Assembly (NCBI RefSeq): GCF_017873555.1
Contig: NZ_JAGGKE010000003.1
Location: 124,001 to 188,000 of the forward strand
Reading direction: 5' to 3'
DNA from: Halorubrum trapanicum
Lineage (GTDB): Archaea; Halobacteriota; Halobacteria; Halobacteriales; Haloferacaceae
DNA: 64,000 nucleotides
Numbering within the stretch: position 1 is the stretch's first letter; every line of letters starts with the position of its first letter. Below, one piece after another: positions 1 to 64,000 of the stretch. Both the position numbers and the translations under genes were made by a program. Under the pieces are notes generated by a model, which saw only the letters and a program-made list of their open reading frames with translations, searched no databases and was not told the DNA's origin.

Positions 1-707
1 GCCGGGTCGCGCGAGAGGATCTCGAGGACCGCGTCGGAGACGACCTCCGGGGTGCGCCAGTCGTCTTCGGTCCCGAGTCCGAAGTAACGGGTCGCACGCG
101 TGTCGATCGTCGTCACCGGCCAGAACGTGTTACAGCCGACGTCGTCGCCCGCCAGCTCCTCGGCGAGCGAGAGCGTGATGAACGACATGCCGAGCTTCGA
201 CCACGCGTACGGCGCCTTCCCGGGCGAGCGGTCGGTCACGACCGGCGGCGAGTTCGACAGCAGCCACGCCCCGTCCTGTTCCGCGAGGTGGTTGGCGAAC
301 GCGTGCGCGACGAGGTGGCTGCCGCGGACGTTCACGTCGGTCAGGAGGTCGAACCGGTCGGCGGGCAGGTCGGCGACGTTCGCCAGCTGGATCGCGCTCG
401 CGTTGTTGACCACGATGTCGACCTCGCCGAAACGATCGATCGCCTCCTCGGCGACCGCCTCGACGCGATCCTCGTCGCGGAGGTCGAGTTCGAGCGCGAG
501 CGCCTCCACCCCGCGGTCGCGCACCTCGCGGGCCGTCTGCTCGATCGATCCCTCCAGCTCGGAGTCGTCGTCGTCCGTCGTCTTCCCCGTCGAGACGACG
601 TTACAGCCCTGGTCGGCCAGCGCGAGCGCGATCTGCTTGCCGATACCGCGAGTCGTTCCCGTGATGAACGCCGTCGAACCCGAGAGGTCTGGAGCCGCGA
701 GTGCCAT
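1..707 (-). CDS. HSDL2-like short-chain dehydrogenase/reductase (3' end outside window)
   Basis: NAD(P)-dependent oxidoreductase of the short-chain dehydrogenase family. The Rossmann motif TGTTRGIG is at residues 16-23, NNASA at 101-105, and the catalytic pair is Y167/K171 in YAWSKLGMS. The NNASAI and SNSPP motifs and the NTFWP segment resemble the SDR domain of hydroxysteroid dehydrogenase-like protein 2, so the subfamily call is HSDL2-like; the substrate is unknown. About 235 codons are visible and the gene runs off the left edge. The ATG at 707 is supported by a TATA-like element at 731-738, about 28 nt upstream, implying a leaderless mRNA. It is divergent from the Gfo/Idh gene at 862. Confidence 0.85.
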   Translation of the reverse strand, partial: MALAAPDLSGSTAFITGTTRGIGKQIALALADQGCNVVSTGKTTDDDDSELEGSIEQTAREVRDRGVEALALELDLRDEDRVEAVAEEAIDRFGEVDIVVNNASAIQLANVADLPADRFDLLTDVNVRGSHLVAHAFANHLAEQDGAWLLSNSPPVVTDRSPGKAPYAWSKLGMSFITLSLAEELAGDDVGCNTFWPVTTIDTRATRYFGLGTEDDWRTPEVVSDAVLEILSRDP

Positions 708-728
708 ACGCTCGGATCGGCCGACCGA

Positions 729-740
729 ACTATAATTCCC
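729..740 (-). promoter_or_regulatory. TATA box of the SDR gene
   Basis: On the minus strand the sequence GGAATTATAGTT lies about 25-33 nt before the ATG at 707. That is the usual archaeal BRE/TATA spacing for a leaderless transcript, and it is the only A/T cluster in an otherwise G+C-rich intergenic region. Confidence 0.5.
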
Positions 741-861
741 GGTGTCCGAGCCGAAGAACCGGGCGACCGGTTCGGCGGGGGCCGGCGACCCAGCGGCCGG
801 AATCGACCGACGCCACCTGCCGGACACAAACCACTTGACCGGGGGGCGCGTCGCCCAGTTT

Positions 862-1866
862 ATGAGTACTCCGGCGACCAACTCGGACCGACTCGAATTC
901 GGCGTCCTCGGCACCGCGGGCATCGCCCGCAAGGCGGTGATCCCCGCGATCGCCGCGAGCGACCACGCGGTCGGCGCGGTGGCGTCCCGGGACGCCGACC
1001 GCGCGGAGTCGTTCGCGACCGAGAACTCGATCCCCCGCAGCTACGGCTCCTACGAGGCGCTGCTCGGAGACGACGCGCTCGACGCGGTGTACGTCCCGCT
1101 CCCCAACGGCCGCCACGCGGAGTGGACCAAACGCGCCGCGGACGCCGGGTTGGACGTCCTCTGTGAGAAGCCGTTGGCTGCGGACGCCGACGAGGCGCGG
1201 GAGGTTGTCGACCACTGCGACGAGCGGGGCGTCACGCTGATGGAGGGGTTCATGTACCGGTATCACCCGCGCACCGAGCGCGCCCTCGCGCTCGCGGCGA
1301 GCGAACTCGACGACGTTCGTACGGTGACGGCGACGTTCCGCTTCCCGCTGTACGACCGCCCGAACGACGTGCGCCTCGACCCAGATCTCGCCGGCGGGTC
1401 GCTGATGGACGTCGGCTGCTACCCCGTCTCGCTGGCCCGGACGGTGCTCGGGACCCCCGACCGGGCGTACGCCCACGCCGGCGACACCCGGGACGCCGGC
1501 GTCGACACCGAGTTCGCGGGCGTGCTGGCCTACGACGACGGCCGGTCGGCGCGGGTCGCCGCCGGGTTCGACACGCAGCTCGTCCAGCGCTACCGGATCG
1601 AGGCGACGAACGGCTGGGTCGAGGTCGAGCGGGCGTTCGACGCGCCGACCGACGAGGCGGTGGAGCTGGCGTACGAGATCGACGGCCGACGCGGCGTCGA
1701 GACGTTCCCCGCCGTCGACCAGTACCGGCTTCAGGTCGAGCACTTCGCGGACCGCGTCGCCGACGGACACGCTCCCCTAACCGACGGCGAAGCGGCGATC
1801 GCGAACATGCGGGTCATCGACGCGCTCGCCGAGAGCGCCGCCGCCGGCGGTCCCGTCGACTGCTGA
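862..1866 (+). CDS. Gfo/Idh/MocA family oxidoreductase, sugar dehydrogenase-like
   Basis: A 334-residue NAD(P)-dependent oxidoreductase, the usual length for the family. The N-terminal Rossmann fold carries GVLGTAGIARKAVIPAI near residue 13. The Gfo/Idh signature follows as CEKPLAADADEA near residue 102, then MEGFMYRYHPR, which resembles D-xylose dehydrogenase and dihydrodiol dehydrogenase members. The substrate is probably a sugar or cyclic polyol, but the family is too broad to be specific. The ATG at 862 was chosen because the Rossmann strand begins a few residues later; upstream in-frame starts add G+C-rich sequence without family resemblance. The downstream neighbour pheT is convergent. 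Confidence 0.85.
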   Translation: MSTPATNSDRLEFGVLGTAGIARKAVIPAIAASDHAVGAVASRDADRAESFATENSIPRSYGSYEALLGDDALDAVYVPLPNGRHAEWTKRAADAGLDVLCEKPLAADADEAREVVDHCDERGVTLMEGFMYRYHPRTERALALAASELDDVRTVTATFRFPLYDRPNDVRLDPDLAGGSLMDVGCYPVSLARTVLGTPDRAYAHAGDTRDAGVDTEFAGVLAYDDGRSARVAAGFDTQLVQRYRIEATNGWVEVERAFDAPTDEAVELAYEIDGRRGVETFPAVDQYRLQVEHFADRVADGHAPLTDGEAAIANMRVIDALAESAAAGGPVDC

Positions 1867-1926
1867 CGCCGCCCCCGCTCGGCCCGCCGACCGCCGCGCT
1901 GGACGCCGCCGCTCGCTCGACGTCCG

Positions 1927-3708
1927 TTACCGCAGGGCGTCGAGGTCGAACTCGAAGGCGGCGACCGGCACTTCGAGGTCGTGTTCGACGAGCACCGCGG
2001 GGTGGAGCTCGCCGATCACGCCGACGCGCTCGCCGTCGACGACGACGTCGGCGGCGCGCCCCTCGATGAACGAGGGGTGTTCGGTCCGCGGCGTCGCCAG
2101 GTCGGCGTCGAAGTCGTCACAGATCGCCTGGAGCCGCCCTTTCGCGGCCTCGTAGGAGGCGTCGCGGCGGGCGACCGCACCGGCGACGTGCCGCGATTCG
2201 GCGACGCCCGTGTCCGCGTCGGCGTCGCGCTCGGCGACGAAGCCGACCTCGGCGACGTCCTGCGGGTAGGCGTTGTGGGTGTTCCGCTCCAACAGCATCA
2301 CGAGCGACGGGAGCGCCCACGTCCGGAGTTGGGTGTACTCCTCGCTGTACGGCTCCGTGATCGCGATCGGGTCGCCCCCGCCGAAGACGCCGGCGCTCGC
2401 GTTCGGCTCGTCCGCGTCGGCGACCGCGGCGCCGCCGGTGCCCGGCTCGATCCGCATCCGGTCGTAGTTCTCAGTCCCACTCGTCATGTGGAAGTTCAGC
2501 AGGTCCTCGAAGCCCAGCCCGACGAGGCTCGTCCGGACCGCGTCCTCCAGCCGCGAGCGCTCGTGGCGCCCGCCGACGGTGCCCACGTCGGGGTAGCGCG
2601 GCTCCAAGTTGTCGAAGCCGTAGGCGCGCCCCACGTCGTCGACGAGGTCGAGCGGGTGGAGCACGTCGACGCGGTACGGCGGAATCTCGACCTCGTAGCT
2701 CACGTCCTCGCCGAGCGTGTAGGAAGCGTCCAGCCCGGCGCGCTCGAAGCAGTCGACGACCTCCTCCGGCTCGAAGTCGACGCCGAGCAGCGTCTCGATC
2801 CGGTCGTGCGAGACGGTCTTCTCGTCGACGTCGAGGTTCGGACGGACGAGTTCGGGACCGTACTCGCTCGGATGTGTCGCGCCGTCGGCGTAGTTCACCT
2901 CGACCGCCTCGATCGTCGCGCCGCGGGCCGACAGCGCGTAACAGATAATCGTACACATCCGGTCGATCGTCCACTGGTCGGTGCCGGTCAGCTCGACGAA
3001 CAGCTCGCGGGAGCCGGTCGTCACCTCGGTGCGCTTCCCGTTGATGACGGGCGGGAACGAGAACAGGCCGAGATCGTCGTAGATCGCCGGGTAGCGGTCC
3101 AGATCCGCGACAAGGTCGGCGTAGGTCGTCCCCGTGTCGTGTTTCTCCAAGACCTCGGCGGGAGTCAGCTCGTCGTTGGCGTCGAGCGGGACGAACGTGT
3201 CCCCGTCGGGGTCGACGCCGCGGTAGGTGATCGACGGCTCCGCGCCCTCCTGGAGCGGCGCGCCCTTCACCATCGCGAGGTCGTGGACTCCGATGGCGCC
3301 CTTCGCGCGGCCGCGGCCCATCGTCGCGTGGAGCTTCTCTTGGAGCTGGATCAGCGACTCCAGCGCCCCCTCGTCGAGGTCGAGGCCGCGGACCACGGCG
3401 CCGGTGACGTACGGGCGCTCGTCCGGGACCGACTCGTCGACCTCGATGGTCCACTCCGGATCGTTCGTGTTCGGGACGTAGACGCCGCGCGCGTCGCCGT
3501 AGTGGTAGCGCAGCGATCGGGCGACCCCCTCGACGGAGAGCCGGTCGAGTCGGTCGGGCGCGAACTCGAACTGGAACTCGCCGTCGTCGGTCTCGCCCTC
3601 GAACTCCAGGCCGAGACCGAACAGGTCCGCCTTGAGTTCCTCGTCCTCTTTCTCCTCGTGGCCGGTCAGCTCGCGGAGTTCGTCGGGGTCGACGTCGACG
3701 ACGGGCAT
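1927..3708 (-). CDS. pheT: Phenylalanyl-tRNA synthetase beta subunit
   Basis: A 593-residue beta subunit of the (alpha-beta)2 cytoplasmic enzyme that charges tRNA-Phe. It is of the shorter archaeal type, without the bacterial N-terminal tRNA-binding extension. It contains a B3/B4-like editing region, a B5 segment ending around PYRVDVLHPLDLVDDVGR near residue 340, and the class II-like C-terminal core ending in EFDLDAL. The ATG at 3708 overlaps the TGA of pheS as ATGA, so the pair is translationally coupled. An open frame continues upstream to 4062 but only reads through pheS in another frame. Confidence 0.95.
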   Translation of the reverse strand: MPVVDVDPDELRELTGHEEKEDEELKADLFGLGLEFEGETDDGEFQFEFAPDRLDRLSVEGVARSLRYHYGDARGVYVPNTNDPEWTIEVDESVPDERPYVTGAVVRGLDLDEGALESLIQLQEKLHATMGRGRAKGAIGVHDLAMVKGAPLQEGAEPSITYRGVDPDGDTFVPLDANDELTPAEVLEKHDTGTTYADLVADLDRYPAIYDDLGLFSFPPVINGKRTEVTTGSRELFVELTGTDQWTIDRMCTIICYALSARGATIEAVEVNYADGATHPSEYGPELVRPNLDVDEKTVSHDRIETLLGVDFEPEEVVDCFERAGLDASYTLGEDVSYEVEIPPYRVDVLHPLDLVDDVGRAYGFDNLEPRYPDVGTVGGRHERSRLEDAVRTSLVGLGFEDLLNFHMTSGTENYDRMRIEPGTGGAAVADADEPNASAGVFGGGDPIAITEPYSEEYTQLRTWALPSLVMLLERNTHNAYPQDVAEVGFVAERDADADTGVAESRHVAGAVARRDASYEAAKGRLQAICDDFDADLATPRTEHPSFIEGRAADVVVDGERVGVIGELHPAVLVEHDLEVPVAAFEFDLDALR

Positions 3709-5237
3709 CAGTAGCTCACCTCCGCGTTCCGCAGGAAGTCGATGTCGGCGAGCGTCCCGTGGAGGTCGCGGATGTCCTCCGCGCCCGTCGTCAGCATCGC
3801 CAGTCGCTCCAAGGCGAGCCCCCACGCCATCACGTCGCAGTCGACGCCGAGCGGGCCGGTGACCTCCTCGCGGAAGACGCCGGAGTTGCCGATCTCGATC
3901 TCCTCGCCCGTCTCCGGGTGCTCGCCGAACAGCTCGAAGGACGGCTCGGTGTAGGGGTTGTAGTGCGGCTTGAACCGGATGTCCGTGATCCCGAACTGGC
4001 GGTAGAACTCCTCGAAGGTCCCCATCAGGTCGCGGACCGACAGGTCCTCGGCCATCACCCACCCCTCGATCTGGAAGAACTCGAGCAGGTGCGTCGGGTC
4101 GAGCGTGTCGTTGCGGTACACCTTCTCGACCGAGAAGTAGCGCTGCGGCGGCTCAAGCTCCGCGCCCGCGACCCCGGAGAGGTAGCGCATCGACAGCGAC
4201 GTGGTGTGCCCCCGCAGCGCGACCTCGCGGGCGAACTCCTCGGACCACGGCGAGTGGTAGCCGTCGCCGTCCTCGCCCCAGCCGTCGCGGTGGGCCGATT
4301 CGACGCGGGTCATCAGCTCGTCGGGAATCTCCTCCATCGGGTCCACGTCGAGCGCGAACCGGTCCCAGTGGGTCCGCGCCGGGTGGTCCTGCGGCATGAA
4401 CAGGCAGTCGTTGATCCAGAAGTCGGCGTCGGCGTGGGGACCCTCCATCTCCGAAAAGCCCATGCCGACGAGCACGTCCTTCACGCGGTCGGCGGTCCGA
4501 CGGAGCACGTGCTTGCGGCCGCCGCGGGCCGTCTCCGCCTCGGCCTCGACGTTGTACTCGGCGAACTCCGCGTCGCGCCACTCGCCGCTGGCGAGCAGCT
4601 CGGGCGTGAGCGCGCCCACCGTCTCGGTCGCTTCGACGCCCGTCATCAGCGCGTCGACGCCGTCGTCGGTGAGCGTCACCGTCCGGGTGACCGACTCCGC
4701 GACCGCGATCAGTCCGCGCGAGTCGAGCCGGTCGATCACCGCGTCGTCGACGGCGATATCAGCCGCGCTGCGACTCTCACCGTCGGCGTCCGCGAGTGCC
4801 GCGAGCGCCGTCGCCTCCGGATCGGCGTCGGGGTCGGCATCGGGGTCGACCGAAAGTTCGCCGTCGTCGACGCTCCCGAATCCCTTCCGCGCGAAGTTCG
4901 CCAAGGCGATGTCGACCTCGGGTCCGTCCAGGTCGGCCCCGCCGATGACCGCGCCCATCGAGACCGGCTCGGCGTCGGCGCCGGCGTCGAGACCGGCCCG
5001 GTAGAGCCGCGTCTCGGGCAGCCCCGCCTCGACGTAGGCCCGTCCCTCGTCGGTGAGTTCGAGCGTCTCGTCGGTCACCGACCCGACCTCGACGAGGCCC
5101 TCCTCCGCCAGGTCGAAGGCCGCGCCCGCGACCGTCTCCGGCTTCAGGTCGGTCTCCGCGGCTATCTCCGCCACCGTTCGTTCGTCCGTCGCGCTCGCGG
5201 CCTCGAGGACCGCGAGCTGTCGTTCCGGGAGTCGCAT
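3708..5237 (-). CDS. pheS: Phenylalanyl-tRNA synthetase alpha subunit
   Basis: A 509-residue catalytic subunit forming Phe-AMP and transferring Phe to tRNA-Phe. Residues 1-75 form a winged helix (ERQLAVLEAAS, then TVAEIAAETDLKPETV), as in archaeal and eukaryotic PheS N-terminal DNA-binding-fold domains. The class II core occupies the C-terminal half: motif 2 around FFQIEGWVMAEDLSVRD and motif 3 in WGLALERLAML. It is first in the pheS-pheT operon, with a 4-nt overlap. A low-complexity acidic stretch (DPDADPDADPEA) sits between the winged helix and the core. Confidence 0.95.
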   Translation of the reverse strand: MRLPERQLAVLEAASATDERTVAEIAAETDLKPETVAGAAFDLAEEGLVEVGSVTDETLELTDEGRAYVEAGLPETRLYRAGLDAGADAEPVSMGAVIGGADLDGPEVDIALANFARKGFGSVDDGELSVDPDADPDADPEATALAALADADGESRSAADIAVDDAVIDRLDSRGLIAVAESVTRTVTLTDDGVDALMTGVEATETVGALTPELLASGEWRDAEFAEYNVEAEAETARGGRKHVLRRTADRVKDVLVGMGFSEMEGPHADADFWINDCLFMPQDHPARTHWDRFALDVDPMEEIPDELMTRVESAHRDGWGEDGDGYHSPWSEEFAREVALRGHTTSLSMRYLSGVAGAELEPPQRYFSVEKVYRNDTLDPTHLLEFFQIEGWVMAEDLSVRDLMGTFEEFYRQFGITDIRFKPHYNPYTEPSFELFGEHPETGEEIEIGNSGVFREEVTGPLGVDCDVMAWGLALERLAMLTTGAEDIRDLHGTLADIDFLRNAEVSY

Positions 5238-5359
5238 TCGAGTTGTCCTTACACGCGTGCGGCTGGTTGGTAACGGTTCCGGGACCGAGACGCCACGCCA
5301 ACATCGTTTCTGATATATTGAACGTCTGAGTTATATGCCGATTCACTGAGAGGGAGGAT

Positions 5360-5656
5360 ATGCGCAGCGTCCCGACCGAACCGAACGATTCCGATTCGGT
5401 ACCCGAGACGACTCGCGTCCCCCACGGCGGCGACGGACCGAGTCCCAGCCTCGCCGTCGTCGAAGCGATCGCCGACCTCGCCGGCGTCGATCCCGGTGAC
5501 CTACACGAGGATGGCGCCGTGCTGTACGAGCACGTCGACCCCGACGCGCTCGTCTCCGGCGGGTCCGGCGACGACATCGACGTCTCGCTCACCGTTGCGG
5601 GCTACGACGTGCGCGTCGGCCCCGAGTCCGCCGTCGCCCGGCGGTCGCGGAACTGA
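5360..5656 (+). CDS. HalOD1 (haloarchaeal output domain) protein
   Basis: A small 98-residue protein. After a disordered N-terminus the segment PSLAVVEAIADLAGVDPGDL, followed by LYEHVDPDALVSGG and a beta strand, matches the haloarchaeal output domain HalOD1, a stand-alone or sensor-fused module thought to act in signalling. No sensor domain is attached. The ATG at 5360 has both a TATA-like GTTATATG about 30 nt upstream (5332-5339) and a GGGAGG purine stretch just before it (5350-5355), so the start is well defined. It is divergent from pheS. Confidence 0.75.
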   Translation: MRSVPTEPNDSDSVPETTRVPHGGDGPSPSLAVVEAIADLAGVDPGDLHEDGAVLYEHVDPDALVSGGSGDDIDVSLTVAGYDVRVGPESAVARRSRN

Positions 5657-5688
5657 GGCGCGGACCCGACTCGGACCGTTTCCGCCCG

Positions 5689-6393
5689 CTACTCCGATTC
5701 GGTCGATCGTTCGCGGAGCCGCGCGATCCGGTCGCCGAGCGGCGGTTGGACCTCGAACCACGTCGACCAGTCGCCGGTCTCCGGCTCGATCCCGCGGCGC
5801 TCCGCGACGCGCTCGAACGCGTCCGCGACGCGGTCGGCGCCGACGGCGTCCGCGGCGCGGGCGTCCGCCGCGTACTGGACCCGACGGCCGGCCCAGAAGG
5901 AGACGAGTCCGACGGCGACGACGGCGGCGAAGCCGGACCCGAACGGGACGAGCGTCGTGACGACCGCTGTCAGCAGCGCCAGCACGCCCCCGACGGCGAC
6001 GGCGCGGAACTCGGCGTAGTACGTCGTCACCCGACCGGCCTCCGCCGCGAACAGCCCGACTACGACGTTCTCGTCGAGGTCCGTCAGCACGTCCTCGGTG
6101 AGGAACAGCACCCGTCGGCGGGGCGGCCCCCGAACGCCCACCTCTGCGGGACCGACGGCCGAGTCGTCGTCGCCGACCGCTCCGCCTCCGCTCGCGCCGT
6201 CCCCGTCGACGGATTCGATCGCGATCCGGTCGACGTCGAGTCCGCCGGCCTCCGCCAGCGCCGCGATCTGTTCGCGCTCCGCCTCCGTCGGCTCCCGCAG
6301 GTCCCGAAAGCGGTCTGCCGCGTACAGCGGTCCAACCGAGACCGCGAGCGCGGCGACGACGGCGACGCCGACGAGGAGCGCGACGCTGATCAT
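5689..6393 (-). CDS. M48-like membrane protein with degenerate protease motif
   Basis: A 234-residue protein with the layout of HtpX/M48 peptidases: an N-terminal membrane segment (ISVALLVGVAVVAALAVSV), a soluble part, a position where M48 enzymes carry HExxH, two more hydrophobic segments (about 130-165), a YAADARAADAVG stretch equivalent to the ExxxD region, and a terminal QPPLGDRIARL like the HPPLxxRI of M48. Where HExxH is expected it reads VVVGLFAAEAGRVTTYY: both zinc-binding histidines are gone and the ExxxD glutamate is also missing. It is therefore probably an inactive pseudo-protease. Its stop lies 33 nt from the convergent HalOD1 gene. Confidence 0.65.
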   Translation of the reverse strand: MISVALLVGVAVVAALAVSVGPLYAADRFRDLREPTEAEREQIAALAEAGGLDVDRIAIESVDGDGASGGGAVGDDDSAVGPAEVGVRGPPRRRVLFLTEDVLTDLDENVVVGLFAAEAGRVTTYYAEFRAVAVGGVLALLTAVVTTLVPFGSGFAAVVAVGLVSFWAGRRVQYAADARAADAVGADRVADAFERVAERRGIEPETGDWSTWFEVQPPLGDRIARLRERSTESE

Positions 6394-6469
6394 CGCTCTC
6401 GACGACGGGGCGGCCGGAGTAAAAAGGCCCGGTGTCGCGGCGTATCTCCCGCTTTGCCCTCATCCCTCC

Positions 6470-7120
6470 TCACTCCGGGACGCGTCGCGCGAGCGCCCGG
6501 ACCGCCGCCGCGGCCTCGCTGTCGGGTGCGGCGTCCGCGACCGGTCGCTCCGCAGCGACGGACCGCCCGACGCGCGGATCGGCCGGGACCACCTCGACCG
6601 GCGCGCCGAGCGCGTCGCCGATCGGGTCGACCGGCGGCGGCTCGGTCACGCGGTTGACCGCGCACCCGACCAGCCCGGCGTCGAGCTCGCGCGCCAGTTC
6701 GCGGGTCCGGATCGCGTCGGCGAGCGCGAACGCCCGCGGCGAGACGACGAGCAGGCAGGCGTCCGCGACCGCCAGCGGCACGCCGGCGTCGGCGCGGCGC
6801 CCCGCGGGACAGTCGAGGACGACGGTCCCGAACTCGCGCTCGACCGCGGCGACTGCTCCCTTCAGTCGCGTCAGGTCCGCGGCGCGCGCGCCGGCCAGCG
6901 TCCGCCCGCACGGGACGATGTCCACCGGCCCGGGGCGGACCGTCTCCATCGGATCGGCCGTGCCGGCCAGCACGTCGTGGAGGTCCGGGCCGCGGCCGTC
7001 CGGGAGGTCCGCCATGCCGAGGTCCGCGTCGACGACGACCCCGTCGAGTTCGGCGGCGACGTTGTACGCCAGCGTCGTCTTCCCGACTCCGCCCTTCCCG
7101 CCGGCCACCGCGAGGATCAC
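6470..7120 (-). CDS. MinD/ParA-like P-loop ATPase
   Basis: A 216-residue ATPase of the SIMIBI class. The deviant Walker A is AGGKGGVGKTTLAYNVAAEL at residues 5-24, the switch region VVDADLGMADL follows, and the Walker B-like VVLDCPAGR is near residue 99. MinD-like proteins act as dimeric membrane-associated positioning or regulatory ATPases. No clear amphipathic C-terminal membrane-targeting helix is visible. The start is GTG at 7120, overlapping the TGA of the upstream gene as GTGA, so it is coupled to the conserved haloarchaeal cluster behind mcm. The role is unknown. Confidence 0.8.
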   Translation of the reverse strand: MILAVAGGKGGVGKTTLAYNVAAELDGVVVDADLGMADLPDGRGPDLHDVLAGTADPMETVRPGPVDIVPCGRTLAGARAADLTRLKGAVAAVEREFGTVVLDCPAGRRADAGVPLAVADACLLVVSPRAFALADAIRTRELARELDAGLVGCAVNRVTEPPPVDPIGDALGAPVEVVPADPRVGRSVAAERPVADAAPDSEAAAAVRALARRVPE

Positions 7121-7935
7121 GCCAGCGCCTCCAGCGCCTCCGTCGGCACCTCGCTCTCCTCGGCGCGCTCCGCTAGCGTCGCTGCGCGGTCGCGGATCGC
7201 CTTCAGGCGCTCAGCGTCGGCCGCGACGCGCTCGTCGAGTCCGTCGACCGCGTCGAGACCGCCGGCCTCCTCGACGACCGCCGTCGCCGTCGCGAGGTCG
7301 GCGTCGGTCAGCCGCTCCGCCCGATCGATCCGGGTCTCGACGCTCGCGAACCACGCGTCTATCTCGTCGGCCGTCGCCGTCCGTGATGTCGATTCCGCGG
7401 TCGCCGCCCGGCCCGAGTCGCTTCCGACCGTCGACTCGACCGCCTCTGCGCCGCCGCCGGCTTCGCCCCCTCTCCGATCGACTGAGTTTCCGTTCCGGGC
7501 GGTCTCTCCCGCGCCTCGCCCGGCTTCTCCGCGGTCATCGGGGTCGATCGCTCCCGTGACCGCTCGCCGCGGCGGGCGATGGGCTTCGAGGTCCCGTACC
7601 GCCGCCCGCGCGAGGTCGGATCCGGTTTCGTCCGCCGCACGAGTGTCTTTCTCGCCCGGATCGACGGACTCGACGCTCGCGATCTCAACCGGCGGCTCGA
7701 CCGCGTCCGCGAGCGCCGCGAACCCGAACGTCTCGCGCTCGCCGGGGCCGACAACCGCCGTCACGCCCGCGGCGTCCCACCCGGTCTCAGCGACGCCGCC
7801 CCGCCGCGGCGGGAGAACCGGACCCTTCAGCCGACTCTCGATCCGGACCCGTCGCGGGACCGCCCCGTCGTTGCGCACCCGGAATCCGACGAGCGACGCG
7901 TCCCCCTCGCGGTCGACGGACCAGTCGAGTTCCAT
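7117..7935 (-). CDS. Haloarchaeal conserved protein of unknown function (beta N-domain, helical C-domain)
   Basis: 272 residues, not assigned to a characterised family. Residues 1-95 look like a beta sandwich (LVGFRVRNDGAVPRRVRIES, then VVGPGERETFGFAAL), similar to domains that bind or cap protein partners. Residues 100-185 are low-complexity, and the C-terminal 85 residues are helical (EIDAWFASVETRIDRAERL). It overlaps the MinD-like gene by 4 nt and is probably expressed with it, so it may be its partner; that is inference from gene order. The ATG at 7935 is supported by the TATA box at 7956-7965. Confidence 0.7.
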   Translation of the reverse strand: MELDWSVDREGDASLVGFRVRNDGAVPRRVRIESRLKGPVLPPRRGGVAETGWDAAGVTAVVGPGERETFGFAALADAVEPPVEIASVESVDPGEKDTRAADETGSDLARAAVRDLEAHRPPRRAVTGAIDPDDRGEAGRGAGETARNGNSVDRRGGEAGGGAEAVESTVGSDSGRAATAESTSRTATADEIDAWFASVETRIDRAERLTDADLATATAVVEEAGGLDAVDGLDERVAADAERLKAIRDRAATLAERAEESEVPTEALEALA

Positions 7936-7955
7936 GCGCCGGATCCCGCGGAATC

Positions 7956-7965
7956 GTATTTAAGC
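7956..7965 (-). promoter_or_regulatory. TATA box of the MinD-like operon
   Basis: Minus-strand GCTTAAATAC lies 21-30 nt before the ATG at 7935, matching the haloarchaeal TTTAAATA-type consensus. It suggests that the 7935-6470 gene pair has its own leaderless promoter and is not only read from mcm. Confidence 0.6.
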
Positions 7966-7994
7966 GTCGGGGCGGCCCAAGACGCTGCCCGAGT

Positions 7995-8888
7995 TCAGCG
8001 TTCGTCCGCTCCGTCGGAGCCGCAGGCGCTGCCGGACGCGTTGGACGTTCCTGACGCACCTGACGCAGCGAACGTTCCTCCCATACGAACGTCCCTGGTT
8101 CGGAGCAGCGACCGCGCGCTCCGCTCGGACGCGGCGACCGCCCGCGCCGCGTCGCCGCGCAGTTCGACCGGGGCGTCGAGCGCCGCGATCCTGACCGCCG
8201 CGAGCGACGCCGTTATCGGGTCCCCGTCGTACGCGTCCGGTCCCTCACCGGCCGCGCTCGGGTCGCCGGCCGGAACGACCGCGAGCGCCCGCCGGAACTC
8301 CGGATACATCGACTCGGCGAGCTCGCGACGGGCTTCGCGCCGTCGGTTCCGAAGCCGATCGCGGAGCCGTAGCCGTCGCCGTCGCTCGTCGCGGGCGCGG
8401 GTCGCCTCGGCTCGCGCGCGTTCGAGCGCCTGCTCGGCCGCGATCGCTTCGGTCTGTGCGGCCGATAGCTCCGCGGCCGCCGCCTCGAGGTCGTTGAGCG
8501 CCTCGTCCGCGTCGGCGTCGACCGCGCGGCGCGCCCGAGCGTCGCCGCGGAGCGCGGCGACCCGCTCTTTCAGCCGCTCGATCTCACCGGTCGTCTCCGC
8601 GACCCGTCGCCGCGCCGCGGTCAGGTCGACCGGTTCGACCTCTATCGCCGCGAGTTCGGCTTCGATCTCGTCGATCTCGTCCGCGGTCGCCGCGGTCCGC
8701 CCCCGAGAGCGCGCGGCCGCCGCGAGCTGGCGTCGGAGTCCCGCATCGGTGGGTACCCGTCCGAGTACCGCGCTCGGCTTCGGACGGGCTTCGACGGTGG
8801 CAGACTCGTTTTTCCCGTCCGATCCGGCGGATTCGTTTTCGCGGTCTTCGCGGTCCGGCTCCGACGGTGTCGGCCCTGCTCCGGTCAC
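7995..8888 (-). CDS. Haloarchaeal coiled-coil protein of unknown function
   Basis: 297 residues. The N-terminus is charged and disordered. The middle (about 60-200) is a long heptad-rich helix, including EIERLKERVAALRGDA and AIAAEQALERARAEATRA, predicting a coiled coil. A conserved C-terminal patch around RELAESMYPEFRRALAVVP follows. The GTG at 8888 overlaps the TGA of the upstream 112-residue gene as GTGA, which fixes the start; an upstream extension to 9170 is antisense-like G+C-rich sequence. I recognise it only as a conserved haloarchaeal neighbour of mcm. Confidence 0.7.
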   Translation of the reverse strand: MTGAGPTPSEPDREDRENESAGSDGKNESATVEARPKPSAVLGRVPTDAGLRRQLAAAARSRGRTAATADEIDEIEAELAAIEVEPVDLTAARRRVAETTGEIERLKERVAALRGDARARRAVDADADEALNDLEAAAAELSAAQTEAIAAEQALERARAEATRARDERRRRLRLRDRLRNRRREARRELAESMYPEFRRALAVVPAGDPSAAGEGPDAYDGDPITASLAAVRIAALDAPVELRGDAARAVAASERSARSLLRTRDVRMGGTFAASGASGTSNASGSACGSDGADER

Positions 8889-9223
8889 AGCTCTCGGCCG
8901 CGCATGGCGTCCGGGTCCGGATGCTCCGTCCCCGCGGCGAAGGCGGCGTACGGCGTCGCCTTCGCGGACCGATCCGCGTAGGCCGCGGCGGCCTCCCGCA
9001 CCGGCTCGTCGACGGCGACGAACTCGTTGAACGGCTCGGTGCGTTCTATCTGGACGTCCCCGCCGTGTGATTCCCGCAGCCGCAGCGCGAGGAACGCGGC
9101 GTACACCGTCTCGTCGAGCAGCGCGGCCCGCCCGAACCGGCGGGCGACGACCGATTCGTGGCGGCGACACAGGTTTCGGAGGCCGGTTCGGGCGGCCGCC
9201 GAATACGTCACGACCAACAACAC
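8885..9223 (-). CDS. Haloarchaeal conserved small protein near mcm
   Basis: 112 residues, basic N-terminus (TGLRNLCRRHESVVARRFGR) and conserved ERTEPFNEFV and TPYAAFAAGTEHPDP segments. I recognise this pattern as conserved in haloarchaeal genomes but know of no function. It probably starts at GTG 9223; a minus-strand AATAAATTC at 9247-9255, about 27 nt upstream, is a plausible TATA box. It overlaps the next gene by 4 nt. Between it and the 97-residue gene lies an inverted repeat, CGTTCC-N5-GGAACG, at about 9258-9275. Confidence 0.75.
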   Translation of the reverse strand: MLLVVTYSAAARTGLRNLCRRHESVVARRFGRAALLDETVYAAFLALRLRESHGGDVQIERTEPFNEFVAVDEPVREAAAAYADRSAKATPYAAFAAGTEHPDPDAMRGREL

Positions 9224-9329
9224 GGCCGCCGTTGGTCGATTTTGGAATTTATTCGTTCCGAACCGGAACGTTTCAGCCGGCTTCAGCGACCGCGTTCCGG
9301 CCGCGTTCTCTCGATCCAGCGATCAGAAG

Positions 9330-9623
9330 TTAGAACCGCTCGACCTCGAATGCGGGCCGATCGCCGTCGTCCGGATCGGTGTCGCCGTCACTCACCGCGA
9401 GGACGCGCTCGCGTGCGGCCGGCTCGGATGGCGCGACGACCACGGTCCCGTCGACGGGGTCGTCGCCGACGGCCCGGAACACGTCGTCGTCGCCGTCGAA
9501 CTCGGTGGCGTACGTCCGAAGCACGGCCGCGACGCGCCGCTCGGTGGCCGCGAGGTCGGTCTCGCCGTTCTCGAACTCGCGGAGCGCGTCCTCGACGTTC
9601 CGTATCGCGGAAATCCGGTCCAT
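9330..9623 (-). CDS. Haloarchaeal small acidic protein following mcm
   Basis: 97 residues. It has a helical N-terminus (MDRISAIRNVEDALREFENG), a central VLRTYATEF, and a beta-rich C-terminus with GTVVVAPSEPAARERVL. Its ATG (9621-9623) directly abuts the TAG of mcm (9624-9626) with no spacer, so it is almost certainly co-transcribed and possibly coupled to mcm translation. No known domain was recognised. The mcm linkage suggests, without proving, a link to replication or to its regulation. Confidence 0.7.
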   Translation of the reverse strand: MDRISAIRNVEDALREFENGETDLAATERRVAAVLRTYATEFDGDDDVFRAVGDDPVDGTVVVAPSEPAARERVLAVSDGDTDPDDGDRPAFEVERF

Positions 9624-12600
9624 CTACGTCGTCCGCAGGTGGCCCTGCTGGGGTTCGTACACCTCGCCTTTCGTCCGGAGCTTCTCGATCTCCTGTTCGG
9701 CCTTCCCCGGGTCCATCCCGATCTCGCCGGCGCGATCGAGCACCTCGTCGACGGGCGCGCCCTCCTGATACTCCTCTTCGATGTCAGCGATGAGGCCCTT
9801 GATGTTCTTGATGCGGTCGCGCTGGCTCTTCGAGGTGCCCGTCTCGACTACGTCGGCGTCGAACTGCCCCGTCTCCGGGTCGACGCCGATGTCCTTGAGA
9901 CACGACTCGACGATGTCCGTCGCGCGGTCGGCGTCCTCGCGCTCGACGGTGTCCGAGAGCCGGACCCGCGCGCTCGCCTCTGAGAGCCGAACCATCGCCT
10001 CCAGCTTCCGGGCGGTGACCGGCACCGGCGCGTCCTCGTCGGCGCCCTTCGAGCGGAGGTCGACGTAGAACTCCTCGATGAGTTCCTTCGCCTCCTCCGT
10101 CATCGTCGGGTAACAGGAGCGCTTCGCGTGGGCGACGTACTTTCGGAGCAGCTCCGCGTCGATCTCCGGCGCGACCTCCTCGGTCACCTCGGCCACCTGT
10201 TCCGACGTGAACTCCGAGCTCGCCAGCTCCTCGCGCTGGGTGTTGAGCTCGCCGGCGTAGTTCGTCTTGATGATGTGTTGCGCCAGCCGGGAGTCGTGTT
10301 CCGGGTCGGGGCTGTCCGTCACGGTGAAGATGAGGTCGAACCGCGAGATGAGCGCGGGTTCGAGGTCGATCTGTTCGCCGATCGGCTCGTACTGGTCGAA
10401 CCGGCCGTACTTGGGGTTCGCGGCGCCGAGCAGCGAACACCGCGCCTTGAGAGTGGCGTTGATCCCGGCCTTCGAGACCGAGATATTCTGTTGTTCGAGC
10501 CCCTCGTGCATCGCGGAGCGGTCAGAGGAGTTGTGGACGACCAGCCCGTTCGCGACGAAGTTGTGCGTCTCCTCGACGGTCAGGTCGTACACTTTCGGCT
10601 GCCGTCCGTCCTCGATCCGCGCCAGTATCGACCGCAGTTCCGCCTTGACGGCGTCGACCTCTTCCGCGACGGCCTCGCCCAGATCCCCGAGCCGGTCCGT
10701 TTCGACGGCGCCGGACAGCCACCGCGACACGGTCGCCTGAGTCACATCGAGCCGAGACGCCACGTCGGATTGACTGATGCCGTACACGTCGACTGCCGCC
10801 GACAGCTCCGCCCGCGTCTTGCCGACCGGACCGCGATCCAGAAGCTCGCGAGCGCGCTTTTCGGCCGTCTCCCCCGGTCCCTCGATAACGTCTGCGAGAC
10901 GCTGTCGGAGCACCTCGCCGCGGTGTTCGGTCGACTCCGGCGGAACGGTTTCGACGGACTCGACGCGGCGCCACTTCACGTCGCCGCGGACGAACTCTCG
11001 CAGGTCGTCGAGGTCAGTCTCCGTAACCTCGGTGAGGATCTCCCGGAGTCGATCGGTCACCGTCCGGCGGACCTCGTCGCTGTCGCCCCACTCGCGGGAG
11101 ATCCGCTGTTGGGACAACGCGGTTCCGCCCGCGAGTTCGGACTGCGAGACGTGGTACCGACTTCGGAGATCCGCGAGCGTCTCCCACGTCGGTTCCTCGT
11201 CGAGTCGGCGCCGGTCCTCGGTGGCCGTCTCGAGTCTGTCCTCGAACGCCGCGAGCACCCGCCGAGCGCGGTGGAGCGAGACGTTTGCGGTCCCGCTCTC
11301 GAAGTCGTGGTACGTGACCGCGTCGAGTTCGCACTCGCGCTGGTGAAGTCGGAGCGACTCGCGACACCGCGCGAGCACGCTGTCGATCTCGGGGACAACG
11401 TCGAGGATCGTGCGGTTGCCGTCGGCCGAATCGACGACGCGGTCGAGCGCCTCGGCCTTCCGCGTGGCCGTGAACCCGACGTACCGCCGTAACGCCGCGA
11501 GCGACTCCGCGTCGGTCACCGTGAGGTAGTACACGTCGCGGCCGCCGTCTCGTTCGCGGTGCTGGAGCTGGCTCGACACGCCGAACCCTAAGAGGAGGTT
11601 CCGCGTGCCATCCAGCAGATCTCGGCTCGCAGACGCTATCCGAACGTTGCCGGCCGACTCGTCGACGTGCCCCTCGCTGTCGGCGAGCGCGCGGACGAAC
11701 GCGGCCTTCGCCGCGCGGCTTCCGGTCGAAACGGGGGCCGGGAAGCACTTCTCGTCGTACCGGCCGAGGTTCATCCCCGCGTCGAGGACGGCATCGGCGT
11801 GTTCCTTTCCGGTGACGCGGACCGTTTCGGTGCCGTCGTCGCGCTTCTCGCTCGGCGGACGGGTCGGCTCCGCGTCGAACGCCTCGCGCGCCGCGCGCTC
11901 GAAGTCGGCGAGTAGCTCCTCATCGGCGTTGGTGAACCGGACACCGTAGACGCCCTCGCCGCGGTCGTAGTAGACGTTTCCGTCCCCGGAGAGGTATCCG
12001 AGAACGCTCGCCATCGCCGCATCGATTCCGTCGCCGTCGACGGGGGCAGCGTCCGACCGATCTCCGCCGTTCACGGTCGCCGTTCCGCCGTTCGCGGCCG
12101 CCGCGCCGCCGTCAGCCGCCTTCGTCGGGATCTCTCGGGGGACGTACACCCAGTCGCCGTCGTCGAGCGCGGCCGCCTCGCGCTCGACGCGCTCCCCGTC
12201 GTCGAGGACGAAGAACGGGTGATCGGCCGTCGCGGTCAGCGATTCCCCGGTCGCCGTCGTCACCCGGGTCAGCGCCGACGGCGCGTCGTACTCGTGGACC
12301 GCGGAGACCGGCCGCTCGACGAGGTTCCCGTCCTCGTCCATCGACCAGACGTCGAGGTCGACGTCGCGGACGCGGCGGCCGTTCGAGAGTTCCTCGATTT
12401 CGCCGTCCGCGGCGGCCTGTCGCGCGAGCTCGTCGATGCGCTCGACGCGCCCGTCCGCGAGCGAGACCAGCGTGTCGCCGGTGACGCAGTCCATCTTGTC
12501 CAGCTCGTCGACCGCGGCTATCCCCTTGTCCGCGAGGACGAGCGCGCCGGCTTCGAGCGACCACTGCTGGCCGTCGCCGAAGTCGTCTCTTACGGCTGCA

Positions 12601-15269
12601 GCGGTGAGGCCGGCCGCAGAGCTACCTTTACCGGACGTGTAGACGGACCGCGGTGCGATGTTCTCGACGTACGAGATCATCTGGGAGTTATGCGAGACGA
12701 CGCCGTTTCCGAGATACGTATGCGTGTCTGCGACCTCCAGATCGTAGACCCACTCGTAATCCGGATCGACCGATTCGATCGACTCGATCTGGTCCCAGTG
12801 AACGTCGTTCGCACACAGACGATCGAGTTCGGAGACATCTTGGACGACGGATAAGGCCTCATCGAGACGACCCAAAATCACGTCCTTTGCGTCCGCGGTC
12901 TGTCCACCGTCGGGAGCGACATCGTTCCGCTCGTAGTAGCTGATCGCGGTTTGAGAGACGTCCATACCCTCCGAGAGCATCTTCTGAGAGATATTCAGTT
13001 CCTCCCGCAGTGTCTCGACTGCCTGCCAATCGCCGTCCAGCAGCTCTCCGCGCTTCTCGCGAAGCCAGTCCAACCGAGTTTCGAACGTGTCGACAACGGC
13101 TCTCAGACTCGATTTACTCGGGTTTCTGTCGCCACGTTCGTAGTGTTGATACGTCGGACGCGGCAGCCCGATATCGAACTGCGACAGCGCGAGCGCCTCG
13201 CGGATCCGCCGGAGGTCGTCACTCAGTCCGGGAATTACGTCCGTGTTTGTGTTCTCTGGAACGTCGTCGAACGCTTTCGAGGCCGTCGCTTTGCGATCGG
13301 TGACGAACCCGATCTCGTCGACGTATTTGACGAAATCCCGTCCACTGATGCGCAGTCGATAGCTGTCGTTGTGTCGTCTCCGAAGATGGCTCTGGATCCC
13401 GAACGCGAGGAGTAACGTCTGTACTCCGGTCAGCAGTTCTCTGCTCATCGAGGAAACCGTGATCTCGCGTTCTTTGGGTGAGACCGTCCCCTCGCTGTCA
13501 ACGTACGCCTGTAGGAACGGCTTCTTGTTCTCCGGACTCGCCCGTTTGAGACAATCGGGGACGAGTTGATCCTCCGAGTTTTTGAGGATCGCCGGTTCGA
13601 GTTCTCTGAGGAACCGGACGAACTCCAACGAGGAACAGCGGACGATTTCGGCAGTCTCGTGATCCCATTTCTCTAGGCGGGACCACCGAACGCCCAACTC
13701 GCGGAAGCAGTTTTCCACGTCTGTCAGTATCTCTTCGTCGACGTTCGTAACCTCGGTAGCGGCACTCGATCCCGAGAGATAGGTATGACCCTCGGCGATG
13801 ATATAACCGAGGAGTCGTGCCAGAGCGGGATCGATTCGAGTGGGCGGCGTGAACGAATTCGCGTTGTAGGCTTCGACCCGCTGGAACGAAACGTCAAGCG
13901 AATCATCCCAATCCGCATCGATGTTTCCGGGGACAGCAATGAGATCACCTTCCGTCAACTGGTCAGCCCGCCGGGGAGACAACCCTCTGTTCAACTGCTT
14001 GAACAGCGGGTGCGACGGTGTTACCTCCACCTCGCGCCCCGATGCCATCGAAATTCGGTACATCCTATTCGGCGCTTCTCGTTTCCAGACTTTTGTCGCG
14101 GTCCCAGTCTCGACGCCTCCCGATTCCGTTACTGTTTGAACACCGATATTCACCGGCTCGTATACCCCGTCGTCGACCTCTATCGGATCTTCGAGGCTTG
14201 ACTCAACTATCTCTCCGATGGCCCGTTCTGTCCCGTCGGCAAGTGTTATCCTAGTATCGAATTTTTGACACTTTCCCGTACCCGGATCCCCGATCAGGAG
14301 CATGTGGAGGTCGCCGCGGATCCGCGAGCCGTCGGGGAGGTGTTTGGTGACGCCGGAGAACAGCTGGAGGATCATCGCGAGCTTCTCCTCCTCGTAGCCG
14401 TAGATGGCGGGCGCGATGGAGCCGACCATCGCCTCGTAGATGTCGTCGCGCTCGGAGAGCTCGATGATGTCGCGTTTGTCCGCCTCGGTGATGTCCATGT
14501 CCTCGAACTCCTCGTCCTCGATGGAGATGGAGACGCCGTCCATGTACAGGTCGAAGATGGCGGACTTCTCGTTGCCCTGCTCGACCTGCTCGATGTGGAG
14601 GACGCCGACGCAGGTGACGTGGTCGCCGGGACTCACCTCGCCGGTGATGTCGTCGACGATGTCGACGTCGAGCGACTGGGGGGTCTCGCCGCCGCGCAGC
14701 CCCTCTGGCGACTCCTGGATGCGGAGCTTCTGGGAGTCGACGAACTCGGACTGGTCGAAGTTGACGCGGAACGGACCCTGTCGCTCGCAGCCCTGACACT
14801 CGTGGGGTTCCTGGAAGCCGCCGTCGGACTGCGGGATGTACGTCATCGTGCCGCAGCGCTGGCACTCGAAGGCGGCCTCGGTCACCTTCGGGCGCACGTC
14901 GGTCGCCTTCCGGACGATGCCCTGAATAGAAACGAGCTTGCCGATGTGGTCGTCGTGGACGCGGATCCCGCGGATGTCGACGCTCTCGGGGAGATCTTCG
15001 ATCCGGACGTGCGCGCGACCGAGACTGACGTCGGCGGGGAGGTCGTAGAGCCGCAGCGCCTCCTCGGCGTACTCGCGCATCTGCTCGGGCTTGTTCAGGA
15101 AGTCCTCGGCGAGGTCGCGGTCGAACTGGAAGAGGTCGTCGTAGGAGACGTACAGCGAGCGCTGCTCGTTGGGGTACCGCTGCGCGAGCTGTCCGATCTC
15201 CTCGCGGTAGTAGTTGCGATAGAACTGAATGAACCGCTCCGTGAGGTCCTGGGTTCCGGCCTGTGCCAT
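9624..15269 (-). CDS. mcm: Replicative DNA helicase MCM, with two inteins
   Basis: The precursor is 1881 residues; removing inteins of 528 and 653 residues leaves a 700-residue MCM, normal for archaea. MCM is the hexameric 3'-5' helicase of the replication fork. The N-domain carries a zinc-binding CQRCGTMTY...CQGC pair. The AAA+ core has the Walker A GDPGTGK-S split by intein 1, Walker B VDELDKMD immediately before intein 2, and the arginine finger ISRFDLIF. The C-terminal winged helix ends in GHLRTT. The ATG at 15269 precedes the conserved TERFIQFYRNYY. Both inteins sit at catalytic motifs, so helicase activity requires splicing. It is first in the minus-strand cluster down to 6470. Confidence 0.97.
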   Translation of the reverse strand: MAQAGTQDLTERFIQFYRNYYREEIGQLAQRYPNEQRSLYVSYDDLFQFDRDLAEDFLNKPEQMREYAEEALRLYDLPADVSLGRAHVRIEDLPESVDIRGIRVHDDHIGKLVSIQGIVRKATDVRPKVTEAAFECQRCGTMTYIPQSDGGFQEPHECQGCERQGPFRVNFDQSEFVDSQKLRIQESPEGLRGGETPQSLDVDIVDDITGEVSPGDHVTCVGVLHIEQVEQGNEKSAIFDLYMDGVSISIEDEEFEDMDITEADKRDIIELSERDDIYEAMVGSIAPAIYGYEEEKLAMILQLFSGVTKHLPDGSRIRGDLHMLLIGDPGTGKCQKFDTRITLADGTERAIGEIVESSLEDPIEVDDGVYEPVNIGVQTVTESGGVETGTATKVWKREAPNRMYRISMASGREVEVTPSHPLFKQLNRGLSPRRADQLTEGDLIAVPGNIDADWDDSLDVSFQRVEAYNANSFTPPTRIDPALARLLGYIIAEGHTYLSGSSAATEVTNVDEEILTDVENCFRELGVRWSRLEKWDHETAEIVRCSSLEFVRFLRELEPAILKNSEDQLVPDCLKRASPENKKPFLQAYVDSEGTVSPKEREITVSSMSRELLTGVQTLLLAFGIQSHLRRRHNDSYRLRISGRDFVKYVDEIGFVTDRKATASKAFDDVPENTNTDVIPGLSDDLRRIREALALSQFDIGLPRPTYQHYERGDRNPSKSSLRAVVDTFETRLDWLREKRGELLDGDWQAVETLREELNISQKMLSEGMDVSQTAISYYERNDVAPDGGQTADAKDVILGRLDEALSVVQDVSELDRLCANDVHWDQIESIESVDPDYEWVYDLEVADTHTYLGNGVVSHNSQMISYVENIAPRSVYTSGKGSSAAGLTAAAVRDDFGDGQQWSLEAGALVLADKGIAAVDELDKMDCVTGDTLVSLADGRVERIDELARQAAADGEIEELSNGRRVRDVDLDVWSMDEDGNLVERPVSAVHEYDAPSALTRVTTATGESLTATADHPFFVLDDGERVEREAAALDDGDWVYVPREIPTKAADGGAAAANGGTATVNGGDRSDAAPVDGDGIDAAMASVLGYLSGDGNVYYDRGEGVYGVRFTNADEELLADFERAAREAFDAEPTRPPSEKRDDGTETVRVTGKEHADAVLDAGMNLGRYDEKCFPAPVSTGSRAAKAAFVRALADSEGHVDESAGNVRIASASRDLLDGTRNLLLGFGVSSQLQHRERDGGRDVYYLTVTDAESLAALRRYVGFTATRKAEALDRVVDSADGNRTILDVVPEIDSVLARCRESLRLHQRECELDAVTYHDFESGTANVSLHRARRVLAAFEDRLETATEDRRRLDEEPTWETLADLRSRYHVSQSELAGGTALSQQRISREWGDSDEVRRTVTDRLREILTEVTETDLDDLREFVRGDVKWRRVESVETVPPESTEHRGEVLRQRLADVIEGPGETAEKRARELLDRGPVGKTRAELSAAVDVYGISQSDVASRLDVTQATVSRWLSGAVETDRLGDLGEAVAEEVDAVKAELRSILARIEDGRQPKVYDLTVEETHNFVANGLVVHNSSDRSAMHEGLEQQNISVSKAGINATLKARCSLLGAANPKYGRFDQYEPIGEQIDLEPALISRFDLIFTVTDSPDPEHDSRLAQHIIKTNYAGELNTQREELASSEFTSEQVAEVTEEVAPEIDAELLRKYVAHAKRSCYPTMTEEAKELIEEFYVDLRSKGADEDAPVPVTARKLEAMVRLSEASARVRLSDTVEREDADRATDIVESCLKDIGVDPETGQFDADVVETGTSKSQRDRIKNIKGLIADIEEEYQEGAPVDEVLDRAGEIGMDPGKAEQEIEKLRTKGEVYEPQQGHLRTT
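10530..12488 (-). mobile_element. Intein 2 of MCM (Walker B site), with an extra HTH insertion
   Basis: 653 codons inserted between DELDKMD and SSDRSAMHEG. Cys1 is in CVTGDTLVSLADG, block B is TATADHPFFV, LAGLIDADG-type blocks are VLGYLSGDGN and FVRALADSEGHV, and block F/G ends VYDLTVEETHNFVANGLVVH with Asn and Ser+1. Two HTH-like segments occupy the same place as in intein 1. A further insertion of about 100 residues, just before VYDLTV, holds a third HTH (ISQSDVASRLDVTQATVSRW). A Gly/Ala/Asn linker lies near residue 130. Composition and codon use match the G+C-rich host, unlike intein 1, implying long residence. Confidence 0.95.
12687..14270 (-). mobile_element. Intein 1 of MCM (Walker A site), with LAGLIDADG endonuclease and HTH modules
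   Basis: 528 codons inserted between GDPGTGK and SQMISYVENI. The splicing blocks are intact: Cys1 (CQKFDTRITLADG), block B VTPSHPLFK, and block F/G ending VYDLEVADTHTYLG...VVSHN with Ser+1. LAGLIDADG-type blocks read LLGYIIAEGH and FLQAYVDSEG, so the homing endonuclease may still be active. Between the nuclease and block F are two Cro/CI-like helix-turn-helix stretches (SQFDIGLPRPTYQHYERG and SQKMLSEGMDVSQTAISYY). The DNA is clearly less G+C-rich than its surroundings and holds two of the window's rare CTAG tetramers, suggesting recent acquisition. Confidence 0.95.
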
Positions 15270-15374
15270 TGCGACGCCACTTCGTCGCCATCACGTATGA
15301 ACCTCCGGTTCGGGGCGGACGTGGTCCGTTGGGCGAGGGGGTAGTCGAGTAGGGCGGGCGGGTCGGTCGCTCGG

Positions 15375-15737
15375 CTATGCGCGTCCGACGAACGTCGCGT
15401 CCGCGGAGGTGCGCCCCTCGTTAAACGAGAGCACCTTCGCGCGGATCACGTCGCCGGGTTCGAGTCCGCCGGGGATGTCCTCGGTGAAGACGACGAACCC
15501 CTCGACCTTCCCGACGGCGACCTCCGAGCCGGAGTGGTGGTCGGTCAGCTCCGTCACGCCGAACTCGTAGGTCTCCCCGATCTCGACGGGCGCGTCGCGC
15601 TCCTGAGCCGCCTCGTGGGCGCGTTTCGACTCGCGCGCCTCGGCGGACGGAGCGCGGAGGCGGCGGACGAGCACGAACAGCGCGAGCAGCGCGACCGCGA
15701 CGGCGAGACCGATCACGACCGGCGACGAGGGGATCAT
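15375..15737 (-). CDS. Membrane-anchored TRAM domain protein
   Basis: 120 residues: an N-terminal membrane segment (PVVIGLAVAVALLALFVLV), a charged helical linker, then a TRAM domain (IGETYEFGVTELTDHHSGSE, EGFVVFTEDIPG, EPGDVIRAKVLSFNEGRTSA). TRAM domains bind RNA; a membrane-tethered copy would be an RNA-binding protein at the cell membrane. The ATG at 15737 is preferred over an upstream GTG at 15761 because the minus-strand GTTTAGG at about 15761-15767 is a TATA candidate at the right distance and would lie inside the longer reading frame. It is downstream of no gene on its strand and upstream of mcm. Confidence 0.8.
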   Translation of the reverse strand: MIPSSPVVIGLAVAVALLALFVLVRRLRAPSAEARESKRAHEAAQERDAPVEIGETYEFGVTELTDHHSGSEVAVGKVEGFVVFTEDIPGGLEPGDVIRAKVLSFNEGRTSADATFVGRA

Positions 15738-15943
15738 ACCCGTGCGGTCGGCCGCGGTCACCTAAACGATGTGGGTCCGCGGCGGCGACGCTCCGACCGC
15801 CGGCCGGGACCGCGAACGCGACCTCGGGACCGACTCGATCCGTCGCGCCCGTATGAGAAACGCCTTTGCCCTCGAAGCCCCCCTCTCGATCCGATGCGAC
15901 ACAGCCGCGGTTCCCGACGACTCGCGCACGGGTGTGGTGTGCC

Positions 15944-18286
15944 GTGAAGGTCGCGGACGCGGTGCCGGAGTTCGCCGACGCCTTCGGGTTCGACGAGTTC
16001 AACCGGATGCAACGGGAGGCGCTCCCGGGCATTCTGGAGACCGACCACAACGTGGTCGCGTCGGCGCCGACGGCCTCCGGGAAGACGGCGCTCGCCGAAC
16101 TCGCCATCTGTAAGACGCTCGCGGCGGGCGGCACCGCCCTCTTTATCGCCCCGCTGCGCGCGCTCACGAACGAGAAGGAGAGTGAGTGGGAGCGCTTCGA
16201 GGAGCTGGGCTACTCCGTGTACGTCGTCTCCGGCGAGCGCGACCTGAACCCGCGCCGCGCCGAGCGCGCCGACGTGCTGGTGACGACCCCCGAGAAGGCC
16301 GACAGCGCGACCCGGAAGCACGACTCCGCGCGCTACTCGTTCATCACCGACGTGGACTGCGTCGTCATCGACGAGGTCCACCTGCTCGACTCCGAGAAGC
16401 GCGGTGCCGTACTCGAAGTTACCGTCTCGCGGCTCCGCCGGCTCCAGGACCCCCGTGTGGTCGCGCTCTCGGCGACGATGCCGAACATCGACGACGTCGC
16501 GGAGTGGCTGGACGCGCCCGCGGAGACGACCTACGCCTTCGGCGACGAGTACCGCCCGGTCGACCTCGAGACCGGCGTGAAGACGTACTCGCACGGGTCG
16601 AACGCGTTCGCCGACAAGTACCGCCGGCTCTACCGCGCGCTCGACCTGGCCGAGCCGCACGTCCGCGAGGACGGGCAGGCGCTCGTGTTCGTCTCCTCGC
16701 GACAGGACACGGTCCAGGCGGCCAAGAAGGCGCGCGACGAGATCACCGAGCGCGACATCCCGATCGACTCGCGGGACGACTACGACTTCCACAACGAGGC
16801 GAAGGAGCTGACCAACGACACGCTCCGCCAGTCGGTCACCGACGGCGTCGGCTTCCACCACGCCGGACTGGGGAAAGACGACCGCGACCGCGTCGAGGAG
16901 TGGTTCAAGCAGGGGAAGATCAAGTTCCTCTTCTCGACGTCGACGCTCGCGTGGGGGGTGAACCTCCCCGCGCGCTGCGTCGTCATCCGCGACACGAAGT
17001 ACCACGACCCGCTTGAGGGGGAGACCGACATCTCGCCGCTGGACGTGCTCCAGATGCTCGGGCGCGCCGGCCGCCCGGAGTACGACGACGTGGGGTACGG
17101 CTGGGTGGTCTGCGACCGCGCCGACGCCGACAAGTACCGGAAGCTGCTGCGCGACGGCAAGGAGATCGAGTCGCGGCTCGCGGCCGACCTCGAATCCCAT
17201 CTCAACGCCGAGATCGCGATGGGGACGATCCGGGGGTTAGAGGACGTGATGGCGTGGTTGGAGACCACCTTCTACTACGTCCGGGCGCGGTCGGAGCCGG
17301 ACGCGTACGACTTCCCGACGCTCCGCGACCGCGTGCGCGACACGCTCGAATCGCTCGTCGACGACGGGTTCGTCGCGGCCGACGACGACCTCGCGATCGA
17401 GCCGACCGGGCTGGGCCGGCTCGCCTCGAAGTACTACCTCCGACTCGACACCGCCCGCCGCTTCCGGCGCCTCGCCGACCGCGAGACCCTGACGGTCGAC
17501 TCCGTGCTGGAGACGGTCGCGTCGGCCGGCGAGTTCGACTCCGTCTCGGCGCGCTCGGCCGAGTCGGACGCGATCGACCGCATCCTCGACGGCCGCGACA
17601 CCGACCTGGAGGACGGCCACCGGAAGGTGTTCGCCATCCTGCTCGCCGGGATGGCCGACTCGATCCCCTCGGACCTCCGCTCCGACGCGTGGGTGATCCG
17701 GCAGAACGCGCTCCGCCTGCTCGCCGCGCTCGCGGAGTTCCTCGACCGCTTCGCCGGTCCCCGCGCCGCCAATCTCGCGCGCCGCGTGGAGGCCCGCGTC
17801 GAACACGGCGTCTCCCGCGAGGCCGTCGCGCTCACCGCCATCGAGGGCGTCGGCTCCGGCCGCGCCGAGCGCCTCGCGGACGCCGGTCTCACCTCGCCCG
17901 CCGACGTGGTCGACGCCGGCGCGAGCGAACTCGAACACGCCGGCATGAGCGACTCCGTCGCGGAGCGGATCGTCGACGCCGCGCGCGACTGCCCCCGGAT
18001 CGACGTCGACTGGGGCGACTTCCCCGAGGCCATCGCGGTCGGGGAAAACGAGATGTGCGAGGTCGCCGTGACCGCCGTCTCGGGGAGCGCTCGCGCCGGG
18101 ATCCGCGTCACCGTCAACGACGTGGAGATGACCGCGACGACGACGTACCTCGACGGCGAGGCGACGGTCCCGGTCGGCGTGTTCGGCACGCCCGACGCCG
18201 ACGAACTGGAGTTCGTCGTCGAGGTCGTCTTCCCGGACCTCCCGCTGCTGCCTGTCACGGCGACGCGGACGGTTCGGGTGGCGTAG
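15944..18286 (+). CDS. Ski2/Hel308-type superfamily 2 helicase
   Basis: 780 residues. RecA domain 1: motif Q/I with APTASGKTALAEL (about 40-52), Ia APLRALTNEK, motif II VIDEVHLLD, motif III LSATMPN. RecA domain 2: WGVNLPARCVVI, then motif VI QMLGRAGRPEYDD. A winged-helix/ratchet region and a helix-hairpin-helix (IEGVGSGRAERLADAGL) follow, as in Hel308 repair helicases. A C-terminal beta domain of about 80 residues (FPEAIAVGENEMCEVAVTA onwards) is extra. It is likely a DNA helicase for stalled forks or recombination. The GTG at 15944 was chosen since VKVADAVPEFADAFGFDEF starts the recognisable fold. Confidence 0.85.
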   Translation: MKVADAVPEFADAFGFDEFNRMQREALPGILETDHNVVASAPTASGKTALAELAICKTLAAGGTALFIAPLRALTNEKESEWERFEELGYSVYVVSGERDLNPRRAERADVLVTTPEKADSATRKHDSARYSFITDVDCVVIDEVHLLDSEKRGAVLEVTVSRLRRLQDPRVVALSATMPNIDDVAEWLDAPAETTYAFGDEYRPVDLETGVKTYSHGSNAFADKYRRLYRALDLAEPHVREDGQALVFVSSRQDTVQAAKKARDEITERDIPIDSRDDYDFHNEAKELTNDTLRQSVTDGVGFHHAGLGKDDRDRVEEWFKQGKIKFLFSTSTLAWGVNLPARCVVIRDTKYHDPLEGETDISPLDVLQMLGRAGRPEYDDVGYGWVVCDRADADKYRKLLRDGKEIESRLAADLESHLNAEIAMGTIRGLEDVMAWLETTFYYVRARSEPDAYDFPTLRDRVRDTLESLVDDGFVAADDDLAIEPTGLGRLASKYYLRLDTARRFRRLADRETLTVDSVLETVASAGEFDSVSARSAESDAIDRILDGRDTDLEDGHRKVFAILLAGMADSIPSDLRSDAWVIRQNALRLLAALAEFLDRFAGPRAANLARRVEARVEHGVSREAVALTAIEGVGSGRAERLADAGLTSPADVVDAGASELEHAGMSDSVAERIVDAARDCPRIDVDWGDFPEAIAVGENEMCEVAVTAVSGSARAGIRVTVNDVEMTATTTYLDGEATVPVGVFGTPDADELEFVVEVVFPDLPLLPVTATRTVRVA

Positions 18287-18302
18287 GGACACCTGCGGGG
18301 CT

Positions 18303-18467
18303 GTGGCGCGTGCCGGTGAGCGCCCGAAGGGCGCGAGTCGCACGCGCGAGGGAGTCGCTGGCGCCGGCGGCGCCCGCGACGAGGCTGGGGAGGCGTGAGG
18401 TGCGGTCGCTGTGCGGTGCGGGCGGGACTCAAAGGGGCAGTCGCGAGTCCTCGCGCTGGGGCTTTGG
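18303..18467 (-). repeat. Structured repeat, copy 1 (possible RNA gene)
   Basis: About 165 nt sharing long exact linker blocks with 29673-29917. Three hairpins are visible: GCGCGTGC (18306-18313) pairs with GCACGCGC (18340-18347) around an inner GCGCCC-GAA-GGGCGC; a second stem spans 18354-18380 (GTCGC...GCGAC); a third is CGCGAG-TC-CTCGCG at 18442-18455. Conserved linkers include GAGGCTGGGGAGGCGTGAGG, GGGACTCAAAGGGGCAG and CTGGGGCTTTGG. A TATA-like element at 18498-18506 faces the element on the minus strand, so transcription from 18475 downwards is the favoured direction. It fills most of the 346-nt gap after the helicase gene; small open frames in it are spurious. Confidence 0.7.
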
Positions 18468-18495
18468 AAGTGTTCTCTGTCGTTCCGCGAGCGTT

Positions 18496-18506
18496 CGATT
18501 ATAACC
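18496..18506 (-). promoter_or_regulatory. Candidate TATA box of structured repeat copy 1
   Basis: Minus-strand GGTTATAATCG lies about 30 nt before the repeat's CCAAAGCCCC edge. The second copy has GCTTATAAATG at the same relative place while the surrounding bases differ, which argues that the box is functionally kept. Confidence 0.45.
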
Positions 18507-18632
18507 GGGCGTCCGGGGGGTTCGCGAAATCTGCCACCTCGTCGCATCAGCAGTATTCGTCGCCACCCGCTCTACATCCCCAATAAACTCCATCAACGAC
18601 CGCTTTTCACCCATCCCGCGGCCACCCGCCCC

Positions 18633-19400
18633 ATGCCGCAACGACTCCGTGTGCTCGCAGGCGACTGTCAGGTGACCGACCGCGGCGACCGCACCCGCAC
18701 GCACCGCGGGCGCGTCGTCGTCCTGATCAAACCGGACGACACGACGCTCGTCCACGACGCCGACGGCTACCAGCCGGTCGCGTGGCTCACCCGGCCCGAG
18801 AGCGTGGTCGTCGAGGGCGACGGCGACGGGTTCACCGTCACCGCCCGCGACGGCTCCCGGCGGCTCCGGGTGGTCGCCGAGGAAGCGACCGCGTGCCGGG
18901 CGCTCCCCGTCACCGAGGCGGGCGTCCCGGTCGGCGCCTGCCCCGACGACGGCGGGCCGCTCGTGCGCTCGCGCGGCGACGTGGTCTGTCTCGACTGCGA
19001 GACCCGCTGGGGGCTGCCGGCGGGCGCGAGCGTGACGGACGCGACCTGCGACGACTGCGGCCTGCCGAAGATCCGCGTCGAGCGCGGGGAGCCGTTCCAC
19101 CTCTGTCTCGACCCCGCCTGCGACCCGATGGAGGACGCCGTCAGCGACCGGTTCGACCGAGCGTGGGACTGTCCCGACTGCGAGGGCGACCTCCGCGTCC
19201 GCTCCGCCCCCGGCCGCGTCTACCTCGGCTGCGAGAACTACCCCGACTGCGAGACCACCTTCTCGTTTCCCGCCGGCGTCGTTGTCGACGAGTGCGACTG
19301 CGGGCTGCCCGTCTTCGAGACGGCGGCCGGACTCGGCTGTCTGGACGGGACCTGCGCGGTCGGCGGCCATACGGCGAGTAAAAAGGCGAAGTCTGAGTAG
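18633..19400 (+). CDS. NucS N-terminal-like domain fused to topoisomerase-type zinc fingers
   Basis: 255 residues. Residues 1-95 (RLRVLAGDCQVTDRGDR, GRVVVLIKPDDTTLVHDADG, QPVAWLTRPESV) match the DNA-binding N-terminal domain of NucS/EndoMS (DUF91). The NucS PD-(D/E)XK nuclease half is absent. Instead there are at least three C4 zinc ribbons: C-x2-C pairs around VCLDCETRWGLP, CDDCGLPKI, and WDCPDCEGDLRVR...YLGCENYPDC, like the topoisomerase I C-terminal fingers. It probably binds single-stranded or damaged DNA. The ATG at 18633 is the first codon of the conserved region; an open frame reaching 18411 reads through the structured repeat. Confidence 0.75.
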   Translation: MPQRLRVLAGDCQVTDRGDRTRTHRGRVVVLIKPDDTTLVHDADGYQPVAWLTRPESVVVEGDGDGFTVTARDGSRRLRVVAEEATACRALPVTEAGVPVGACPDDGGPLVRSRGDVVCLDCETRWGLPAGASVTDATCDDCGLPKIRVERGEPFHLCLDPACDPMEDAVSDRFDRAWDCPDCEGDLRVRSAPGRVYLGCENYPDCETTFSFPAGVVVDECDCGLPVFETAAGLGCLDGTCAVGGHTASKKAKSE

Positions 19401-19408
19401 CGGCCGGC

Positions 19409-20395
19409 CTACTCCGCGAGCTGCTGGCGGCCCGGCGCGATGAGGCGGTCGAGGTACTCCGCGAGCGCGCCCTTCGCGTCCGCGGGGTGGAGTTCGCCCG
19501 ACTCTAGGTCGGCCTCCAGGTCGTCGTAGGCGTCGTACTCCAGGTTCCCGCCGTACTCCTCGGGGCGCTCGACGGTCACCGCGTCGAACCGCGGGAACAC
19601 GTGGTACTCGAACACCTGGAGGACGGGGTTGTCGCGCTCGGCGCCGTCGTCGGTCGGCTCGGGGTCGGCCGTCGGCGGGCAGTAGGCGTCGTTCACCTTC
19701 GACTCGATATCCTCGCGGGAGTCCTCCATCGAGATGGTGACGCCCTCGCTGGAGGACATCTTCCCGCGGCCGGTGCCGAGGTCCGCGATGAGCGGCGTGT
19801 GGAGGCTCGTCGGCGGCTCGCGGTCGATGCTCGGGAGCACGTCGCGCGCGAGCATGTGGACCTTCCGCTGTTCCATCCCGCCGACCGCGATGTCGACGCC
19901 GAGGTACGGGATGTCGAGCGCCTGCATCAGCGGGTAGACGGCCTGGGACACCTTCACGGAGTCGCCGGAGGTGATCTCGGCCATCGCGCGCTCGGCCCGA
20001 GCGAGGGTGGTCTCAAGCTCCAAGGCGTGGAGGTCGAGGGTGTAGTCGTCGTCGAGCTGGAAGTCGGAGCCGAGGACGAACTGCGTGTTCGACTCGTCGA
20101 GCCCGTAGGCGATGAACTGGTCGCGCATCCGCTCTGCGGTGTGGCGGATCTCCTCGAACGACCCCTTGTCGTTGAGGTATGCGTGTACGTCGGCCAACAG
20201 CACGGTCACCTCGAACCCGGCCTCCTGGAGGTCGATGAGCTTGTTCGCGGTGAGCATGTGACCGATGTGGAGCACGCCCGAGGGCTCGTAGCCGACGTAC
20301 GCCCGCTTGCCCTCGGGGTCGTCGGCCAGCGCCTCGATCTCCTCTTCGGTGACCACCTCGGCCGCGTTCCGGGTGATCAGCTCGTGAGCGTCCAT
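19409..20395 (-). CDS. tyrS: Tyrosyl-tRNA synthetase
   Basis: 328 residues, a class I enzyme of archaeal length. The HIGH box is in GVLHIGHMLTANKL (about 40-53) and the KMSKS box reads GKMSSSEGVTI (about 210-220). YVGYEPSG and the LMQALDIPYLGVDIAVGG segment form the Tyr and tRNA pocket. It activates tyrosine and charges tRNA-Tyr in the cytoplasm. The gene is convergent with the zinc-finger gene (8-nt gap) and co-oriented with the DUF460 gene upstream, separated by 87 nt. It lacks the bacterial S4-like C-terminal domain, as expected for archaea. Confidence 0.95.
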   Translation of the reverse strand: MDAHELITRNAAEVVTEEEIEALADDPEGKRAYVGYEPSGVLHIGHMLTANKLIDLQEAGFEVTVLLADVHAYLNDKGSFEEIRHTAERMRDQFIAYGLDESNTQFVLGSDFQLDDDYTLDLHALELETTLARAERAMAEITSGDSVKVSQAVYPLMQALDIPYLGVDIAVGGMEQRKVHMLARDVLPSIDREPPTSLHTPLIADLGTGRGKMSSSEGVTISMEDSREDIESKVNDAYCPPTADPEPTDDGAERDNPVLQVFEYHVFPRFDAVTVERPEEYGGNLEYDAYDDLEADLESGELHPADAKGALAEYLDRLIAPGRQQLAE

Positions 20396-20482
20396 ACGTC
20401 CGACTGTGCGTTCCCGGACATATGACTTCTGGATGCGTGTCGACGGATCGCGCGGAGCGCCGCCAGTGCGGCCGTCGGCCGC

Positions 20483-22537
20483 TCACTCCTCGGTCTCCGG
20501 GAGCGTCCGCCCCGCGCGGTGTTCGGAGATGATCCGGTCGATCCGCTCGGCCTTCTCGTCGCGGCGGCGCTCCTCGGCGCGCTCCTCCCAGTCGTCGACG
20601 GCGGCGGCCAGGTCCTCCTCGCTCGCGACCGCCAGCTCGTCCACCTCGCGGACCGGCACCGCGTCGGCGGGCACCACCGGAACCGCGCGCTCGAACAGCA
20701 CCTCGTCGGCCACGTCCGAGATCCGCCCGTCGCCGCGGATCACCGCCCGCGGCTCCGTCTCGGCGAGCCGCTCCGCGGTCCGGCGGCCCGCCCCGGACGC
20801 GTCGCGGAGGTACACCACGTCGCCGGCGACCAGCCCGTACGCCTCGTCGGCGGCGTCGAGCGCGTCGAGCGTGAACTGCTCGACCACCTTCACGCTCACC
20901 AGCCCCTGCCCCTGCGCCACGTCGCCGAAGTTCGAGTGGTCGAGCCGCCACAGCTCCTTTAACGTCTCCACCTTCCGTTCGAGGTCGGCGACGCGCTCCT
21001 GTGCCTCGTCGCGCTCGCGCTCCAGCCGGTCCGTCTCGCGTTCGAGCCGCGAGACCGCCCGCCGGGTGCGCGCCTCGATGCGCTCCTCGCGTTTCGCGTC
21101 CTCCAGCTCCGACTCCAGCTCCGCGATCCGCTCGTCGCGCTCGTCGAGGTCGTCCTCCAGCGACTCGGCGTGCGACTCCAGCCGGTCGACGCGCTCGCGG
21201 AGCCGCCGGATCGTCTCCTCCTCCTCGGTGCGCTCCGGCTCCGTTGGGTCGGTCTCTTCGTCGTCCTCTCCGTCGCCGTTTCCGCCGCCGCCGTCGTCCT
21301 CGCTCAGCTCCTCGATGACGGACTCCACCGACGAGCCGCCCGCGACGACCCCGGCGACCACCGCCCCGCGGTCGAGTCTGGGCGGCGTCTTCGCCGCGAT
21401 CCGCTCGAACTGGTCTGCGTGGTCGTCGAAGGCGTACAGCGCGGCCGCCAGCGCGTCGCGCTCGTGGTCGTTCGCGTAGCTCGCCTCGCGGGTGCGGTGG
21501 AGCTTCTCGTCGACCGGGAGGTCGGTCGTGGGCTGCCACCCCGCGGCGTCGAACGAGCGCCGGAACTTCTCGACGGTCTCCGGCATCGGCTCCACGTCGG
21601 CGGCGACGATGATCGGCTGGCCCTGCTCGACGATCCACTCGGTCACCTCGGCGGTGTCGCCGGTCCGCGAGGAGTATAACGCGTGGACGGTGCCGTCGAG
21701 TCCGACGACCGCGGCCGCGGTGGTGGTGCCGGGGTCGATCCCGACGATGACGCGGTCGCGCCGCTTCACCAGGGGCTCGTACTCGATGCCGTCGCGGCGC
21801 TCGCGCTCGACCTCGACGCGCACGTCGCCCGCCCGCGAGTTCGAGACGGGGATGTCCTCCGGACGGGCCTCCACCGTGAACGTCGCGTTCGCGTAGCCGC
21901 CGTACTTCTCGGTCACGTCGCGCTCGAAGTCGAGGTTCGTCTCCTTCAGCTTCGACTGGACCTGTCGCGTCCGCTTCCGGACGTTGCCGTGGATTCGGCG
22001 GGTGTAGCGGTCCTGGCTCCACCCGCCCTTTCCGGTCGAGCGACCGCGGGACACCTTCACGGTCGTCTCGTCGGTGAACGCGGTCACCTCGTGGCCGACG
22101 TTGGCCGCGGCGAGCCGCGCGGCCGCCTCCGCCTCCTTCATCGGCTCCTTCCCGTAGGGGATCCCGTGTCGGGAGGCGACCCGGGAGAGGGGTTCCGGGC
22201 GCTCCGCGCCGGTCACCTGGACGAGCCGAGTCCCGTCCGGTAGCGACCGGAGGAACCCCACCAGCTCACCCTTGTCCGCCGCCAGCTCGTAGGCGTTATC
22301 GGTGGCGACGTAGAGGGGTTCGCGGTCGTCGATCAGGCGGCAGAGCTTCCGGAAGGAGACCACGTCGCGGGTGACTCGCGCCATCGGCCCGTCGGCGTCC
22401 GGGGCGTCCGGGTCGTCCTCGTCGACCGGGTCGAGGACAACGAGGGCGTAGGAGGGGCTGTCGCCGCGGACGTCGCCGCTGTGGACGTCGACGCCGAACA
22501 CCGGCCGGTCGCGGGCGCGGATGGTCCGGGTTGTCAC
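20483..22537 (-). CDS. DUF460 (COG2433) RNase H-like nuclease-fold coiled-coil protein
   Basis: 684 residues. The N-terminal part has RNase H-fold strands (RPVFGVDVHSGD; YVATDNAYEL), then a basic linker, a second RNase H-like core (RVIVGIDPGTTTAAAVV around 260; PIIVAADVEP), an acidic linker, a long coiled coil (about 420-530) and a C-terminal globular part. Such architecture suits a nucleic-acid-binding or Holliday-junction-type protein, but the function is unproven. GTG 22537 is preferred: the TATA box GTATATAC lies 24-31 nt upstream, inside the frame extension that would start at 22573. Confidence 0.8.
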   Translation of the reverse strand: MTTRTIRARDRPVFGVDVHSGDVRGDSPSYALVVLDPVDEDDPDAPDADGPMARVTRDVVSFRKLCRLIDDREPLYVATDNAYELAADKGELVGFLRSLPDGTRLVQVTGAERPEPLSRVASRHGIPYGKEPMKEAEAAARLAAANVGHEVTAFTDETTVKVSRGRSTGKGGWSQDRYTRRIHGNVRKRTRQVQSKLKETNLDFERDVTEKYGGYANATFTVEARPEDIPVSNSRAGDVRVEVERERRDGIEYEPLVKRRDRVIVGIDPGTTTAAAVVGLDGTVHALYSSRTGDTAEVTEWIVEQGQPIIVAADVEPMPETVEKFRRSFDAAGWQPTTDLPVDEKLHRTREASYANDHERDALAAALYAFDDHADQFERIAAKTPPRLDRGAVVAGVVAGGSSVESVIEELSEDDGGGGNGDGEDDEETDPTEPERTEEEETIRRLRERVDRLESHAESLEDDLDERDERIAELESELEDAKREERIEARTRRAVSRLERETDRLERERDEAQERVADLERKVETLKELWRLDHSNFGDVAQGQGLVSVKVVEQFTLDALDAADEAYGLVAGDVVYLRDASGAGRRTAERLAETEPRAVIRGDGRISDVADEVLFERAVPVVPADAVPVREVDELAVASEEDLAAAVDDWEERAEERRRDEKAERIDRIISEHRAGRTLPETEE

Positions 22538-22560
22538 GGACCGAGGTAGGTCGTTGCCGC

Positions 22561-22568
22561 GTATATAC
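22561..22568 (-). promoter_or_regulatory. TATA box of the DUF460 gene
   Basis: GTATATAC (self-complementary) sits 24-31 nt upstream of the minus-strand GTG at 22537. The position decides in favour of that start codon and a leaderless transcript. Confidence 0.65.
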
Positions 22569-22612
22569 CCCACGCCGGGGGAGGGCGCGGCGAGTATCGA
22601 GCGCGCGGCGCC

Positions 22613-23794
22613 TCAGAAGACTCCCGGTTCGTCCTCGATCGACCCGCGGCCGCCGATGACCCGCGGCGTCCCGCCGGTCTGGATGATGTTGAACGCGGTC
22701 ATCAGGTCCGACCGCGAGATGAGACCGACGAGTTCGCCGTCGGCGTCGACGACGGGAAGCCGCCCCACGCCGTGTTCCTGCATCGTCTGGAGCGCGGTCA
22801 GGGCGTCGGCGCTCGGGTCGGCCGCGACGAGGTCGGTCGCCATCACGTCGTCGACGCGGTAGGCGTCGCGCTCGACCTCGCGGACCGACCGGGCGTCCTC
22901 CAGGGTGACCATCCCGACGAGTGCGTCGCCGTCGAGGACGGGGTAGCCCGTGTGGCGCTCCTCGAACATCCGATTCATCAGGTCGGCGACCGAGGTGTCC
23001 TCCGTCACCGTGTGGAGGTCCTCGCGGCGCGTCATCACGTCGGCGACGGTGACGTCCTCGAAGGCGGCCTTCAGCGTCGTCTGCTGGGCCTCGCCCGAGG
23101 CGGCGATGTAGACGAAGAAGGCGAGCACGATGAGCAGCAGCTGGAAGGAGAACAGGCCGATGATTCCCATCAGGAACGCGAACACCTTCCCCACGGCGGC
23201 GGCCCGCTGGGTCGCCTGCGCGTGCGGCTGGTTCCGCGCGAGCAGCGCCCGGAGGACCCGCCCGCCGTCCATCGGGAACGCGGGGAGCATGTTGAACACG
23301 GCGAGGACGACGTTCAACAGCGCGAGGTAGCCGAACACGAAGAGGACCGCGTCGGCGCCGCCGGGCGCGACGAGCACGACCCCGTAGCAGGCGACCCCGA
23401 CCACGACGCTGACCAGCGGGCCGGCGATCGCGATCCAGAATTCGTGTTTCCAGTCCTCGGGGAACTCGGCGAAGCTGGCGAGCCCGCCGAGCAGCCACAG
23501 CGTGATCGACTCGATCTCGTAGCCGTAGCGCATGGCGACCAGCGAGTGGCCGAACTCGTGGAGCAGCACCCCGACGAACAGCCCGACCGCGGCCGACAGC
23601 CCGAGGATCCACGGGGTGTTGCCGGCCGCGACCGCGGCGGTGTCGATCCCGAGTCCGGCGGCCTCGTTCATCACCTCGGCGATGGTGTCGACCTCGCCGC
23701 CGATGAGGTACGCGAACAGCGGTAAGACGAGCAGAAACGTCCAATTGAGCCTGATCGGAATCCCGAACGCGGTCCCGATCTTGATTCCACGCAT
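22613..23794 (-). CDS. Site-2 protease family (M50) metalloprotease with tandem CBS domains
   Basis: 393 residues. About six membrane segments hold the zinc motif HEFGHSL (near residue 80) and the second metal motif NMLPAFPMDGGRVLRAL (near 168-184), so it is an active-type intramembrane protease. Two C-terminal CBS modules (VADVMTRREDLHTVTEDTS and VDDVMATDLVAADPSADA onwards) probably bind adenine nucleotides and gate the protease. Substrates are unknown; family members release membrane-bound regulators. The ATG at 23794 has a TATA-like CTTAACC about 27 nt upstream, within the tandem repeat shared with the divergent cupin gene. Confidence 0.93.
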   Translation of the reverse strand: MRGIKIGTAFGIPIRLNWTFLLVLPLFAYLIGGEVDTIAEVMNEAAGLGIDTAAVAAGNTPWILGLSAAVGLFVGVLLHEFGHSLVAMRYGYEIESITLWLLGGLASFAEFPEDWKHEFWIAIAGPLVSVVVGVACYGVVLVAPGGADAVLFVFGYLALLNVVLAVFNMLPAFPMDGGRVLRALLARNQPHAQATQRAAAVGKVFAFLMGIIGLFSFQLLLIVLAFFVYIAASGEAQQTTLKAAFEDVTVADVMTRREDLHTVTEDTSVADLMNRMFEERHTGYPVLDGDALVGMVTLEDARSVREVERDAYRVDDVMATDLVAADPSADALTALQTMQEHGVGRLPVVDADGELVGLISRSDLMTAFNIIQTGGTPRVIGGRGSIEDEPGVF

Positions 23795-23806
23795 GCCACC
23801 GGGTTC

Positions 23807-23885
23807 GGTCGGTGACCGGTTAAGTCACGGGGTCCGCTCGGTGATCGATTGAGTCACGGGGGCCACTCAGTGAGCCGTTAAATAC
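23807..23885. repeat. 29-bp tandem repeat forming a divergent promoter
   Basis: Three direct copies of about 20-25 bp start at 23811, 23840 and 23869, exactly 29 bp apart: GGTGACCGGTTAAGTCACGG, GGTGATCGATTGAGTCACGG and the more diverged AGTGAGCCGTTAAATACCCG. The TTAA of copy 1 serves as a minus-strand TATA for the site-2 protease gene. The TTAAATAC of copy 3 (23878-23885) is the TATA of the cupin gene at 23907. Copies 1 and 2 also contain a GTGA...TCAC inverted pair, so a regulator may bind each unit. Confidence 0.65.
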
Positions 23886-23906
23886 CCGCCCCGCGTCACG
23901 GACGCC

Positions 23907-24287
23907 ATGAGCGACGCAGGCGATCCCGACTCGGTCGTGAAGCGCGGCGACGAGGTCTCGTACGAACCCGTCGAGGCCGCCGAGGGCCTCTCGAAGGGCG
24001 TCCTCCTCGACGAGTCCGACGGCGCCCCGAACTTCGCGATGCGCCGGTTCGAACTCGCGCCGGGCGCCGCAGTCCCCCGGCACACCAACGCGGTCGAACA
24101 CGAGCAGTACGTCCTCGCCGGCAACTACGTCGTCGGAATCGGTGAGGAGGAACACGCCGTTTCGCCCGGCGACGCCCTGTTGGTCCCCGCCGGCGTCGAA
24201 CACTGGTACCGAAACGAGGGTGACGAGCCCGGCGCGTTCATCTGCGCGGTGCCGAACGGCGACGACCGTATCGAACTCGTCGAGTAG
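23907..24287 (+). CDS. Single-domain cupin protein
   Basis: 126 residues with one cupin barrel. Motif 1 is VPRHTNAVEHEQYVLAG (about 52-68), supplying metal ligands H55, H61 and E62. Motif 2 is PGDALLVPAGVEHWYRN, with the motif 2 histidine before W. This resembles small cupins with isomerase, dioxygenase or sugar-binding roles; no specific reaction can be assigned. The ATG at 23907 lies 22-29 nt downstream of TTAAATAC, implying a leaderless mRNA. It shares a divergent repeat-bearing promoter with the site-2 protease and converges with the aspartoacylase-like gene. Confidence 0.85.
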   Translation: MSDAGDPDSVVKRGDEVSYEPVEAAEGLSKGVLLDESDGAPNFAMRRFELAPGAAVPRHTNAVEHEQYVLAGNYVVGIGEEEHAVSPGDALLVPAGVEHWYRNEGDEPGAFICAVPNGDDRIELVE

Positions 24288-24329
24288 GCGGCGGGCGGTC
24301 GCCCGCGCGCCGCGGCCAGGAGGGGCCGA

Positions 24330-25133
24330 CTACTCCAGCGTGCCGACGCGGTCGGCGACGTAGCCGAACTGGTCGCGGTAGCCGTTCGGCGACAGCAGCA
24401 CGGGGTAGAACGGCTCGTCCGCGAGCAGGGGTTCGCCGTCGGCGGCCGCGAACCGCTCGCCGGACTCGACGCGCTCGAAGTTGCGCGCGAACACCTCGTA
24501 GGTGTCGGCGGCGGGCTTCGGGATCCGCTCGCGGAGCCGGAACACCGCAACGTCCTCGCGGCCGCCGGCGTCGAGGACGTCGTCGGCGCCGGGCGCGGAG
24601 ATGGCGCCGGTCGCGGCGAGGAACGCGCGGGCCAGCCAGTAGGCGTTGTCCGCGGCGGTCTCGGAGCCTTGGAGGCCGGCCTCCACTTCGAGGGTGTGGG
24701 GATGTTCGATGAGCCGTCCCTCGGTGAACGCGTCGGTCTGGATCACGGCGTCGACCGGGAGGTGCGGCGCGACCGCGCGGGTCACCTCGTCCATCGAGTC
24801 GATGACGGCGAACGGCTCGGCGTACGACTGCGTCGAGTGGATCGCGAGGGTCGTACACCCGGCCAGCGCGTCGAGCAGCTCGACCGCGAGCCGCACCTCG
24901 TGGGCCTCTCCGTCGGGATTCCCCGGGAACACACGGTTGAGGTCGGCGTCGAGGTACCGCTCCCCGGCGTCGAGCGCCGCCTCGTTGGCGACGATCAGCC
25001 GCACCGGCCGCTCGGGGTCGAGGTCGGCGTCGAGCAGGCGCTCGACGGCGCGGGCGCCGCAGGGCTCGTCGCCGTGGATCGCGCCGACGACGGCGACCTC
25101 CGGCTCCCCGTCGCCCAGATCGTGGACTTCCAT
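24330..25133 (-). CDS. Succinylglutamate desuccinylase/aspartoacylase family zinc hydrolase
   Basis: 267 residues. Zinc and substrate motifs of the M14-like AstE/AspA family are present: GAIHGDEPCG (H and E ligands, about 20-29), ADLNRVFPG (the DLNR substrate motif, about 70-78) and LAIHSTQSY (third ligand H). The enzyme deacylates an N-acyl amino acid or a similar amide; the substrate is unknown. The start at 25133 (MEVHDLGDGEPEV) is supported by a CTTATC TATA-like element at 25157-25162; an upstream frame to 25214 would overlap the promoter. The DUF309 gene lies upstream in the same orientation. Confidence 0.88.
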   Translation of the reverse strand: MEVHDLGDGEPEVAVVGAIHGDEPCGARAVERLLDADLDPERPVRLIVANEAALDAGERYLDADLNRVFPGNPDGEAHEVRLAVELLDALAGCTTLAIHSTQSYAEPFAVIDSMDEVTRAVAPHLPVDAVIQTDAFTEGRLIEHPHTLEVEAGLQGSETAADNAYWLARAFLAATGAISAPGADDVLDAGGREDVAVFRLRERIPKPAADTYEVFARNFERVESGERFAAADGEPLLADEPFYPVLLSPNGYRDQFGYVADRVGTLE

Positions 25134-25215
25134 ACGAGGTACAGGTGCGCGGCGGATAAGTGGCGTTCGGTCGGCGGCGGTCGCCGTTCCGTCCTGCCCG
25201 CGCCGACTCGTCACC

Positions 25216-25764
25216 TCAGTGCCCCTCGTCGACCCGCTCCGCGTACTCGTAGTCGGCGGGGTACGCCGGAGGACGCGCGTCGTCGAGGGCGATCCGCCAG
25301 TCGTCGACCGCGGTCGGGTCGTCGAGCGCGGCCCGGAGCGTCTCCCGCACGTCGTCGACGTCGACGCCGTAGAAGTCGCTCGGGACGCCGTCGAGGTACT
25401 GGAGCGCGGTCTCGAACAGCGACCGCATCCCGGCGTCGTTCTCGAAGTCGACGCGCTTGTACGCGCCGGCCGCGACCTGGACCATCCCGTGGAGGAAGGC
25501 GCTCTCGGCCGTGCCGCTCCCGTAGTTGTACCACTCGCTTTCGAAGCAGTCGTGGCTCTCGTGGTAGGCGCCGTCGTTGAACAGCCGCACCCCGTGTTCG
25601 GTCGCGCGCCGCAGCGTCGCGTGTTCCCAGTAACCGCCGATCACGCGTGTGTCGGGCCTCGCAGACGACTCGTCCGTCGCCGCGGCGGGACCGTCGCCCG
25701 CGTGCCACCCGGTCGGGTTCCCGAGCGGCGGGGCGACGCCCGGGTCGCGGGTGTGGTCGTCCAT
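25216..25764 (-). CDS. DUF309 domain protein
   Basis: 182 residues. After about 45 disordered residues comes the DUF309 helical core: [18 protein letters not shown], with the conserved HExHxxxE-like spacing, then [16 protein letters not shown]. Family members are small all-helical proteins of unknown function. The polar histidine/glutamate cluster suggests a possible catalytic or metal-binding role, but none is established. The gene lies 82 nt upstream of the aspartoacylase-like gene and may be read with it. Confidence 0.82.
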
Positions 25765-25900
25765 GTGCGCGCCGTTCGCGCGGGAGCGACCTAACCGTTT
25801 CGCGGTGAGGGGGACAAAACCGGTTCGCGGCGCGGGAGACGGCGCCGGTTCGCGGACGGATCGAACCCTTCTTTCCTCCGGTCGCGCTCACGTCAACCGA

Positions 25901-26782
25901 ATGGACGCCGGACTCCTCTTCGCGCTCGCCGCCGCCGTCGTCTGGGGCGTGTACCTCTTCGCCCTGAAGCGGGCCTTCTCCGGCTACCCGCCCGCCGCGC
26001 TGACGGTGGCGATCAACGTCGCTGCGGTCGGCTGGTTCCTCGCGGGGACCGGACTCACGGTCGGATTCGGCGACGCCGCGGCCGGATTGACCGGACTCGT
26101 CGCCCCCCGACGGTTCGCCGTCGTCGCCGTCACGAGCCTCGGGACGGCGGCGGCCTTCGTCCTCTTCTTGCGCGCCATCGAGGACGGAGCGGTGTCGTAC
26201 GTCGCGCCGATCAACAAGATCGTCCCGATGTTCGTCCTCCCGCTGGAGGTCGGGCTGCTCGGACAGGTGTTAGCGCCGATCCAGGTCGCCGGTGTCGTCG
26301 TCACCACGCTCGCGGTGTACGTCGCGAACTACGAGCCGGGGGACTTCTTCGCGCCGCTCGCGCGGGCCGCCCGCTCGCGACCCGCGCAGCTGGCGCTCGC
26401 GAGCGCGGCCTGCTACGCGGTCGCCGACGTGGGCAAGCGTGTCGCGCTTCAGGAGCTCGCGATCCCCGGGACGCTGTGGGTCCCGCTGCTGCTCGTCGGC
26501 GTCGCGGTCGTACTGCTCCCCGCGGCGGTCCGAAGCCCGATCGACGCGACCCGGCGGGACGTCCCGAAGTTCCTCGCGGTCGGCGCGCTCGTCGCGCTGG
26601 GCGAGCACCTGACGACGGTCGCGTTCGCGGCGCTGCCCGCGAGCGTCGCCTCTCCCGTGATCAACACGCAGGCGATCGTCGCGGTCGTCCTCGGGGGCGT
26701 GCTGCTCGGCGAGCGCCACTTCCGGATCCGGCTCGCCGCGGCCGTCCTCGCGGTCGTCGGCGTCGCGATGATCGCGGGATAG
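25901..26782 (+). CDS. DMT superfamily (EamA) transporter
   Basis: 293 residues with ten hydrophobic segments in two five-helix halves, the EamA drug/metabolite transporter layout. The first half begins LLFALAAAVVWGVYLFALKR, and the internal repeat begins near ALASAACYAVADVGKRVAL, showing the duplication. The conserved end-of-half motif is PVINTQAIVAVVLGGVLLGE. It probably exports or imports a small metabolite across the cell membrane; the substrate cannot be read from sequence. The ATG at 25901 is the first in-frame start before the first helix. Confidence 0.88.
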   Translation: MDAGLLFALAAAVVWGVYLFALKRAFSGYPPAALTVAINVAAVGWFLAGTGLTVGFGDAAAGLTGLVAPRRFAVVAVTSLGTAAAFVLFLRAIEDGAVSYVAPINKIVPMFVLPLEVGLLGQVLAPIQVAGVVVTTLAVYVANYEPGDFFAPLARAARSRPAQLALASAACYAVADVGKRVALQELAIPGTLWVPLLLVGVAVVLLPAAVRSPIDATRRDVPKFLAVGALVALGEHLTTVAFAALPASVASPVINTQAIVAVVLGGVLLGERHFRIRLAAAVLAVVGVAMIAG

Positions 26783-26926
26783 GGGGGGCACGCGGGGTGG
26801 TGAGGCGCGGGATGAGGAGACGCGGCTGAGTCCCATCGAGCGCGGCGAGGCGGTCGTCGTCGCGGAACCGACGACATGAACCGAGAGCGACGAGCCCGTT
26901 CCGCGAACTGGTACCGACATCGGGAA

Positions 26927-26935
26927 TCCTTATAA
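26927..26935 (+). promoter_or_regulatory. TATA box of the first R-M island
   Basis: CCTTATAAC lies 28-36 nt upstream of the ATG at 26963 in the 180-nt gap after the DMT gene, in a stretch where A+T content begins to rise. No other feature was seen in that gap. Confidence 0.5.
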
Positions 26936-26962
26936 CCGATAGCGAACCAACTCAAACCACGT

Positions 26963-27847
26963 ATGGCCAAGGCGCTTCCATTTCGCTGGTACGGCGGTAA
27001 ATACAGCCACCTCGATTTTATACTCTCACAGCTTCCGCAGACGCACCAGTACGTGGAGCCGTTCGGCGGAAGCGCCGCAGTCCTCATCAACCGGGAGCCG
27101 AGCCCGGTCGAGACGTACAACGACCTCGACGGGGACGTGGTGACGTTCTTCAAGGTTCTCCGCGAGAACAGAGACGAGCTCCTGGAAAACATCGCGCTGA
27201 CGCCGTTCAGCCGGGAGGAACTCGCACACGCCGTCGAACAACAAAACAACGATGAGTTGAGCGACATGGAGCAGGCCCGGTTGTTCTTCGTCCGGGCGGG
27301 ACAGACCCGGTCCGGGTTGGCTCAGGAAGCCACTCCAGGGCGATGGGCGTACTGTAAATCCACCTCGCGTCGGGACATGTCCGGAGCGGTCTCCCGCTGG
27401 CACGGGCGGCTCGAACAGCTGTACGATGTTGCGGACCGGCTTCGTCGGGTTCAGATCGAGAACAAGCCCGCCATCGAGGTCATCGAGCGTCACGACGACG
27501 AAGAGACCCTCTTCTACTGCGACCCGCCGTACCCGCACGAGACGAGAGGCGACACCAACTCGTACGGTCACGAGATGACGGACGACGACCACCGAGAGTT
27601 AGCCGAGGTCCTCCGGAACGCGGAGGGGAAGGTCGCCGTGTCGGGGTACAAATGCGACCTGTACGAAGAGGTGTTCGAGGAGTACGGGTGGAACCGGGTC
27701 GACGCCGAGGAGAAGACGATGCACACGACGAAAGACCAGCGGCAGGAGAGCCTCTGGTTGAACTACGAGCCGCCGAACCGCGATGTCGACCCCGGTCTCG
27801 ACAAGGACGCCGACCAGCAAACCCTGCTCGAAGCGTCGGACGAGTAG
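26963..27847 (+). CDS. D12-class DNA adenine N6-methyltransferase
   Basis: 294 residues. The D12 (Dam-like) motifs occur in order: FRWYGGKYSHLD (motif X, residues 7-18), YVEPFGGSAAVLINR (SAM-binding motif I, about 30-44), TYNDLDGDVVTFF, and the catalytic motif IV DPPY in FYCDPPYPHETRG (about 190). It transfers a methyl group from SAM to adenine N6 in an unknown recognition sequence. It is followed after 74 nt by a restriction endonuclease-like gene, so it is the protective half of a type II R-M system. Base composition is less G+C-rich than flanking genes, consistent with horizontal transfer. Confidence 0.92.
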   Translation: MAKALPFRWYGGKYSHLDFILSQLPQTHQYVEPFGGSAAVLINREPSPVETYNDLDGDVVTFFKVLRENRDELLENIALTPFSREELAHAVEQQNNDELSDMEQARLFFVRAGQTRSGLAQEATPGRWAYCKSTSRRDMSGAVSRWHGRLEQLYDVADRLRRVQIENKPAIEVIERHDDEETLFYCDPPYPHETRGDTNSYGHEMTDDDHRELAEVLRNAEGKVAVSGYKCDLYEEVFEEYGWNRVDAEEKTMHTTKDQRQESLWLNYEPPNRDVDPGLDKDADQQTLLEASDE

Positions 27848-27921
27848 ATACCTCTCTTCTTCCTTTGTATCGGTTTTAGCCGACATTTGTTATTTCTGCG
27901 CCATATCGGAACCATGAGCCG

Positions 27922-29016
27922 GTGTCTGATTTGGCGGAAGAAAATGTCAGTCCTGAAGCGGCCTCGGAGATCCTGAACCGCGAGTGGAAGCATGTTCTGT
28001 CCGACGACGCGACCGAGTACGTCGACGACTCGTTCGTCCAGTCGAACGTACGCGACGTGTTAACCGATTCGAGCAAGACGTATCGGTACATACTGGTGAA
28101 CGCCGCCCTCTCGAAGGCGGCGAATCCCGAGATCCACTATCGGGCGCTACAGGCGGGCTCCTCGCTCGACGGGGCGTACGACGCCCGCTCCGTCGCACAC
28201 AAGGCCCTCGTTCCGTGGGAAAAAGATCACGGCGAGCGGCTCGGCGGCAGTCCGGAGCCCTTCGTGAACAATCCCGCTCGCCATCCCGAGGTCGACACCG
28301 GCAACCGCGCCCGCTCCAGTCGGAAACAGGAGCGGCTCTACAACCTCTTACAGCGGCTGGAGGACAAAGTCGCGCAGGGCGCCCTCGAACCCACCGACGT
28401 CCTCCGGGAGACCTTACAAGCGGTTTCCGAGTTGGAATCGAAGACGGTCGAGTTCGAGTCCCCGTCTGCCGCGCCGTACGAGCTAATCGCGGACAAAATA
28501 GAGCGGTACATAACCGAATCCGGAAACGGCGAGCGGCTTCCCGCCGTCGTCGCGGGCATCGTCCGGACGTACTACGACCACGCGGGAGGGGAGGACTGGC
28601 GGGTGGACTGCGAGCACGCCAACGTCTCCGACGAGTTCTCGAACGCGGCGGGCGACGTTGAAATCTTCCGCGGTGATGCGTTACACAAAGCGATTGAGGT
28701 CAAGGACAAGCCGGCCACTCGAAGCTCCGTTCAACACGCCGTCGAGAAGGGCCGGCTGAACGAGCTCGGGGAGTATCTGTTCGTTCTGGGTGCCGGGTTT
28801 CGCTCCGGCGAGGAGCGTGACGCGCGGCAAGCGGCCGAAGACGCGCCCATCGAACTCATTTTTATTACTCCCGAAGAGCTTCTGGGGACGCTGAAGCTCG
28901 TCGACGACGCCGATCGGCTCTCCTTCCTCGAGGCGGTCGGTGAGTTCCTGAACGACATGCGAGCGAACCAGTCGAACAAGAGGGCGTTCACGGAGTTAGT
29001 CGATTCCATCGACTGA
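27922..29016 (+). CDS. Putative type II restriction endonuclease, SacI-family-like
   Basis: 364 residues. The segment GAYDARSVAHKALVPWEKD followed by LGGSPEPFVNNPARHPE resembles, from memory, the N-terminal signature of the SacI restriction endonuclease family. A PD-(D/E)XK-like site is visible as GDVEIF then KAIEVKDKP (about residues 253-270): D...EVK. It lies directly behind the D12 methylase, as expected for a cognate nuclease. The start is GTG 27922; the nearby ATG at 27914 is in another frame that closes after 20 codons. Whether it cuts GAGCTC is not known: that hexamer is present several times in the window. Confidence 0.65.
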   Translation: MSDLAEENVSPEAASEILNREWKHVLSDDATEYVDDSFVQSNVRDVLTDSSKTYRYILVNAALSKAANPEIHYRALQAGSSLDGAYDARSVAHKALVPWEKDHGERLGGSPEPFVNNPARHPEVDTGNRARSSRKQERLYNLLQRLEDKVAQGALEPTDVLRETLQAVSELESKTVEFESPSAAPYELIADKIERYITESGNGERLPAVVAGIVRTYYDHAGGEDWRVDCEHANVSDEFSNAAGDVEIFRGDALHKAIEVKDKPATRSSVQHAVEKGRLNELGEYLFVLGAGFRSGEERDARQAAEDAPIELIFITPEELLGTLKLVDDADRLSFLEAVGEFLNDMRANQSNKRAFTELVDSID

Positions 29017-29076
29017 CTATGTCGTCTGTAACCGATATAATGTAAATAACGGATACAACCGAACCAGACAGACGTC

Positions 29077-29322
29077 GTGTCTCTCATCGGCGAAACCAAA
29101 CTTCGGATACTGCGTCTTCTCGATGACGCCCCGTCTCACGGGTACAAGATACACAAGGAAATCGGCGTCACCACGTCGACCGTCTACCAGCACCTCAACG
29201 AGCTTGAAGCGGCGGGGATGATCGAACCGCACTCCGTCGACGGCGACACGCGAACTCGAACGGAGTACACCCTCACCGATGACGGGCGTCAGTTGCTCGA
29301 TCTGCTCTCGCAAGACGAGTAA
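29077..29322 (+). CDS. PadR-like winged-helix regulator, R-M associated
   Basis: 81 residues, a single winged helix: LRILRLLDDAPSHGYKIHKE, then the recognition region TTSTVYQHLNELEAAGMIE and the wing RTRTEYTLTDDGRQLLDLL. It resembles PadR/ArsR-type regulators reduced to the DNA-binding part. Its place 60 nt after the nuclease gene suggests a controller protein that times nuclease expression, by analogy to R-M C proteins, which have a different (HTH_3) fold. It starts at GTG 29077, with a TGTAAATAAC TATA candidate at 29041-29050. Confidence 0.78.
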   Translation: MSLIGETKLRILRLLDDAPSHGYKIHKEIGVTTSTVYQHLNELEAAGMIEPHSVDGDTRTRTEYTLTDDGRQLLDLLSQDE

Positions 29323-29483
29323 CGAAGTCTTGTGGAACGTATACGCCCGACAACGCACGAGACAGTCCGTCGTTTACCTGATTCTCCTGGCGGTTTCCGG
29401 CCGCGTTTCGGAACTCGCGCACAGGGTCTACGAACCCGAATCGGAGGCTTAAACCTTCATCAGGGTATTTGTCCCGAGTGCGT

Positions 29484-29567
29484 GCGAGGGTAGCCAAGCC
29501 CGGAAACGGCGGCGGACTCAAGATCCGCTCCTGTAGAGGTCCGTGGGTTCAAATCCCTCCCCTCGCA
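29484..29567 (+). tRNA. tRNA-Leu (anticodon CAA)
   Basis: 84 nt. The acceptor GCGAGGG (29484-29490) pairs with CCCTCGC (29560-29566), discriminator A at 29567, CCA not encoded. The anticodon arm is GCGGA-CTCAAGA-TCCGC, giving CAA, which reads UUG. It has a long variable arm as expected of tRNA-Leu. The T arm GTGGG-TTCAAAT-CCCTC has one T-T mismatch in the stem. CTTAAACC at about 29447-29454 is a TATA candidate at the right distance. The tRNA lies just after the first R-M island. Confidence 0.93.
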
Positions 29568-29672
29568 TCGCCGGGGTCCACCCCCCGTGATGCGGAAGAC
29601 GCTCTCGGAGCGCTCTTCCCTCGCAAAACTTCATTCGAACGCCGCGAGCGACTGCTATCTCAAATTCCTGCG

Positions 29673-29917
29673 GTGGCGCGTGCCTCCGAGCGCCCTGTAG
29701 GCGCGAGGAGCACGCGCGAGGGAGTCGGTGGTCCGGAGCGAAGCGGAGGACCACCGACGAGGCTGGGGAGGCGTGAGGTGCGGTTGCTGTGCGGGGCGGG
29801 ACTCAAAGGGGCAGCCGTGAGGACGAAGCCCGGCGCAGTAAGCACCGCAGGGAGCGAGTAGAACGAGCGACTGAGGAGCGCAGCAAGCCGCGCGAGTCCT
29901 CGCGGCTGGGGCTTTGG
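29673..29917 (-). repeat. Structured repeat, copy 2 (possible RNA gene)
   Basis: About 245 nt, homologous to 18303-18467. The outer stem GCGCGTGC/GCACGCGC (29676-29683 with 29710-29717) is identical, but the inner hairpin is GCGCC-CTGTA-GGCGC instead of GCGCCC-GAA-GGGCGC. The second hairpin is an 11-bp perfect stem GTCGGTGGTCC/GGACCACCGAC (29724-29758), with bases different from copy 1 yet fully paired. The third stem GCCGTGAGGA (29812-29821) pairs, with one G-T wobble, to TCCTCGCGGC (29897-29906), enclosing about 75 nt not present in copy 1. Linkers are nearly identical to copy 1. Confidence 0.7.
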
Positions 29918-29944
29918 CGGTGTTGCCGCCGATCCGCCAGCACT

Positions 29945-29955
29945 CATTTATAAGC
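29945..29955 (-). promoter_or_regulatory. Candidate TATA box of structured repeat copy 2
   Basis: Minus-strand GCTTATAAATG lies about 30 nt before the repeat's CCAAAGCCCC edge, the same arrangement as at copy 1. It could also be read on the plus strand (ATTTATAAG), but no gene starts 25 nt downstream on that strand. Confidence 0.45.
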
Positions 29956-30152
29956 GAGCGGCAGAGGCCTTGGAGACGTTCGCGGGCTCCCCGCCCAACG
30001 ATTTGTAGATAACCCCCCGGCACGACGCAGGCATCTCTCACGCCGCCACGACCAACCGCTCAACAGCGTATTGACACGTCCGAAAACGACACGAACGTCC
30101 AGCAAAGTCCGGGGTCCGAAACGGTTTTGACCCGGCCTGCCGGACGGTCGAT
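29956..30152. other. Intergenic region before pyrG, no further element recognised
   Basis: Between the second structured repeat and pyrG I see no open frame with haloarchaeal features. A short self-complementary CCGGCCTGCCGG-like stretch lies just before the pyrG start (about 30132-30143), and GGTTTTGACC at 30123-30132 is a weak TATA candidate for pyrG. Confidence 0.4.
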
Positions 30153-31808
30153 ATGCCAGCAGATCCCGACACGGGGTACGACCCCTCGCTGGGTCGGAAG
30201 TTCGTGTTCGTCACGGGCGGTGTGATGTCCGGGCTGGGCAAGGGCATCACCGCCGCCAGCACCGGGCGCCTTCTCGCCAACGCGGGCTTCGACGTCACCG
30301 CGGTCAAGGTGGACCCCTACCTCAACGTCGACGCCGGGACGATGAACCCGTACGAGCACGGCGAGGTGTACGTCCTCAAGGACGGCGGCGAGGTCGACCT
30401 CGATCTGGGCAACTACGAGCGCTTCCTCGGCACCGACATGACGTTCGATCACAACGTCACCACGGGGAAGACGTACGAGCACGTCATCGAGCGCGAGCGC
30501 GCCGGCGACTACCTCGGCAAGACCGTCCAGATCATCCCCCACGTCACCGACGACATCAAGCGCCGGATCCGCGAGGCCGCCGAGGGGTCGGACGTCTGTC
30601 TCGTCGAGATCGGCGGGACGGTCGGCGACATCGAGTCGATGCCGTTCCTCGAAGCGCTCCGCCAGTTCGCCCACGAGGAGGACGACGAGGACATCCTCTT
30701 CACCCACGTCACGCTCGTCCCCTACTCGAAGAACGGCGAGCAGAAGACGAAGCCCACCCAGCACTCCGTGAAGGAACTGCGCTCGATCGGGCTTCAGCCG
30801 GACATCCTCGTCGGGCGATCCGAGGACCGGCTGGACCCGGAGACGAAAGAGAAGATCGCCTTATTCTGCGACGTGCCCACGGACGCCGTCTTCTCGAACC
30901 CGGACGTCGAGGACATCTACCACGTCCCGCTGATGGTCGAAGACGAGGGGTTAGACGAGTACGTGATGGAGCGGCTCGGTCTCGTCGACGAGGCGCTCCC
31001 GAAGGCGGACCGCTCGACCGAGTGGCGCGACCTGGTCACGCGCGACCGCGACCGCGAGATCGACGTGGCGCTCGTCGGGAAGTACGCCCTCGAAGACGCG
31101 TACATGTCGATCCACGAGGCGCTGAAACACGCAGGGATCCAGACCGAGACCGAGGTGAACGTGCTGTGGGTCGACGCCGACGAGACCAGCGCGGAACACG
31201 AGAAGCGCCTCGCCGAGGCGGACGCCGTCGTCGTCCCCGGCGGCTTCGGCTCCCGGGGGACCGACGGGAAGATCGAGGCGATCCGCTACGCCCGCGAGAA
31301 CGACGTGCCGTTCCTCGGGCTCTGCCTGGGCTTCCAGATGGCGGTCGTCGAGCACGCGCGCAACGTCCTCGGTCTCTCTGACGCCCATTCCGCGGAGATC
31401 GACCCCGACACGCCCCACCCGGTCATCGACCTGCTCCCCGACCAGTACGAGACGGAGGACATGGGCGGGACGATGCGGCTCGGTGCCCACGAGACCGACA
31501 TCGAGCCGGGCACGCTCGCGGCGCGGGTGTACGGCGCCGACGCCTGTACCGAGCGCCACCGCCACCGCTACGAGGTGAACCCCGAGTACATCGACGCGCT
31601 GGAGGCCGACGGCCTCGTCTTCTCCGGGCGCGCCGACAACCGGATGGAGATCTTAGAGCGCCCGGCCCACCCGTTCTTCTTCGGGACGCAGGCGCACCCC
31701 GAGTTCCGGTCGCGGCCGGACCGCGCGAGTCCCCCGTTCGTCTCTCTCGTCGAGGCGGCGCTGGAATCGACGGACACAACCGAGCGGAACGCGGACGTGA
31801 GGCTATAG
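30153..31808 (+). CDS. pyrG: CTP synthase
   Basis: 551 residues, full length. The N-terminal synthetase domain has the P-loop-like [18 protein letters not shown] (about 14-31) and [20 protein letters not shown]. The C-terminal class I glutamine amidotransferase has the nucleophile in [10 protein letters not shown] and the terminal [10 protein letters not shown] with its His-Glu pair. It makes CTP from UTP, ATP and glutamine, the last step of pyrimidine synthesis. It is first in an operon; its TAG (31806-31808) is immediately followed by the guaAb ATG at 31809, tying CTP and GMP synthesis together. Confidence 0.97.
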
Positions 31809-32726
31809 ATGGTCGAGACGGAGGAATTCATCGCGGAGGCGAAAGCGGAGATCCGGGAGGCGATCGGCGACGCGAACGCCGTGATCGCCCTCTCGGGCGG
31901 CGTCGACTCCTCGGTCGCGGCGACGCTCGCGTACGAGGCGGTCGGCGACCAGCTCACCCCCGTCTACGTCGACACGGGGCTGATGCGGAAGGGGGAGACC
32001 GAAGAGATCCGCGACACCTTCTCGTTCATGGAGTCGCTGCGGGTGATCGAGGCGCAAGACCGGTTCTTCGACCGCCTCGAAGGCGTCACCGACCCCGAGG
32101 AGAAGCGCCACGTCATCGGCGAGGGGTTCATCGACGAGTTCGAGACGGTCGCGCGCGACGTCGACGCCGACTACCTCGTTCAGGGGACGATCTACCCCGA
32201 CCGGATCGAGTCGGAGGGGAACATCAAGTCGCACCACAACGTCGGCGGGCTCCCCGAGGTCGTCGACTTCGAGGGGATCGTCGAGCCGGTCCGCGACCTC
32301 TACAAGGACGAGGTCCGCGAGGTCGCCCGCGCGCTCGGCTTAGAGGAGATCATCTCCGAGCGGATGCCGTTCCCCGGTCCCGGGCTCGCCGTCCGGATCG
32401 TCGGCGAGGTGACGCCGGAGAAGGCGGCCGTCGCCCGCGAGGCGACCCACGTCGTCGAGGAGGAACTGGCGGAGTACGACCCGTGGCAGGCGTTCGCCGC
32501 GGTCCTCGGGAAGGCGACGGGCGTCAAGGGCGACAACCGCGTCCACGGCTGGGTGGTCGCGGTGCGCTCCGTCGAGAGCCGCGACGGGATGACCGCCCGC
32601 GCGCAGGAGCTGGACTGGAGCACGCTCCAGCGGATCCAGAGCCGGATCACCGGCGAGAACGAGAACGTGGCGCGCGTGGTGTACGACGTGACCCACAAGC
32701 CGCCCGCGACGATCGAGTACGAGTGA
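31809..32726 (+). CDS. guaAb: GMP synthase subunit B (PP-loop ATPase and dimerisation domain)
   Basis: 305 residues. The ATP pyrophosphatase P-loop is [15 protein letters not shown] (about 27-41), [11 protein letters not shown] follows, and the C-terminal dimerisation domain ends in [10 protein letters not shown], typical of GuaA. It aminates XMP to GMP using ammonia from a separate glutaminase subunit, since archaea split GuaA into two chains; subunit A is not in this window. There is zero spacing to pyrG, and it overlaps the next gene as ATGA. Confidence 0.95.
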
Positions 32727-33106
32727 TGGCGGGGACCCACGCCCGGCCCGACGGCGGTCGCGCCGCGGGACCGATCGCCGTCGTCGCCGGGTCCGACCAG
32801 AACGGTCTCGGCGAGGAGCTCGCCGCGCTCGGCGTCGAGATCCGCCGCATCGACGGTCTCGTCACGGCGACGAAACTCGAGGGAACCGGGATCGCCGACG
32901 CCGCCTACTTCGTCCTCACCGACGTCGAGGAGGCGACCGGGATCCCGGTCGCGAAGGAGCTGAACCCGAACGTCCGGGTCGTCACCTACGCGAGCCGGTC
33001 GCTGCCGGAGTTCGTCGCGACGGTCGCCGACCTCGCGGTCGACCCCGACCTGCTGGACGCCGCGACGGTCGCCGAGGAGCTGACGGGCGACGACTCGGAA
33101 GCGTGA
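32726..33106 (+). CDS. Haloarchaeal conserved protein in the pyrG-guaAb operon
   Basis: 126 residues, Rossmann-like alternation: GPIAVVAGSDQNGLGEELAA, then VEIRRIDGLVTATKL, AAYFVLTDVEEATGIPVAKE, and VRVVTYASRSLPEFVAT. It looks like a small TrkA-N/NAD-binding or receiver-like fold without identifiable catalytic residues. I know it only as a conserved haloarchaeal companion of guaAb. It overlaps guaAb (ATGA) and the glutaredoxin-like gene (GTGA), so it is translationally coupled on both sides. Confidence 0.75.
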   Translation: MAGTHARPDGGRAAGPIAVVAGSDQNGLGEELAALGVEIRRIDGLVTATKLEGTGIADAAYFVLTDVEEATGIPVAKELNPNVRVVTYASRSLPEFVATVADLAVDPDLLDAATVAEELTGDDSEA

Positions 33107-33438
33107 CCGGGGACGGCGAGCCGACGGACGGCGGAAGGGACGGCGAGGCAGCCGCGAGCGACGGGTCGACCGACGACGACGCCACGGCCCTCCCGGTCAC
33201 CCTCTACACCCGCGAGGACTGCTCGCTGTGCGTCGTCGCCCGCGAGACGATCGAGTCGGTCGCGGCCGACCTCGACGGCGTGACGGTCGCGCTCGACGAG
33301 GTCGACGTCGACACGGACCCGGAGCTGGCCGAAGAGTACGGCGAGCGCGTCCCGTACGTGCTCGTCGACGGCCACCCGGCGTTCAAGTACGAGGTCGACG
33401 AGCGCGAGCTGCGCTTGAAGCTGTTGGCGGCGACCTGA
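33103..33438 (+). CDS. Glutaredoxin-like thioredoxin-fold protein
   Basis: 111 residues. After about 28 acidic disordered residues comes a thioredoxin fold: VTLYTREDCSLCVVARETI with redox pair CSLC (residues 40-43), then VALDEVDVDTDPELAEEYG and the cis-Pro motif RVPYVLVDG. It is probably a thiol-disulfide oxidoreductase using glutaredoxin-type chemistry; haloarchaea use gamma-glutamylcysteine instead of glutathione. It starts at GTG 33103 in a GTGA overlap, the last gene of the pyrG operon. Confidence 0.85.
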   Translation: MTGDGEPTDGGRDGEAAASDGSTDDDATALPVTLYTREDCSLCVVARETIESVAADLDGVTVALDEVDVDTDPELAEEYGERVPYVLVDGHPAFKYEVDERELRLKLLAAT

Positions 33439-33479
33439 CTCGGAAAACGCCGCGACCGACCGCGACGGACCGCTTCCTG

Positions 33480-35129
33480 CTACTCCTGCTTCTCGACCGT
33501 CTCCGCGCCGGGGGCGTTCGCCTTCACGCGCGTCACGGCCTCGACGGCGTTCGACCGGGAGGCGTACCCCTCGCCGGAGTCGGCGAGGACGTTGCCGTTG
33601 CGGTGGCGGAGCCGCCAGCGCCACTCCTCGGCGGCGTCCTCGTAGATCTCGAACGCCGCGCTGCCAGCCGCGAGGGCGCTCGCGTCGGGCGCGTACTCGC
33701 TCACGCGCTCGACGGCTTCGACGGCGTTCGACCGGGAGGCGTACCCCTCGCCGGAGTCGGCGATGACGTTCCCGTTGTCGTGGACGAGCCGCCAGCGCCA
33801 CGATCCGCCCCTGTCCTCGTAGGTCTCGAACGTCGCCTTGCTCTCGCCGTCGCCCGCTCGTCCCTCCGCGTCCTCGTCGTCGGGGAATTCGAGGCCCGCG
33901 CCGCCCGCGTTCGACCTGACGCTGTCGAGTCCCTGCTGGGCCTTCTGTCGGGAGGCGTACCCCTCGCCGGAGTCGGCGAGGACGTTGCCGTTCTCGTGGA
34001 CGAGCCGCCAGCGGTACTCGCCGGCGGCGTCGCGGAACACCTCGAACGCCGCGGGGTCGATCCGGAGGTAGTCCGCGGCCGCGACGTGGTCGCGCAGCTT
34101 CGAGAGCGCGCGCTTCGCGTTCGACCGGGAGGCGTACCCCTCGCCGGAGTCGCCGACGACGTTACCGTTGTCGTGGCGGAGTCGGAAGCGCCACTCGTCG
34201 GCGGCGTCCGCGTACAGCTCGAAGGTCGCTTGGCTCTCCGGTGCGTCGTCGTCGTCCGGGATGGCGACGTCCGGCTTCGCGGCGTCGGCCGGCTCCGGGC
34301 CGTCGTCGTCGGCGACCGCCTCCGCCTCCGCGACCGGGGTCTCGATCCGGAGGAGCCCCGCGCCGAGCGCGTTCCGCCGGACGCTGTGGAGGCCCTGCTG
34401 GGCCTTCCCGCGGCTGCTGTACCCCTGTCCGGACGAGGCGATGACGTTGCCGTTGCGGTGGCGGAGCCGCCAGCGGGGCTTCCCGCCCGCGTCCTCGAAC
34501 AGCTCGAACCGGGCCTTGCTCTCGCGCAGCGCCGCGGTCTCCGTCCGGGCCGATTCGAGCGCCGACTCCGTCTCCGACAGCTCCTCGCGGGTCGTTTCCA
34601 ACTCCGACTCGGTCGCGTCCAGCTCCGCGGTCGTCTCCTTGGCCGCCTCGGTCGCCGCGGCCGCCTCGCCCCGCAGCCGCTCGTAGTCTTCGTACACCGG
34701 ATCGGAGAGCAGCGGGACGACCGTCCCGGCGAGACCGATCAGCAGCAGTCCGACGCCGTACACCGTGATCACGGTCGGGTCGCCGGTCGCGGTGAACCAC
34801 CCGTCGGGGAAAATGTTTACGAACCACACGACGCCGAGGACGCTGACGGCCGTCCCCAGGTAGCCGAGGTAGGTTCCGGCTCGCCGGAGCGGGAAGCGGA
34901 TGACCGCCCCGAGCATGACGAAGGGCGGCGCCAGCGCCGCGAGCGCGTACGCGATCCCCCGCGTCGTCGACTCCGAGCCGGTGAGGAAGAACAGCGCGAC
35001 GCCGGCCAGCCCGAGCAGCATCCCGAACCCGAACAGCCAGTAGCCGTTCACCTCGTCGTTCGTCGTCGGCGTCCCGATCCGACGTTCGTACAGTCCGCCG
35101 GCCTGATCTGATTTGTTATCAGTTCCCAT
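33480..35129 (-). CDS. Membrane protein with five DUF1508/HVO_2922-type repeats
   Basis: 549 residues. Residues 1-140 hold four membrane segments (GYWLFGFGMLLGLAGVALFF and others), 150-190 a coiled coil (AAAATEAAKETTAELDATES), and then five copies of a DUF1508 (YegP-like) unit of about 50-60 residues with core W-R-W-R-L-x-H-x-N-G-N-V-x-A-x-S-G-x-G-Y. The last units end near the C-terminus. Function is unknown; single DUF1508 units form compact beta-alpha dimers. The ATG at 35129 has a CTTATAAC box at 35155-35162. A related two-unit protein lies at 53000-53650. Confidence 0.82.
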   Translation of the reverse strand: MGTDNKSDQAGGLYERRIGTPTTNDEVNGYWLFGFGMLLGLAGVALFFLTGSESTTRGIAYALAALAPPFVMLGAVIRFPLRRAGTYLGYLGTAVSVLGVVWFVNIFPDGWFTATGDPTVITVYGVGLLLIGLAGTVVPLLSDPVYEDYERLRGEAAAATEAAKETTAELDATESELETTREELSETESALESARTETAALRESKARFELFEDAGGKPRWRLRHRNGNVIASSGQGYSSRGKAQQGLHSVRRNALGAGLLRIETPVAEAEAVADDDGPEPADAAKPDVAIPDDDDAPESQATFELYADAADEWRFRLRHDNGNVVGDSGEGYASRSNAKRALSKLRDHVAAADYLRIDPAAFEVFRDAAGEYRWRLVHENGNVLADSGEGYASRQKAQQGLDSVRSNAGGAGLEFPDDEDAEGRAGDGESKATFETYEDRGGSWRWRLVHDNGNVIADSGEGYASRSNAVEAVERVSEYAPDASALAAGSAAFEIYEDAAEEWRWRLRHRNGNVLADSGEGYASRSNAVEAVTRVKANAPGAETVEKQE

Positions 35130-35165
35130 ATTCAAGGACAACTCCGGCTACCCGGTTATAAGTAG

Positions 35166-38684
<3,519 letters not shown>

Positions 38685-38757
38685 CGGCGAGTCGATTCTC
38701 GGCGGAGCCGTTCGAGAAAAACTGTCCGGACGAGTCGGTGAAACGACCCGACCGGAG

Positions 38758-40173
38758 TCAGACGAGCGGAACGATCCTGGAGACGATCAGCACGGTCACG
38801 AGCCCGGTCACCGAGATGATCGTCGTGAGGGCGGTCCACGTCTGGAGCGTCTCCCGCTTGGTGAGTCCTCCGATCTCGCTGACGAGCCAGAAGCCGGAGT
38901 CGTTGAACCACGAGAAGATGTTCCCGCCGGCGCCGATGACCATCACGAGGTAGGCCGGGTGGACGGTCAGCTGGCCGGTGAGCGGCGCCATGATCCCCGC
39001 GGCGGTCAGCATCGCGGCCGTGGCCGACCCCTGTGCGACGCGCACGATCGCGGCGATGAGCCAGGCCGTGATCAGCAGGCCGATACCCACTTCCTGGAGC
39101 GCGTTGGCCAGGTAGTCACCGATCCCGGAGGCGGCGAGCAGCGCGCCGAACGCCCCGCCGGCCGCCGTGATCGCGGCGATGTTCCCGCCGCTCTGGAGCG
39201 CTTCGGTGAGTTCGTCGCTCCACTCGCTCTGACTCATGTCTTCGAAGCGGTAGAACGTGTACGCGGCCGCGAGCGCGGCGATCGTCAGCGCGACGTTCTT
39301 GTTCCCGATGAAGTCCGTGACCGGTTGTACCGAGGTCAGGACCGGAAACAGGTCTTGGAACGTGTTGACGAACGTCGAGGACGCGATCAGCAGGACCGCA
39401 AGCAGGATCGGCGCCAGCGACTCGATCACTCCCGGAAGCTCGCTGGTCGGCCGGTCCGCGACCTCCTGTAGCTCGTCCGTCGAGGTCGACATCGTGTCTC
39501 GCAGCGGAATGTCGAGCCGGTTGTTGATCCAGCGTCCGTAGACGAGTCCGGAGACGATCGCTGCCGGGATGGCGACCACCAGTCCGACGACGATGGTCGT
39601 GAACAGGTTGCTCCCGACCTGATCGGCGACCGCGAGCGGGCCGGGCGTGGGCGGGACGAACACGTGCGTCGTCGCGGCCCCCGCGCCGACGACGACGATG
39701 AACAGCGTGTAGTCCCGACCGACGCGGGCGCGCATCGACCGGGCGAGCGGTGCCATGAGGTAGAACACGCTGTCGAAGAACACCGGAATCGCGAGCACCG
39801 AACTGCTCCCGAGCAGCGCGATGTCCGAGTTGCTCTCGCCGAGTACGCCTTGGAACCCGCGGACGATCCGCTGTGCCGCGCCGCTCTCTAACATCCCTTT
39901 CCCGATTATCGCGGCCATCAGGATCGGTATCCCGATCCCCGCCATACCGTTGCCGAACGCCGTCGCGACTTGGCTGCCGGCGTCGGCGGCTGTGAAGTCG
40001 GCGACGAAGATCGTGTTCACTACGCCGACCAGGAACGCCGAGATGATCAGCCCGATGAACGCCGGGAGGTCCAGCCACACCAGTAGGGCCACCACAATTA
40101 TCAGGCCAATTATGAACGTTAGTAGCGGACTGTGCGCAAACTCGACAGCTGCCTGAAGTGGTATCGGAACCAT
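38758..40173 (-). CDS. GntP family gluconate/organic acid permease
   Basis: 471 residues with about 12 hydrophobic segments. GntP-type motifs are visible: GNGMAGIGIPILMAAIIGK, PVFFDSVFYLMAPLARSM, THVFVPPTPGPLAVADQ, and the late GSATAAMLTAAGIMAP and SWFNDSGFWLV. Members are proton symporters for gluconate, related sugar acids or D-serine; the exact substrate cannot be assigned. The ATG at 40173 is preceded by a strongly A/T-rich promoter (40195-40208) and a perfect palindrome, so it is probably regulated. It is convergent with ligA. Confidence 0.93.
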   Translation of the reverse strand: MVPIPLQAAVEFAHSPLLTFIIGLIIVVALLVWLDLPAFIGLIISAFLVGVVNTIFVADFTAADAGSQVATAFGNGMAGIGIPILMAAIIGKGMLESGAAQRIVRGFQGVLGESNSDIALLGSSSVLAIPVFFDSVFYLMAPLARSMRARVGRDYTLFIVVVGAGAATTHVFVPPTPGPLAVADQVGSNLFTTIVVGLVVAIPAAIVSGLVYGRWINNRLDIPLRDTMSTSTDELQEVADRPTSELPGVIESLAPILLAVLLIASSTFVNTFQDLFPVLTSVQPVTDFIGNKNVALTIAALAAAYTFYRFEDMSQSEWSDELTEALQSGGNIAAITAAGGAFGALLAASGIGDYLANALQEVGIGLLITAWLIAAIVRVAQGSATAAMLTAAGIMAPLTGQLTVHPAYLVMVIGAGGNIFSWFNDSGFWLVSEIGGLTKRETLQTWTALTTIISVTGLVTVLIVSRIVPLV

Positions 40174-40184
40174 ACCGATGAGGT

Positions 40185-40208
40185 ATGTATGATATTATCA
40201 TTTAAATT
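40185..40208 (-). promoter_or_regulatory. Promoter and palindromic operator candidate of the gntP gene
   Basis: On the minus strand ATTTAAATGATAATATC (40192-40208) contains the TATA box 20-35 nt before the ATG at 40173. Overlapping it is ATGATATTATCAT, a perfect palindrome around one base (about 40188-40200), likely to be a repressor site. A second inverted pair, ATCGG-N7-CCGAT, spans the start codon. Confidence 0.5.
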
Positions 40209-40455
40209 TTTCCACGAGGACAGATCTCCGTTCATAAGCGTTAAAACGCCCAAAATCTGTTCTCTTTCTCCCGCCTACCGGTTCGTCTCGCTTGGCGAAA
40301 AGCAGTCAGAGAACTACGAATTGATCTTTATTACTTTTGAGCAAACACTTCCGACGGCGGCAGACTGGTGTGTTCTCCGACATAGTTCTCGAGTGAACGG
40401 GCGTTGCGCGTCTCGACCCGCAACCCTTTATCAACTCACGCCGGAACCGGAAGGC
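40209..40455. other. Intergenic region between gntP and the ABC exporter
   Basis: About 250 nt of lower G+C DNA. CTTTATCA at 40427-40434 is a TATA candidate for the ABC ATPase at 40456. Plus-strand open reading through it (from 40132) lacks haloarchaeal codon bias and is not counted as a gene. No repeat or RNA gene was recognised here. Confidence 0.4.
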
Positions 40456-41442
40456 ATGACCGCGATCGAACTGCGGAGTGTGACGAAGGCGTTCGCCGAC
40501 GTCACGGCCGTTCATGACCTCGACCTCACCGTCGAAGACGGCGAGGTGTACGGGTTCCTCGGGCCGAACGGCGCCGGCAAGTCCACGACGATCGACATGC
40601 TCCTCGACCTCGTCCGCCCCACTACGGGGACGGTCCGCGTCCTCGGGGCCGACGTCGCGGCCGACGGGGTCGAGATCCGCCGGCGGACCGGTGTGCTCCC
40701 GGACGGCTTCTCGGTGTACAACCGGCTTTCCGGGCGAAAACACGTCGAGTTCGCCGTCGAGTCGAAGGACGCGGACGACGACCCGGACGCGCTGCTCGAC
40801 CGCGTCGGTCTCGACGGCGACGGCGACCGCTCCGCCGGCGAGTACTCGAAGGGGATGCGCCAGCGGCTCGCCCTCGCGATGGCGCTCGTCGGCGACCCCG
40901 ACCTGCTGATCCTCGACGAGCCCTCCTCCGGTCTCGACCCCGCCGGGGCGAAGGAGATGCGCGAAATCGTCCGGACGGAGGCCGACCGCGGCGCCACCGT
41001 CTTCTTCTCGTCGCACCTCCTCGGGCAGGTCGACGCCGTCTGCGACCGCGTCGGCATCCTCCGCGACGGCGAGCTGGTCGCCGAGGACTCCGTCGAGGGC
41101 CTCCGCGAGGCGGTCGGCGGCGAGGAGACGCTGGAGGTCGCGGCCGCGGGCGCCGACGACGACGCGGTCGCGGCGGTCCGCGCGCTCGCCGGCGTCTCCG
41201 GCGTCACCCGCGATGGCGACGATCTGGTGGTGAACTGCGCCAGCGACGCGAAGACCGACGTGATCGCCGCCCTGGAGGACGCCGGCGTCGCGGTCGACGA
41301 CTTCCACACCCGCGAGGCGTCGCTGGAGGACCTCTTCTTGGCGTACACGGAAGGCGACGCGGCGGAGCGCGACGGCGGCGTCCCCGATTCCGCACCTGAC
41401 GCGGCGGACGACGATCCGGTGACCGAGGAGGTGGACCGATGA
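40456..41442 (+). CDS. ABC-2 type exporter, ATP-binding protein
   Basis: 328 residues. Walker A GFLGPNGAGKSTTIDML (about 34-50), Q-loop region RRTGVLPDGFSVYNRL, signature YSKGMRQRLALAMALV, Walker B LLILDEPSSGLDP, and H-loop FFSSHLLGQVD. The C-terminal 100 residues form an accessory domain ending in LEDLFLAYTEGDAAERDGG. This layout is typical of export systems (CcmA/NatA/NosF-like). It partners with the permease at 41439, which overlaps its stop as ATGA. The ATG at 40456 follows the TATA at 40427-40434. Confidence 0.93.
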   Translation: MTAIELRSVTKAFADVTAVHDLDLTVEDGEVYGFLGPNGAGKSTTIDMLLDLVRPTTGTVRVLGADVAADGVEIRRRTGVLPDGFSVYNRLSGRKHVEFAVESKDADDDPDALLDRVGLDGDGDRSAGEYSKGMRQRLALAMALVGDPDLLILDEPSSGLDPAGAKEMREIVRTEADRGATVFFSSHLLGQVDAVCDRVGILRDGELVAEDSVEGLREAVGGEETLEVAAAGADDDAVAAVRALAGVSGVTRDGDDLVVNCASDAKTDVIAALEDAGVAVDDFHTREASLEDLFLAYTEGDAAERDGGVPDSAPDAADDDPVTEEVDR

Positions 41443-42254
41443 GCCTCGCCGCGATCGCCCGGAAGGACTTCCAGGAGACGGTCCGGTCGCGCGGCATGAT
41501 CGCTCTCGTGGCGCTGTTCTCGCTGCTCGTCGCGGCGTTCGCGTACGCCGTGCGGCCGACGGGCGGGAACGAGCAGTTCGCCACCGAGGTGCTGTTGAGC
41601 GTCTTCATCGGTCCCGTTCTCGTGACGACGCTCGTGCCGCTCGTCGGCGTCGTCGTCGGCTACAACGCGGTCAGCGGCGAGCGCGAGTCCGGCTCGCTGA
41701 AGCTCCTCCTGTCGCTGCCGCACTCGCGGGCCGACGTCGTCTTCGGCAAGGTCGTCGGCCGCGGCGCGGCGCTCGCCCTCGCGGTGTTCGCCGGCTTCCT
41801 GCTCCCCGCGCTGGTGTTGATGGTCGCTCCCGTCGTGTTCAACGCCGGCGCGTTCCTCGGATACACCGTGTTCGCGGCCGCGCTCGGCGTCGTGTTCGTC
41901 GCCATCTCCGTCGGCTGTTCGGCGGCGTCGTCGACCCAGCGCCGGACGCTCATCGGCGGCGTCGCGATCTACGTCCTCTTCGTCATCCTGTGGAGCACGC
42001 TCACCGGCCGGCTGGTCGGGGCCGCCAGCCCCCTCGTCGACGCGCTCCCGGTGTCGGCGACGCAGCTCCGGGTGTTCCTTCAGGTGTCGAATCCCACGAC
42101 CGCGGTGGAGGCGTTATCGAACGCCTTCCTCGGCCAACAGCTGTTCAGCGGCGAGACCGCGAACCAGCAGCTCTCGGCGGCCGCGATGCTCGTTTTCTGG
42201 ACGCTCGCGCCGCCGCTCGCGGGACTCCTGAAGTTCGACGCGGACGATCTGTAA
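41439..42254 (+). CDS. ABC-2 type exporter, permease subunit
   Basis: 271 residues, six hydrophobic segments. It begins SLAAIARKDFQETVRSRGM, the cytoplasmic entry helix typical of ABC-2/NosY-type permeases. A characteristic GERESGSLKLLLSLPHSRADV loop sits after the second segment. It pairs with the upstream ATPase (4-nt overlap) to export an unknown substrate. No copper-related genes such as nosD or nosL lie nearby, so the Nos link is not supported. Confidence 0.9.
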   Translation: MSLAAIARKDFQETVRSRGMIALVALFSLLVAAFAYAVRPTGGNEQFATEVLLSVFIGPVLVTTLVPLVGVVVGYNAVSGERESGSLKLLLSLPHSRADVVFGKVVGRGAALALAVFAGFLLPALVLMVAPVVFNAGAFLGYTVFAAALGVVFVAISVGCSAASSTQRRTLIGGVAIYVLFVILWSTLTGRLVGAASPLVDALPVSATQLRVFLQVSNPTTAVEALSNAFLGQQLFSGETANQQLSAAAMLVFWTLAPPLAGLLKFDADDL

Positions 42255-42348
42255 GCGATCCACCCTTCTCGGATCGCGACAGTTCGGAAGGATCTGTCGA
42301 AATACGCGAGCACGGCCGACACCCGTTTTTATTTTCTGAGTTCGTAGC

Positions 42349-42385
42349 CTAGATATTTTTCACATCTTAATATGTATGGAGAATT
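42349..42385 (+). promoter_or_regulatory. Promoter region of the MjaI-type R-M operon with a CTAG site
   Basis: A CTAG tetramer (42349-42352) lies 34 nt before the ATG at 42386, followed by a very A/T-rich GATATTTTT and CTTAATATG (42366-42374). The TATA element is not unambiguous. Because CTAG is the expected target of this R-M system and is rare in the window, its presence in the promoter could allow methylation-sensitive expression; that is inference. Confidence 0.4.
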
Positions 42386-43048
42386 ATGTCCGGAGAAGAC
42401 GAGTTCAGGATATCTGAGGATGAGCGTGACCGATTAGTTGCAGAGGAGGTTGAGGGGTTCCCGGTCGACAATCCGAAATACACGACGTACCTGTTGAGAC
42501 CCGCGGTCAACCTCTCACAGTCTAACCGTCCGAAGGTAGTCGGACAAATGAGTGATATTATCGAGGAGTTCCGGCAGAAACACCCTGATGGGACGTTTGA
42601 AGACTGGGTGAACTACTACAAAGAGGAGTACGACGGAGACGATCGACTTGCGGAAGCCACCGAGATCGCGTACCCGATGGTTGAAAAAATGCGAGCTGCG
42701 TTCGAGCAGATTAACGAGGATATGACACATGACTTTCTTCGTGATCTGGTCCTGTTCAAAACCTACGAGGGCTTCGACGTTCAGGAAACGGTACTGAGGA
42801 AACTGGGCGAGATGTACGATGAAGATGTGACTCGTGCGACCGCTGAGGACGAAAGCAAAGGTATTGACGGCTACATCGGTGACCAGCCTGTTCAAATTAA
42901 ACCAGTCACATACCCGGACGACCTTCAGGAGGGAATCGATGTCCCGATCGTCACCTATGACGAGAACAAATCGAACAAAGCGATGACGGTCAACGCGTCC
43001 GAATTAAGCGAGGAGATGTACAGCGAAAGCGGAGACGAGGATGACTGA
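42386..43048 (+). CDS. MjaI-family type II restriction endonuclease (predicted CTAG)
   Basis: 220 residues. The N-terminal LLRPAVNLSQSNRPKVVGQM followed by SDIIEEFRQKHPDGTFEDW matches, as I recall it, the opening of the MjaI restriction nuclease family (NLA...RPKVVGQMS). DLVLFKTYEGFDVQETVL and the late KGIDGYIGDQPVQIKPVTY form a PD-(D/E)XK-like D...QIK site. MjaI cuts CTAG, and the next gene encodes a CTAG-type methylase, supporting the assignment. Codon use and A/T content are unlike the host average, indicating transfer. The ATG at 42386 opens the frame. Confidence 0.82.
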   Translation: MSGEDEFRISEDERDRLVAEEVEGFPVDNPKYTTYLLRPAVNLSQSNRPKVVGQMSDIIEEFRQKHPDGTFEDWVNYYKEEYDGDDRLAEATEIAYPMVEKMRAAFEQINEDMTHDFLRDLVLFKTYEGFDVQETVLRKLGEMYDEDVTRATAEDESKGIDGYIGDQPVQIKPVTYPDDLQEGIDVPIVTYDENKSNKAMTVNASELSEEMYSESGDEDD

Positions 43049-43098
43049 TCCCGAACTCCACCAATAACTACAAACACCCGCATGAGTAGCTTGTACGC

Positions 43099-44211
43099 AT
43101 GGAAACTGCCCACGATATTTTCATCGGGAACTCGCACTCGCTGTCAGAGATAGAGGACGACGGTGTCGAACTCGTCGTGACTTCTCCGCCGTACCCGATG
43201 ATCGAGATGTGGGACGACCTCTTCTTCTCGCTGAACGCAGACATCGAAACGTCTCTCGACGACGGTGACGGTCGGCGGGCCTTCGACCTGATGCACGAGG
43301 AACTCGCCAAGACGTGGGACGAAGTCGAACGGGTCCTCGTTGACGGCGGCATTGCGTGTATTAATATCGGAGACGCGACTCGGAAGGTGGACGACAGTTT
43401 CAGAGTCTACCAGAACCACGCGCGTATCACCGAGTACTTCGACGACATGGGGTTCGAACCCCTCCCGGACATCCTCTGGCGAAAACCCGCCAACTCGGCG
43501 GCGAAGTTCATGGGATCGGGGATGATGCCGCCGAACGCGTACGCGACGCTCGAACACGAGTACCTGCTCGTCTTCCGGAATGGGAAACAGAGCCGAGAGT
43601 TCCCGTCCGGGAACGACGTCCGATACGAGTCGGCGTACTTCTGGGAAGAGCGTAACGAGTGGTTCTCAGACGTCTGGGAAGACGTTCGCGGAACGTCTCA
43701 GGAGCTAGCGGACGCCGATACCGAACTCAGGGACCGTTCGGCCGCGTACCCGTTGGAAATCCCGTATCGGCTCATCAACATGTACAGCGTCTACGGTGAC
43801 ACCGTTCTCGACCCGTTCTGGGGAACCGGAACGACCTCTCTGGCGGCGATGATCGCCGGCCGGAACTCCGTCGGCTACGAACTCCGAGAAGAGTTCACGG
43901 AGGTCTTCGACGCCGCTGTTTCCGAGGTTGCGGAGCTCGCTCACGCCACGGTGTCGAAACGAATTCGAGACCACGAGGAGTTCGTCGAGCAACGCTTGGA
44001 AGACGGCAAGGAGTTCAAATACGACGCCGAAAACTACGACTTCCCGGTCACGACGAAACAAGAGAAGCTGCTCCAACTCTACACGATCGACGACGTCGAG
44101 CAGACGGCGGACGGATACACCGTAACGCACACACCGTACAACGAATCCGAGTCAATCGCCTCAGGATCGGGAGATCAGGGACAGGCAACCCTCGGAAGTC
44201 AGTTCCAGTAG
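43099..44211 (+). CDS. Predicted CTAG-specific N4-cytosine DNA methyltransferase
   Basis: 370 residues, beta-class amino-methyltransferase order: catalytic TSPPYPMIEMWDD near residue 30, then a long variable region, and the SAM-binding DPFWGTGTTSLAAMIAGR near 235. The TSPPYPMI(E)MWD motif is characteristic of MjaI/MthZI/Zim-type enzymes that modify CTAG, where the SPPY form implies N4-cytosine. It protects DNA against the preceding nuclease, 50 nt upstream. Most haloarchaea carry only an orphan CTAG methylase; here it is paired with its nuclease. The C-terminal 90 residues are helical and acidic. Confidence 0.88.
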   Translation: METAHDIFIGNSHSLSEIEDDGVELVVTSPPYPMIEMWDDLFFSLNADIETSLDDGDGRRAFDLMHEELAKTWDEVERVLVDGGIACINIGDATRKVDDSFRVYQNHARITEYFDDMGFEPLPDILWRKPANSAAKFMGSGMMPPNAYATLEHEYLLVFRNGKQSREFPSGNDVRYESAYFWEERNEWFSDVWEDVRGTSQELADADTELRDRSAAYPLEIPYRLINMYSVYGDTVLDPFWGTGTTSLAAMIAGRNSVGYELREEFTEVFDAAVSEVAELAHATVSKRIRDHEEFVEQRLEDGKEFKYDAENYDFPVTTKQEKLLQLYTIDDVEQTADGYTVTHTPYNESESIASGSGDQGQATLGSQFQ

Positions 44212-44246
44212 TTTCCCCCAAAGAGTTCGAACCGCGCCCCTCCACA

Positions 44247-44300
44247 CCTGCGGCTCGCGAGTTGCTCGCCGCAGGAAGTGGGCTCGGGCGGGTTCGAACC
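44247..44300 (-). repeat. Partial tRNA-Val 3' end with trailer hairpin, duplicate copy
   Basis: The 24 bases AGTGGGCTCGGGCGGGTTCGAACC at 44277-44300 (given here as two parts: AGTGGGCTCGGG and CGGGTTCGAACC) repeat the 3' end of the tRNA-Val gene at 44424-44447. Both copies are preceded on the plus strand by a hairpin: here CCTGCGGC/GCCGCAGG (44247-44275) with loop TCGCGAGTTGCTC. The whole unit is a tandem duplicate of 44389-44450, a typical scar of integration at a tRNA 3' end, though no integrase gene is nearby. Confidence 0.65.
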
Positions 44301-44354
44301 TCGGTCGCTCCCGTTCGCTCGCTGCTCGCGGCTTCGCCGCTCGCTCACCTCCCG

Positions 44355-44379
44355 CTCCCTGCTTCGAACCCGCCCTCGA
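44355..44379 (+). repeat. Inverted fragment of the tRNA-Val T arm
   Basis: TTCGAACCCGCCC at 44363-44375 is the exact reverse complement of GGGCGGGTTCGAA in the duplicate at 44286-44298, so the two could pair across about 65 nt of G/C-rich repeats (GCTCGCTGCTCGCGGCTTCG). It indicates repeated rearrangement beside the tRNA. Confidence 0.45.
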
Positions 44380-44388
44380 ACACGCACG

Positions 44389-44422
44389 TTGCTGTCGCTC
44401 GCGGAGTTGCTCGCGACAGCAA
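44389..44422 (-). terminator. Trailer hairpin of tRNA-Val
   Basis: TTGCTGTCGC (44389-44398) pairs perfectly with GCGACAGCAA (44413-44422), loop TCGCGGAGTTGCTC. It begins four bases past the tRNA 3' end on the transcribed minus strand. The loop is nearly the same as in the duplicate unit, while all the stem bases differ but still pair. It may terminate or process the tRNA transcript. Confidence 0.5.
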
Positions 44423-44425
44423 TAG

Positions 44426-44499
44426 TGGGCTCGGGCGGGTTCGAACCGCCGATCTCAGCCTTGTAAAGGCCGCGTCATAACCAGCTAGACCACGAGCCC
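44426..44499 (-). tRNA. tRNA-Val (anticodon UAC)
   Basis: 74 nt. The acceptor GGGCTCG pairs with CGAGCCC, discriminator A, no encoded CCA. The D arm is GTCTAGCTGGTTATGAC, the anticodon arm CGGCC-TTTACAA-GGCTG (anticodon TAC), and the T arm GGCGG-TTCGAAC-CCGCC. The D arm contains one of the window's few CTAG tetramers (44485-44488), in a place where sequence is constrained by RNA function. Its 3' end is duplicated about 150 nt downstream on its own strand. Confidence 0.95.
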
Positions 44500-44559
44500 T
44501 CACCGAAACAACCCTCCGAGAGCGGAAAACGATTTCCTTCCGCGACGCGAACCTCGACC

Positions 44560-45039
44560 GTGAACCGCCGCCTTATCGGGGTCCCGGCCGCCCTCGCGCT
44601 GATCGCCCTCGCCGGAGCCGCCGTCGCCGCGACGACCCCGGCCCTCCTGATCACCGGCTACGACACCGCCACGGTCGAGGCCGTCGACGGCGACACCGGC
44701 GAGTCGCTCGCGACCGTCGACGCCCGGGTCGCGGACGGCTTCGTGAAGCGGTACGTCGGGCTCTCCGCGACCGAGGAACTCGGCGAGCGCGAGGGGATGT
44801 TGTTCGTCCACGCCGACTCCGCGGAGCGCGCCTACGTGATGCGCGACATGGTGTTCGCGCTCGACATCGTCTTCGCCGACGCGAACGGGACCGTCACGAC
44901 GATCCACGAGGCGGCGCCGGAGTCGCGGCCGCTCACCCGCTACGAGGGGACCGGGCGATACGTCCTCGAAGTGCCGCGCGGGTGGAGCGACCGTCACGGG
45001 GTCGACCGGGGCGACCGACTGGTGATCGACCGGTCGTGA
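44560..45039 (+). CDS. DUF192 family secreted or membrane-anchored protein
   Basis: 159 residues. An N-terminal hydrophobic segment (LIGVPAALALIALAGAAVAA) acts as signal or anchor. The DUF192 core follows: VARVADGFVKRYVGLSATEE-type region (VKRYVGLSATEEL), GMLFVHADSAERAYVMRDM, DIVFADANGTVTTIHEA, and LEVPRGWSDRHGV. Family members are small beta-sandwich proteins of unknown function; the M-x-D-M-x-x-x-L-D-I motif is the usual hallmark. It starts at GTG 44560. It is divergent from the tRNA-Val gene, with 60 nt between. Confidence 0.85.
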   Translation: MNRRLIGVPAALALIALAGAAVAATTPALLITGYDTATVEAVDGDTGESLATVDARVADGFVKRYVGLSATEELGEREGMLFVHADSAERAYVMRDMVFALDIVFADANGTVTTIHEAAPESRPLTRYEGTGRYVLEVPRGWSDRHGVDRGDRLVIDRS

Positions 45040-45106
45040 GGCCGCCGCTCGGCCGGGGCGGTCCACCGACGAAACCGCTTTCAGCCTCGCAGGCGTCGCT
45101 GCGAGT

Positions 45107-45523
45107 ATGACCGGACTCGCCCGCCGGGCCGCATGGAACCTCCGCCACCGCTGGCGGCGGATCTTCGCGCTCTGCGTCGTCGGCGTCGGTGTCGCCGCTC
45201 CTCTCCTCACCAACCTCTGGTGGACCCTCCCGATCGTGTGGTTCTTCGGTCTCGGCATCGCCCTCCCCGTCCTCCACACTCTGACGAAGCCGGTCCCGGA
45301 CGCCGACCCCGACGACCGCGAGGACGCGACCGGCGACCCCGCGCTCGACGCGCTCCGCGAGCGGTACGCCAACGGCGAAATCGACGAGCGGGAGTTCGAG
45401 CGCAAACTCGACCGCCTGCTGGAGACCGAGGACGCCGAGACGGTCGACGATTCGGCCGACGGCGACGTCGCCGACCGTGTCCGAGGCGGCATCCGCCGGG
45501 AGATGGAGCGGATCCGGGAGTGA
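45107..45523 (+). CDS. SHOCT domain membrane protein
   Basis: 138 residues. Two adjacent membrane helices (RIFALCVVGVGVAAPLL and WTLPIVWFFGLGIALPVL), an acidic linker, and a SHOCT motif ALDALRERYANGEIDEREFE followed by KLDRLLE. SHOCT is a short C-terminal helical pair common in haloarchaeal membrane proteins, probably for oligomerisation. The C-terminal tail is charged and helical. Function unknown. It sits between the DUF192 and the polytopic membrane protein genes, all rightward. Confidence 0.85.
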   Translation: MTGLARRAAWNLRHRWRRIFALCVVGVGVAAPLLTNLWWTLPIVWFFGLGIALPVLHTLTKPVPDADPDDREDATGDPALDALRERYANGEIDEREFERKLDRLLETEDAETVDDSADGDVADRVRGGIRREMERIRE

Positions 45524-45655
45524 CCGATCGACGTTCCCCGCCGCGGGTGCGACCGACACCGTTTTGCGGACCGACTGCGACCCGGTCGAACGTGTTCGAA
45601 CCGACCGACGGTTGGCCGACACGCGGCGCCGCAGCGCGGCCGAGAGGTGCGTGAG

Positions 45656-46336
45656 ATGTTCCCCGAAGCCCTCCGCTACCCGGTCGCCGACCGAGCGCGG
45701 CTGGACGGCACCGCGAAGTGCCTCGCGGCGCTGCTCCTCGGCGGGGCGCTGCTCCGGATCGCGGCGAGCCTCTGGCCGGACTGGGCGCTGCTGGCGCCGC
45801 TGCTGCTGGCCGTCGGCCCGCTCGCCGCGTTCCTCGGTCTCGTCGGGGGCGTGCTCGCGGGGGACGGGTTCCCGTCGGTCGCGACGGGGACCACGGCGCG
45901 ACTCGCCGGACGGCTCTTCGGCGTCGCCGCCGTCTATCTCACCCCCGCGGTCGTCACCGTCGTCGGCGTCGGCTACGTCGTCGCGACCGGGACGATCCCG
46001 AGCGCGCTGAGCGGCGTGGGACTCGCGACGCTCGCGACCGTCGCGCTCCTCGTCACGGTCGTCTGCGCGTACCTCTTCCCGTCGGCGGCGGCCGTGAGCG
46101 TTCGCGAGGGACTCCGCGCCGGCCTCCGACGGGACGCTCTCCGCGGGACCGCCTCCAGTTCGTACTTCCTCGCGTGGGTCGGCGCGACGGTCCTCGTGGT
46201 CGTCGCGTGGACCGCGCTCGCGACGACGGCCACGCGGAGCGTCGCCGCGCTCGTCGCGCTCGCGTGGAGCGCGTACGCCCACGTCGCCGCCGCGGCGCTG
46301 CTCACCGAGGGGGTCGGCCGGACCAAGTACTGGTGA
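45656..46336 (+). CDS. Polytopic membrane protein, DUF4013-like
   Basis: 226 residues with about six hydrophobic segments and small loops, starting MFPEALRYPVADRARLDG. The N-terminal ALRYP motif and the alternating membrane segments with VGYVVATGTIPSAL resemble DUF4013-type proteins of haloarchaea. No catalytic motif is seen. Start ambiguity: GTG at 45647 would add three residues. It converges with the sugar ABC transporter operon. Confidence 0.6.
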   Translation: MFPEALRYPVADRARLDGTAKCLAALLLGGALLRIAASLWPDWALLAPLLLAVGPLAAFLGLVGGVLAGDGFPSVATGTTARLAGRLFGVAAVYLTPAVVTVVGVGYVVATGTIPSALSGVGLATLATVALLVTVVCAYLFPSAAAVSVREGLRAGLRRDALRGTASSSYFLAWVGATVLVVVAWTALATTATRSVAALVALAWSAYAHVAAAALLTEGVGRTKYW

Positions 46337-46386
46337 CCGGGACGAGCGAACCGTTCGAAAAAAACCGCGTCGACGCGTGACGCCGG

Positions 46387-47532
46387 TCAGAGATCGATCT
46401 GCTCGGCCGCGTCCTCCATCGACCGGTTGTGGAGCGCCTCGCCCGTGGCGCGGTCGAAGAGGTGGACCGCGTCCTCCGGGATCCGCGCGGTCACCGTGTT
46501 CCCCTCGCTGACACGGTTGAACCCGTCTATCGTCGCGACGAGCGCCTCCGCGTGCTCGGGGTCGGCGTCGGGGTCGAAGTGGAGGTACACCGTGTTCTCG
46601 TCGCCCATCGGTTCGACGACGTCGACGGTGGTCTCGAACTCATGGTCGCCCGCCTCGTCGACGAGCTCGACGGCCTCGGGGCGGATCCCCAAGACGAGGT
46701 CGGTCACGTCACCGAGATCCGACCGGACGTCCTCGTCGATCGGGTACTCGAAAACGTCGGCCACCAGCCGGTCGCCCTCCAGCGTCACGTCGAAGAAGTT
46801 CATCGACGGCTCGCCGAGGAAGCTCGCGACGAACTGGTTGGCCGGCTCGTGGTAACACTCCAGCGGCGTCGCGACCTGCTGGAGCTCGCCCGCGTCGAGG
46901 ATGGCGATCCGATCGCCCATCGTCATCGCCTCCGTCTGGTCGTGGGTGACGTACACCGTGGTCACGCCGAGGTTGTTCTGGAGCCGCTGAAGCTCGGTCC
47001 GCATCTCCGCGCGGAGCTTCGCGTCGAGGTTGCTGAGCGGCTCGTCCATCAGGAAGACCTCGGGATCGCGGACGATGGCGCGACCGAGCGCGACGCGCTG
47101 CTGCTGGCCGCCGGAGAGGTCGGTCGGCTTTCGGTCGAGCAGCTCCGAGATGCCGAGCATCTCGCCCGTCTCGGACACCATCTGGTTGATCTCGTCGTCC
47201 GGGAGGTCGGTCGACTCCTCGAGACCGAACGACATGTTCTGCCGGACGCTCATGTGCGGGTAGAGCGCGTACGACTGGAACACCATCGCGATGTTCCGGT
47301 TCTGTGATTTCACGTCGTTGACGACGCGGTCGTCGATGCTGAGCGTGCCGGCGGTGATCGTCTCCAAGCCGGCGATCATCCGGAGCGTCGTGGACTTCCC
47401 GCAGCCGGACGGACCGACGACGACGAGGAACTCGCCGTCGTCGATCGACATCGAGACGTCGTCGACCGCGACGATCTCCTCGTCTCCGTCCTGGAACGTC
47501 TTCGTTATCGAGTCGAGTTCAAGCGTTGCCAT
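46387..47532 (-). CDS. CUT1 sugar ABC transporter ATPase (MalK/UgpC-like)
   Basis: 381 residues. Walker A VVVGPSGCGKSTTLRMIAGL (about 35-54), Q-loop VFQSYALYPHMSV, signature LSGGQQQRVALGRAIVRD, Walker B FLMDEPLSNLDAKLR, H-loop VTHDQTEAMTM. C-terminal TOBE/regulatory domains follow (LGIRPEAVEL onwards). It powers import through the two permeases encoded upstream (47644-49619) with the binding protein at 49630. The ATG at 47532 opens the conserved MATLELDSITKTF; an extension to 47595 is not supported. It is last in the operon, after a gap of 111 nt. Confidence 0.95.
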   Translation of the reverse strand: MATLELDSITKTFQDGDEEIVAVDDVSMSIDDGEFLVVVGPSGCGKSTTLRMIAGLETITAGTLSIDDRVVNDVKSQNRNIAMVFQSYALYPHMSVRQNMSFGLEESTDLPDDEINQMVSETGEMLGISELLDRKPTDLSGGQQQRVALGRAIVRDPEVFLMDEPLSNLDAKLRAEMRTELQRLQNNLGVTTVYVTHDQTEAMTMGDRIAILDAGELQQVATPLECYHEPANQFVASFLGEPSMNFFDVTLEGDRLVADVFEYPIDEDVRSDLGDVTDLVLGIRPEAVELVDEAGDHEFETTVDVVEPMGDENTVYLHFDPDADPEHAEALVATIDGFNRVSEGNTVTARIPEDAVHLFDRATGEALHNRSMEDAAEQIDL

Positions 47533-47643
47533 ATCTTTGAGTTGTGGTCGGTGTCGTGTAGTCGTTTTCGCGCCGCGCCGCGCCGCAGTCCGCACGCCCC
47601 CGTCTCGGGCGATGCCCGTCGCCGGACGAGTTTGGCGTGCGGG

Positions 47644-48579
47644 TCACGCCGCCACCCCCTCGGCGAACTCCTCGCCGAACAGGATGTACACCGCAAGCGT
47701 CGGCAGCGCCGCGAAGAACGCCCCGGCCATCCGGAGCGCGAAGTCCTGCCCCTCCAGCGAGGTCCCGAGACCCGCCAGGATCAACACGACGGGCGCCGCG
47801 GGGCTCGATTCCGTCGAGACGATCACCAGCGTGAAGAGGAGGTCGTTCCAGATCTGGGTGAACTGATAGATGAGGACGACCGCGAACATCGGTCCCGACA
47901 GCGGGAGGACGATCCGCCGGTACACCCGGCGGAGCGTCGCCCCGTCGAGGCGGGCCGACTCGATCATCTCCTCGCTCATCGTCTTGTAGTACGTCCGGAA
48001 CAGGAGCGTACAGATCGGGATCCCGTAGGCGACGTGGGTGATCACCAGTTCGATGATGCCGGCGTAATCGTTCGGAATGCCGAGCGCCCAGACGAACGAG
48101 AGCGCCTCGCCGAGCTGGACCCACTGCGACCAGAACTGGGTCAGCGGGACCAGCACGGCCTGGTACGGGATGAATATCCCGGCGATGATCAACATCAGCA
48201 CCACCGCCTTGTACGACTTCTTCCACGTCGGGATCGTCAGTCCGTACGCGGTGATGCTCCCGACGAACGCCGAGATAACCGTCGCGGGCACGGCGTACAG
48301 CAGGCTGTTCCCCATTCCGCGAAGCAGGGCGTCGATCGCCGACCCCCACTTCTCGAAGGTGAGTCCCGACGCTCCCGGCGGAGCGAACGGCGCCGTCTCG
48401 ACGATCGCCGTGCCGGTCTTGAACGAGGTCACCAGCCCGGACTCGATGGGGACGAGGTAGAAGGCCGCCGCCAGCAGCAACACGATGTACAGCGCGGCGT
48501 CCTCGATCGTCACTCCCTCGAGATTCCAGCGGACATCTGTCGTCGCACCGCCGTCAGTTCGAAGTTCTCCGTCACTCAT
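47644..48579 (-). CDS. CUT1 sugar ABC transporter permease (MalG type)
   Basis: 311 residues, six membrane helices. The EAA loop that docks on the ATPase reads EEMIESARLDGATLRRVYRR followed by IVLPLSG, near residue 215. A short cytoplasmic N-terminus precedes LYIVLLLAAAFYLVPIES. It partners with the MalF-type permease at 48576, which it overlaps as ATGA. Substrate is probably a mono- or oligosaccharide; specificity is not readable. Confidence 0.93.
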   Translation of the reverse strand: MSDGELRTDGGATTDVRWNLEGVTIEDAALYIVLLLAAAFYLVPIESGLVTSFKTGTAIVETAPFAPPGASGLTFEKWGSAIDALLRGMGNSLLYAVPATVISAFVGSITAYGLTIPTWKKSYKAVVLMLIIAGIFIPYQAVLVPLTQFWSQWVQLGEALSFVWALGIPNDYAGIIELVITHVAYGIPICTLLFRTYYKTMSEEMIESARLDGATLRRVYRRIVLPLSGPMFAVVLIYQFTQIWNDLLFTLVIVSTESSPAAPVVLILAGLGTSLEGQDFALRMAGAFFAALPTLAVYILFGEEFAEGVAA

Positions 48580-49619
48580 AGGTTGTCCCTCCGGTACTCG
48601 TACACGAGGTAGGGGCCGATGACGCCGAGCGCCATCGCGAACAGGACGATGGCGATCGCCGACCCGTACGCCCAGTTGAGGTTCGCGTACGCCTCACGCA
48701 CCATCTTCGTCGCGAGGATGTCGGCGCCGTTCGGTGGCCGGTACCCCCCCGACAGCGAGTAGAGGAAGTCGAAGGCCTTCATGCCGAACACCATCAGCAC
48801 CACGGCGGCGCTGATGGTCGCGCCCTTCAGCTGGGGAATGATCACGCGCCAGTACATCTTCAGGGTCGACGCGCCGTCGACCTTGGCGGCCTCGTAGTGT
48901 TCGCTCGGAATGGCTCGAAGCCCGGCGAGGTACACGACCATCGCGTACCCCGAGAACTGCCACATCAACGCGAAGATGACCGCGTAGAGGACGATGTTCT
49001 GGTTGCCGAGCCAACTCACCGGGCCGAGTCCGACGGTGCCGATGACGCTGTTGGCGATCCCGTTGTTGTAGTTGTAGATCCACAGCCAGAACTGCGCCGT
49101 CACCACGAACGAGAGGCTCATCGGCAGGAGGTAGATCGTCCGGAACGTGTTCTCGAACCGGATCCCCCTGTCTATCAGGATCGCCAACAGGAGACCGACC
49201 ACGAGCGTCCCCGCGGTGAACGCGACGAGCAGAATGAGCGTGTTGATCGCGGCGTCGACGAACCCGGAGTCCGCGAGCGCCCGGGTGTACATCTCGAGGT
49301 CGAGATTCGAGTAGTCCGGCGCGTTCTCGAAGCGCTGGTAGTCGGTCAGCGAGATCAGCAGGTTCCAGATGACCGCACCGTAGACGAACAGTCCCATCAG
49401 CAGGAACGGCGGCAGCCAGAAGATAGACGACTCGATGAAGTCGCTCCCGAAGTGCCGGTCCAGCGCCGCTTCGACACGAGTCCGGAAGTCCCGGTCCGGT
49501 TCGGGCGCGGACCCGGCGGCGCCGTCGTTCACGACGCCGCCGTCCGTGCGGACCGCATCCTCGTCGTCCCCCAAGGAGGGCCTGATCGTCCGGTACAGTC
49601 GACGGTAAAAATCGAGCAT
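48576..49619 (-). CDS. CUT1 sugar ABC transporter permease (MalF type)
   Basis: 347 residues with an acidic N-terminal cytoplasmic part of about 65 residues, then six membrane helices. The EAA loop is SEHYEAAKVDGASTLKMYWR followed by VIIPQLKG. It starts at 49619, 10 nt after the binding-protein stop, and overlaps the MalG-type gene at its end. It forms a heterodimeric channel with that subunit. Confidence 0.93.
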   Translation of the reverse strand: MLDFYRRLYRTIRPSLGDDEDAVRTDGGVVNDGAAGSAPEPDRDFRTRVEAALDRHFGSDFIESSIFWLPPFLLMGLFVYGAVIWNLLISLTDYQRFENAPDYSNLDLEMYTRALADSGFVDAAINTLILLVAFTAGTLVVGLLLAILIDRGIRFENTFRTIYLLPMSLSFVVTAQFWLWIYNYNNGIANSVIGTVGLGPVSWLGNQNIVLYAVIFALMWQFSGYAMVVYLAGLRAIPSEHYEAAKVDGASTLKMYWRVIIPQLKGATISAAVVLMVFGMKAFDFLYSLSGGYRPPNGADILATKMVREAYANLNWAYGSAIAIVLFAMALGVIGPYLVYEYRRDNL

Positions 49620-49629
49620 CTGGTCGTGC

Positions 49630-50928
49630 TCAGTTCGACACCGCGTCCAGGAAGCCGGTCGTCGCCGCGTCGACGTTGTACGGGCCGGTGAACTCCGAGG
49701 AGATGACGTCGTTGAGCGCCGTCATCGTCTCGGAGGGAACGCCGAGTCCGTGCTGGAGGTTCGGCGGCCGGTACTCCGCGTTCGCGAAGTCCTCGGCCGT
49801 CTCCTGGAGGTACGGACCGAACTCGTCCATGCTCACGTCGGTCCGGGTCGGGATCGAACCCTTGTACTGGTTGAACGCGATCTGGGCCTCCGGACTGCCG
49901 GCGAACGCCGCCCAGGTCTTCGAGGCCTCGGGCGTCGGGTTGTTCGCCGGGTAGATGAACGAGTCGAAGTGGAGCGTGTACATCCCCTCCGTGCCGGGGA
50001 ACGTCTTGAAGCCCCAGTCGTCCTCGTAGTCGAAGTCCTCGGCGTTCCGGAACGCGCCCGCCGCCCAGTTACCCTGGTGGATGAAGGCGGCGTCGCCGTT
50101 GATGATGTTCTGGTTCGACTCGGTCAACGCGATCGAGGACGCGTCGTCGCTGATGTAGTTCTCCAGGATCTCCGCCGTCGTCTCGAACGCCGACCGGACG
50201 GCCTCCTCGTCGCCGTTGCCCTCGAGGAAGTCCATGTACGGCTGGTAGCCGCTCTCGCCGAGCAACACGGCGCCCCACAGCTGGGTGGTCGTCCAGGTGC
50301 CCGCCATCGCGTGGGTCATCGGGATCGCGTCGGTCTCGTTCGAGACCGTCTCCAACGCGTCGATGAGCGCCGAGGGGCTGTCGAGCGAGCCGACGTCGAC
50401 CCCCGCGTCCTCGACGACGGAGACGTTGTAGAAGAGGCAGTTCAGCCGGTGCGAACCGAGCGGCACGGCGCGGTAGCTGCCGTCCTGCTGGTGGAGTTCC
50501 GTGGCCTCCTCGACCATCACGTCCTCGAAGTCGTTCTCCTCCCAGACGTCGTCGACGCTGCCGAGGACGCCCTGGTAACGGAGCAGGTTCGGGCCGGGCC
50601 AGCCGGCGAACGCTCCCGGCGGGTCGTCGCTCTGGAGCCGGTTCGCGACCACGGCGTCGAGGTTCTGGTTACCGCCGCCCCCGATGGGGTTCATATCGAG
50701 ACCGGTGTCGGGGTGCGCCTCGTTGAACGCCTCCTCGAGCGCCTCGGCCGCCGCGGCCCCGTCGCCGCCGGTCCACCCGTGAAGCACCTCGACCGGGTCA
50801 CCGCTGCCGTCCCCCCCGTCGCCGCCGGAACAGCCGGCGATCCCCACGGTTGCGAGGCTTCCCGCGCCAGCTACGTAGTGGCGACGGGTGAGTCCGTTCT
50901 CCGAATCTGCGCTGTTGTCACGTGACAT
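49630..50928 (-). CDS. Extracellular sugar-binding lipoprotein (family 1 solute-binding protein)
   Basis: 432 residues. The N-terminus has twin arginines (LTRRHYVAGAGSLATVGIAG) followed by a lipobox cysteine in GIAGCSGGDGG, so it is exported folded by the Tat route and lipid-anchored, as usual in haloarchaea. The mature part is a periplasmic-binding-protein fold with VEVLHGWTGGDGAAAAEALE and FIHQGNWAAG. Aromatic residues in the cleft suggest a sugar ligand. It is first in the operon; TATA CGTTAAGTATG lies at 50950-50960. Confidence 0.93.
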   Translation of the reverse strand: MSRDNSADSENGLTRRHYVAGAGSLATVGIAGCSGGDGGDGSGDPVEVLHGWTGGDGAAAAEALEEAFNEAHPDTGLDMNPIGGGGNQNLDAVVANRLQSDDPPGAFAGWPGPNLLRYQGVLGSVDDVWEENDFEDVMVEEATELHQQDGSYRAVPLGSHRLNCLFYNVSVVEDAGVDVGSLDSPSALIDALETVSNETDAIPMTHAMAGTWTTTQLWGAVLLGESGYQPYMDFLEGNGDEEAVRSAFETTAEILENYISDDASSIALTESNQNIINGDAAFIHQGNWAAGAFRNAEDFDYEDDWGFKTFPGTEGMYTLHFDSFIYPANNPTPEASKTWAAFAGSPEAQIAFNQYKGSIPTRTDVSMDEFGPYLQETAEDFANAEYRPPNLQHGLGVPSETMTALNDVISSEFTGPYNVDAATTGFLDAVSN

Positions 50929-50948
50929 GTACCCACTCGTTCGGATGG

Positions 50949-50961
50949 ACCATACTTAACG
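50949..50961 (-). promoter_or_regulatory. Promoter of the sugar ABC operon
   Basis: Minus-strand CGTTAAGTATG sits 22-32 nt upstream of the ATG at 50928. Further upstream (50962-51000) is an A/T-rich stretch including GAGTA and a poly-A run. An imperfect TrmB-like half-site is present there, but the paired half is missing. Confidence 0.5.
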
Positions 50962-51137
50962 ATTGATGTTCATTTACTCGGTGTACTATTAAAAAACACA
51001 GGCCAATTCAAAGCGCCGAAAGAGTCCTATAAGTCCGTTTGCGGCGGTGAAAACGACTGTCGGACCGTCACCGACACCCTAATTTTAAACGATTCGCATG
51101 GGGGCGATCGTAACGAATTGACGGCCGACTCCGGTTC

Positions 51138-51175
51138 GGGGCGCGCTCTCGGCGCTGCCGTCGAGAGCGCGCCCC
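51138..51175. repeat. 13-bp perfect inverted repeat before rfcC
   Basis: GGGGCGCGCTCTC (51138-51150) pairs exactly with GAGAGCGCGCCCC (51163-51175) around a 12-nt loop. It lies in the 301-nt gap between the divergent ABC operon and rfcC, 55 nt before rfcC. There is no T tract. It may be an operator, a transcription-stopping hairpin, or part of a small RNA. Elsewhere in the gap I see only A/T-rich promoter-like DNA (51080-51092). Confidence 0.5.
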
Positions 51176-51229
51176 GTCTCGGCGCGCCGACCGACCGATT
51201 CTTGACCGCGCGGCCCCCACTCGACGGTA

Positions 51230-52279
51230 ATGCAGGGACCGCTGTGGATAGACACGCACGCGCCCGCCCTCGACGAGATCCGGCAGGACGAGGCCCGCGA
51301 CCGCCTGCGCCGGGCCGTCGACGAGCCGATGAACCTCGTCGTCCAGGGACCGCCGGGGGTCGGGAAGACGGCGGCGGCGCGGGCGCTCGCCGACGCCTCC
51401 CACGCCGACCCGGACGCCGACCTGATCGAGATCAACGTCGCCGACTTCTTCGGCCGGACGAAAAAGGAGATCCGGACGGACCCGCGGTTCGAGGGGTTCC
51501 TCGAAGGGCGGAGCGGTATGGCGAAACGCGACATGATAAACCGCGTGCTGAAGGAGTCGGCGTCGTACGCGCCGATGTCCGGCGAGTACAAGACGGTCCT
51601 GCTGGACAACGCGGAGGCGATCCGCGAGGACTTCCAGCAGGCGCTGCGCCGCGTGATGGAGAAGCACCACCGGACCACCCAGTTCGTGATCGCCACCCGC
51701 CAGCCCTCGAAGCTCATCGCGCCGATCCGGTCGCGCTGTTTCCCGGTCCGCGTGCGCTCCCCGACGACCGACGAGACGATCGACGTCCTCGAAACGATCT
51801 GCGACCGCGAGGATGTCGACTACGACGGCGACGGACTGGAGTTCGTCGCCAGCGCGGCCGGCGGCGACCTCCGGGAGGCGATCCTCTCGGCGCAGGCGAC
51901 CGCGGTCGAGGGCGACGAGATCACCATGTCGACCGCCTACGAGACGCTGGGCGAGGTCGGCGACGACGACGCGCTCCGCGAGGCGCTCGCCGACGCCCGC
52001 GCCGGCGAGCTGAAGGACGCGCGCTCGACGCTCGACGACCTCCTCGACGAGGGGTACGACGGGGGGGAGCTGCTCCGCGAGACCCTCCGGGTCGCCCGCG
52101 CCGGCTCCGAGTACGGCGGCGACGACCTCGCCCGGCTCCACGCGCTCGCGGGCGAGGCCGACCTCGACATGTCCGATGGGCTGGACGACACGACCCACCT
52201 CGTCCACCTGCTCGCGGCGTGGGCCGCGGGGCGGACCGAGCTCTCGCCCGCGCTGCGGGACGCGGAGGTCGGTCCGTGA
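51230..52279 (+). CDS. rfcC: Replication factor C small subunit homologue
   Basis: 349 residues, AAA+ clamp loader. Walker A VQGPPGVGKTAAARALA (about 39-55). Walker B reads VLLDNAEAIREDFQQALRR, so the usual DExx is DNAE; sensor 1 is FVIATRQPSKL; the SRC arginine-finger motif is RSRCFPVRV. Helical collar at the C-terminus. Haloarchaea have a second small RFC subunit (RfcC) beside RfcA and RfcB; this matches it. It works with PCNA loading in replication. It overlaps the decarboxylase gene as GTGA. Confidence 0.85.
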   Translation: MQGPLWIDTHAPALDEIRQDEARDRLRRAVDEPMNLVVQGPPGVGKTAAARALADASHADPDADLIEINVADFFGRTKKEIRTDPRFEGFLEGRSGMAKRDMINRVLKESASYAPMSGEYKTVLLDNAEAIREDFQQALRRVMEKHHRTTQFVIATRQPSKLIAPIRSRCFPVRVRSPTTDETIDVLETICDREDVDYDGDGLEFVASAAGGDLREAILSAQATAVEGDEITMSTAYETLGEVGDDDALREALADARAGELKDARSTLDDLLDEGYDGGELLRETLRVARAGSEYGGDDLARLHALAGEADLDMSDGLDDTTHLVHLLAAWAAGRTELSPALRDAEVGP

Positions 52280-52929
52280 CCCGAACGCCGCCGCTCGCCC
52301 GGTTCCTCCCGTTTCCGGTGGTCGACGCCGCGTGGGACCTGGCGCTCGTCCCGGCGCTCGCGGGCGCCGTCGCGCTGCCCGTCCTCCCGCCGGTCGGGGT
52401 CGCGCTCGTCGCGCTCGCGCTCGGCGTCCTCTGGTTCCACCGCGACCCGGAGCGCGACCCGCCGACGGGCGAGGAAACGGTACTCTCCCCGGCCGACGGC
52501 ACCGTCTCGGTGGTGCGCGAGGAGGGGTCGCGGCTCCGCGTCGGCGTGTTCATGAACGTCACCGACGTCCACGTCAACCGCGCGCCGCTCGCGGGCGAGG
52601 TCCGCGAGGTCCGCCACCGCCCCGGCGCGAACCGCCCGGCGTTCGACAAGGAGTCGGACCGCAACGAGCAGGTCGCGGTCGATTTCGGGGAGTACGAACT
52701 GCTCGTCATCGCGGGCTGGTTCGCCCGCCGGATCCACCCGTCGGTGGAGCCGGGCGACCGCGTCGAGCGCGGCGACCGCGTCGGTCACGTCTCGTTCGGC
52801 TCGCGCGCGGACGTGGTGTTGCCGGCGGACGTGACCCGCGAGGATCTGCTCGTCACCGAGGGCGACAGCGTCCGCGCGGGCGAGACGATCATCGCGGAGC
52901 GGCCGGGCGCGGCGTCGGATCTCGGATAA
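52276..52929 (+). CDS. asd: Archaetidylserine decarboxylase (Psd family)
   Basis: 217 residues, the short form of the phosphatidylserine decarboxylase family. Two N-terminal membrane segments, then FHRDPERDPP, VLSPADGTVSVV, and GVFMNVTDVHVNRAPLAG. The pyruvoyl self-cleavage site is the G-S in GHVSFGSRADVVLP (about residue 175). It converts archaetidylserine to archaetidylethanolamine in ether-lipid synthesis at the membrane. The GTG at 52276 overlaps the rfcC stop. Confidence 0.9.
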   Translation: MTRTPPLARFLPFPVVDAAWDLALVPALAGAVALPVLPPVGVALVALALGVLWFHRDPERDPPTGEETVLSPADGTVSVVREEGSRLRVGVFMNVTDVHVNRAPLAGEVREVRHRPGANRPAFDKESDRNEQVAVDFGEYELLVIAGWFARRIHPSVEPGDRVERGDRVGHVSFGSRADVVLPADVTREDLLVTEGDSVRAGETIIAERPGAASDLG

Positions 52930-52999
52930 CGGATCGCGCGCGAGCGACGCCCCGGTTCGGGCATACGCTTTTGTTTCGCGGCGGTGACGTTTCCCGCGT

Positions 53000-53650
53000 A
53001 TGTCAGACGAGACCATCCACGAGTCGAGGCGGTCGCGGACGCGACAGGGGCTGGCCACGTACCTCCGGCGGATCGCCCGGGCGCTGGGCCGGGGCGATCC
53101 GGTGCCGGTCGACGAGGCCGGCACGGTGACGGTCGACGCGGCCGCGACCGGCGACGTCGAGGTCGAACTCGAACGTCAGGAGGGAACGGTTCACTTCGAG
53201 GTCGAGATGGAGTGGCCCGACGAGGCGGCGGCCGTCGACGAGGACGCGGCCGCGAGCAAGGCGACGTTCGAGCTGTACGCCGACAGCGCCGACGAGTACC
53301 GCTGGCGGCTCCGCCACGACAACGGGAACATCATCGCGGACGGCGGCGAGGGGTACGCCGACAAGCGCGACGCGGGGTCGGGGATCGAGAGCGTCCAGCG
53401 GAACGCGCCGGGCGCGCACGTGATCGACGTGTCCCGCGACGAGGAGGCGCCCGACGAGGGCGGCAGCGACGCCACCTTCGAGCTGTTCCGCGACAGCGCC
53501 GACGAGTACCGTTGGCGGCTCGTCCACGACAACGGCAACGTCATCGCCGACGGCGGACAGGGGTACGCCTCGAAGCAGAAGGCGAAACAGGGGCTTCGAA
53601 GCGTCAAGTCGAACGCGCCCGGCGCGGCCGTCGAGGAGACCGACGAGTAG
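53000..53650 (+). CDS. amphi-Trp domain protein with two DUF1508 repeats
   Basis: 216 residues. Residues 1-80 form an amphi-Trp domain (GLATYLRRIARALGRGD, then TVTVDAAATGDVEVELERQ and VHFEVEMEW). Two DUF1508 units follow, cores YRWRLRHDNGNIIADGGEGY and YRWRLVHDNGNVIADGGQGY, separated by an acidic linker. It shares the repeat family with the five-unit membrane protein at 33480-35129 but is soluble. Function unknown. The ATG at 53000 is the only sensible start. Confidence 0.85.
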   Translation: MSDETIHESRRSRTRQGLATYLRRIARALGRGDPVPVDEAGTVTVDAAATGDVEVELERQEGTVHFEVEMEWPDEAAAVDEDAAASKATFELYADSADEYRWRLRHDNGNIIADGGEGYADKRDAGSGIESVQRNAPGAHVIDVSRDEEAPDEGGSDATFELFRDSADEYRWRLVHDNGNVIADGGQGYASKQKAKQGLRSVKSNAPGAAVEETDE

Positions 53651-53738
53651 CCGTCGGCGGCCGCACTCCCGCTCGCGGCGGTCTCCACGACCGCGGACCG
53701 CACCGCTTATTCGCCGGCCCTCACTATCTCGGGCCGAC

Positions 53739-54932
53739 ATGGACGCGCTCGACGCCAAGTACCCGTTCTTCGCGAGCGCCCGCGAGGCGGTCGCGGAGGC
53801 CGCGGTGTCGCTGCCGGAGCTCGTCGCGGCCGACGCGCCGGCCGTCGAACGCGCCCGCGAGCGCGTCGAGCGCGCCCTCCTCGAAGGGACGGTCGCCTCC
53901 GAGAGCGGCGCGTTTCCGGGCGAGTCGGCGTACGACACGCAGGCGGAGCTGCTCTCGTACCCCATCGCGCGGATCCTCGTCTCCCTGCTCGACTCCGCCC
54001 CCGCCATCGAGAAGTACGCCGCCGCGGAGGCGGCGACCGCGATGGAGCGGATCCGCCGCGACCTCGACACCGACGACGAGCTGCGGTCGGTGTCGTCCGC
54101 GACGGTCGCGCTCGACGACCTGCTCGCCGAGTTCGACCTCGCGGGCGCCGTGCGTCCCGACCCGGGCTCCCCGGCCGGGGTCCGCGGCGGCGCGGTCGGC
54201 GGAGGTTCGGGGGCCGGCAGCGGCGCGGCGACGGTCGGGAGCGGCGCCGGCCGCGACTCGGACCACTACCGGATCGCCGTCGGTCCGTACCTCCGGCTCA
54301 CCTCGCCCGAGTGGGGCGACTCGTGGCGGCTCGTCAACCGCGCGCTCGCAGACGGGACAGTGCGCGTCTCTCGCGACGAGCTGCTCGCGGCGCTGGAGGC
54401 CGCCGTGGAAGACCGCGTCGCCGATGGGCTGCCCTTCGAGCTGGCGGCCGACGAGGGGATCGCCGCGGCGCTGGAGTCGCGCGTCGCCGACCTCCGCCGG
54501 CTGCTCTCCGAGCGGACGTACGCGGAGCCGCCGGACGTCGTCGCGCCCGCGCTGTTCCCGCCGTGTATGACGAACCTGATCGAGAAGGCGGAGCGCGACG
54601 CCGCCCTCTCTTCGGCCGAGTCGTTCGCGCTGATGGCGTTCCTCGTCGGCATCGGGATGACGCCCGACGAAGTCGTCGCCTTCTGCGCGGACACGAGCCT
54701 CGACGCGGAGGGGATCCGCTACCAGACCGAGTACCTGACCGACGAGCGGGGGACCCAGTACCCGCCGCCGACCTGCGAGACGCTCGCGAACTACGGCATC
54801 TGTCACAACGAGGACGACCACATGCAGGTCGCGGCCGATCCCCTCTCGTACTACGAGAAACGGGTGGGCGCGACCGACGAGGTGACCGACTGGCGGGCCG
54901 GTCGCGAGACGGACGAACCGAGCGAGGCGTAA
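53739..54932 (+). CDS. priL: DNA primase large subunit
   Basis: 397 residues. PriL carries the [4Fe-4S] domain in its C-terminal half: cysteines in LFPPCMTNLI, VVAFCADTS, PPTCETLANYGIC provide the four ligands. DALDAKYPFFASAREAV opens the helical N-domain. A Gly/Ser/Ala-rich linker near residues 150-170 is unusually long. It regulates and extends RNA primers made by PriS, not seen in this window. Downstream, CCGCCC-GAGGA-GGGCGG (54943-54959) is a terminator-like hairpin before the convergent small gene. Confidence 0.93.
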   Translation: MDALDAKYPFFASAREAVAEAAVSLPELVAADAPAVERARERVERALLEGTVASESGAFPGESAYDTQAELLSYPIARILVSLLDSAPAIEKYAAAEAATAMERIRRDLDTDDELRSVSSATVALDDLLAEFDLAGAVRPDPGSPAGVRGGAVGGGSGAGSGAATVGSGAGRDSDHYRIAVGPYLRLTSPEWGDSWRLVNRALADGTVRVSRDELLAALEAAVEDRVADGLPFELAADEGIAAALESRVADLRRLLSERTYAEPPDVVAPALFPPCMTNLIEKAERDAALSSAESFALMAFLVGIGMTPDEVVAFCADTSLDAEGIRYQTEYLTDERGTQYPPPTCETLANYGICHNEDDHMQVAADPLSYYEKRVGATDEVTDWRAGRETDEPSEA

Positions 54933-54942
54933 ATCCGATACG

Positions 54943-54959
54943 CCGCCCGAGGAGGGCGG
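54943..54959. terminator. Hairpin between convergent priL and a small membrane gene
   Basis: CCGCCC and GGGCGG pair around GAGGA, 11 nt past the priL stop. Short, G/C-only, and without a clear T tract, so the terminator call rests on position between convergent genes. Confidence 0.35.
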
Positions 54960-54987
54960 AGAAGGAGCGGACGACGGCCCGGCGTCC

Positions 54988-55203
54988 CTACGACTCGTCG
55001 CCCGTGCGCATCAGGTACGTTCCGACGCCGGCCATCAGCAGGACGAACCCGGCCAGAAGCGCGACGAGCGCGAGCGCTCCCGCCTCCGGGAGAGCGCTCG
55101 ATCCGCCGAAGGTAACCCCGATACCGACCAGCCCGGCGATGAACACCGCGGCCGCCGCCAGCGAAACGGTGATCTGCCGACGGAGCTCCGCGTCGATTTC
55201 CAT
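54988..55203 (-). CDS. Small two-helix membrane protein
   Basis: 71 residues: a short charged N-terminus (MEIDAELRRQ), two hydrophobic helices (TVSLAAAAVFIAGLVGIGV and GALALVALLAGFVLLMAGVG) and a short basic tail. No domain recognised. It follows haloarchaeal codon use, and its start ATG at 55203 is preceded by a TTTTTTAGCG stretch. A hypothetical protein, likely real. Confidence 0.6.
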   Translation of the reverse strand: MEIDAELRRQITVSLAAAAVFIAGLVGIGVTFGGSSALPEAGALALVALLAGFVLLMAGVGTYLMRTGDES

Positions 55204-55262
55204 GGCTGCGGCTTCCCGTCGCCGCTAAAAAAGGACTTCGATGGGCGCTCCGCCCGTCCCGT

Positions 55263-55454
55263 TCAGTTCGCCAGGTGAGTGATGTCCCGCCGCAGGCTGT
55301 ACCCGCGCGGCACGCCGACGATTTTGAGACAGTCGCCGCACAACACCCGCTCGTAGTCGCGGTTGGTCTCCTTCTCCAACAGGGAGACGTCCGCGAGCGG
55401 GAACACCGACTCGCACCGATCGCACTCCGCCTTGTCGCCGTCGACGATCTTCAT
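55263..55454 (-). CDS. Small zinc-ribbon protein
   Basis: 63 residues with two Cys pairs, AECDRCESVFPLAD (C-x2-C) and RVLCGDCLKIV (C-x2-C), a typical rubredoxin-like or zinc-ribbon knuckle pair; the C-terminus is basic (GYSLRRDITHLAN). The ATG at 55454 was chosen because the TATA element GGTATATAAAC (55479-55489) lies 25-35 nt upstream; a longer frame to 55505 would include it. Role unknown; it may bind nucleic acid or a protein partner. Confidence 0.7.
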   Translation of the reverse strand: MKIVDGDKAECDRCESVFPLADVSLLEKETNRDYERVLCGDCLKIVGVPRGYSLRRDITHLAN

Positions 55455-55478
55455 CAGCTCTCCGTTTCCGAGATCGGT

Positions 55479-55489
55479 ATATAAACTCG
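55479..55489 (-). promoter_or_regulatory. TATA box of the zinc-ribbon gene
   Basis: Minus-strand GTTTATATACC lies 25-35 nt before the ATG at 55454. A very clear TATA for this genome, giving a leaderless mRNA. Confidence 0.6.
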
Positions 55490-55580
55490 CGGACGGCGTT
55501 ATCACTCCGGATATCGAGTCCGATAAAAATCGGGTGGTCGGGAGTCGGTCGACGCGTCGGGGGTCGGCGGTCCTCCGGCG

Positions 55581-55928
55581 TTAGCCGAAGAGCTCGCCGA
55601 GACCCTCGCCGCCGTCGCCGTCTTCCTCGTCGTCGTCGGCCGCTTCCTCGGCGGCGTCGGCCTCGTCGGCCTCGTCGTCGTCGTCGGCCTCGTCGGCGGA
55701 CGCGTCGCCGTCGGCGGAGCCGCCCGAAGCGGCGCCGGCGGCGGCGGGGGCCGCGGCGGCCGTCTCGATGGCGTCCTCGATGTCGACGTCCTCCAGCGCG
55801 GCGACGAGCGCCTTGACGCGGGACTCCTCGACGTCGACGCCGGCGGCTTCGAGCACGCCGGTGACGTTGTCTTCGTTGATCTCTTCGCCAGTCTCGTTCA
55901 GGATGAGCGCAGCGTAAACGTATTCCAT
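55581..55928 (-). CDS. rpl12: Large ribosomal subunit protein P1 (L12)
   Basis: 115 residues. The helical dimerisation domain is [20 protein letters not shown] followed by [19 protein letters not shown]. An Ala-rich hinge and a very acidic tail follow, ending [10 protein letters not shown], the conserved stalk tip that recruits translation factors. It is third in the L1-P0-P1 operon, 16 nt after rplP0. Its C-terminal tip resembles that of P0 (GDGLGAMFG), as is normal. Confidence 0.97.
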
Positions 55929-55944
55929 TTGTGTGTACCTCGTG

Positions 55945-56985
55945 TTATCCGAACATCGCGCCGAGTCCGTCGCCGCCGTCGCCGCCGTCGTCGTCGGCGT
56001 CGTCGTCGGTCTCCTCGGCGTCTTCCGTTGCTTCGTCCGCCTGTTCCTCCTCCTCGTCGGCGTCGTCGTCGGCCGGCTCCGTCGCCGGCGCGGTCTCGAC
56101 GCCCTGAAGCTCCTCGGGGAGCGCCTCCTCGTCGTCGATCTGCGTCGCGAGCGCGCGCAGCTGGGCGTCGGCCTTCCCGATCAGGTCGGGCACGACGTCC
56201 GGGCTCTCGATCTCCGCGAACAGGCCGACGGACTTCGCCTCGCCGGACGCCTTCGCGAGAAGGATGCCGGCGGTGGCGGCCGTCGGGTACGCGGCGTTGA
56301 CCGAGAGGTTGCGCGCGGCGGCCGCGGCGGACTGGATGTCCGCGCGGTACTCGTCGACGTCGAGTTCGAGCTCGTCCGGCTCGAATAAGACGCCCTCGGA
56401 GTAGACGGCGCGCAGGTCGAGACCGACCTCCTTCGGCTCGATGCCGAGCTCGACGAGGACGTTCGCGAGGTCGTCGTCGACGACCTCGCCCTCCTCCAGC
56501 ACGGTCGAGTCCTCGGTCACCTTGATCGAGCCGTCCTGGATGCGGGCGGCCGCGCCCACGGTCTGAAGCTCGCCGACGAACGGTCCCGGGTCGACGCCGG
56601 TGTCGCCCTCGGGGATCACGATGTCGTTGGGGGCCACCTCGCCCGCGTTGATCGGGGCGGGGGTCTTCGAGGCTTCGAGCTGCTTGAAGAGACCGAACGG
56701 GTTGTCGTTGGTGCCGACGAGCGCCACCTGACCGCTGACGTACTCCGTCAGCGCCTCGACCCCGTCGTCGACCTCCTCGAGCGCTCGGTTCGTGAGCGTG
56801 TTGCGGCTCATGCGGACGGCCGCCGAGCCGTGAAGCTCCCGGCGCATGGCCTGGAGCTGCCGGCTCGGAATGCCGGCCACGCCGACGATCCCGATGGACT
56901 GGTAGGAGTCGATGAACTCGACGAGTTCGCCGACCTCCTCGCGTTTCCACTCGGGGATCGTCTCGGTCTTGCGGACCGAGCTCAT
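55945..56985 (-). CDS. rplP0: Large ribosomal subunit protein P0 (L10)
   Basis: 346 residues. The rRNA-binding N-domain opens [20 protein letters not shown], with [19 protein letters not shown]. The archaeal insertion domain lies around residues 110-190. Helical P1-binding spine and acidic tail end in DGLGAMFG. It anchors the stalk of P1 dimers to 23S rRNA. The ATG at 56985 overlaps the L1 stop as ATGA. Confidence 0.97.
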
Positions 56986-57620
56986 ACGGGCACCTCCTTC
57001 GCGGGACCCATCGTGGTCTTCACGTAGATCCCGTCGATGTTGAGCGGTCCCTTCTCGAGGTCTGCTTCGAGTCGCCGGATGATAACGTCGATGTTGTCCG
57101 AGATCGCGTCGGCGCCCATGTCCTCGGCGCCGACGCGGGTGTGGAACGTGCGCCGGTCGCGCGACCGGAGCTGCACCGTGTTCTTCATCCGGTTGACTGT
57201 GTCGACGACGTCGTCGTCCGGCTGCAGTGGGGTAGGCATCTTCCCGCGCGGACCGAGGACGGTACCGAGGTACCGACCGATGTCCTGCATCAGGCTGGCT
57301 TCCGCGACGAAGAAGTCGGTATCGTCGGCCAGATCCTTTGCGCGGTCGTCGTCGTCTCCGAGGTCTTCGAGGTCGTCGCTGTCGAGCACTTCGTCAGCGA
57401 CCTCCTCTGCGCGGACGGCGGTTTCGCCCTCCGCGAAGACGACGATCTGTGTCTCCTGCCCCGTTCCAGCCGGCAGCACGACGGACTCGTCGATACGGTT
57501 CGACGGATCGTTGAGGTCGAGGTCTCGCAGGTTGATCGCGATGTCCACGGTCTCGCGGAAGTTCCGCTCGGGCGCATCGTCGAGTGCGAGGGTTACGGCC
57601 TCTTGTATTGTGTCTGCCAT
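56982..57620 (-). CDS. rpl1: Large ribosomal subunit protein L1
   Basis: 212 residues, standard archaeal length: [19 protein letters not shown], domain II with [20 protein letters not shown], and the rRNA-binding [11 protein letters not shown] motif near 130. It binds the L1 stalk of 23S rRNA and, in archaea, can repress its own mRNA. The ATG at 57620 is preceded by a strong Shine-Dalgarno GGAGGTGA (57623-57630), unusual among the leaderless genes here, matching the leader structure upstream. Confidence 0.97.
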
Positions 57621-57714
57621 TTTCACCTCCGTAGTACGCAGGTCGCTCCTACGGGTCAGTGAAACAGGCGAAGCCTGTCTCAACGGAGAATGGTTCATCG
57701 GAGGGTTAAAAGCG
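57621..57714 (-). promoter_or_regulatory. Leader of the L1-P0-P1 operon: TATA, hairpins and Shine-Dalgarno
   Basis: A minus-strand CTTTTAACC (57704-57712) predicts a transcript starting near 57682 and a leader of about 60 nt. It folds into GAGACAGGC-TTC-GCCTGTTTC (57661-57681) and CCGTAG...CTACGG (57629-57654). The latter's 3' strand adjoins the ribosome-binding GGAGGTGA at 57623-57630. Archaeal L1 is known to repress its operon through a leader site mimicking its rRNA site; these hairpins are the obvious candidates here. The rest of the 316-nt gap, 57715-57936, holds only G/C-rich DNA and a possible pccB promoter. Confidence 0.6.
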
Positions 57715-57936
57715 TCGAACTGCCTGTCTCCGTGTGAACCGGCGACAGGGCCGCTCCGCGGCGGTCGCGCGGTCGACCCCGGTGCCATCGTTCGCGGCCG
57801 CCGCCTCGGCGTCCCGCCCGCCGCCGTCGCCGTCGCGGATCGGGTTCGACGCTCGTCGAAGCCGAAAACGTCGGATAGGGGAACCCTTTTGACGGCGCTC
57901 GCCGACCCACGAGGTAATGACGCAGGGTGGTCCGCC

Positions 57937-59487
57937 GTGACGATGGACGACCGTATCGAGGACCTCCGCGAGCGCCGCGAGCGGGCGGCGAAGGGCGGGG
58001 GCGAAGACCGGATCCAGTCCCAACACGACAAGGGGAAGATGACCGCCCGCGAGCGGATCGACTACTTCCTCGACGACGGCACCTTCCACGAGTTCGACCG
58101 GTTCCGCACCCACCGCAACCACACGTTCGGGATGGAGGAAAAGCAGATCCCGGGCGACGGCGTGGTGACCGGCTACGGCGAGGTGAACGGCCGGAAGACG
58201 TTCGTGTTCGCGCACGACTTCACCGTCTTCGGCGGGTCGCTCGGCGAGGTGTTCGCCGAGAAGGTGTGCAAGGTGATGGACAAGGCGATGGACGTGGGCG
58301 CGCCCGTCGTCGGTCTCAACGACTCCGCAGGCGCCCGGATCCAGGAGGGGGTCGCCTCCCTCGGCGGCTTCGCGGAGATATTCCGGCGCAACACGGAGGC
58401 CTCGGGCGTGATCCCGCAGATATCGGCGATCATGGGGCCGTGCGCGGGCGGCGCGGTGTACTCGCCCGCCATCACGGACTTCACGTTCATGGTGAAAGAC
58501 ACCTCCCACATGTTCATCACCGGGCCGGACGTCATCGAGACGGTCACCGGCGAGGAGGTGAGCTTCGAGGAGCTGGGCGGCGCGGTGACCCACTCGTCGA
58601 CCTCCGGCGTCGCGCACTTCGCCGAGTAGAGCGAGGAGGAGGCGCTCGACGACATCGCACGCCTGCTGTCGTACCTTCCCGCGAACAACGTGGCGGACCC
58701 GCCGCGCGTCGAGCCGTGGGACGACCCCGAGCGCGCGGACGACGAGCTCGCGGAAATCGTCCCCGACGCGCCCCGGAAACCGTACGACATGAAGGACGTG
58801 ATCGGCAGCGTCACTGACGAGGGTTCGTTCTTCGAGGTCCACGAGAACTTCGCGAAGAACGTCGTCGTCGGCTTCGCCCGCCTCGACGGCCACTCCGTCG
58901 GCGTCGTCGCGAACAACCCCCGCGTGAACGCCGGCACGCTGGACATCGAGGCGAGCCAGAAGGGCGCGCGGTTCGTCCGGTTCTGTGACGCGTTCAACAT
59001 CCCCATCGTCACCTTCGAGGACGTGCCCGGGTTCATGCCCGGAACCGATCAGGAGCACAACGGGATCATCCGCCACGGCGCGAAGCTGCTGTACGCCTTC
59101 TCGGAGGCGACCGTCCCGCTCCTCACCGTCATCACCCGGAAGGCGTACGGCGGCGCCTACTGCGTGATGTCGTCGAAACACATCGGCGGCGACGTCAACT
59201 ACGCGTGGCCCACCGCGGAGATCGCGGTGATGGGACCGAAGGGCGCCGTCAACGTCCTCTACCGCGAGGAGCTGGCCGAGGCGGACGACCCCGACGCGCG
59301 CAGACAGGAGCTCATCGACGAGTACCGCGAGGAGTTCGCGAACCCCTACACCGCCGCCGACCGCGGCTTCGTCGACGACGTGATCGAGCCGACCGAGACG
59401 CGCGCCCGCCTCGTTCAGGACCTGAAGATGCTGAAGGGGAAGAGCTCGGATCAGCCCGCGAAGAAACACGGCAACATCCCGATCTGA
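57937..59487 (+). pseudogene. pccB: Propionyl-CoA carboxylase carboxyltransferase subunit, interrupted by an in-frame TAG
   Basis: A 517-codon frame encoding the biotin-dependent carboxyltransferase that carboxylates propionyl-CoA (or acetyl-CoA). The N-half holds [20 protein letters not shown], and [14 protein letters not shown] with the oxyanion glycines; the C-half holds KNVVVGFARLDGHSVGVVAN and [24 protein letters not shown] at 58627-58629 interrupts the frame after SGVAHFAE; the same frame continues with SEEEALDDIARLLSYLPANN, which aligns with family expectation. So one codon, perhaps GAG or AAG, became a stop. Neighbours pccX and pccA are intact. TAG is an ordinary stop here (used by mcm). 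Confidence 0.85.
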
Positions 59488-59810
59488 TGGCGGCCGACGA
59501 CGAGGCGGCCGACGGCGAGGCGGCCGTCGGCGAACGGACGGCTCCGGAAACGGCCGCGCTCGCCGGCCTGTCGATCCCCGACGACGCCGGCGACGACGAG
59601 ACGGCCGCCATCGCCGCGGCGGTCGCCGCGCACCTCAGAGACGGCGAACTCGCTGCCGCGGCCGCCGCGGCCGACGCGGACGACGGCCGCGACGAGGACC
59701 GGTGGGGACTCGCCGCCCGGATCGATCGGCTCCACCGCCGCCGAGTGCGCGTTCCCGCCGACGCGCCGACGGATCCGTGGACGGCGGCCCGTCGGAGCGA
59801 CCGGTTCTGA
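59487..59810 (+). CDS. pccX: Small accessory subunit of propionyl-CoA carboxylase (PccX-like)
   Basis: 107 residues, starting at ATG 59487 overlapping the pccB TGA. The N-terminal two-thirds are acidic and Ala-rich; the C-terminus is basic and conserved: [20 protein letters not shown], then [12 protein letters not shown]. Haloarchaeal propionyl-CoA carboxylase is reported to need a third small subunit, PccX, encoded beside pccB; this gene fits by position and size. It resembles the epsilon subunit of actinobacterial acyl-CoA carboxylases in role. Confidence 0.75.
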
Positions 59811-60037
59811 GCGGTCGGCCACACTACGTCTGCGGACCCGATCGAGCGACCCGACAATAATACATTTCCTGACACGTCGAACGGAACTGCCGGACGCAGA
59901 GACGTCCGGCCGCGCGCATTCCCCCGACAGCGCGGCGTCAACCCGTCGCGCCGTCGACCCGGCCCTGAATCAGGGCGCGTTCGTAGATACGTCCACTGAC
60001 ATATATATCTGTGGTAAAGAGTCTCGCGGGCGGTCGT
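59811..60037. other. Intergenic region with hairpins, possible small RNA
   Basis: 227 nt with two perfect hairpins: CCGGACG-CAGAGA-CGTCCGG (about 59892-59911) and GCCCTGAATCAGGGC (about 59975-59989). An A/T-rich AATAATACATTT lies at 59857-59868 and ATATATATCT at 60001-60010; each could be a TATA box, on the plus and minus strand respectively. No open frame is convincing. It could encode a small RNA or be the regulatory space of the pcc locus. Confidence 0.35.
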
Positions 60038-60307
60038 TCAGCGGGGGCCTTCGTTGCCGGACGACTCGTTAGCAGATCTCTCGTCGCCCGCGGTCTCGCT
60101 GGTCGACTCTCGCTCGTCGCCGAGGCTCGTCGGTCTGCCCCGGCCGCCGAACAGGCGGTTGAGTACGGCCGGGACGACGACCACGAAGGCGAGGAGCGCG
60201 CCGATCCGGATCGGCAGCGATGCGTCGGTGGCCACCGTGAGTCCGAGGTAGACGGCGGCGCCGACGAGGACCGACGGCAACACGTACGGGTTTCCCGCGT
60301 CGAGCAT
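60038..60307 (-). CDS. Small two-helix membrane protein
   Basis: 89 residues: PYVLPSVLVGAAVYLGLTVA and LPIRIGALLAFVVVVPAVLN are membrane helices, followed by NRLFGGRGRPTSLGDERE and a disordered acidic/Ser tail. No known domain. It lies inside the pcc locus on the opposite strand, between pccX and pccA. A hypothetical protein with haloarchaeal composition. Confidence 0.6.
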   Translation of the reverse strand: MLDAGNPYVLPSVLVGAAVYLGLTVATDASLPIRIGALLAFVVVVPAVLNRLFGGRGRPTSLGDERESTSETAGDERSANESSGNEGPR

Positions 60308-60393
60308 ACCTCATCGTGGCGCCCGCGGTCCCCTTAACGGCCTCGGCACGGACCGACAGAGTTTGGTAGCAGTTCGTGGAAGAACCGACAGGA

Positions 60394-62298
60394 ATGTTCG
60401 ATAAGGTTCTCGTGGCGAACCGCGGCGAGATCGCGGTCCGGGTGATGCGGGCCTGTGCGGAGCTGGGCGTCGACACCGTCGCCGTCTACAGCGACGCCGA
60501 CAAGCACGGCGGCCACGTCCGGTACGCGGACGAGGCGTACAACGTCGGGCCCGCCCGCGCGGCCGACTCGTACCTCGACGGCGAGGCCGTCGTCGAGGCG
60601 GCGCGGTCGGCCGGCGCCGACGCGATTCACCCCGGCTACGGCTTCCTCGCGGAGAACGCCGACTTCGCCGCGCGCGTCGAGGCCGCCGCCGGGATCACGT
60701 GGGTCGGTCCCGCGAGCGACGCGATGGAGCGGCTCGGCGAGAAGACCCACGCCCGTCGCGTGATGGACGACGCCGACGTGCCGATCGTCCCCGGGACGAC
60801 GGAGCCGGTCACCGAGGTCGAGGCCGTCACGGAGTTCGGCGACGAGCACGGCTACCCCGTCGCGATCAAGGCCGAGGGGGGCGGCGGCGGCCGCGGGATG
60901 AAGGTCGTCGAGAGCGCTGACGAGGCCGCAGAGGCGCTCGAATCCGCCAAGCGCGAGGGCGAGGCGTACTTCTCGAACGACTCCGTCTATCTCGAGCGAT
61001 ACCTCCAGACCCCCCGCCACGTTGAGGTTCAGGTCGTCGCGGACGACCCGGCCGCGGGGTCCGGCGACGCGAGCGGCGACGCTGACGCCTCGGTGACGGA
61101 GACCGACGTGGTCCACCTCGGCGAGCGCGACTGCTCGCTCCAGCGCCGCCACCAGAAGGTGATCGAGGAGGGTCCCTCTCCCGCCCTCTCCGACGAGCTG
61201 CGCGAGAAGATCGGGGAGGCCGCCCGCCGCGGCGTCGCCGCCGCCGACTACACCAACGCCGGGACGGTGGAGTTCCTCGTCGAGGAGGACCCCGACCGCG
61301 ACCCGGACGAACCGCTCGGTCCCGACACGCCGTTCTACTTCCTCGAAGTCAACACCCGGATCCAGGTCGAACACACCGTCACGGAGGAGCTGACGGGGAT
61401 CGACATCGTCAAGGAACAGCTCCGGGTCGCGAGCGGCGAGGGCCTCTCCGTCTCGCAGGACGACGTGGAGCTGGAGGGCCACGCCATCGAGTTCCGGATC
61501 AACGCCGAGGACGCCGCGAACGACTTCCAGCCCGCCAACGAGGGGTCCCTTGAGACGTACGACCCGCCGGGCGGGATCGGCGTGCGCGTCGACGACGCGC
61601 TCCGGCAGGGCGACGAGCTGGTCACCGACTACGACTCGATGATCGCGAAGCTGATCGTGTGGGCCGGCGACCGCGAGGAGTGTCTCGCCCGCTCGAAGCG
61701 CGCGCTCACGGAGTACGATCTGGAGGGCGTCGTCACGATCGTCCCCTTCCACCGGCTCATGCTCGACGACCGGCGCTTCGTCGACGGCACGCACACGACG
61801 AAGTACCTCGACGAGGAGCTGGACGCCGACCGCGTCGCCGACGCGCAGGAGAAGTGGGGGACGGAGTCCGCCGCCGCGAGCGACGGCGACGACGAGGCGG
61901 TGACCGAGCGCGAGTTCACTGTCGAGGTGAACGGCAAGCGCTTCGAGGTCGAACTGGAGGAACGCGGCGCGCCCGCCATCCCGGTGCCGGAGGGCGACGC
62001 CGGGGGCGGCGGTGGCGGCCAGCAGCGCCCGCCGCAGGCGAAATCCGACGACGGCGACGACGGCGGCGTCGACGTCGCGGAGGGCGGCGAGGCCATCGAC
62101 GCGGAGATGCAGGGAACGATTCTCTCGGTCGACGTGGCCAAGGGCGACGAGGTCGCCGCCGGCGACGTGGTCTGCGTGCTCGAGGCGATGAAGATGGAGA
62201 ACGACGTGGTCGCCGAGCGCGGCGGCACCGTCGCGAGCGTCCACGTCGACGAGGGCGACAGCGTCGACATGGGCGACGTGCTGATCGTCTTGGAGTAG
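60394..62298 (+). CDS. pccA: Acyl-CoA carboxylase biotin carboxylase/BCCP subunit
   Basis: 634 residues. Biotin carboxylase: [23 protein letters not shown]-grasp [11 protein letters not shown] (about 165-175), [20 protein letters not shown] with catalytic residues (about 318). The C-terminal biotinyl domain has the lysine in [17 protein letters not shown] Gly-rich linker lies between. It carboxylates biotin and hands CO2 to PccB. The ATG at 60394 is preferred over GTG 60376, which adds six unconserved residues. It stands apart from pccBX across a small opposite-strand gene. Confidence 0.95.
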
Positions 62299-62385
62299 CC
62301 GGGGCGGCCGATTTCGTCGCCGCCCGTCGCCGAGCCGCGCTGATCGACCGACGGGATTTAACCGACCGCCCGAGAAGGAATCGGC

Positions 62386-62733
62386 ATGGAGCCGGTCGAC
62401 GACTGGCGCGCGGCGATCGCGGAGGCCGGGGAGCTGACCGGCCCGATCGCCGCGGCCATCGTCGAGGCCCACGGCGACCGCGGGCAGCGCGCGATCGAGG
62501 CCGTCGGCGAGGGGCGGGTGAAGGAGTACCGCGATTTCACCGTCGTCGTCGGTCACGAGGACGAGTACGTGATCGAGGACGGCGAGTGTACCTGCGCGGA
62601 CGCGACGTACAACCTCGACCCCGACGACCCGGACGAGCGCTGCTGGCACGCCATCGCGGTCGATATCGCGGACGCGATCGACGCCGTCGACCACCACGAC
62701 ATGTGGTACTCCGAGGTCCGCGAGTTCCTGTGA
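62386..62733 (+). CDS. SWIM zinc finger-like small protein
   Basis: 115 residues. The C-terminal half has a SWIM pattern: VVGHEDEYVIEDGECTCADA, then CWHAI, giving C-x-C...C-x-H. SWIM fingers bind DNA or proteins; in archaea they are often near Rad51-like genes, which is not seen here. The N-terminal half is helical (AAIAEAGELTGPIAAAIVEA). The ATG at 62386 precedes the fold. Function unknown. Confidence 0.75.
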   Translation: MEPVDDWRAAIAEAGELTGPIAAAIVEAHGDRGQRAIEAVGEGRVKEYRDFTVVVGHEDEYVIEDGECTCADATYNLDPDDPDERCWHAIAVDIADAIDAVDHHDMWYSEVREFL

Positions 62734-62876
62734 CGCTGTCCTCCCGCCCGTGAGCCGCCGCGTCGCGAATCCCCGCATCGAATCAGCCGCCGCTCGGCCG
62801 CGTGAATCGCCTGTTTTCACGAATCTCGGTCAGAGAGTCGAAAACGTTTACAACGGCGGCCGGTCTCCCCTACGGT

Positions 62877-63344
62877 ATGGCGGACTGTCCACTCGCCGAC
62901 GACTGCCCCAGCTTCGACGAACGGATCGAGGGGATGGGGTGCCAACACTACGGCAACAAAGGCGGCGCGGAGTGGTGTAACCACTACGACATGCCGATCT
63001 ACGAGCTGAAACAGCAGCCGGTCCAACCCGGCGAGGTGGTCGTCGTCGAGGTCGACGACATCCACGAGAGCGGCGCCGGCGTCGGGCGCACCGACGACGG
63101 GTTCATCGTCCTCGTCGACGGCCTCCTCCCCCCGGCGCGCGCCGAGGTCAAGATCCACCGGGTGAAATCCAGCCACGCGACGGCGGAGAACGTGATCGAG
63201 CGCCTCCCCGACGACCCGGACGCGGAGGAGTCCGACGACGAGACCGCGGACGCCGACGCCGACGCGGACGACGAGGAGCGTAGCCGCCGCGACCGCACGG
63301 ACCGCGAACGGCTCGGCAGCCGCGAGAACTTCTGGGGCAAGTGA
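62877..63344 (+). CDS. Cys-rich TRAM domain protein
   Basis: 155 residues. The N-terminus has five cysteines in a short stretch (MADCPLADDCPSFDERIEGM, GCQHYGNKG, WCNHY), suggesting a metal site, then a TRAM domain (PVQPGEVVVVEVDDIHESGA, FIVLVDGLLPPARAEVKIHR). The C-terminus is acidic then basic (EERSRRDRTDRERLGSRENF). Probably an RNA- or tRNA-binding protein. ATG 62877; TTTACAAC at 62848-62855 is the TATA candidate. It is the second TRAM protein of the window. Confidence 0.8.
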   Translation: MADCPLADDCPSFDERIEGMGCQHYGNKGGAEWCNHYDMPIYELKQQPVQPGEVVVVEVDDIHESGAGVGRTDDGFIVLVDGLLPPARAEVKIHRVKSSHATAENVIERLPDDPDAEESDDETADADADADDEERSRRDRTDRERLGSRENFWGK

Positions 63345-63474
63345 CGGCTCCCGGGGCAGCCCCGCCCCACGGACAGTCCGGACGCCGTCGATTCCCGCCC
63401 GATCCGCGCTTCCCCCACCCGCGCCCGCCGCGCGAAACCGCCGTTTTTTGACCGCCCGGCCCGTCGGTGAGCCT

Positions 63475-63960
63475 ATGGTGGCAGACGACGAGCGGCCGGA
63501 CCCGGCGGACGTCGACGCCGACTCGATCCTGGAGCGAGCCGGGTTCGACGCCGACGAGAGCGTGCTCACCCGCCGGCAGGCGGAGGTGCTGGCGCTCCGC
63601 GAGCGCGGGCTTCGGCAGTCCGACATCGCGGACCGGCTCGGCACCTCGCGCGCGAACGTCTCCAGCGTCGAGGCCAGCGCCCGCGACAACGTCGAGCGCG
63701 CCCGCGAGACGGTCGCGTTCGCGGAGGCGCTGTCGGCCCCGGTCCGCGTCGAAATCGAGACCGGGACCGACCTCTACGACGCGCCGAAGCGCGTGTACGA
63801 CGCCTGCGACGAAGCCGGCGTGAAGGTGAACCAGACAGCGCCCGAACTGATGCGGGCGATCGGCGACCGCGCGGGCGACGCGGTCCGCGGCCGCGAGGTC
63901 CGTCGCCGGCTGTTCGTCACGGTCGCGGCGGACGGACAGATCCGGGTCCGACGGCCGTAG
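63475..63960 (+). CDS. Tfx family DNA-binding protein
   Basis: 161 residues. The N-terminal HTH reads LTRRQAEVLALRERGLRQSD followed by IADRLGTSRANVSSVEASAR, the hallmark of Tfx, named after the regulator beside methanogen formylmethanofuran dehydrogenase genes. The C-terminal part (SAPVRVEIETGTDLYDAPKR) is a small alpha-beta domain. It is likely a transcription regulator, target unknown. The ATG at 63475 precedes conserved sequence. A poly-T stretch (63443-63449) upstream is a possible promoter element. Confidence 0.88.
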   Translation: MVADDERPDPADVDADSILERAGFDADESVLTRRQAEVLALRERGLRQSDIADRLGTSRANVSSVEASARDNVERARETVAFAEALSAPVRVEIETGTDLYDAPKRVYDACDEAGVKVNQTAPELMRAIGDRAGDAVRGREVRRRLFVTVAADGQIRVRRP

Positions 63961-64000
63961 CGCCGACCGCCCGGCCGCTTCATCGGCTCCTTACTCGCCG
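63961..64000. other. Right edge, no gene
   Basis: 40 nt beyond the Tfx stop. Nothing recognised. Confidence 0.3.

Follow-up and report, generated by a model that had tools for sequence, protein, structure and literature searches.

A possible integron-like system in Halobacteria: hairpin cassettes at the 3′ ends of tRNA and protein genes

In integron recombination, DNA is cleaved at G|TT. The features of the integron attC site are described in PMC8946536. The haloarchaeal arrays that we report here resemble integrons in their tandem cassettes, G|TT boundary, reordering and first-position effect, and they show elements similar to those of attC: imperfect palindromes with paired boxes, a pairing-averse spacer and a variable tip. 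Relative to the crossover, however, the haloarchaeal arm is on the opposite side from that of attC, and the palindrome stands at the start of the cassette. Unlike integrons, the haloarchaeal system is archaeal and comes without IntI, its arrays follow tRNA or protein genes at their 3′ ends, and its cassettes mostly lack genes, each carrying a gene end. By this analysis the arrays would work like an integron and not be one by membership, since no IntI was found in the 30 genomes searched.

Archaeal elements that integrate into tRNA genes by tyrosine recombinases, reviewed in PMC8371274, also use the tRNA 3′ end as their site and regenerate it with incoming DNA. Their tandem accretion likewise gives tandem copies in which the tRNA 3′ end is duplicated and the tRNA stays intact. 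In contrast, the haloarchaeal unit is a ~100-bp non-coding element with a class-wide core, one edge at every tRNA and no integrase. The MITEs and PATEs of Haloquadratum (PMC3119063) are likewise mobile haloarchaeal sequences that are short, palindromic and without coding content, whereas the present cassettes have copies of gene ends, tRNA specificity and arrays. Quasi-palindrome correction and concerted evolution could keep arms and stems Watson-Crick paired, but leave the motif, site and distribution of the haloarchaeal unit unaccounted for.

The window, the whole 64-kb stretch of DNA analysed here, carries tRNA-Val(tac) on the minus strand (44425..44499). Read along that strand, the tRNA is followed by a hairpin, an inverted T-arm, a core, a second tRNA end, a second hairpin, the start of another arm and a methyltransferase gene. 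The trailer hairpin of the inserted unit (HP1, TTGCTGTCGC/GCGACAGCAA, 44389..44422, minus) leads to a reverse-complement copy of the T-arm, or rc arm (TTCGAACCCGCCC, 44363..44375, minus), to a GC-rich core of type C (GCAGGGAG...GAGCGAGCGGCGAAGCCGCGAGCAGCGAGCG...GACCGAG, 44301..44362, minus) and to an exact second copy (44279..44299, minus) of tRNA positions 53-73, which in the gene itself occupy 44426-44446. Beyond it stand a second hairpin (CCTGCGGC/GCCGCAGG, 44247..44275, minus), like the tRNA-adjoining trailer at an empty site in a congener (G007), and the remnant of a further rc arm (44225..44239, minus; GTTCGAACCGCGCCC on the plus strand), cut off by restriction-modification (R-M) genes. 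The 22-base tRNA 3′ end GGTTCGAACCCGCCCGAGCCCA has two exact matches, 44426-44447 inside the tRNA and 44279-44300 beyond it; allowing up to four mismatches, we found no third site in the 64-kb window. The initial annotation had described a unit occurring twice, with trailer hairpins whose stems differ and still pair and with an inverted T-arm fragment between. The hairpins bear this out: both stems, different in sequence, are fully paired, with DNA folds of −12.7 kcal/mol (z −4.1 versus shuffles) at 44389-44422 and −9.9 kcal/mol (z −2.7) at 44247-44275. The arm fragment does lie between, at 44363-44375, and the 22-mer is indeed found twice, but there is only one full copy of the unit, beside the tRNA itself. 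Since the hairpin and inverted arm at 44225-44275 abut the methyltransferase gene, another unit was probably truncated there. When Rfam covariance models were run over 44150-44560, the tRNA alone reached the gathering score.

The adjoining R-M genes, both on the plus strand and both probably incidental neighbours, encode an MjaI-type (CTAG) restriction endonuclease (PF09568, 42386..43048) and an N6/N4 DNA methyltransferase (PF01555, 43099..44211). We compared 23 tRNA-Val loci, those of the window's own genome and of 22 congeners, and found one to three tRNA-end copies at 19 and none or a truncated copy at four. A methyltransferase lies within 1.5 kb of tRNA-Val at two loci only, in the own genome and in G017, where the rc-arm remnant joins the R-M genes at the same junction as in the window; 17 of the 19 array-bearing congeneric loci have none nearby. 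The methyltransferase is therefore a neighbour of the array, probably incidental, and not its cause, and the idea that the R-M genes were cargo of the tRNA duplication was dropped. The initial proposal that the tRNA 3′ end has repeatedly been a place of integration or copying, with its structure conserved, is right and applies far beyond this locus; its proposed tie to the CTAG R-M genes finds no support. The window holds a second restriction gene next to a tRNA, a SacI-type endonuclease (PF09566, 27922-29016) that precedes tRNA-Leu(caa) by a few hundred bases.

The tRNA-Val arrays turn over within the genus. The empty site that had been suggested as a check exists in G007, where the tRNA is followed by a hairpin remnant resembling the window's distal hairpin and then by an ABC permease gene that also flanks the window's tRNA-Val locus. 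The same permease gene flanks unlike cores (types A and C) in G016 and G022. Trailers and cores, whose type names we assigned by eye, run alpha-A then beta-C in G010 and beta-C then alpha-B in G020. G009 has identical units in tandem, and in G004 an 800-bp AT-rich stretch with an ORF for a 182-aa membrane protein separates two tRNA-Val copies. Other tRNAs show similar events: behind tRNA-Arg(gcg) in locus L383 (G055), two identical 134-bp tandem units, which are a recent duplication, are joined by a third, diverged one, and at tRNA-Ile in L345 (G257) the core is inverted between inverted arms, as though the arms had recombined. Units are single or arrayed, with an array period of ~120 bp (range 95-250), and six intercopy gaps span 0.4-2.4 kb, several holding genes (methyltransferase, regulators, a TnpB fragment).

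In the window's own genome, ~14 of 43 distinct tRNA genes have their 3′ end repeated 77-170 bases downstream (threshold, 18 of 24 alignment points). In nearly all of these the gene's own T-arm also appears, inverted, between the two ends; a few further tRNAs have the inverted arm alone. Core types A and B share a motif composed of a variable stem, G(T/A)CGCAGCG, a variable apical stem, CGACCGTC and a variable stem. Followed by GTTCRA, this pattern occurs across the class, in 247 of 392 genomes (one per species) and 66 of 86 genera, and a reversed-pattern control matched in none of the 392. Within the GTTCRA set, 101 of 110 loci lie behind a same-strand tRNA, spanning 37 anticodons. The core pattern freed of the GTTCRA demand matched 48 of 99 genomes (control, zero), and these core-only matches stood close behind a same-strand tRNA at 22 of 30 and 37 of 42 inspected loci. 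A species-wide scan of 84,980 named species genomes matched at least 120 stretches, all of them haloarchaeal, by record title or taxonomy, among the matches listed; no unit was found in viral contigs. Most of these statistics rest on types A and B, and the window's core, being of type C, does not have the GTCGCAGCG motif; judged by its shared edge, arms and hairpins and by interchange at the same tRNA site, the type C unit appears to belong with them. We found no description of such tRNA-end repeats in Rfam or in the open literature searched, and this family of short non-coding cassettes, present across haloarchaea behind tRNAs and a few protein genes, is apparently undescribed. Even with no enzyme, it is a conserved DNA element of a whole class.

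The edges of the duplicated stretch are sharp. In a biased sample of 168 copy-bearing tRNA loci, the identity of tRNA and copy is at or near background at positions 49-51, ~0.99 from G53 through position 71 and.95 and.93 at positions 72 and 73, and then falls to 0.61, 0.53 and 0.40 over the next three bases. The copy thus begins at G53 and stops at the discriminator base. Copies evolve along with their tRNA: of 850 positions that distinguish it from the same tRNA of other genomes, the copy sides with the own tRNA at 767 and with the others at 43. The rc arm tracks the copy over positions 53-65 and no further. Hairpin pairing therefore does not call for identity at 66-73, which must have another cause, namely function as a tRNA end.

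Cassettes also stand behind protein genes, and these exceptions to the tRNA pattern proved decisive. In genus g40 the host gene, presumably of the enolase superfamily, ends in ...VDGETLFDEA-stop; four of the examined g40 loci have no array. The cassettes, x of 58 nt, y of 50 nt and b of 70 nt, start with TTCGA(C/T) and end in G; b carries the class-wide core, and G|TTCGA boundaries occur in six genomes and one paralog. Their order is permuted: x-b-y plus a final copy in G065, x-b plus a final copy in G249 and y-x-b in G331, with y in first place in G121 and in a paralogous gene of G363. Downstream copies mostly encode F-D-[E/P]-A with an in-frame stop in 12 of 15, and they show synonymous codon changes and use all three stop codons. 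The actual C-terminus is supplied by the first cassette, and gene ends across g40 read FDEA, FDPA or FDGA; the G055 gene itself ends in FDPA, the b-type ending, and the G121 gene in FDGA. The coding meaning is kept, the differences are synonymous and the same endings are real ends elsewhere, which fits exchange of cassettes carrying gene ends; preserved protein endings are predicted neither by a decaying target duplication nor by a tRNA-processing RNA. Every cassette's inverted arm corresponds to the ending which that cassette carries (x, CGACGAGGC/GCCTCGTCG; y, GATGAAGC/GCTTCATC; b, CGACCCC/GGGGTCG), and pairing of the rc arm with the downstream copy was rejected on this match. A second protein host, which we take to be a sulfite/nitrite-reductase-like gene, ends in ISGDD-stop in G337 and has a copy ending in VSGGD-stop.

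We consider the best explanation, with a probability of roughly 0.6, to be that Halobacteria widely share a recombination system whose non-coding cassettes are exchanged at G|TTC, and that the unit is one of them. Each cassette would start at the TTC of a T-loop-like site, either G53|TTCRA in a tRNA or G|TTCGA near a stop codon, and would bring its particular form of the host gene's 3′ end, together with an arm in reverse complement and one hairpin or two, before closing with G. Crossover at G|TTC would let cassettes join, leave or swap places, and the tRNA or protein would take its functional end from whichever cassette comes first. The G|TTC edge common to 37 anticodons and protein genes suggests that the crossover is sequence-specific; it may be a site-specific reaction on folded or palindromic DNA, carried out by a host tyrosine recombinase acting in trans. 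The fuller proposal, a class-wide integron-like system in which a host tyrosine recombinase swaps hairpin cassettes at G|TTCRA and renders tRNA and protein 3′ ends modular, is tentative, and we place it somewhat short of an even chance. If true, essential tRNA 3′ ends across a whole archaeal class would be repeatedly supplied by exchangeable DNA cassettes, and both the standing of tRNA genes as integration hot spots and the evolution of integrase att sites and integron-type folded sites would become testable questions in genetically tractable haloarchaea.

The permuted order could, against cassette exchange, come from deletions in a longer repeated array by short-repeat recombination, with x-b-y and y-x-b both readable as deletions from y-x-b-y. 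Old gene-end insertions might have been duplicated, deleted or converted passively at short direct repeats, by slippage or by RecA/RadA recombination, with no dedicated enzyme now, and the identical tandem units of G009 and L383 and the short direct repeats are consistent with this. We nevertheless regard passive recombination as unlikely, because the same G53/GTTC left edge appears at 37 anticodons and in protein genes, the covarying core is conserved in many types, and the spread is class-wide and reaches unrelated genes. A separate objection bears on exchange of whole cassettes: cores are common to different tRNAs (mean similarity.765 for the same anticodon versus.746 for different ones), a sharing that simple whole-cassette exchange would yield only by creating hybrid tRNAs.

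The stems of the core covary. Two positions are Watson-Crick in 105/109 with three to four pair types, where shuffling expects 40-44, and apical pairs are Watson-Crick in 61/63 and 53/54. Spacer positions −6 and −7 pair in 6/109 and 4/109, against shuffle expectations of 28 and 7. The tip is usually GA-2bp-C(GNA)G-2bp-GA, with GNA in 74 of 91; a tip of this form is a stable DNA mini-hairpin. In core stems G-T is as rare as other mismatches; tRNA acceptor stems at the same loci show 43 G-U versus 4 other mismatches (10.8 to 1). Since G-T is not favoured in core stems, the evidence speaks for DNA-level pairing, or for one arm being copied from the other, rather than for RNA. It falls short of proof, and G-T is common at position 54 of the rc arm (53/209). 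This bears on an RNA structure derived from the tRNA precursor, with the rc arm and extra end as anti- and anti-anti-T-arm steering maturation, a proposal that accommodates same-strand units close behind tRNAs, the conserved structure and the very stable RNA fold that tRNA and unit form together (z −5.1), in which the rc arm pairs with the tRNA's own T-arm. It is quite improbable: beyond the core stems, which favour G-U no more than other mismatches, it leaves over the exactness of 66-73, and units also stand behind protein genes with coding meaning kept, while most tRNAs of the same genome have none. On these same grounds an RNA-guide or tRNA-processing role was set aside.

Within arrays the last copy is more diverged than the internal ones (mean mismatches 2.07 versus 1.03; exact copies 35/70 versus 60/90, p = 0.036). 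This gradient, the sharp edges at 53 and 73 and the cores common to several tRNAs would suit a miniature transposon inserting behind the tRNA 3′ end with a 21-bp target duplication (53-73). Such an origin is very improbable, as the protein-gene copies differ synonymously and by stop codon and recur as real ends elsewhere, and neither terminal repeats, judged by reading, nor a transposase was seen.

If cassette exchange has an enzyme, a 343-aa tyrosine recombinase (L271:1444-2475, minus strand) is a candidate, and it is equally likely to be the chromosome-dimer enzyme. It is XerA/XerC-like, below those curated cut-offs, and single-copy in every one of the 80 good genomes searched within the order; because it is universal, it gives no co-occurrence evidence. 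The IntI integrase (TIGR02249) scored above cut-off in 0 of 30 genomes, and the own genome gave no match. No integrase lies near the unit-bearing tRNAs of the own genome and no recombinase was linked to the arrays; at tRNA-Val(tac), where the initial annotation saw no integrase, there is none, and the genome's tyrosine recombinase matches are on other contigs. Own-genome integrases were rejected as a cis source, one belonging to a separate island at tRNA-Val(cac) and none lying near unit-bearing tRNAs. That 9.25-kb island (L310, G000:C2:178900-192900) carries a tyrosine integrase and an Eco57I-type R-M protein, has a 30-bp att at tRNA positions ~44-73, and shows that this genome also harbours an integrative element of the conventional kind. 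If the repeated integration of the annotation meant viruses or plasmids that enter tRNA genes in the conventional way, their remnants might account for the tRNA 3′ duplication and the 0.4-2.4 kb of cargo between copies at six loci, with this island as a genuine example. Such remnants are exceedingly improbable, because the units' left edge is always G53 versus an island att starting near 44, and a conserved non-coding unit stands at a third of tRNAs and was found in no viral contig.

The core motif also turns up away from tRNA genes. At L293 and L295 (G040 and G044) it lies between two genes of an operon, presumably for arginine/lysine biosynthesis; the inverted arms there are different and a tRNA is absent. 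L015-L017, L048 and L308 show a further GC-rich repeat of haloarchaea that is present in multiple copies, GTGGCGCGTGCC...GGGGAGGCGTGAGGTGC, and one copy of it contains the core of the tRNA unit.
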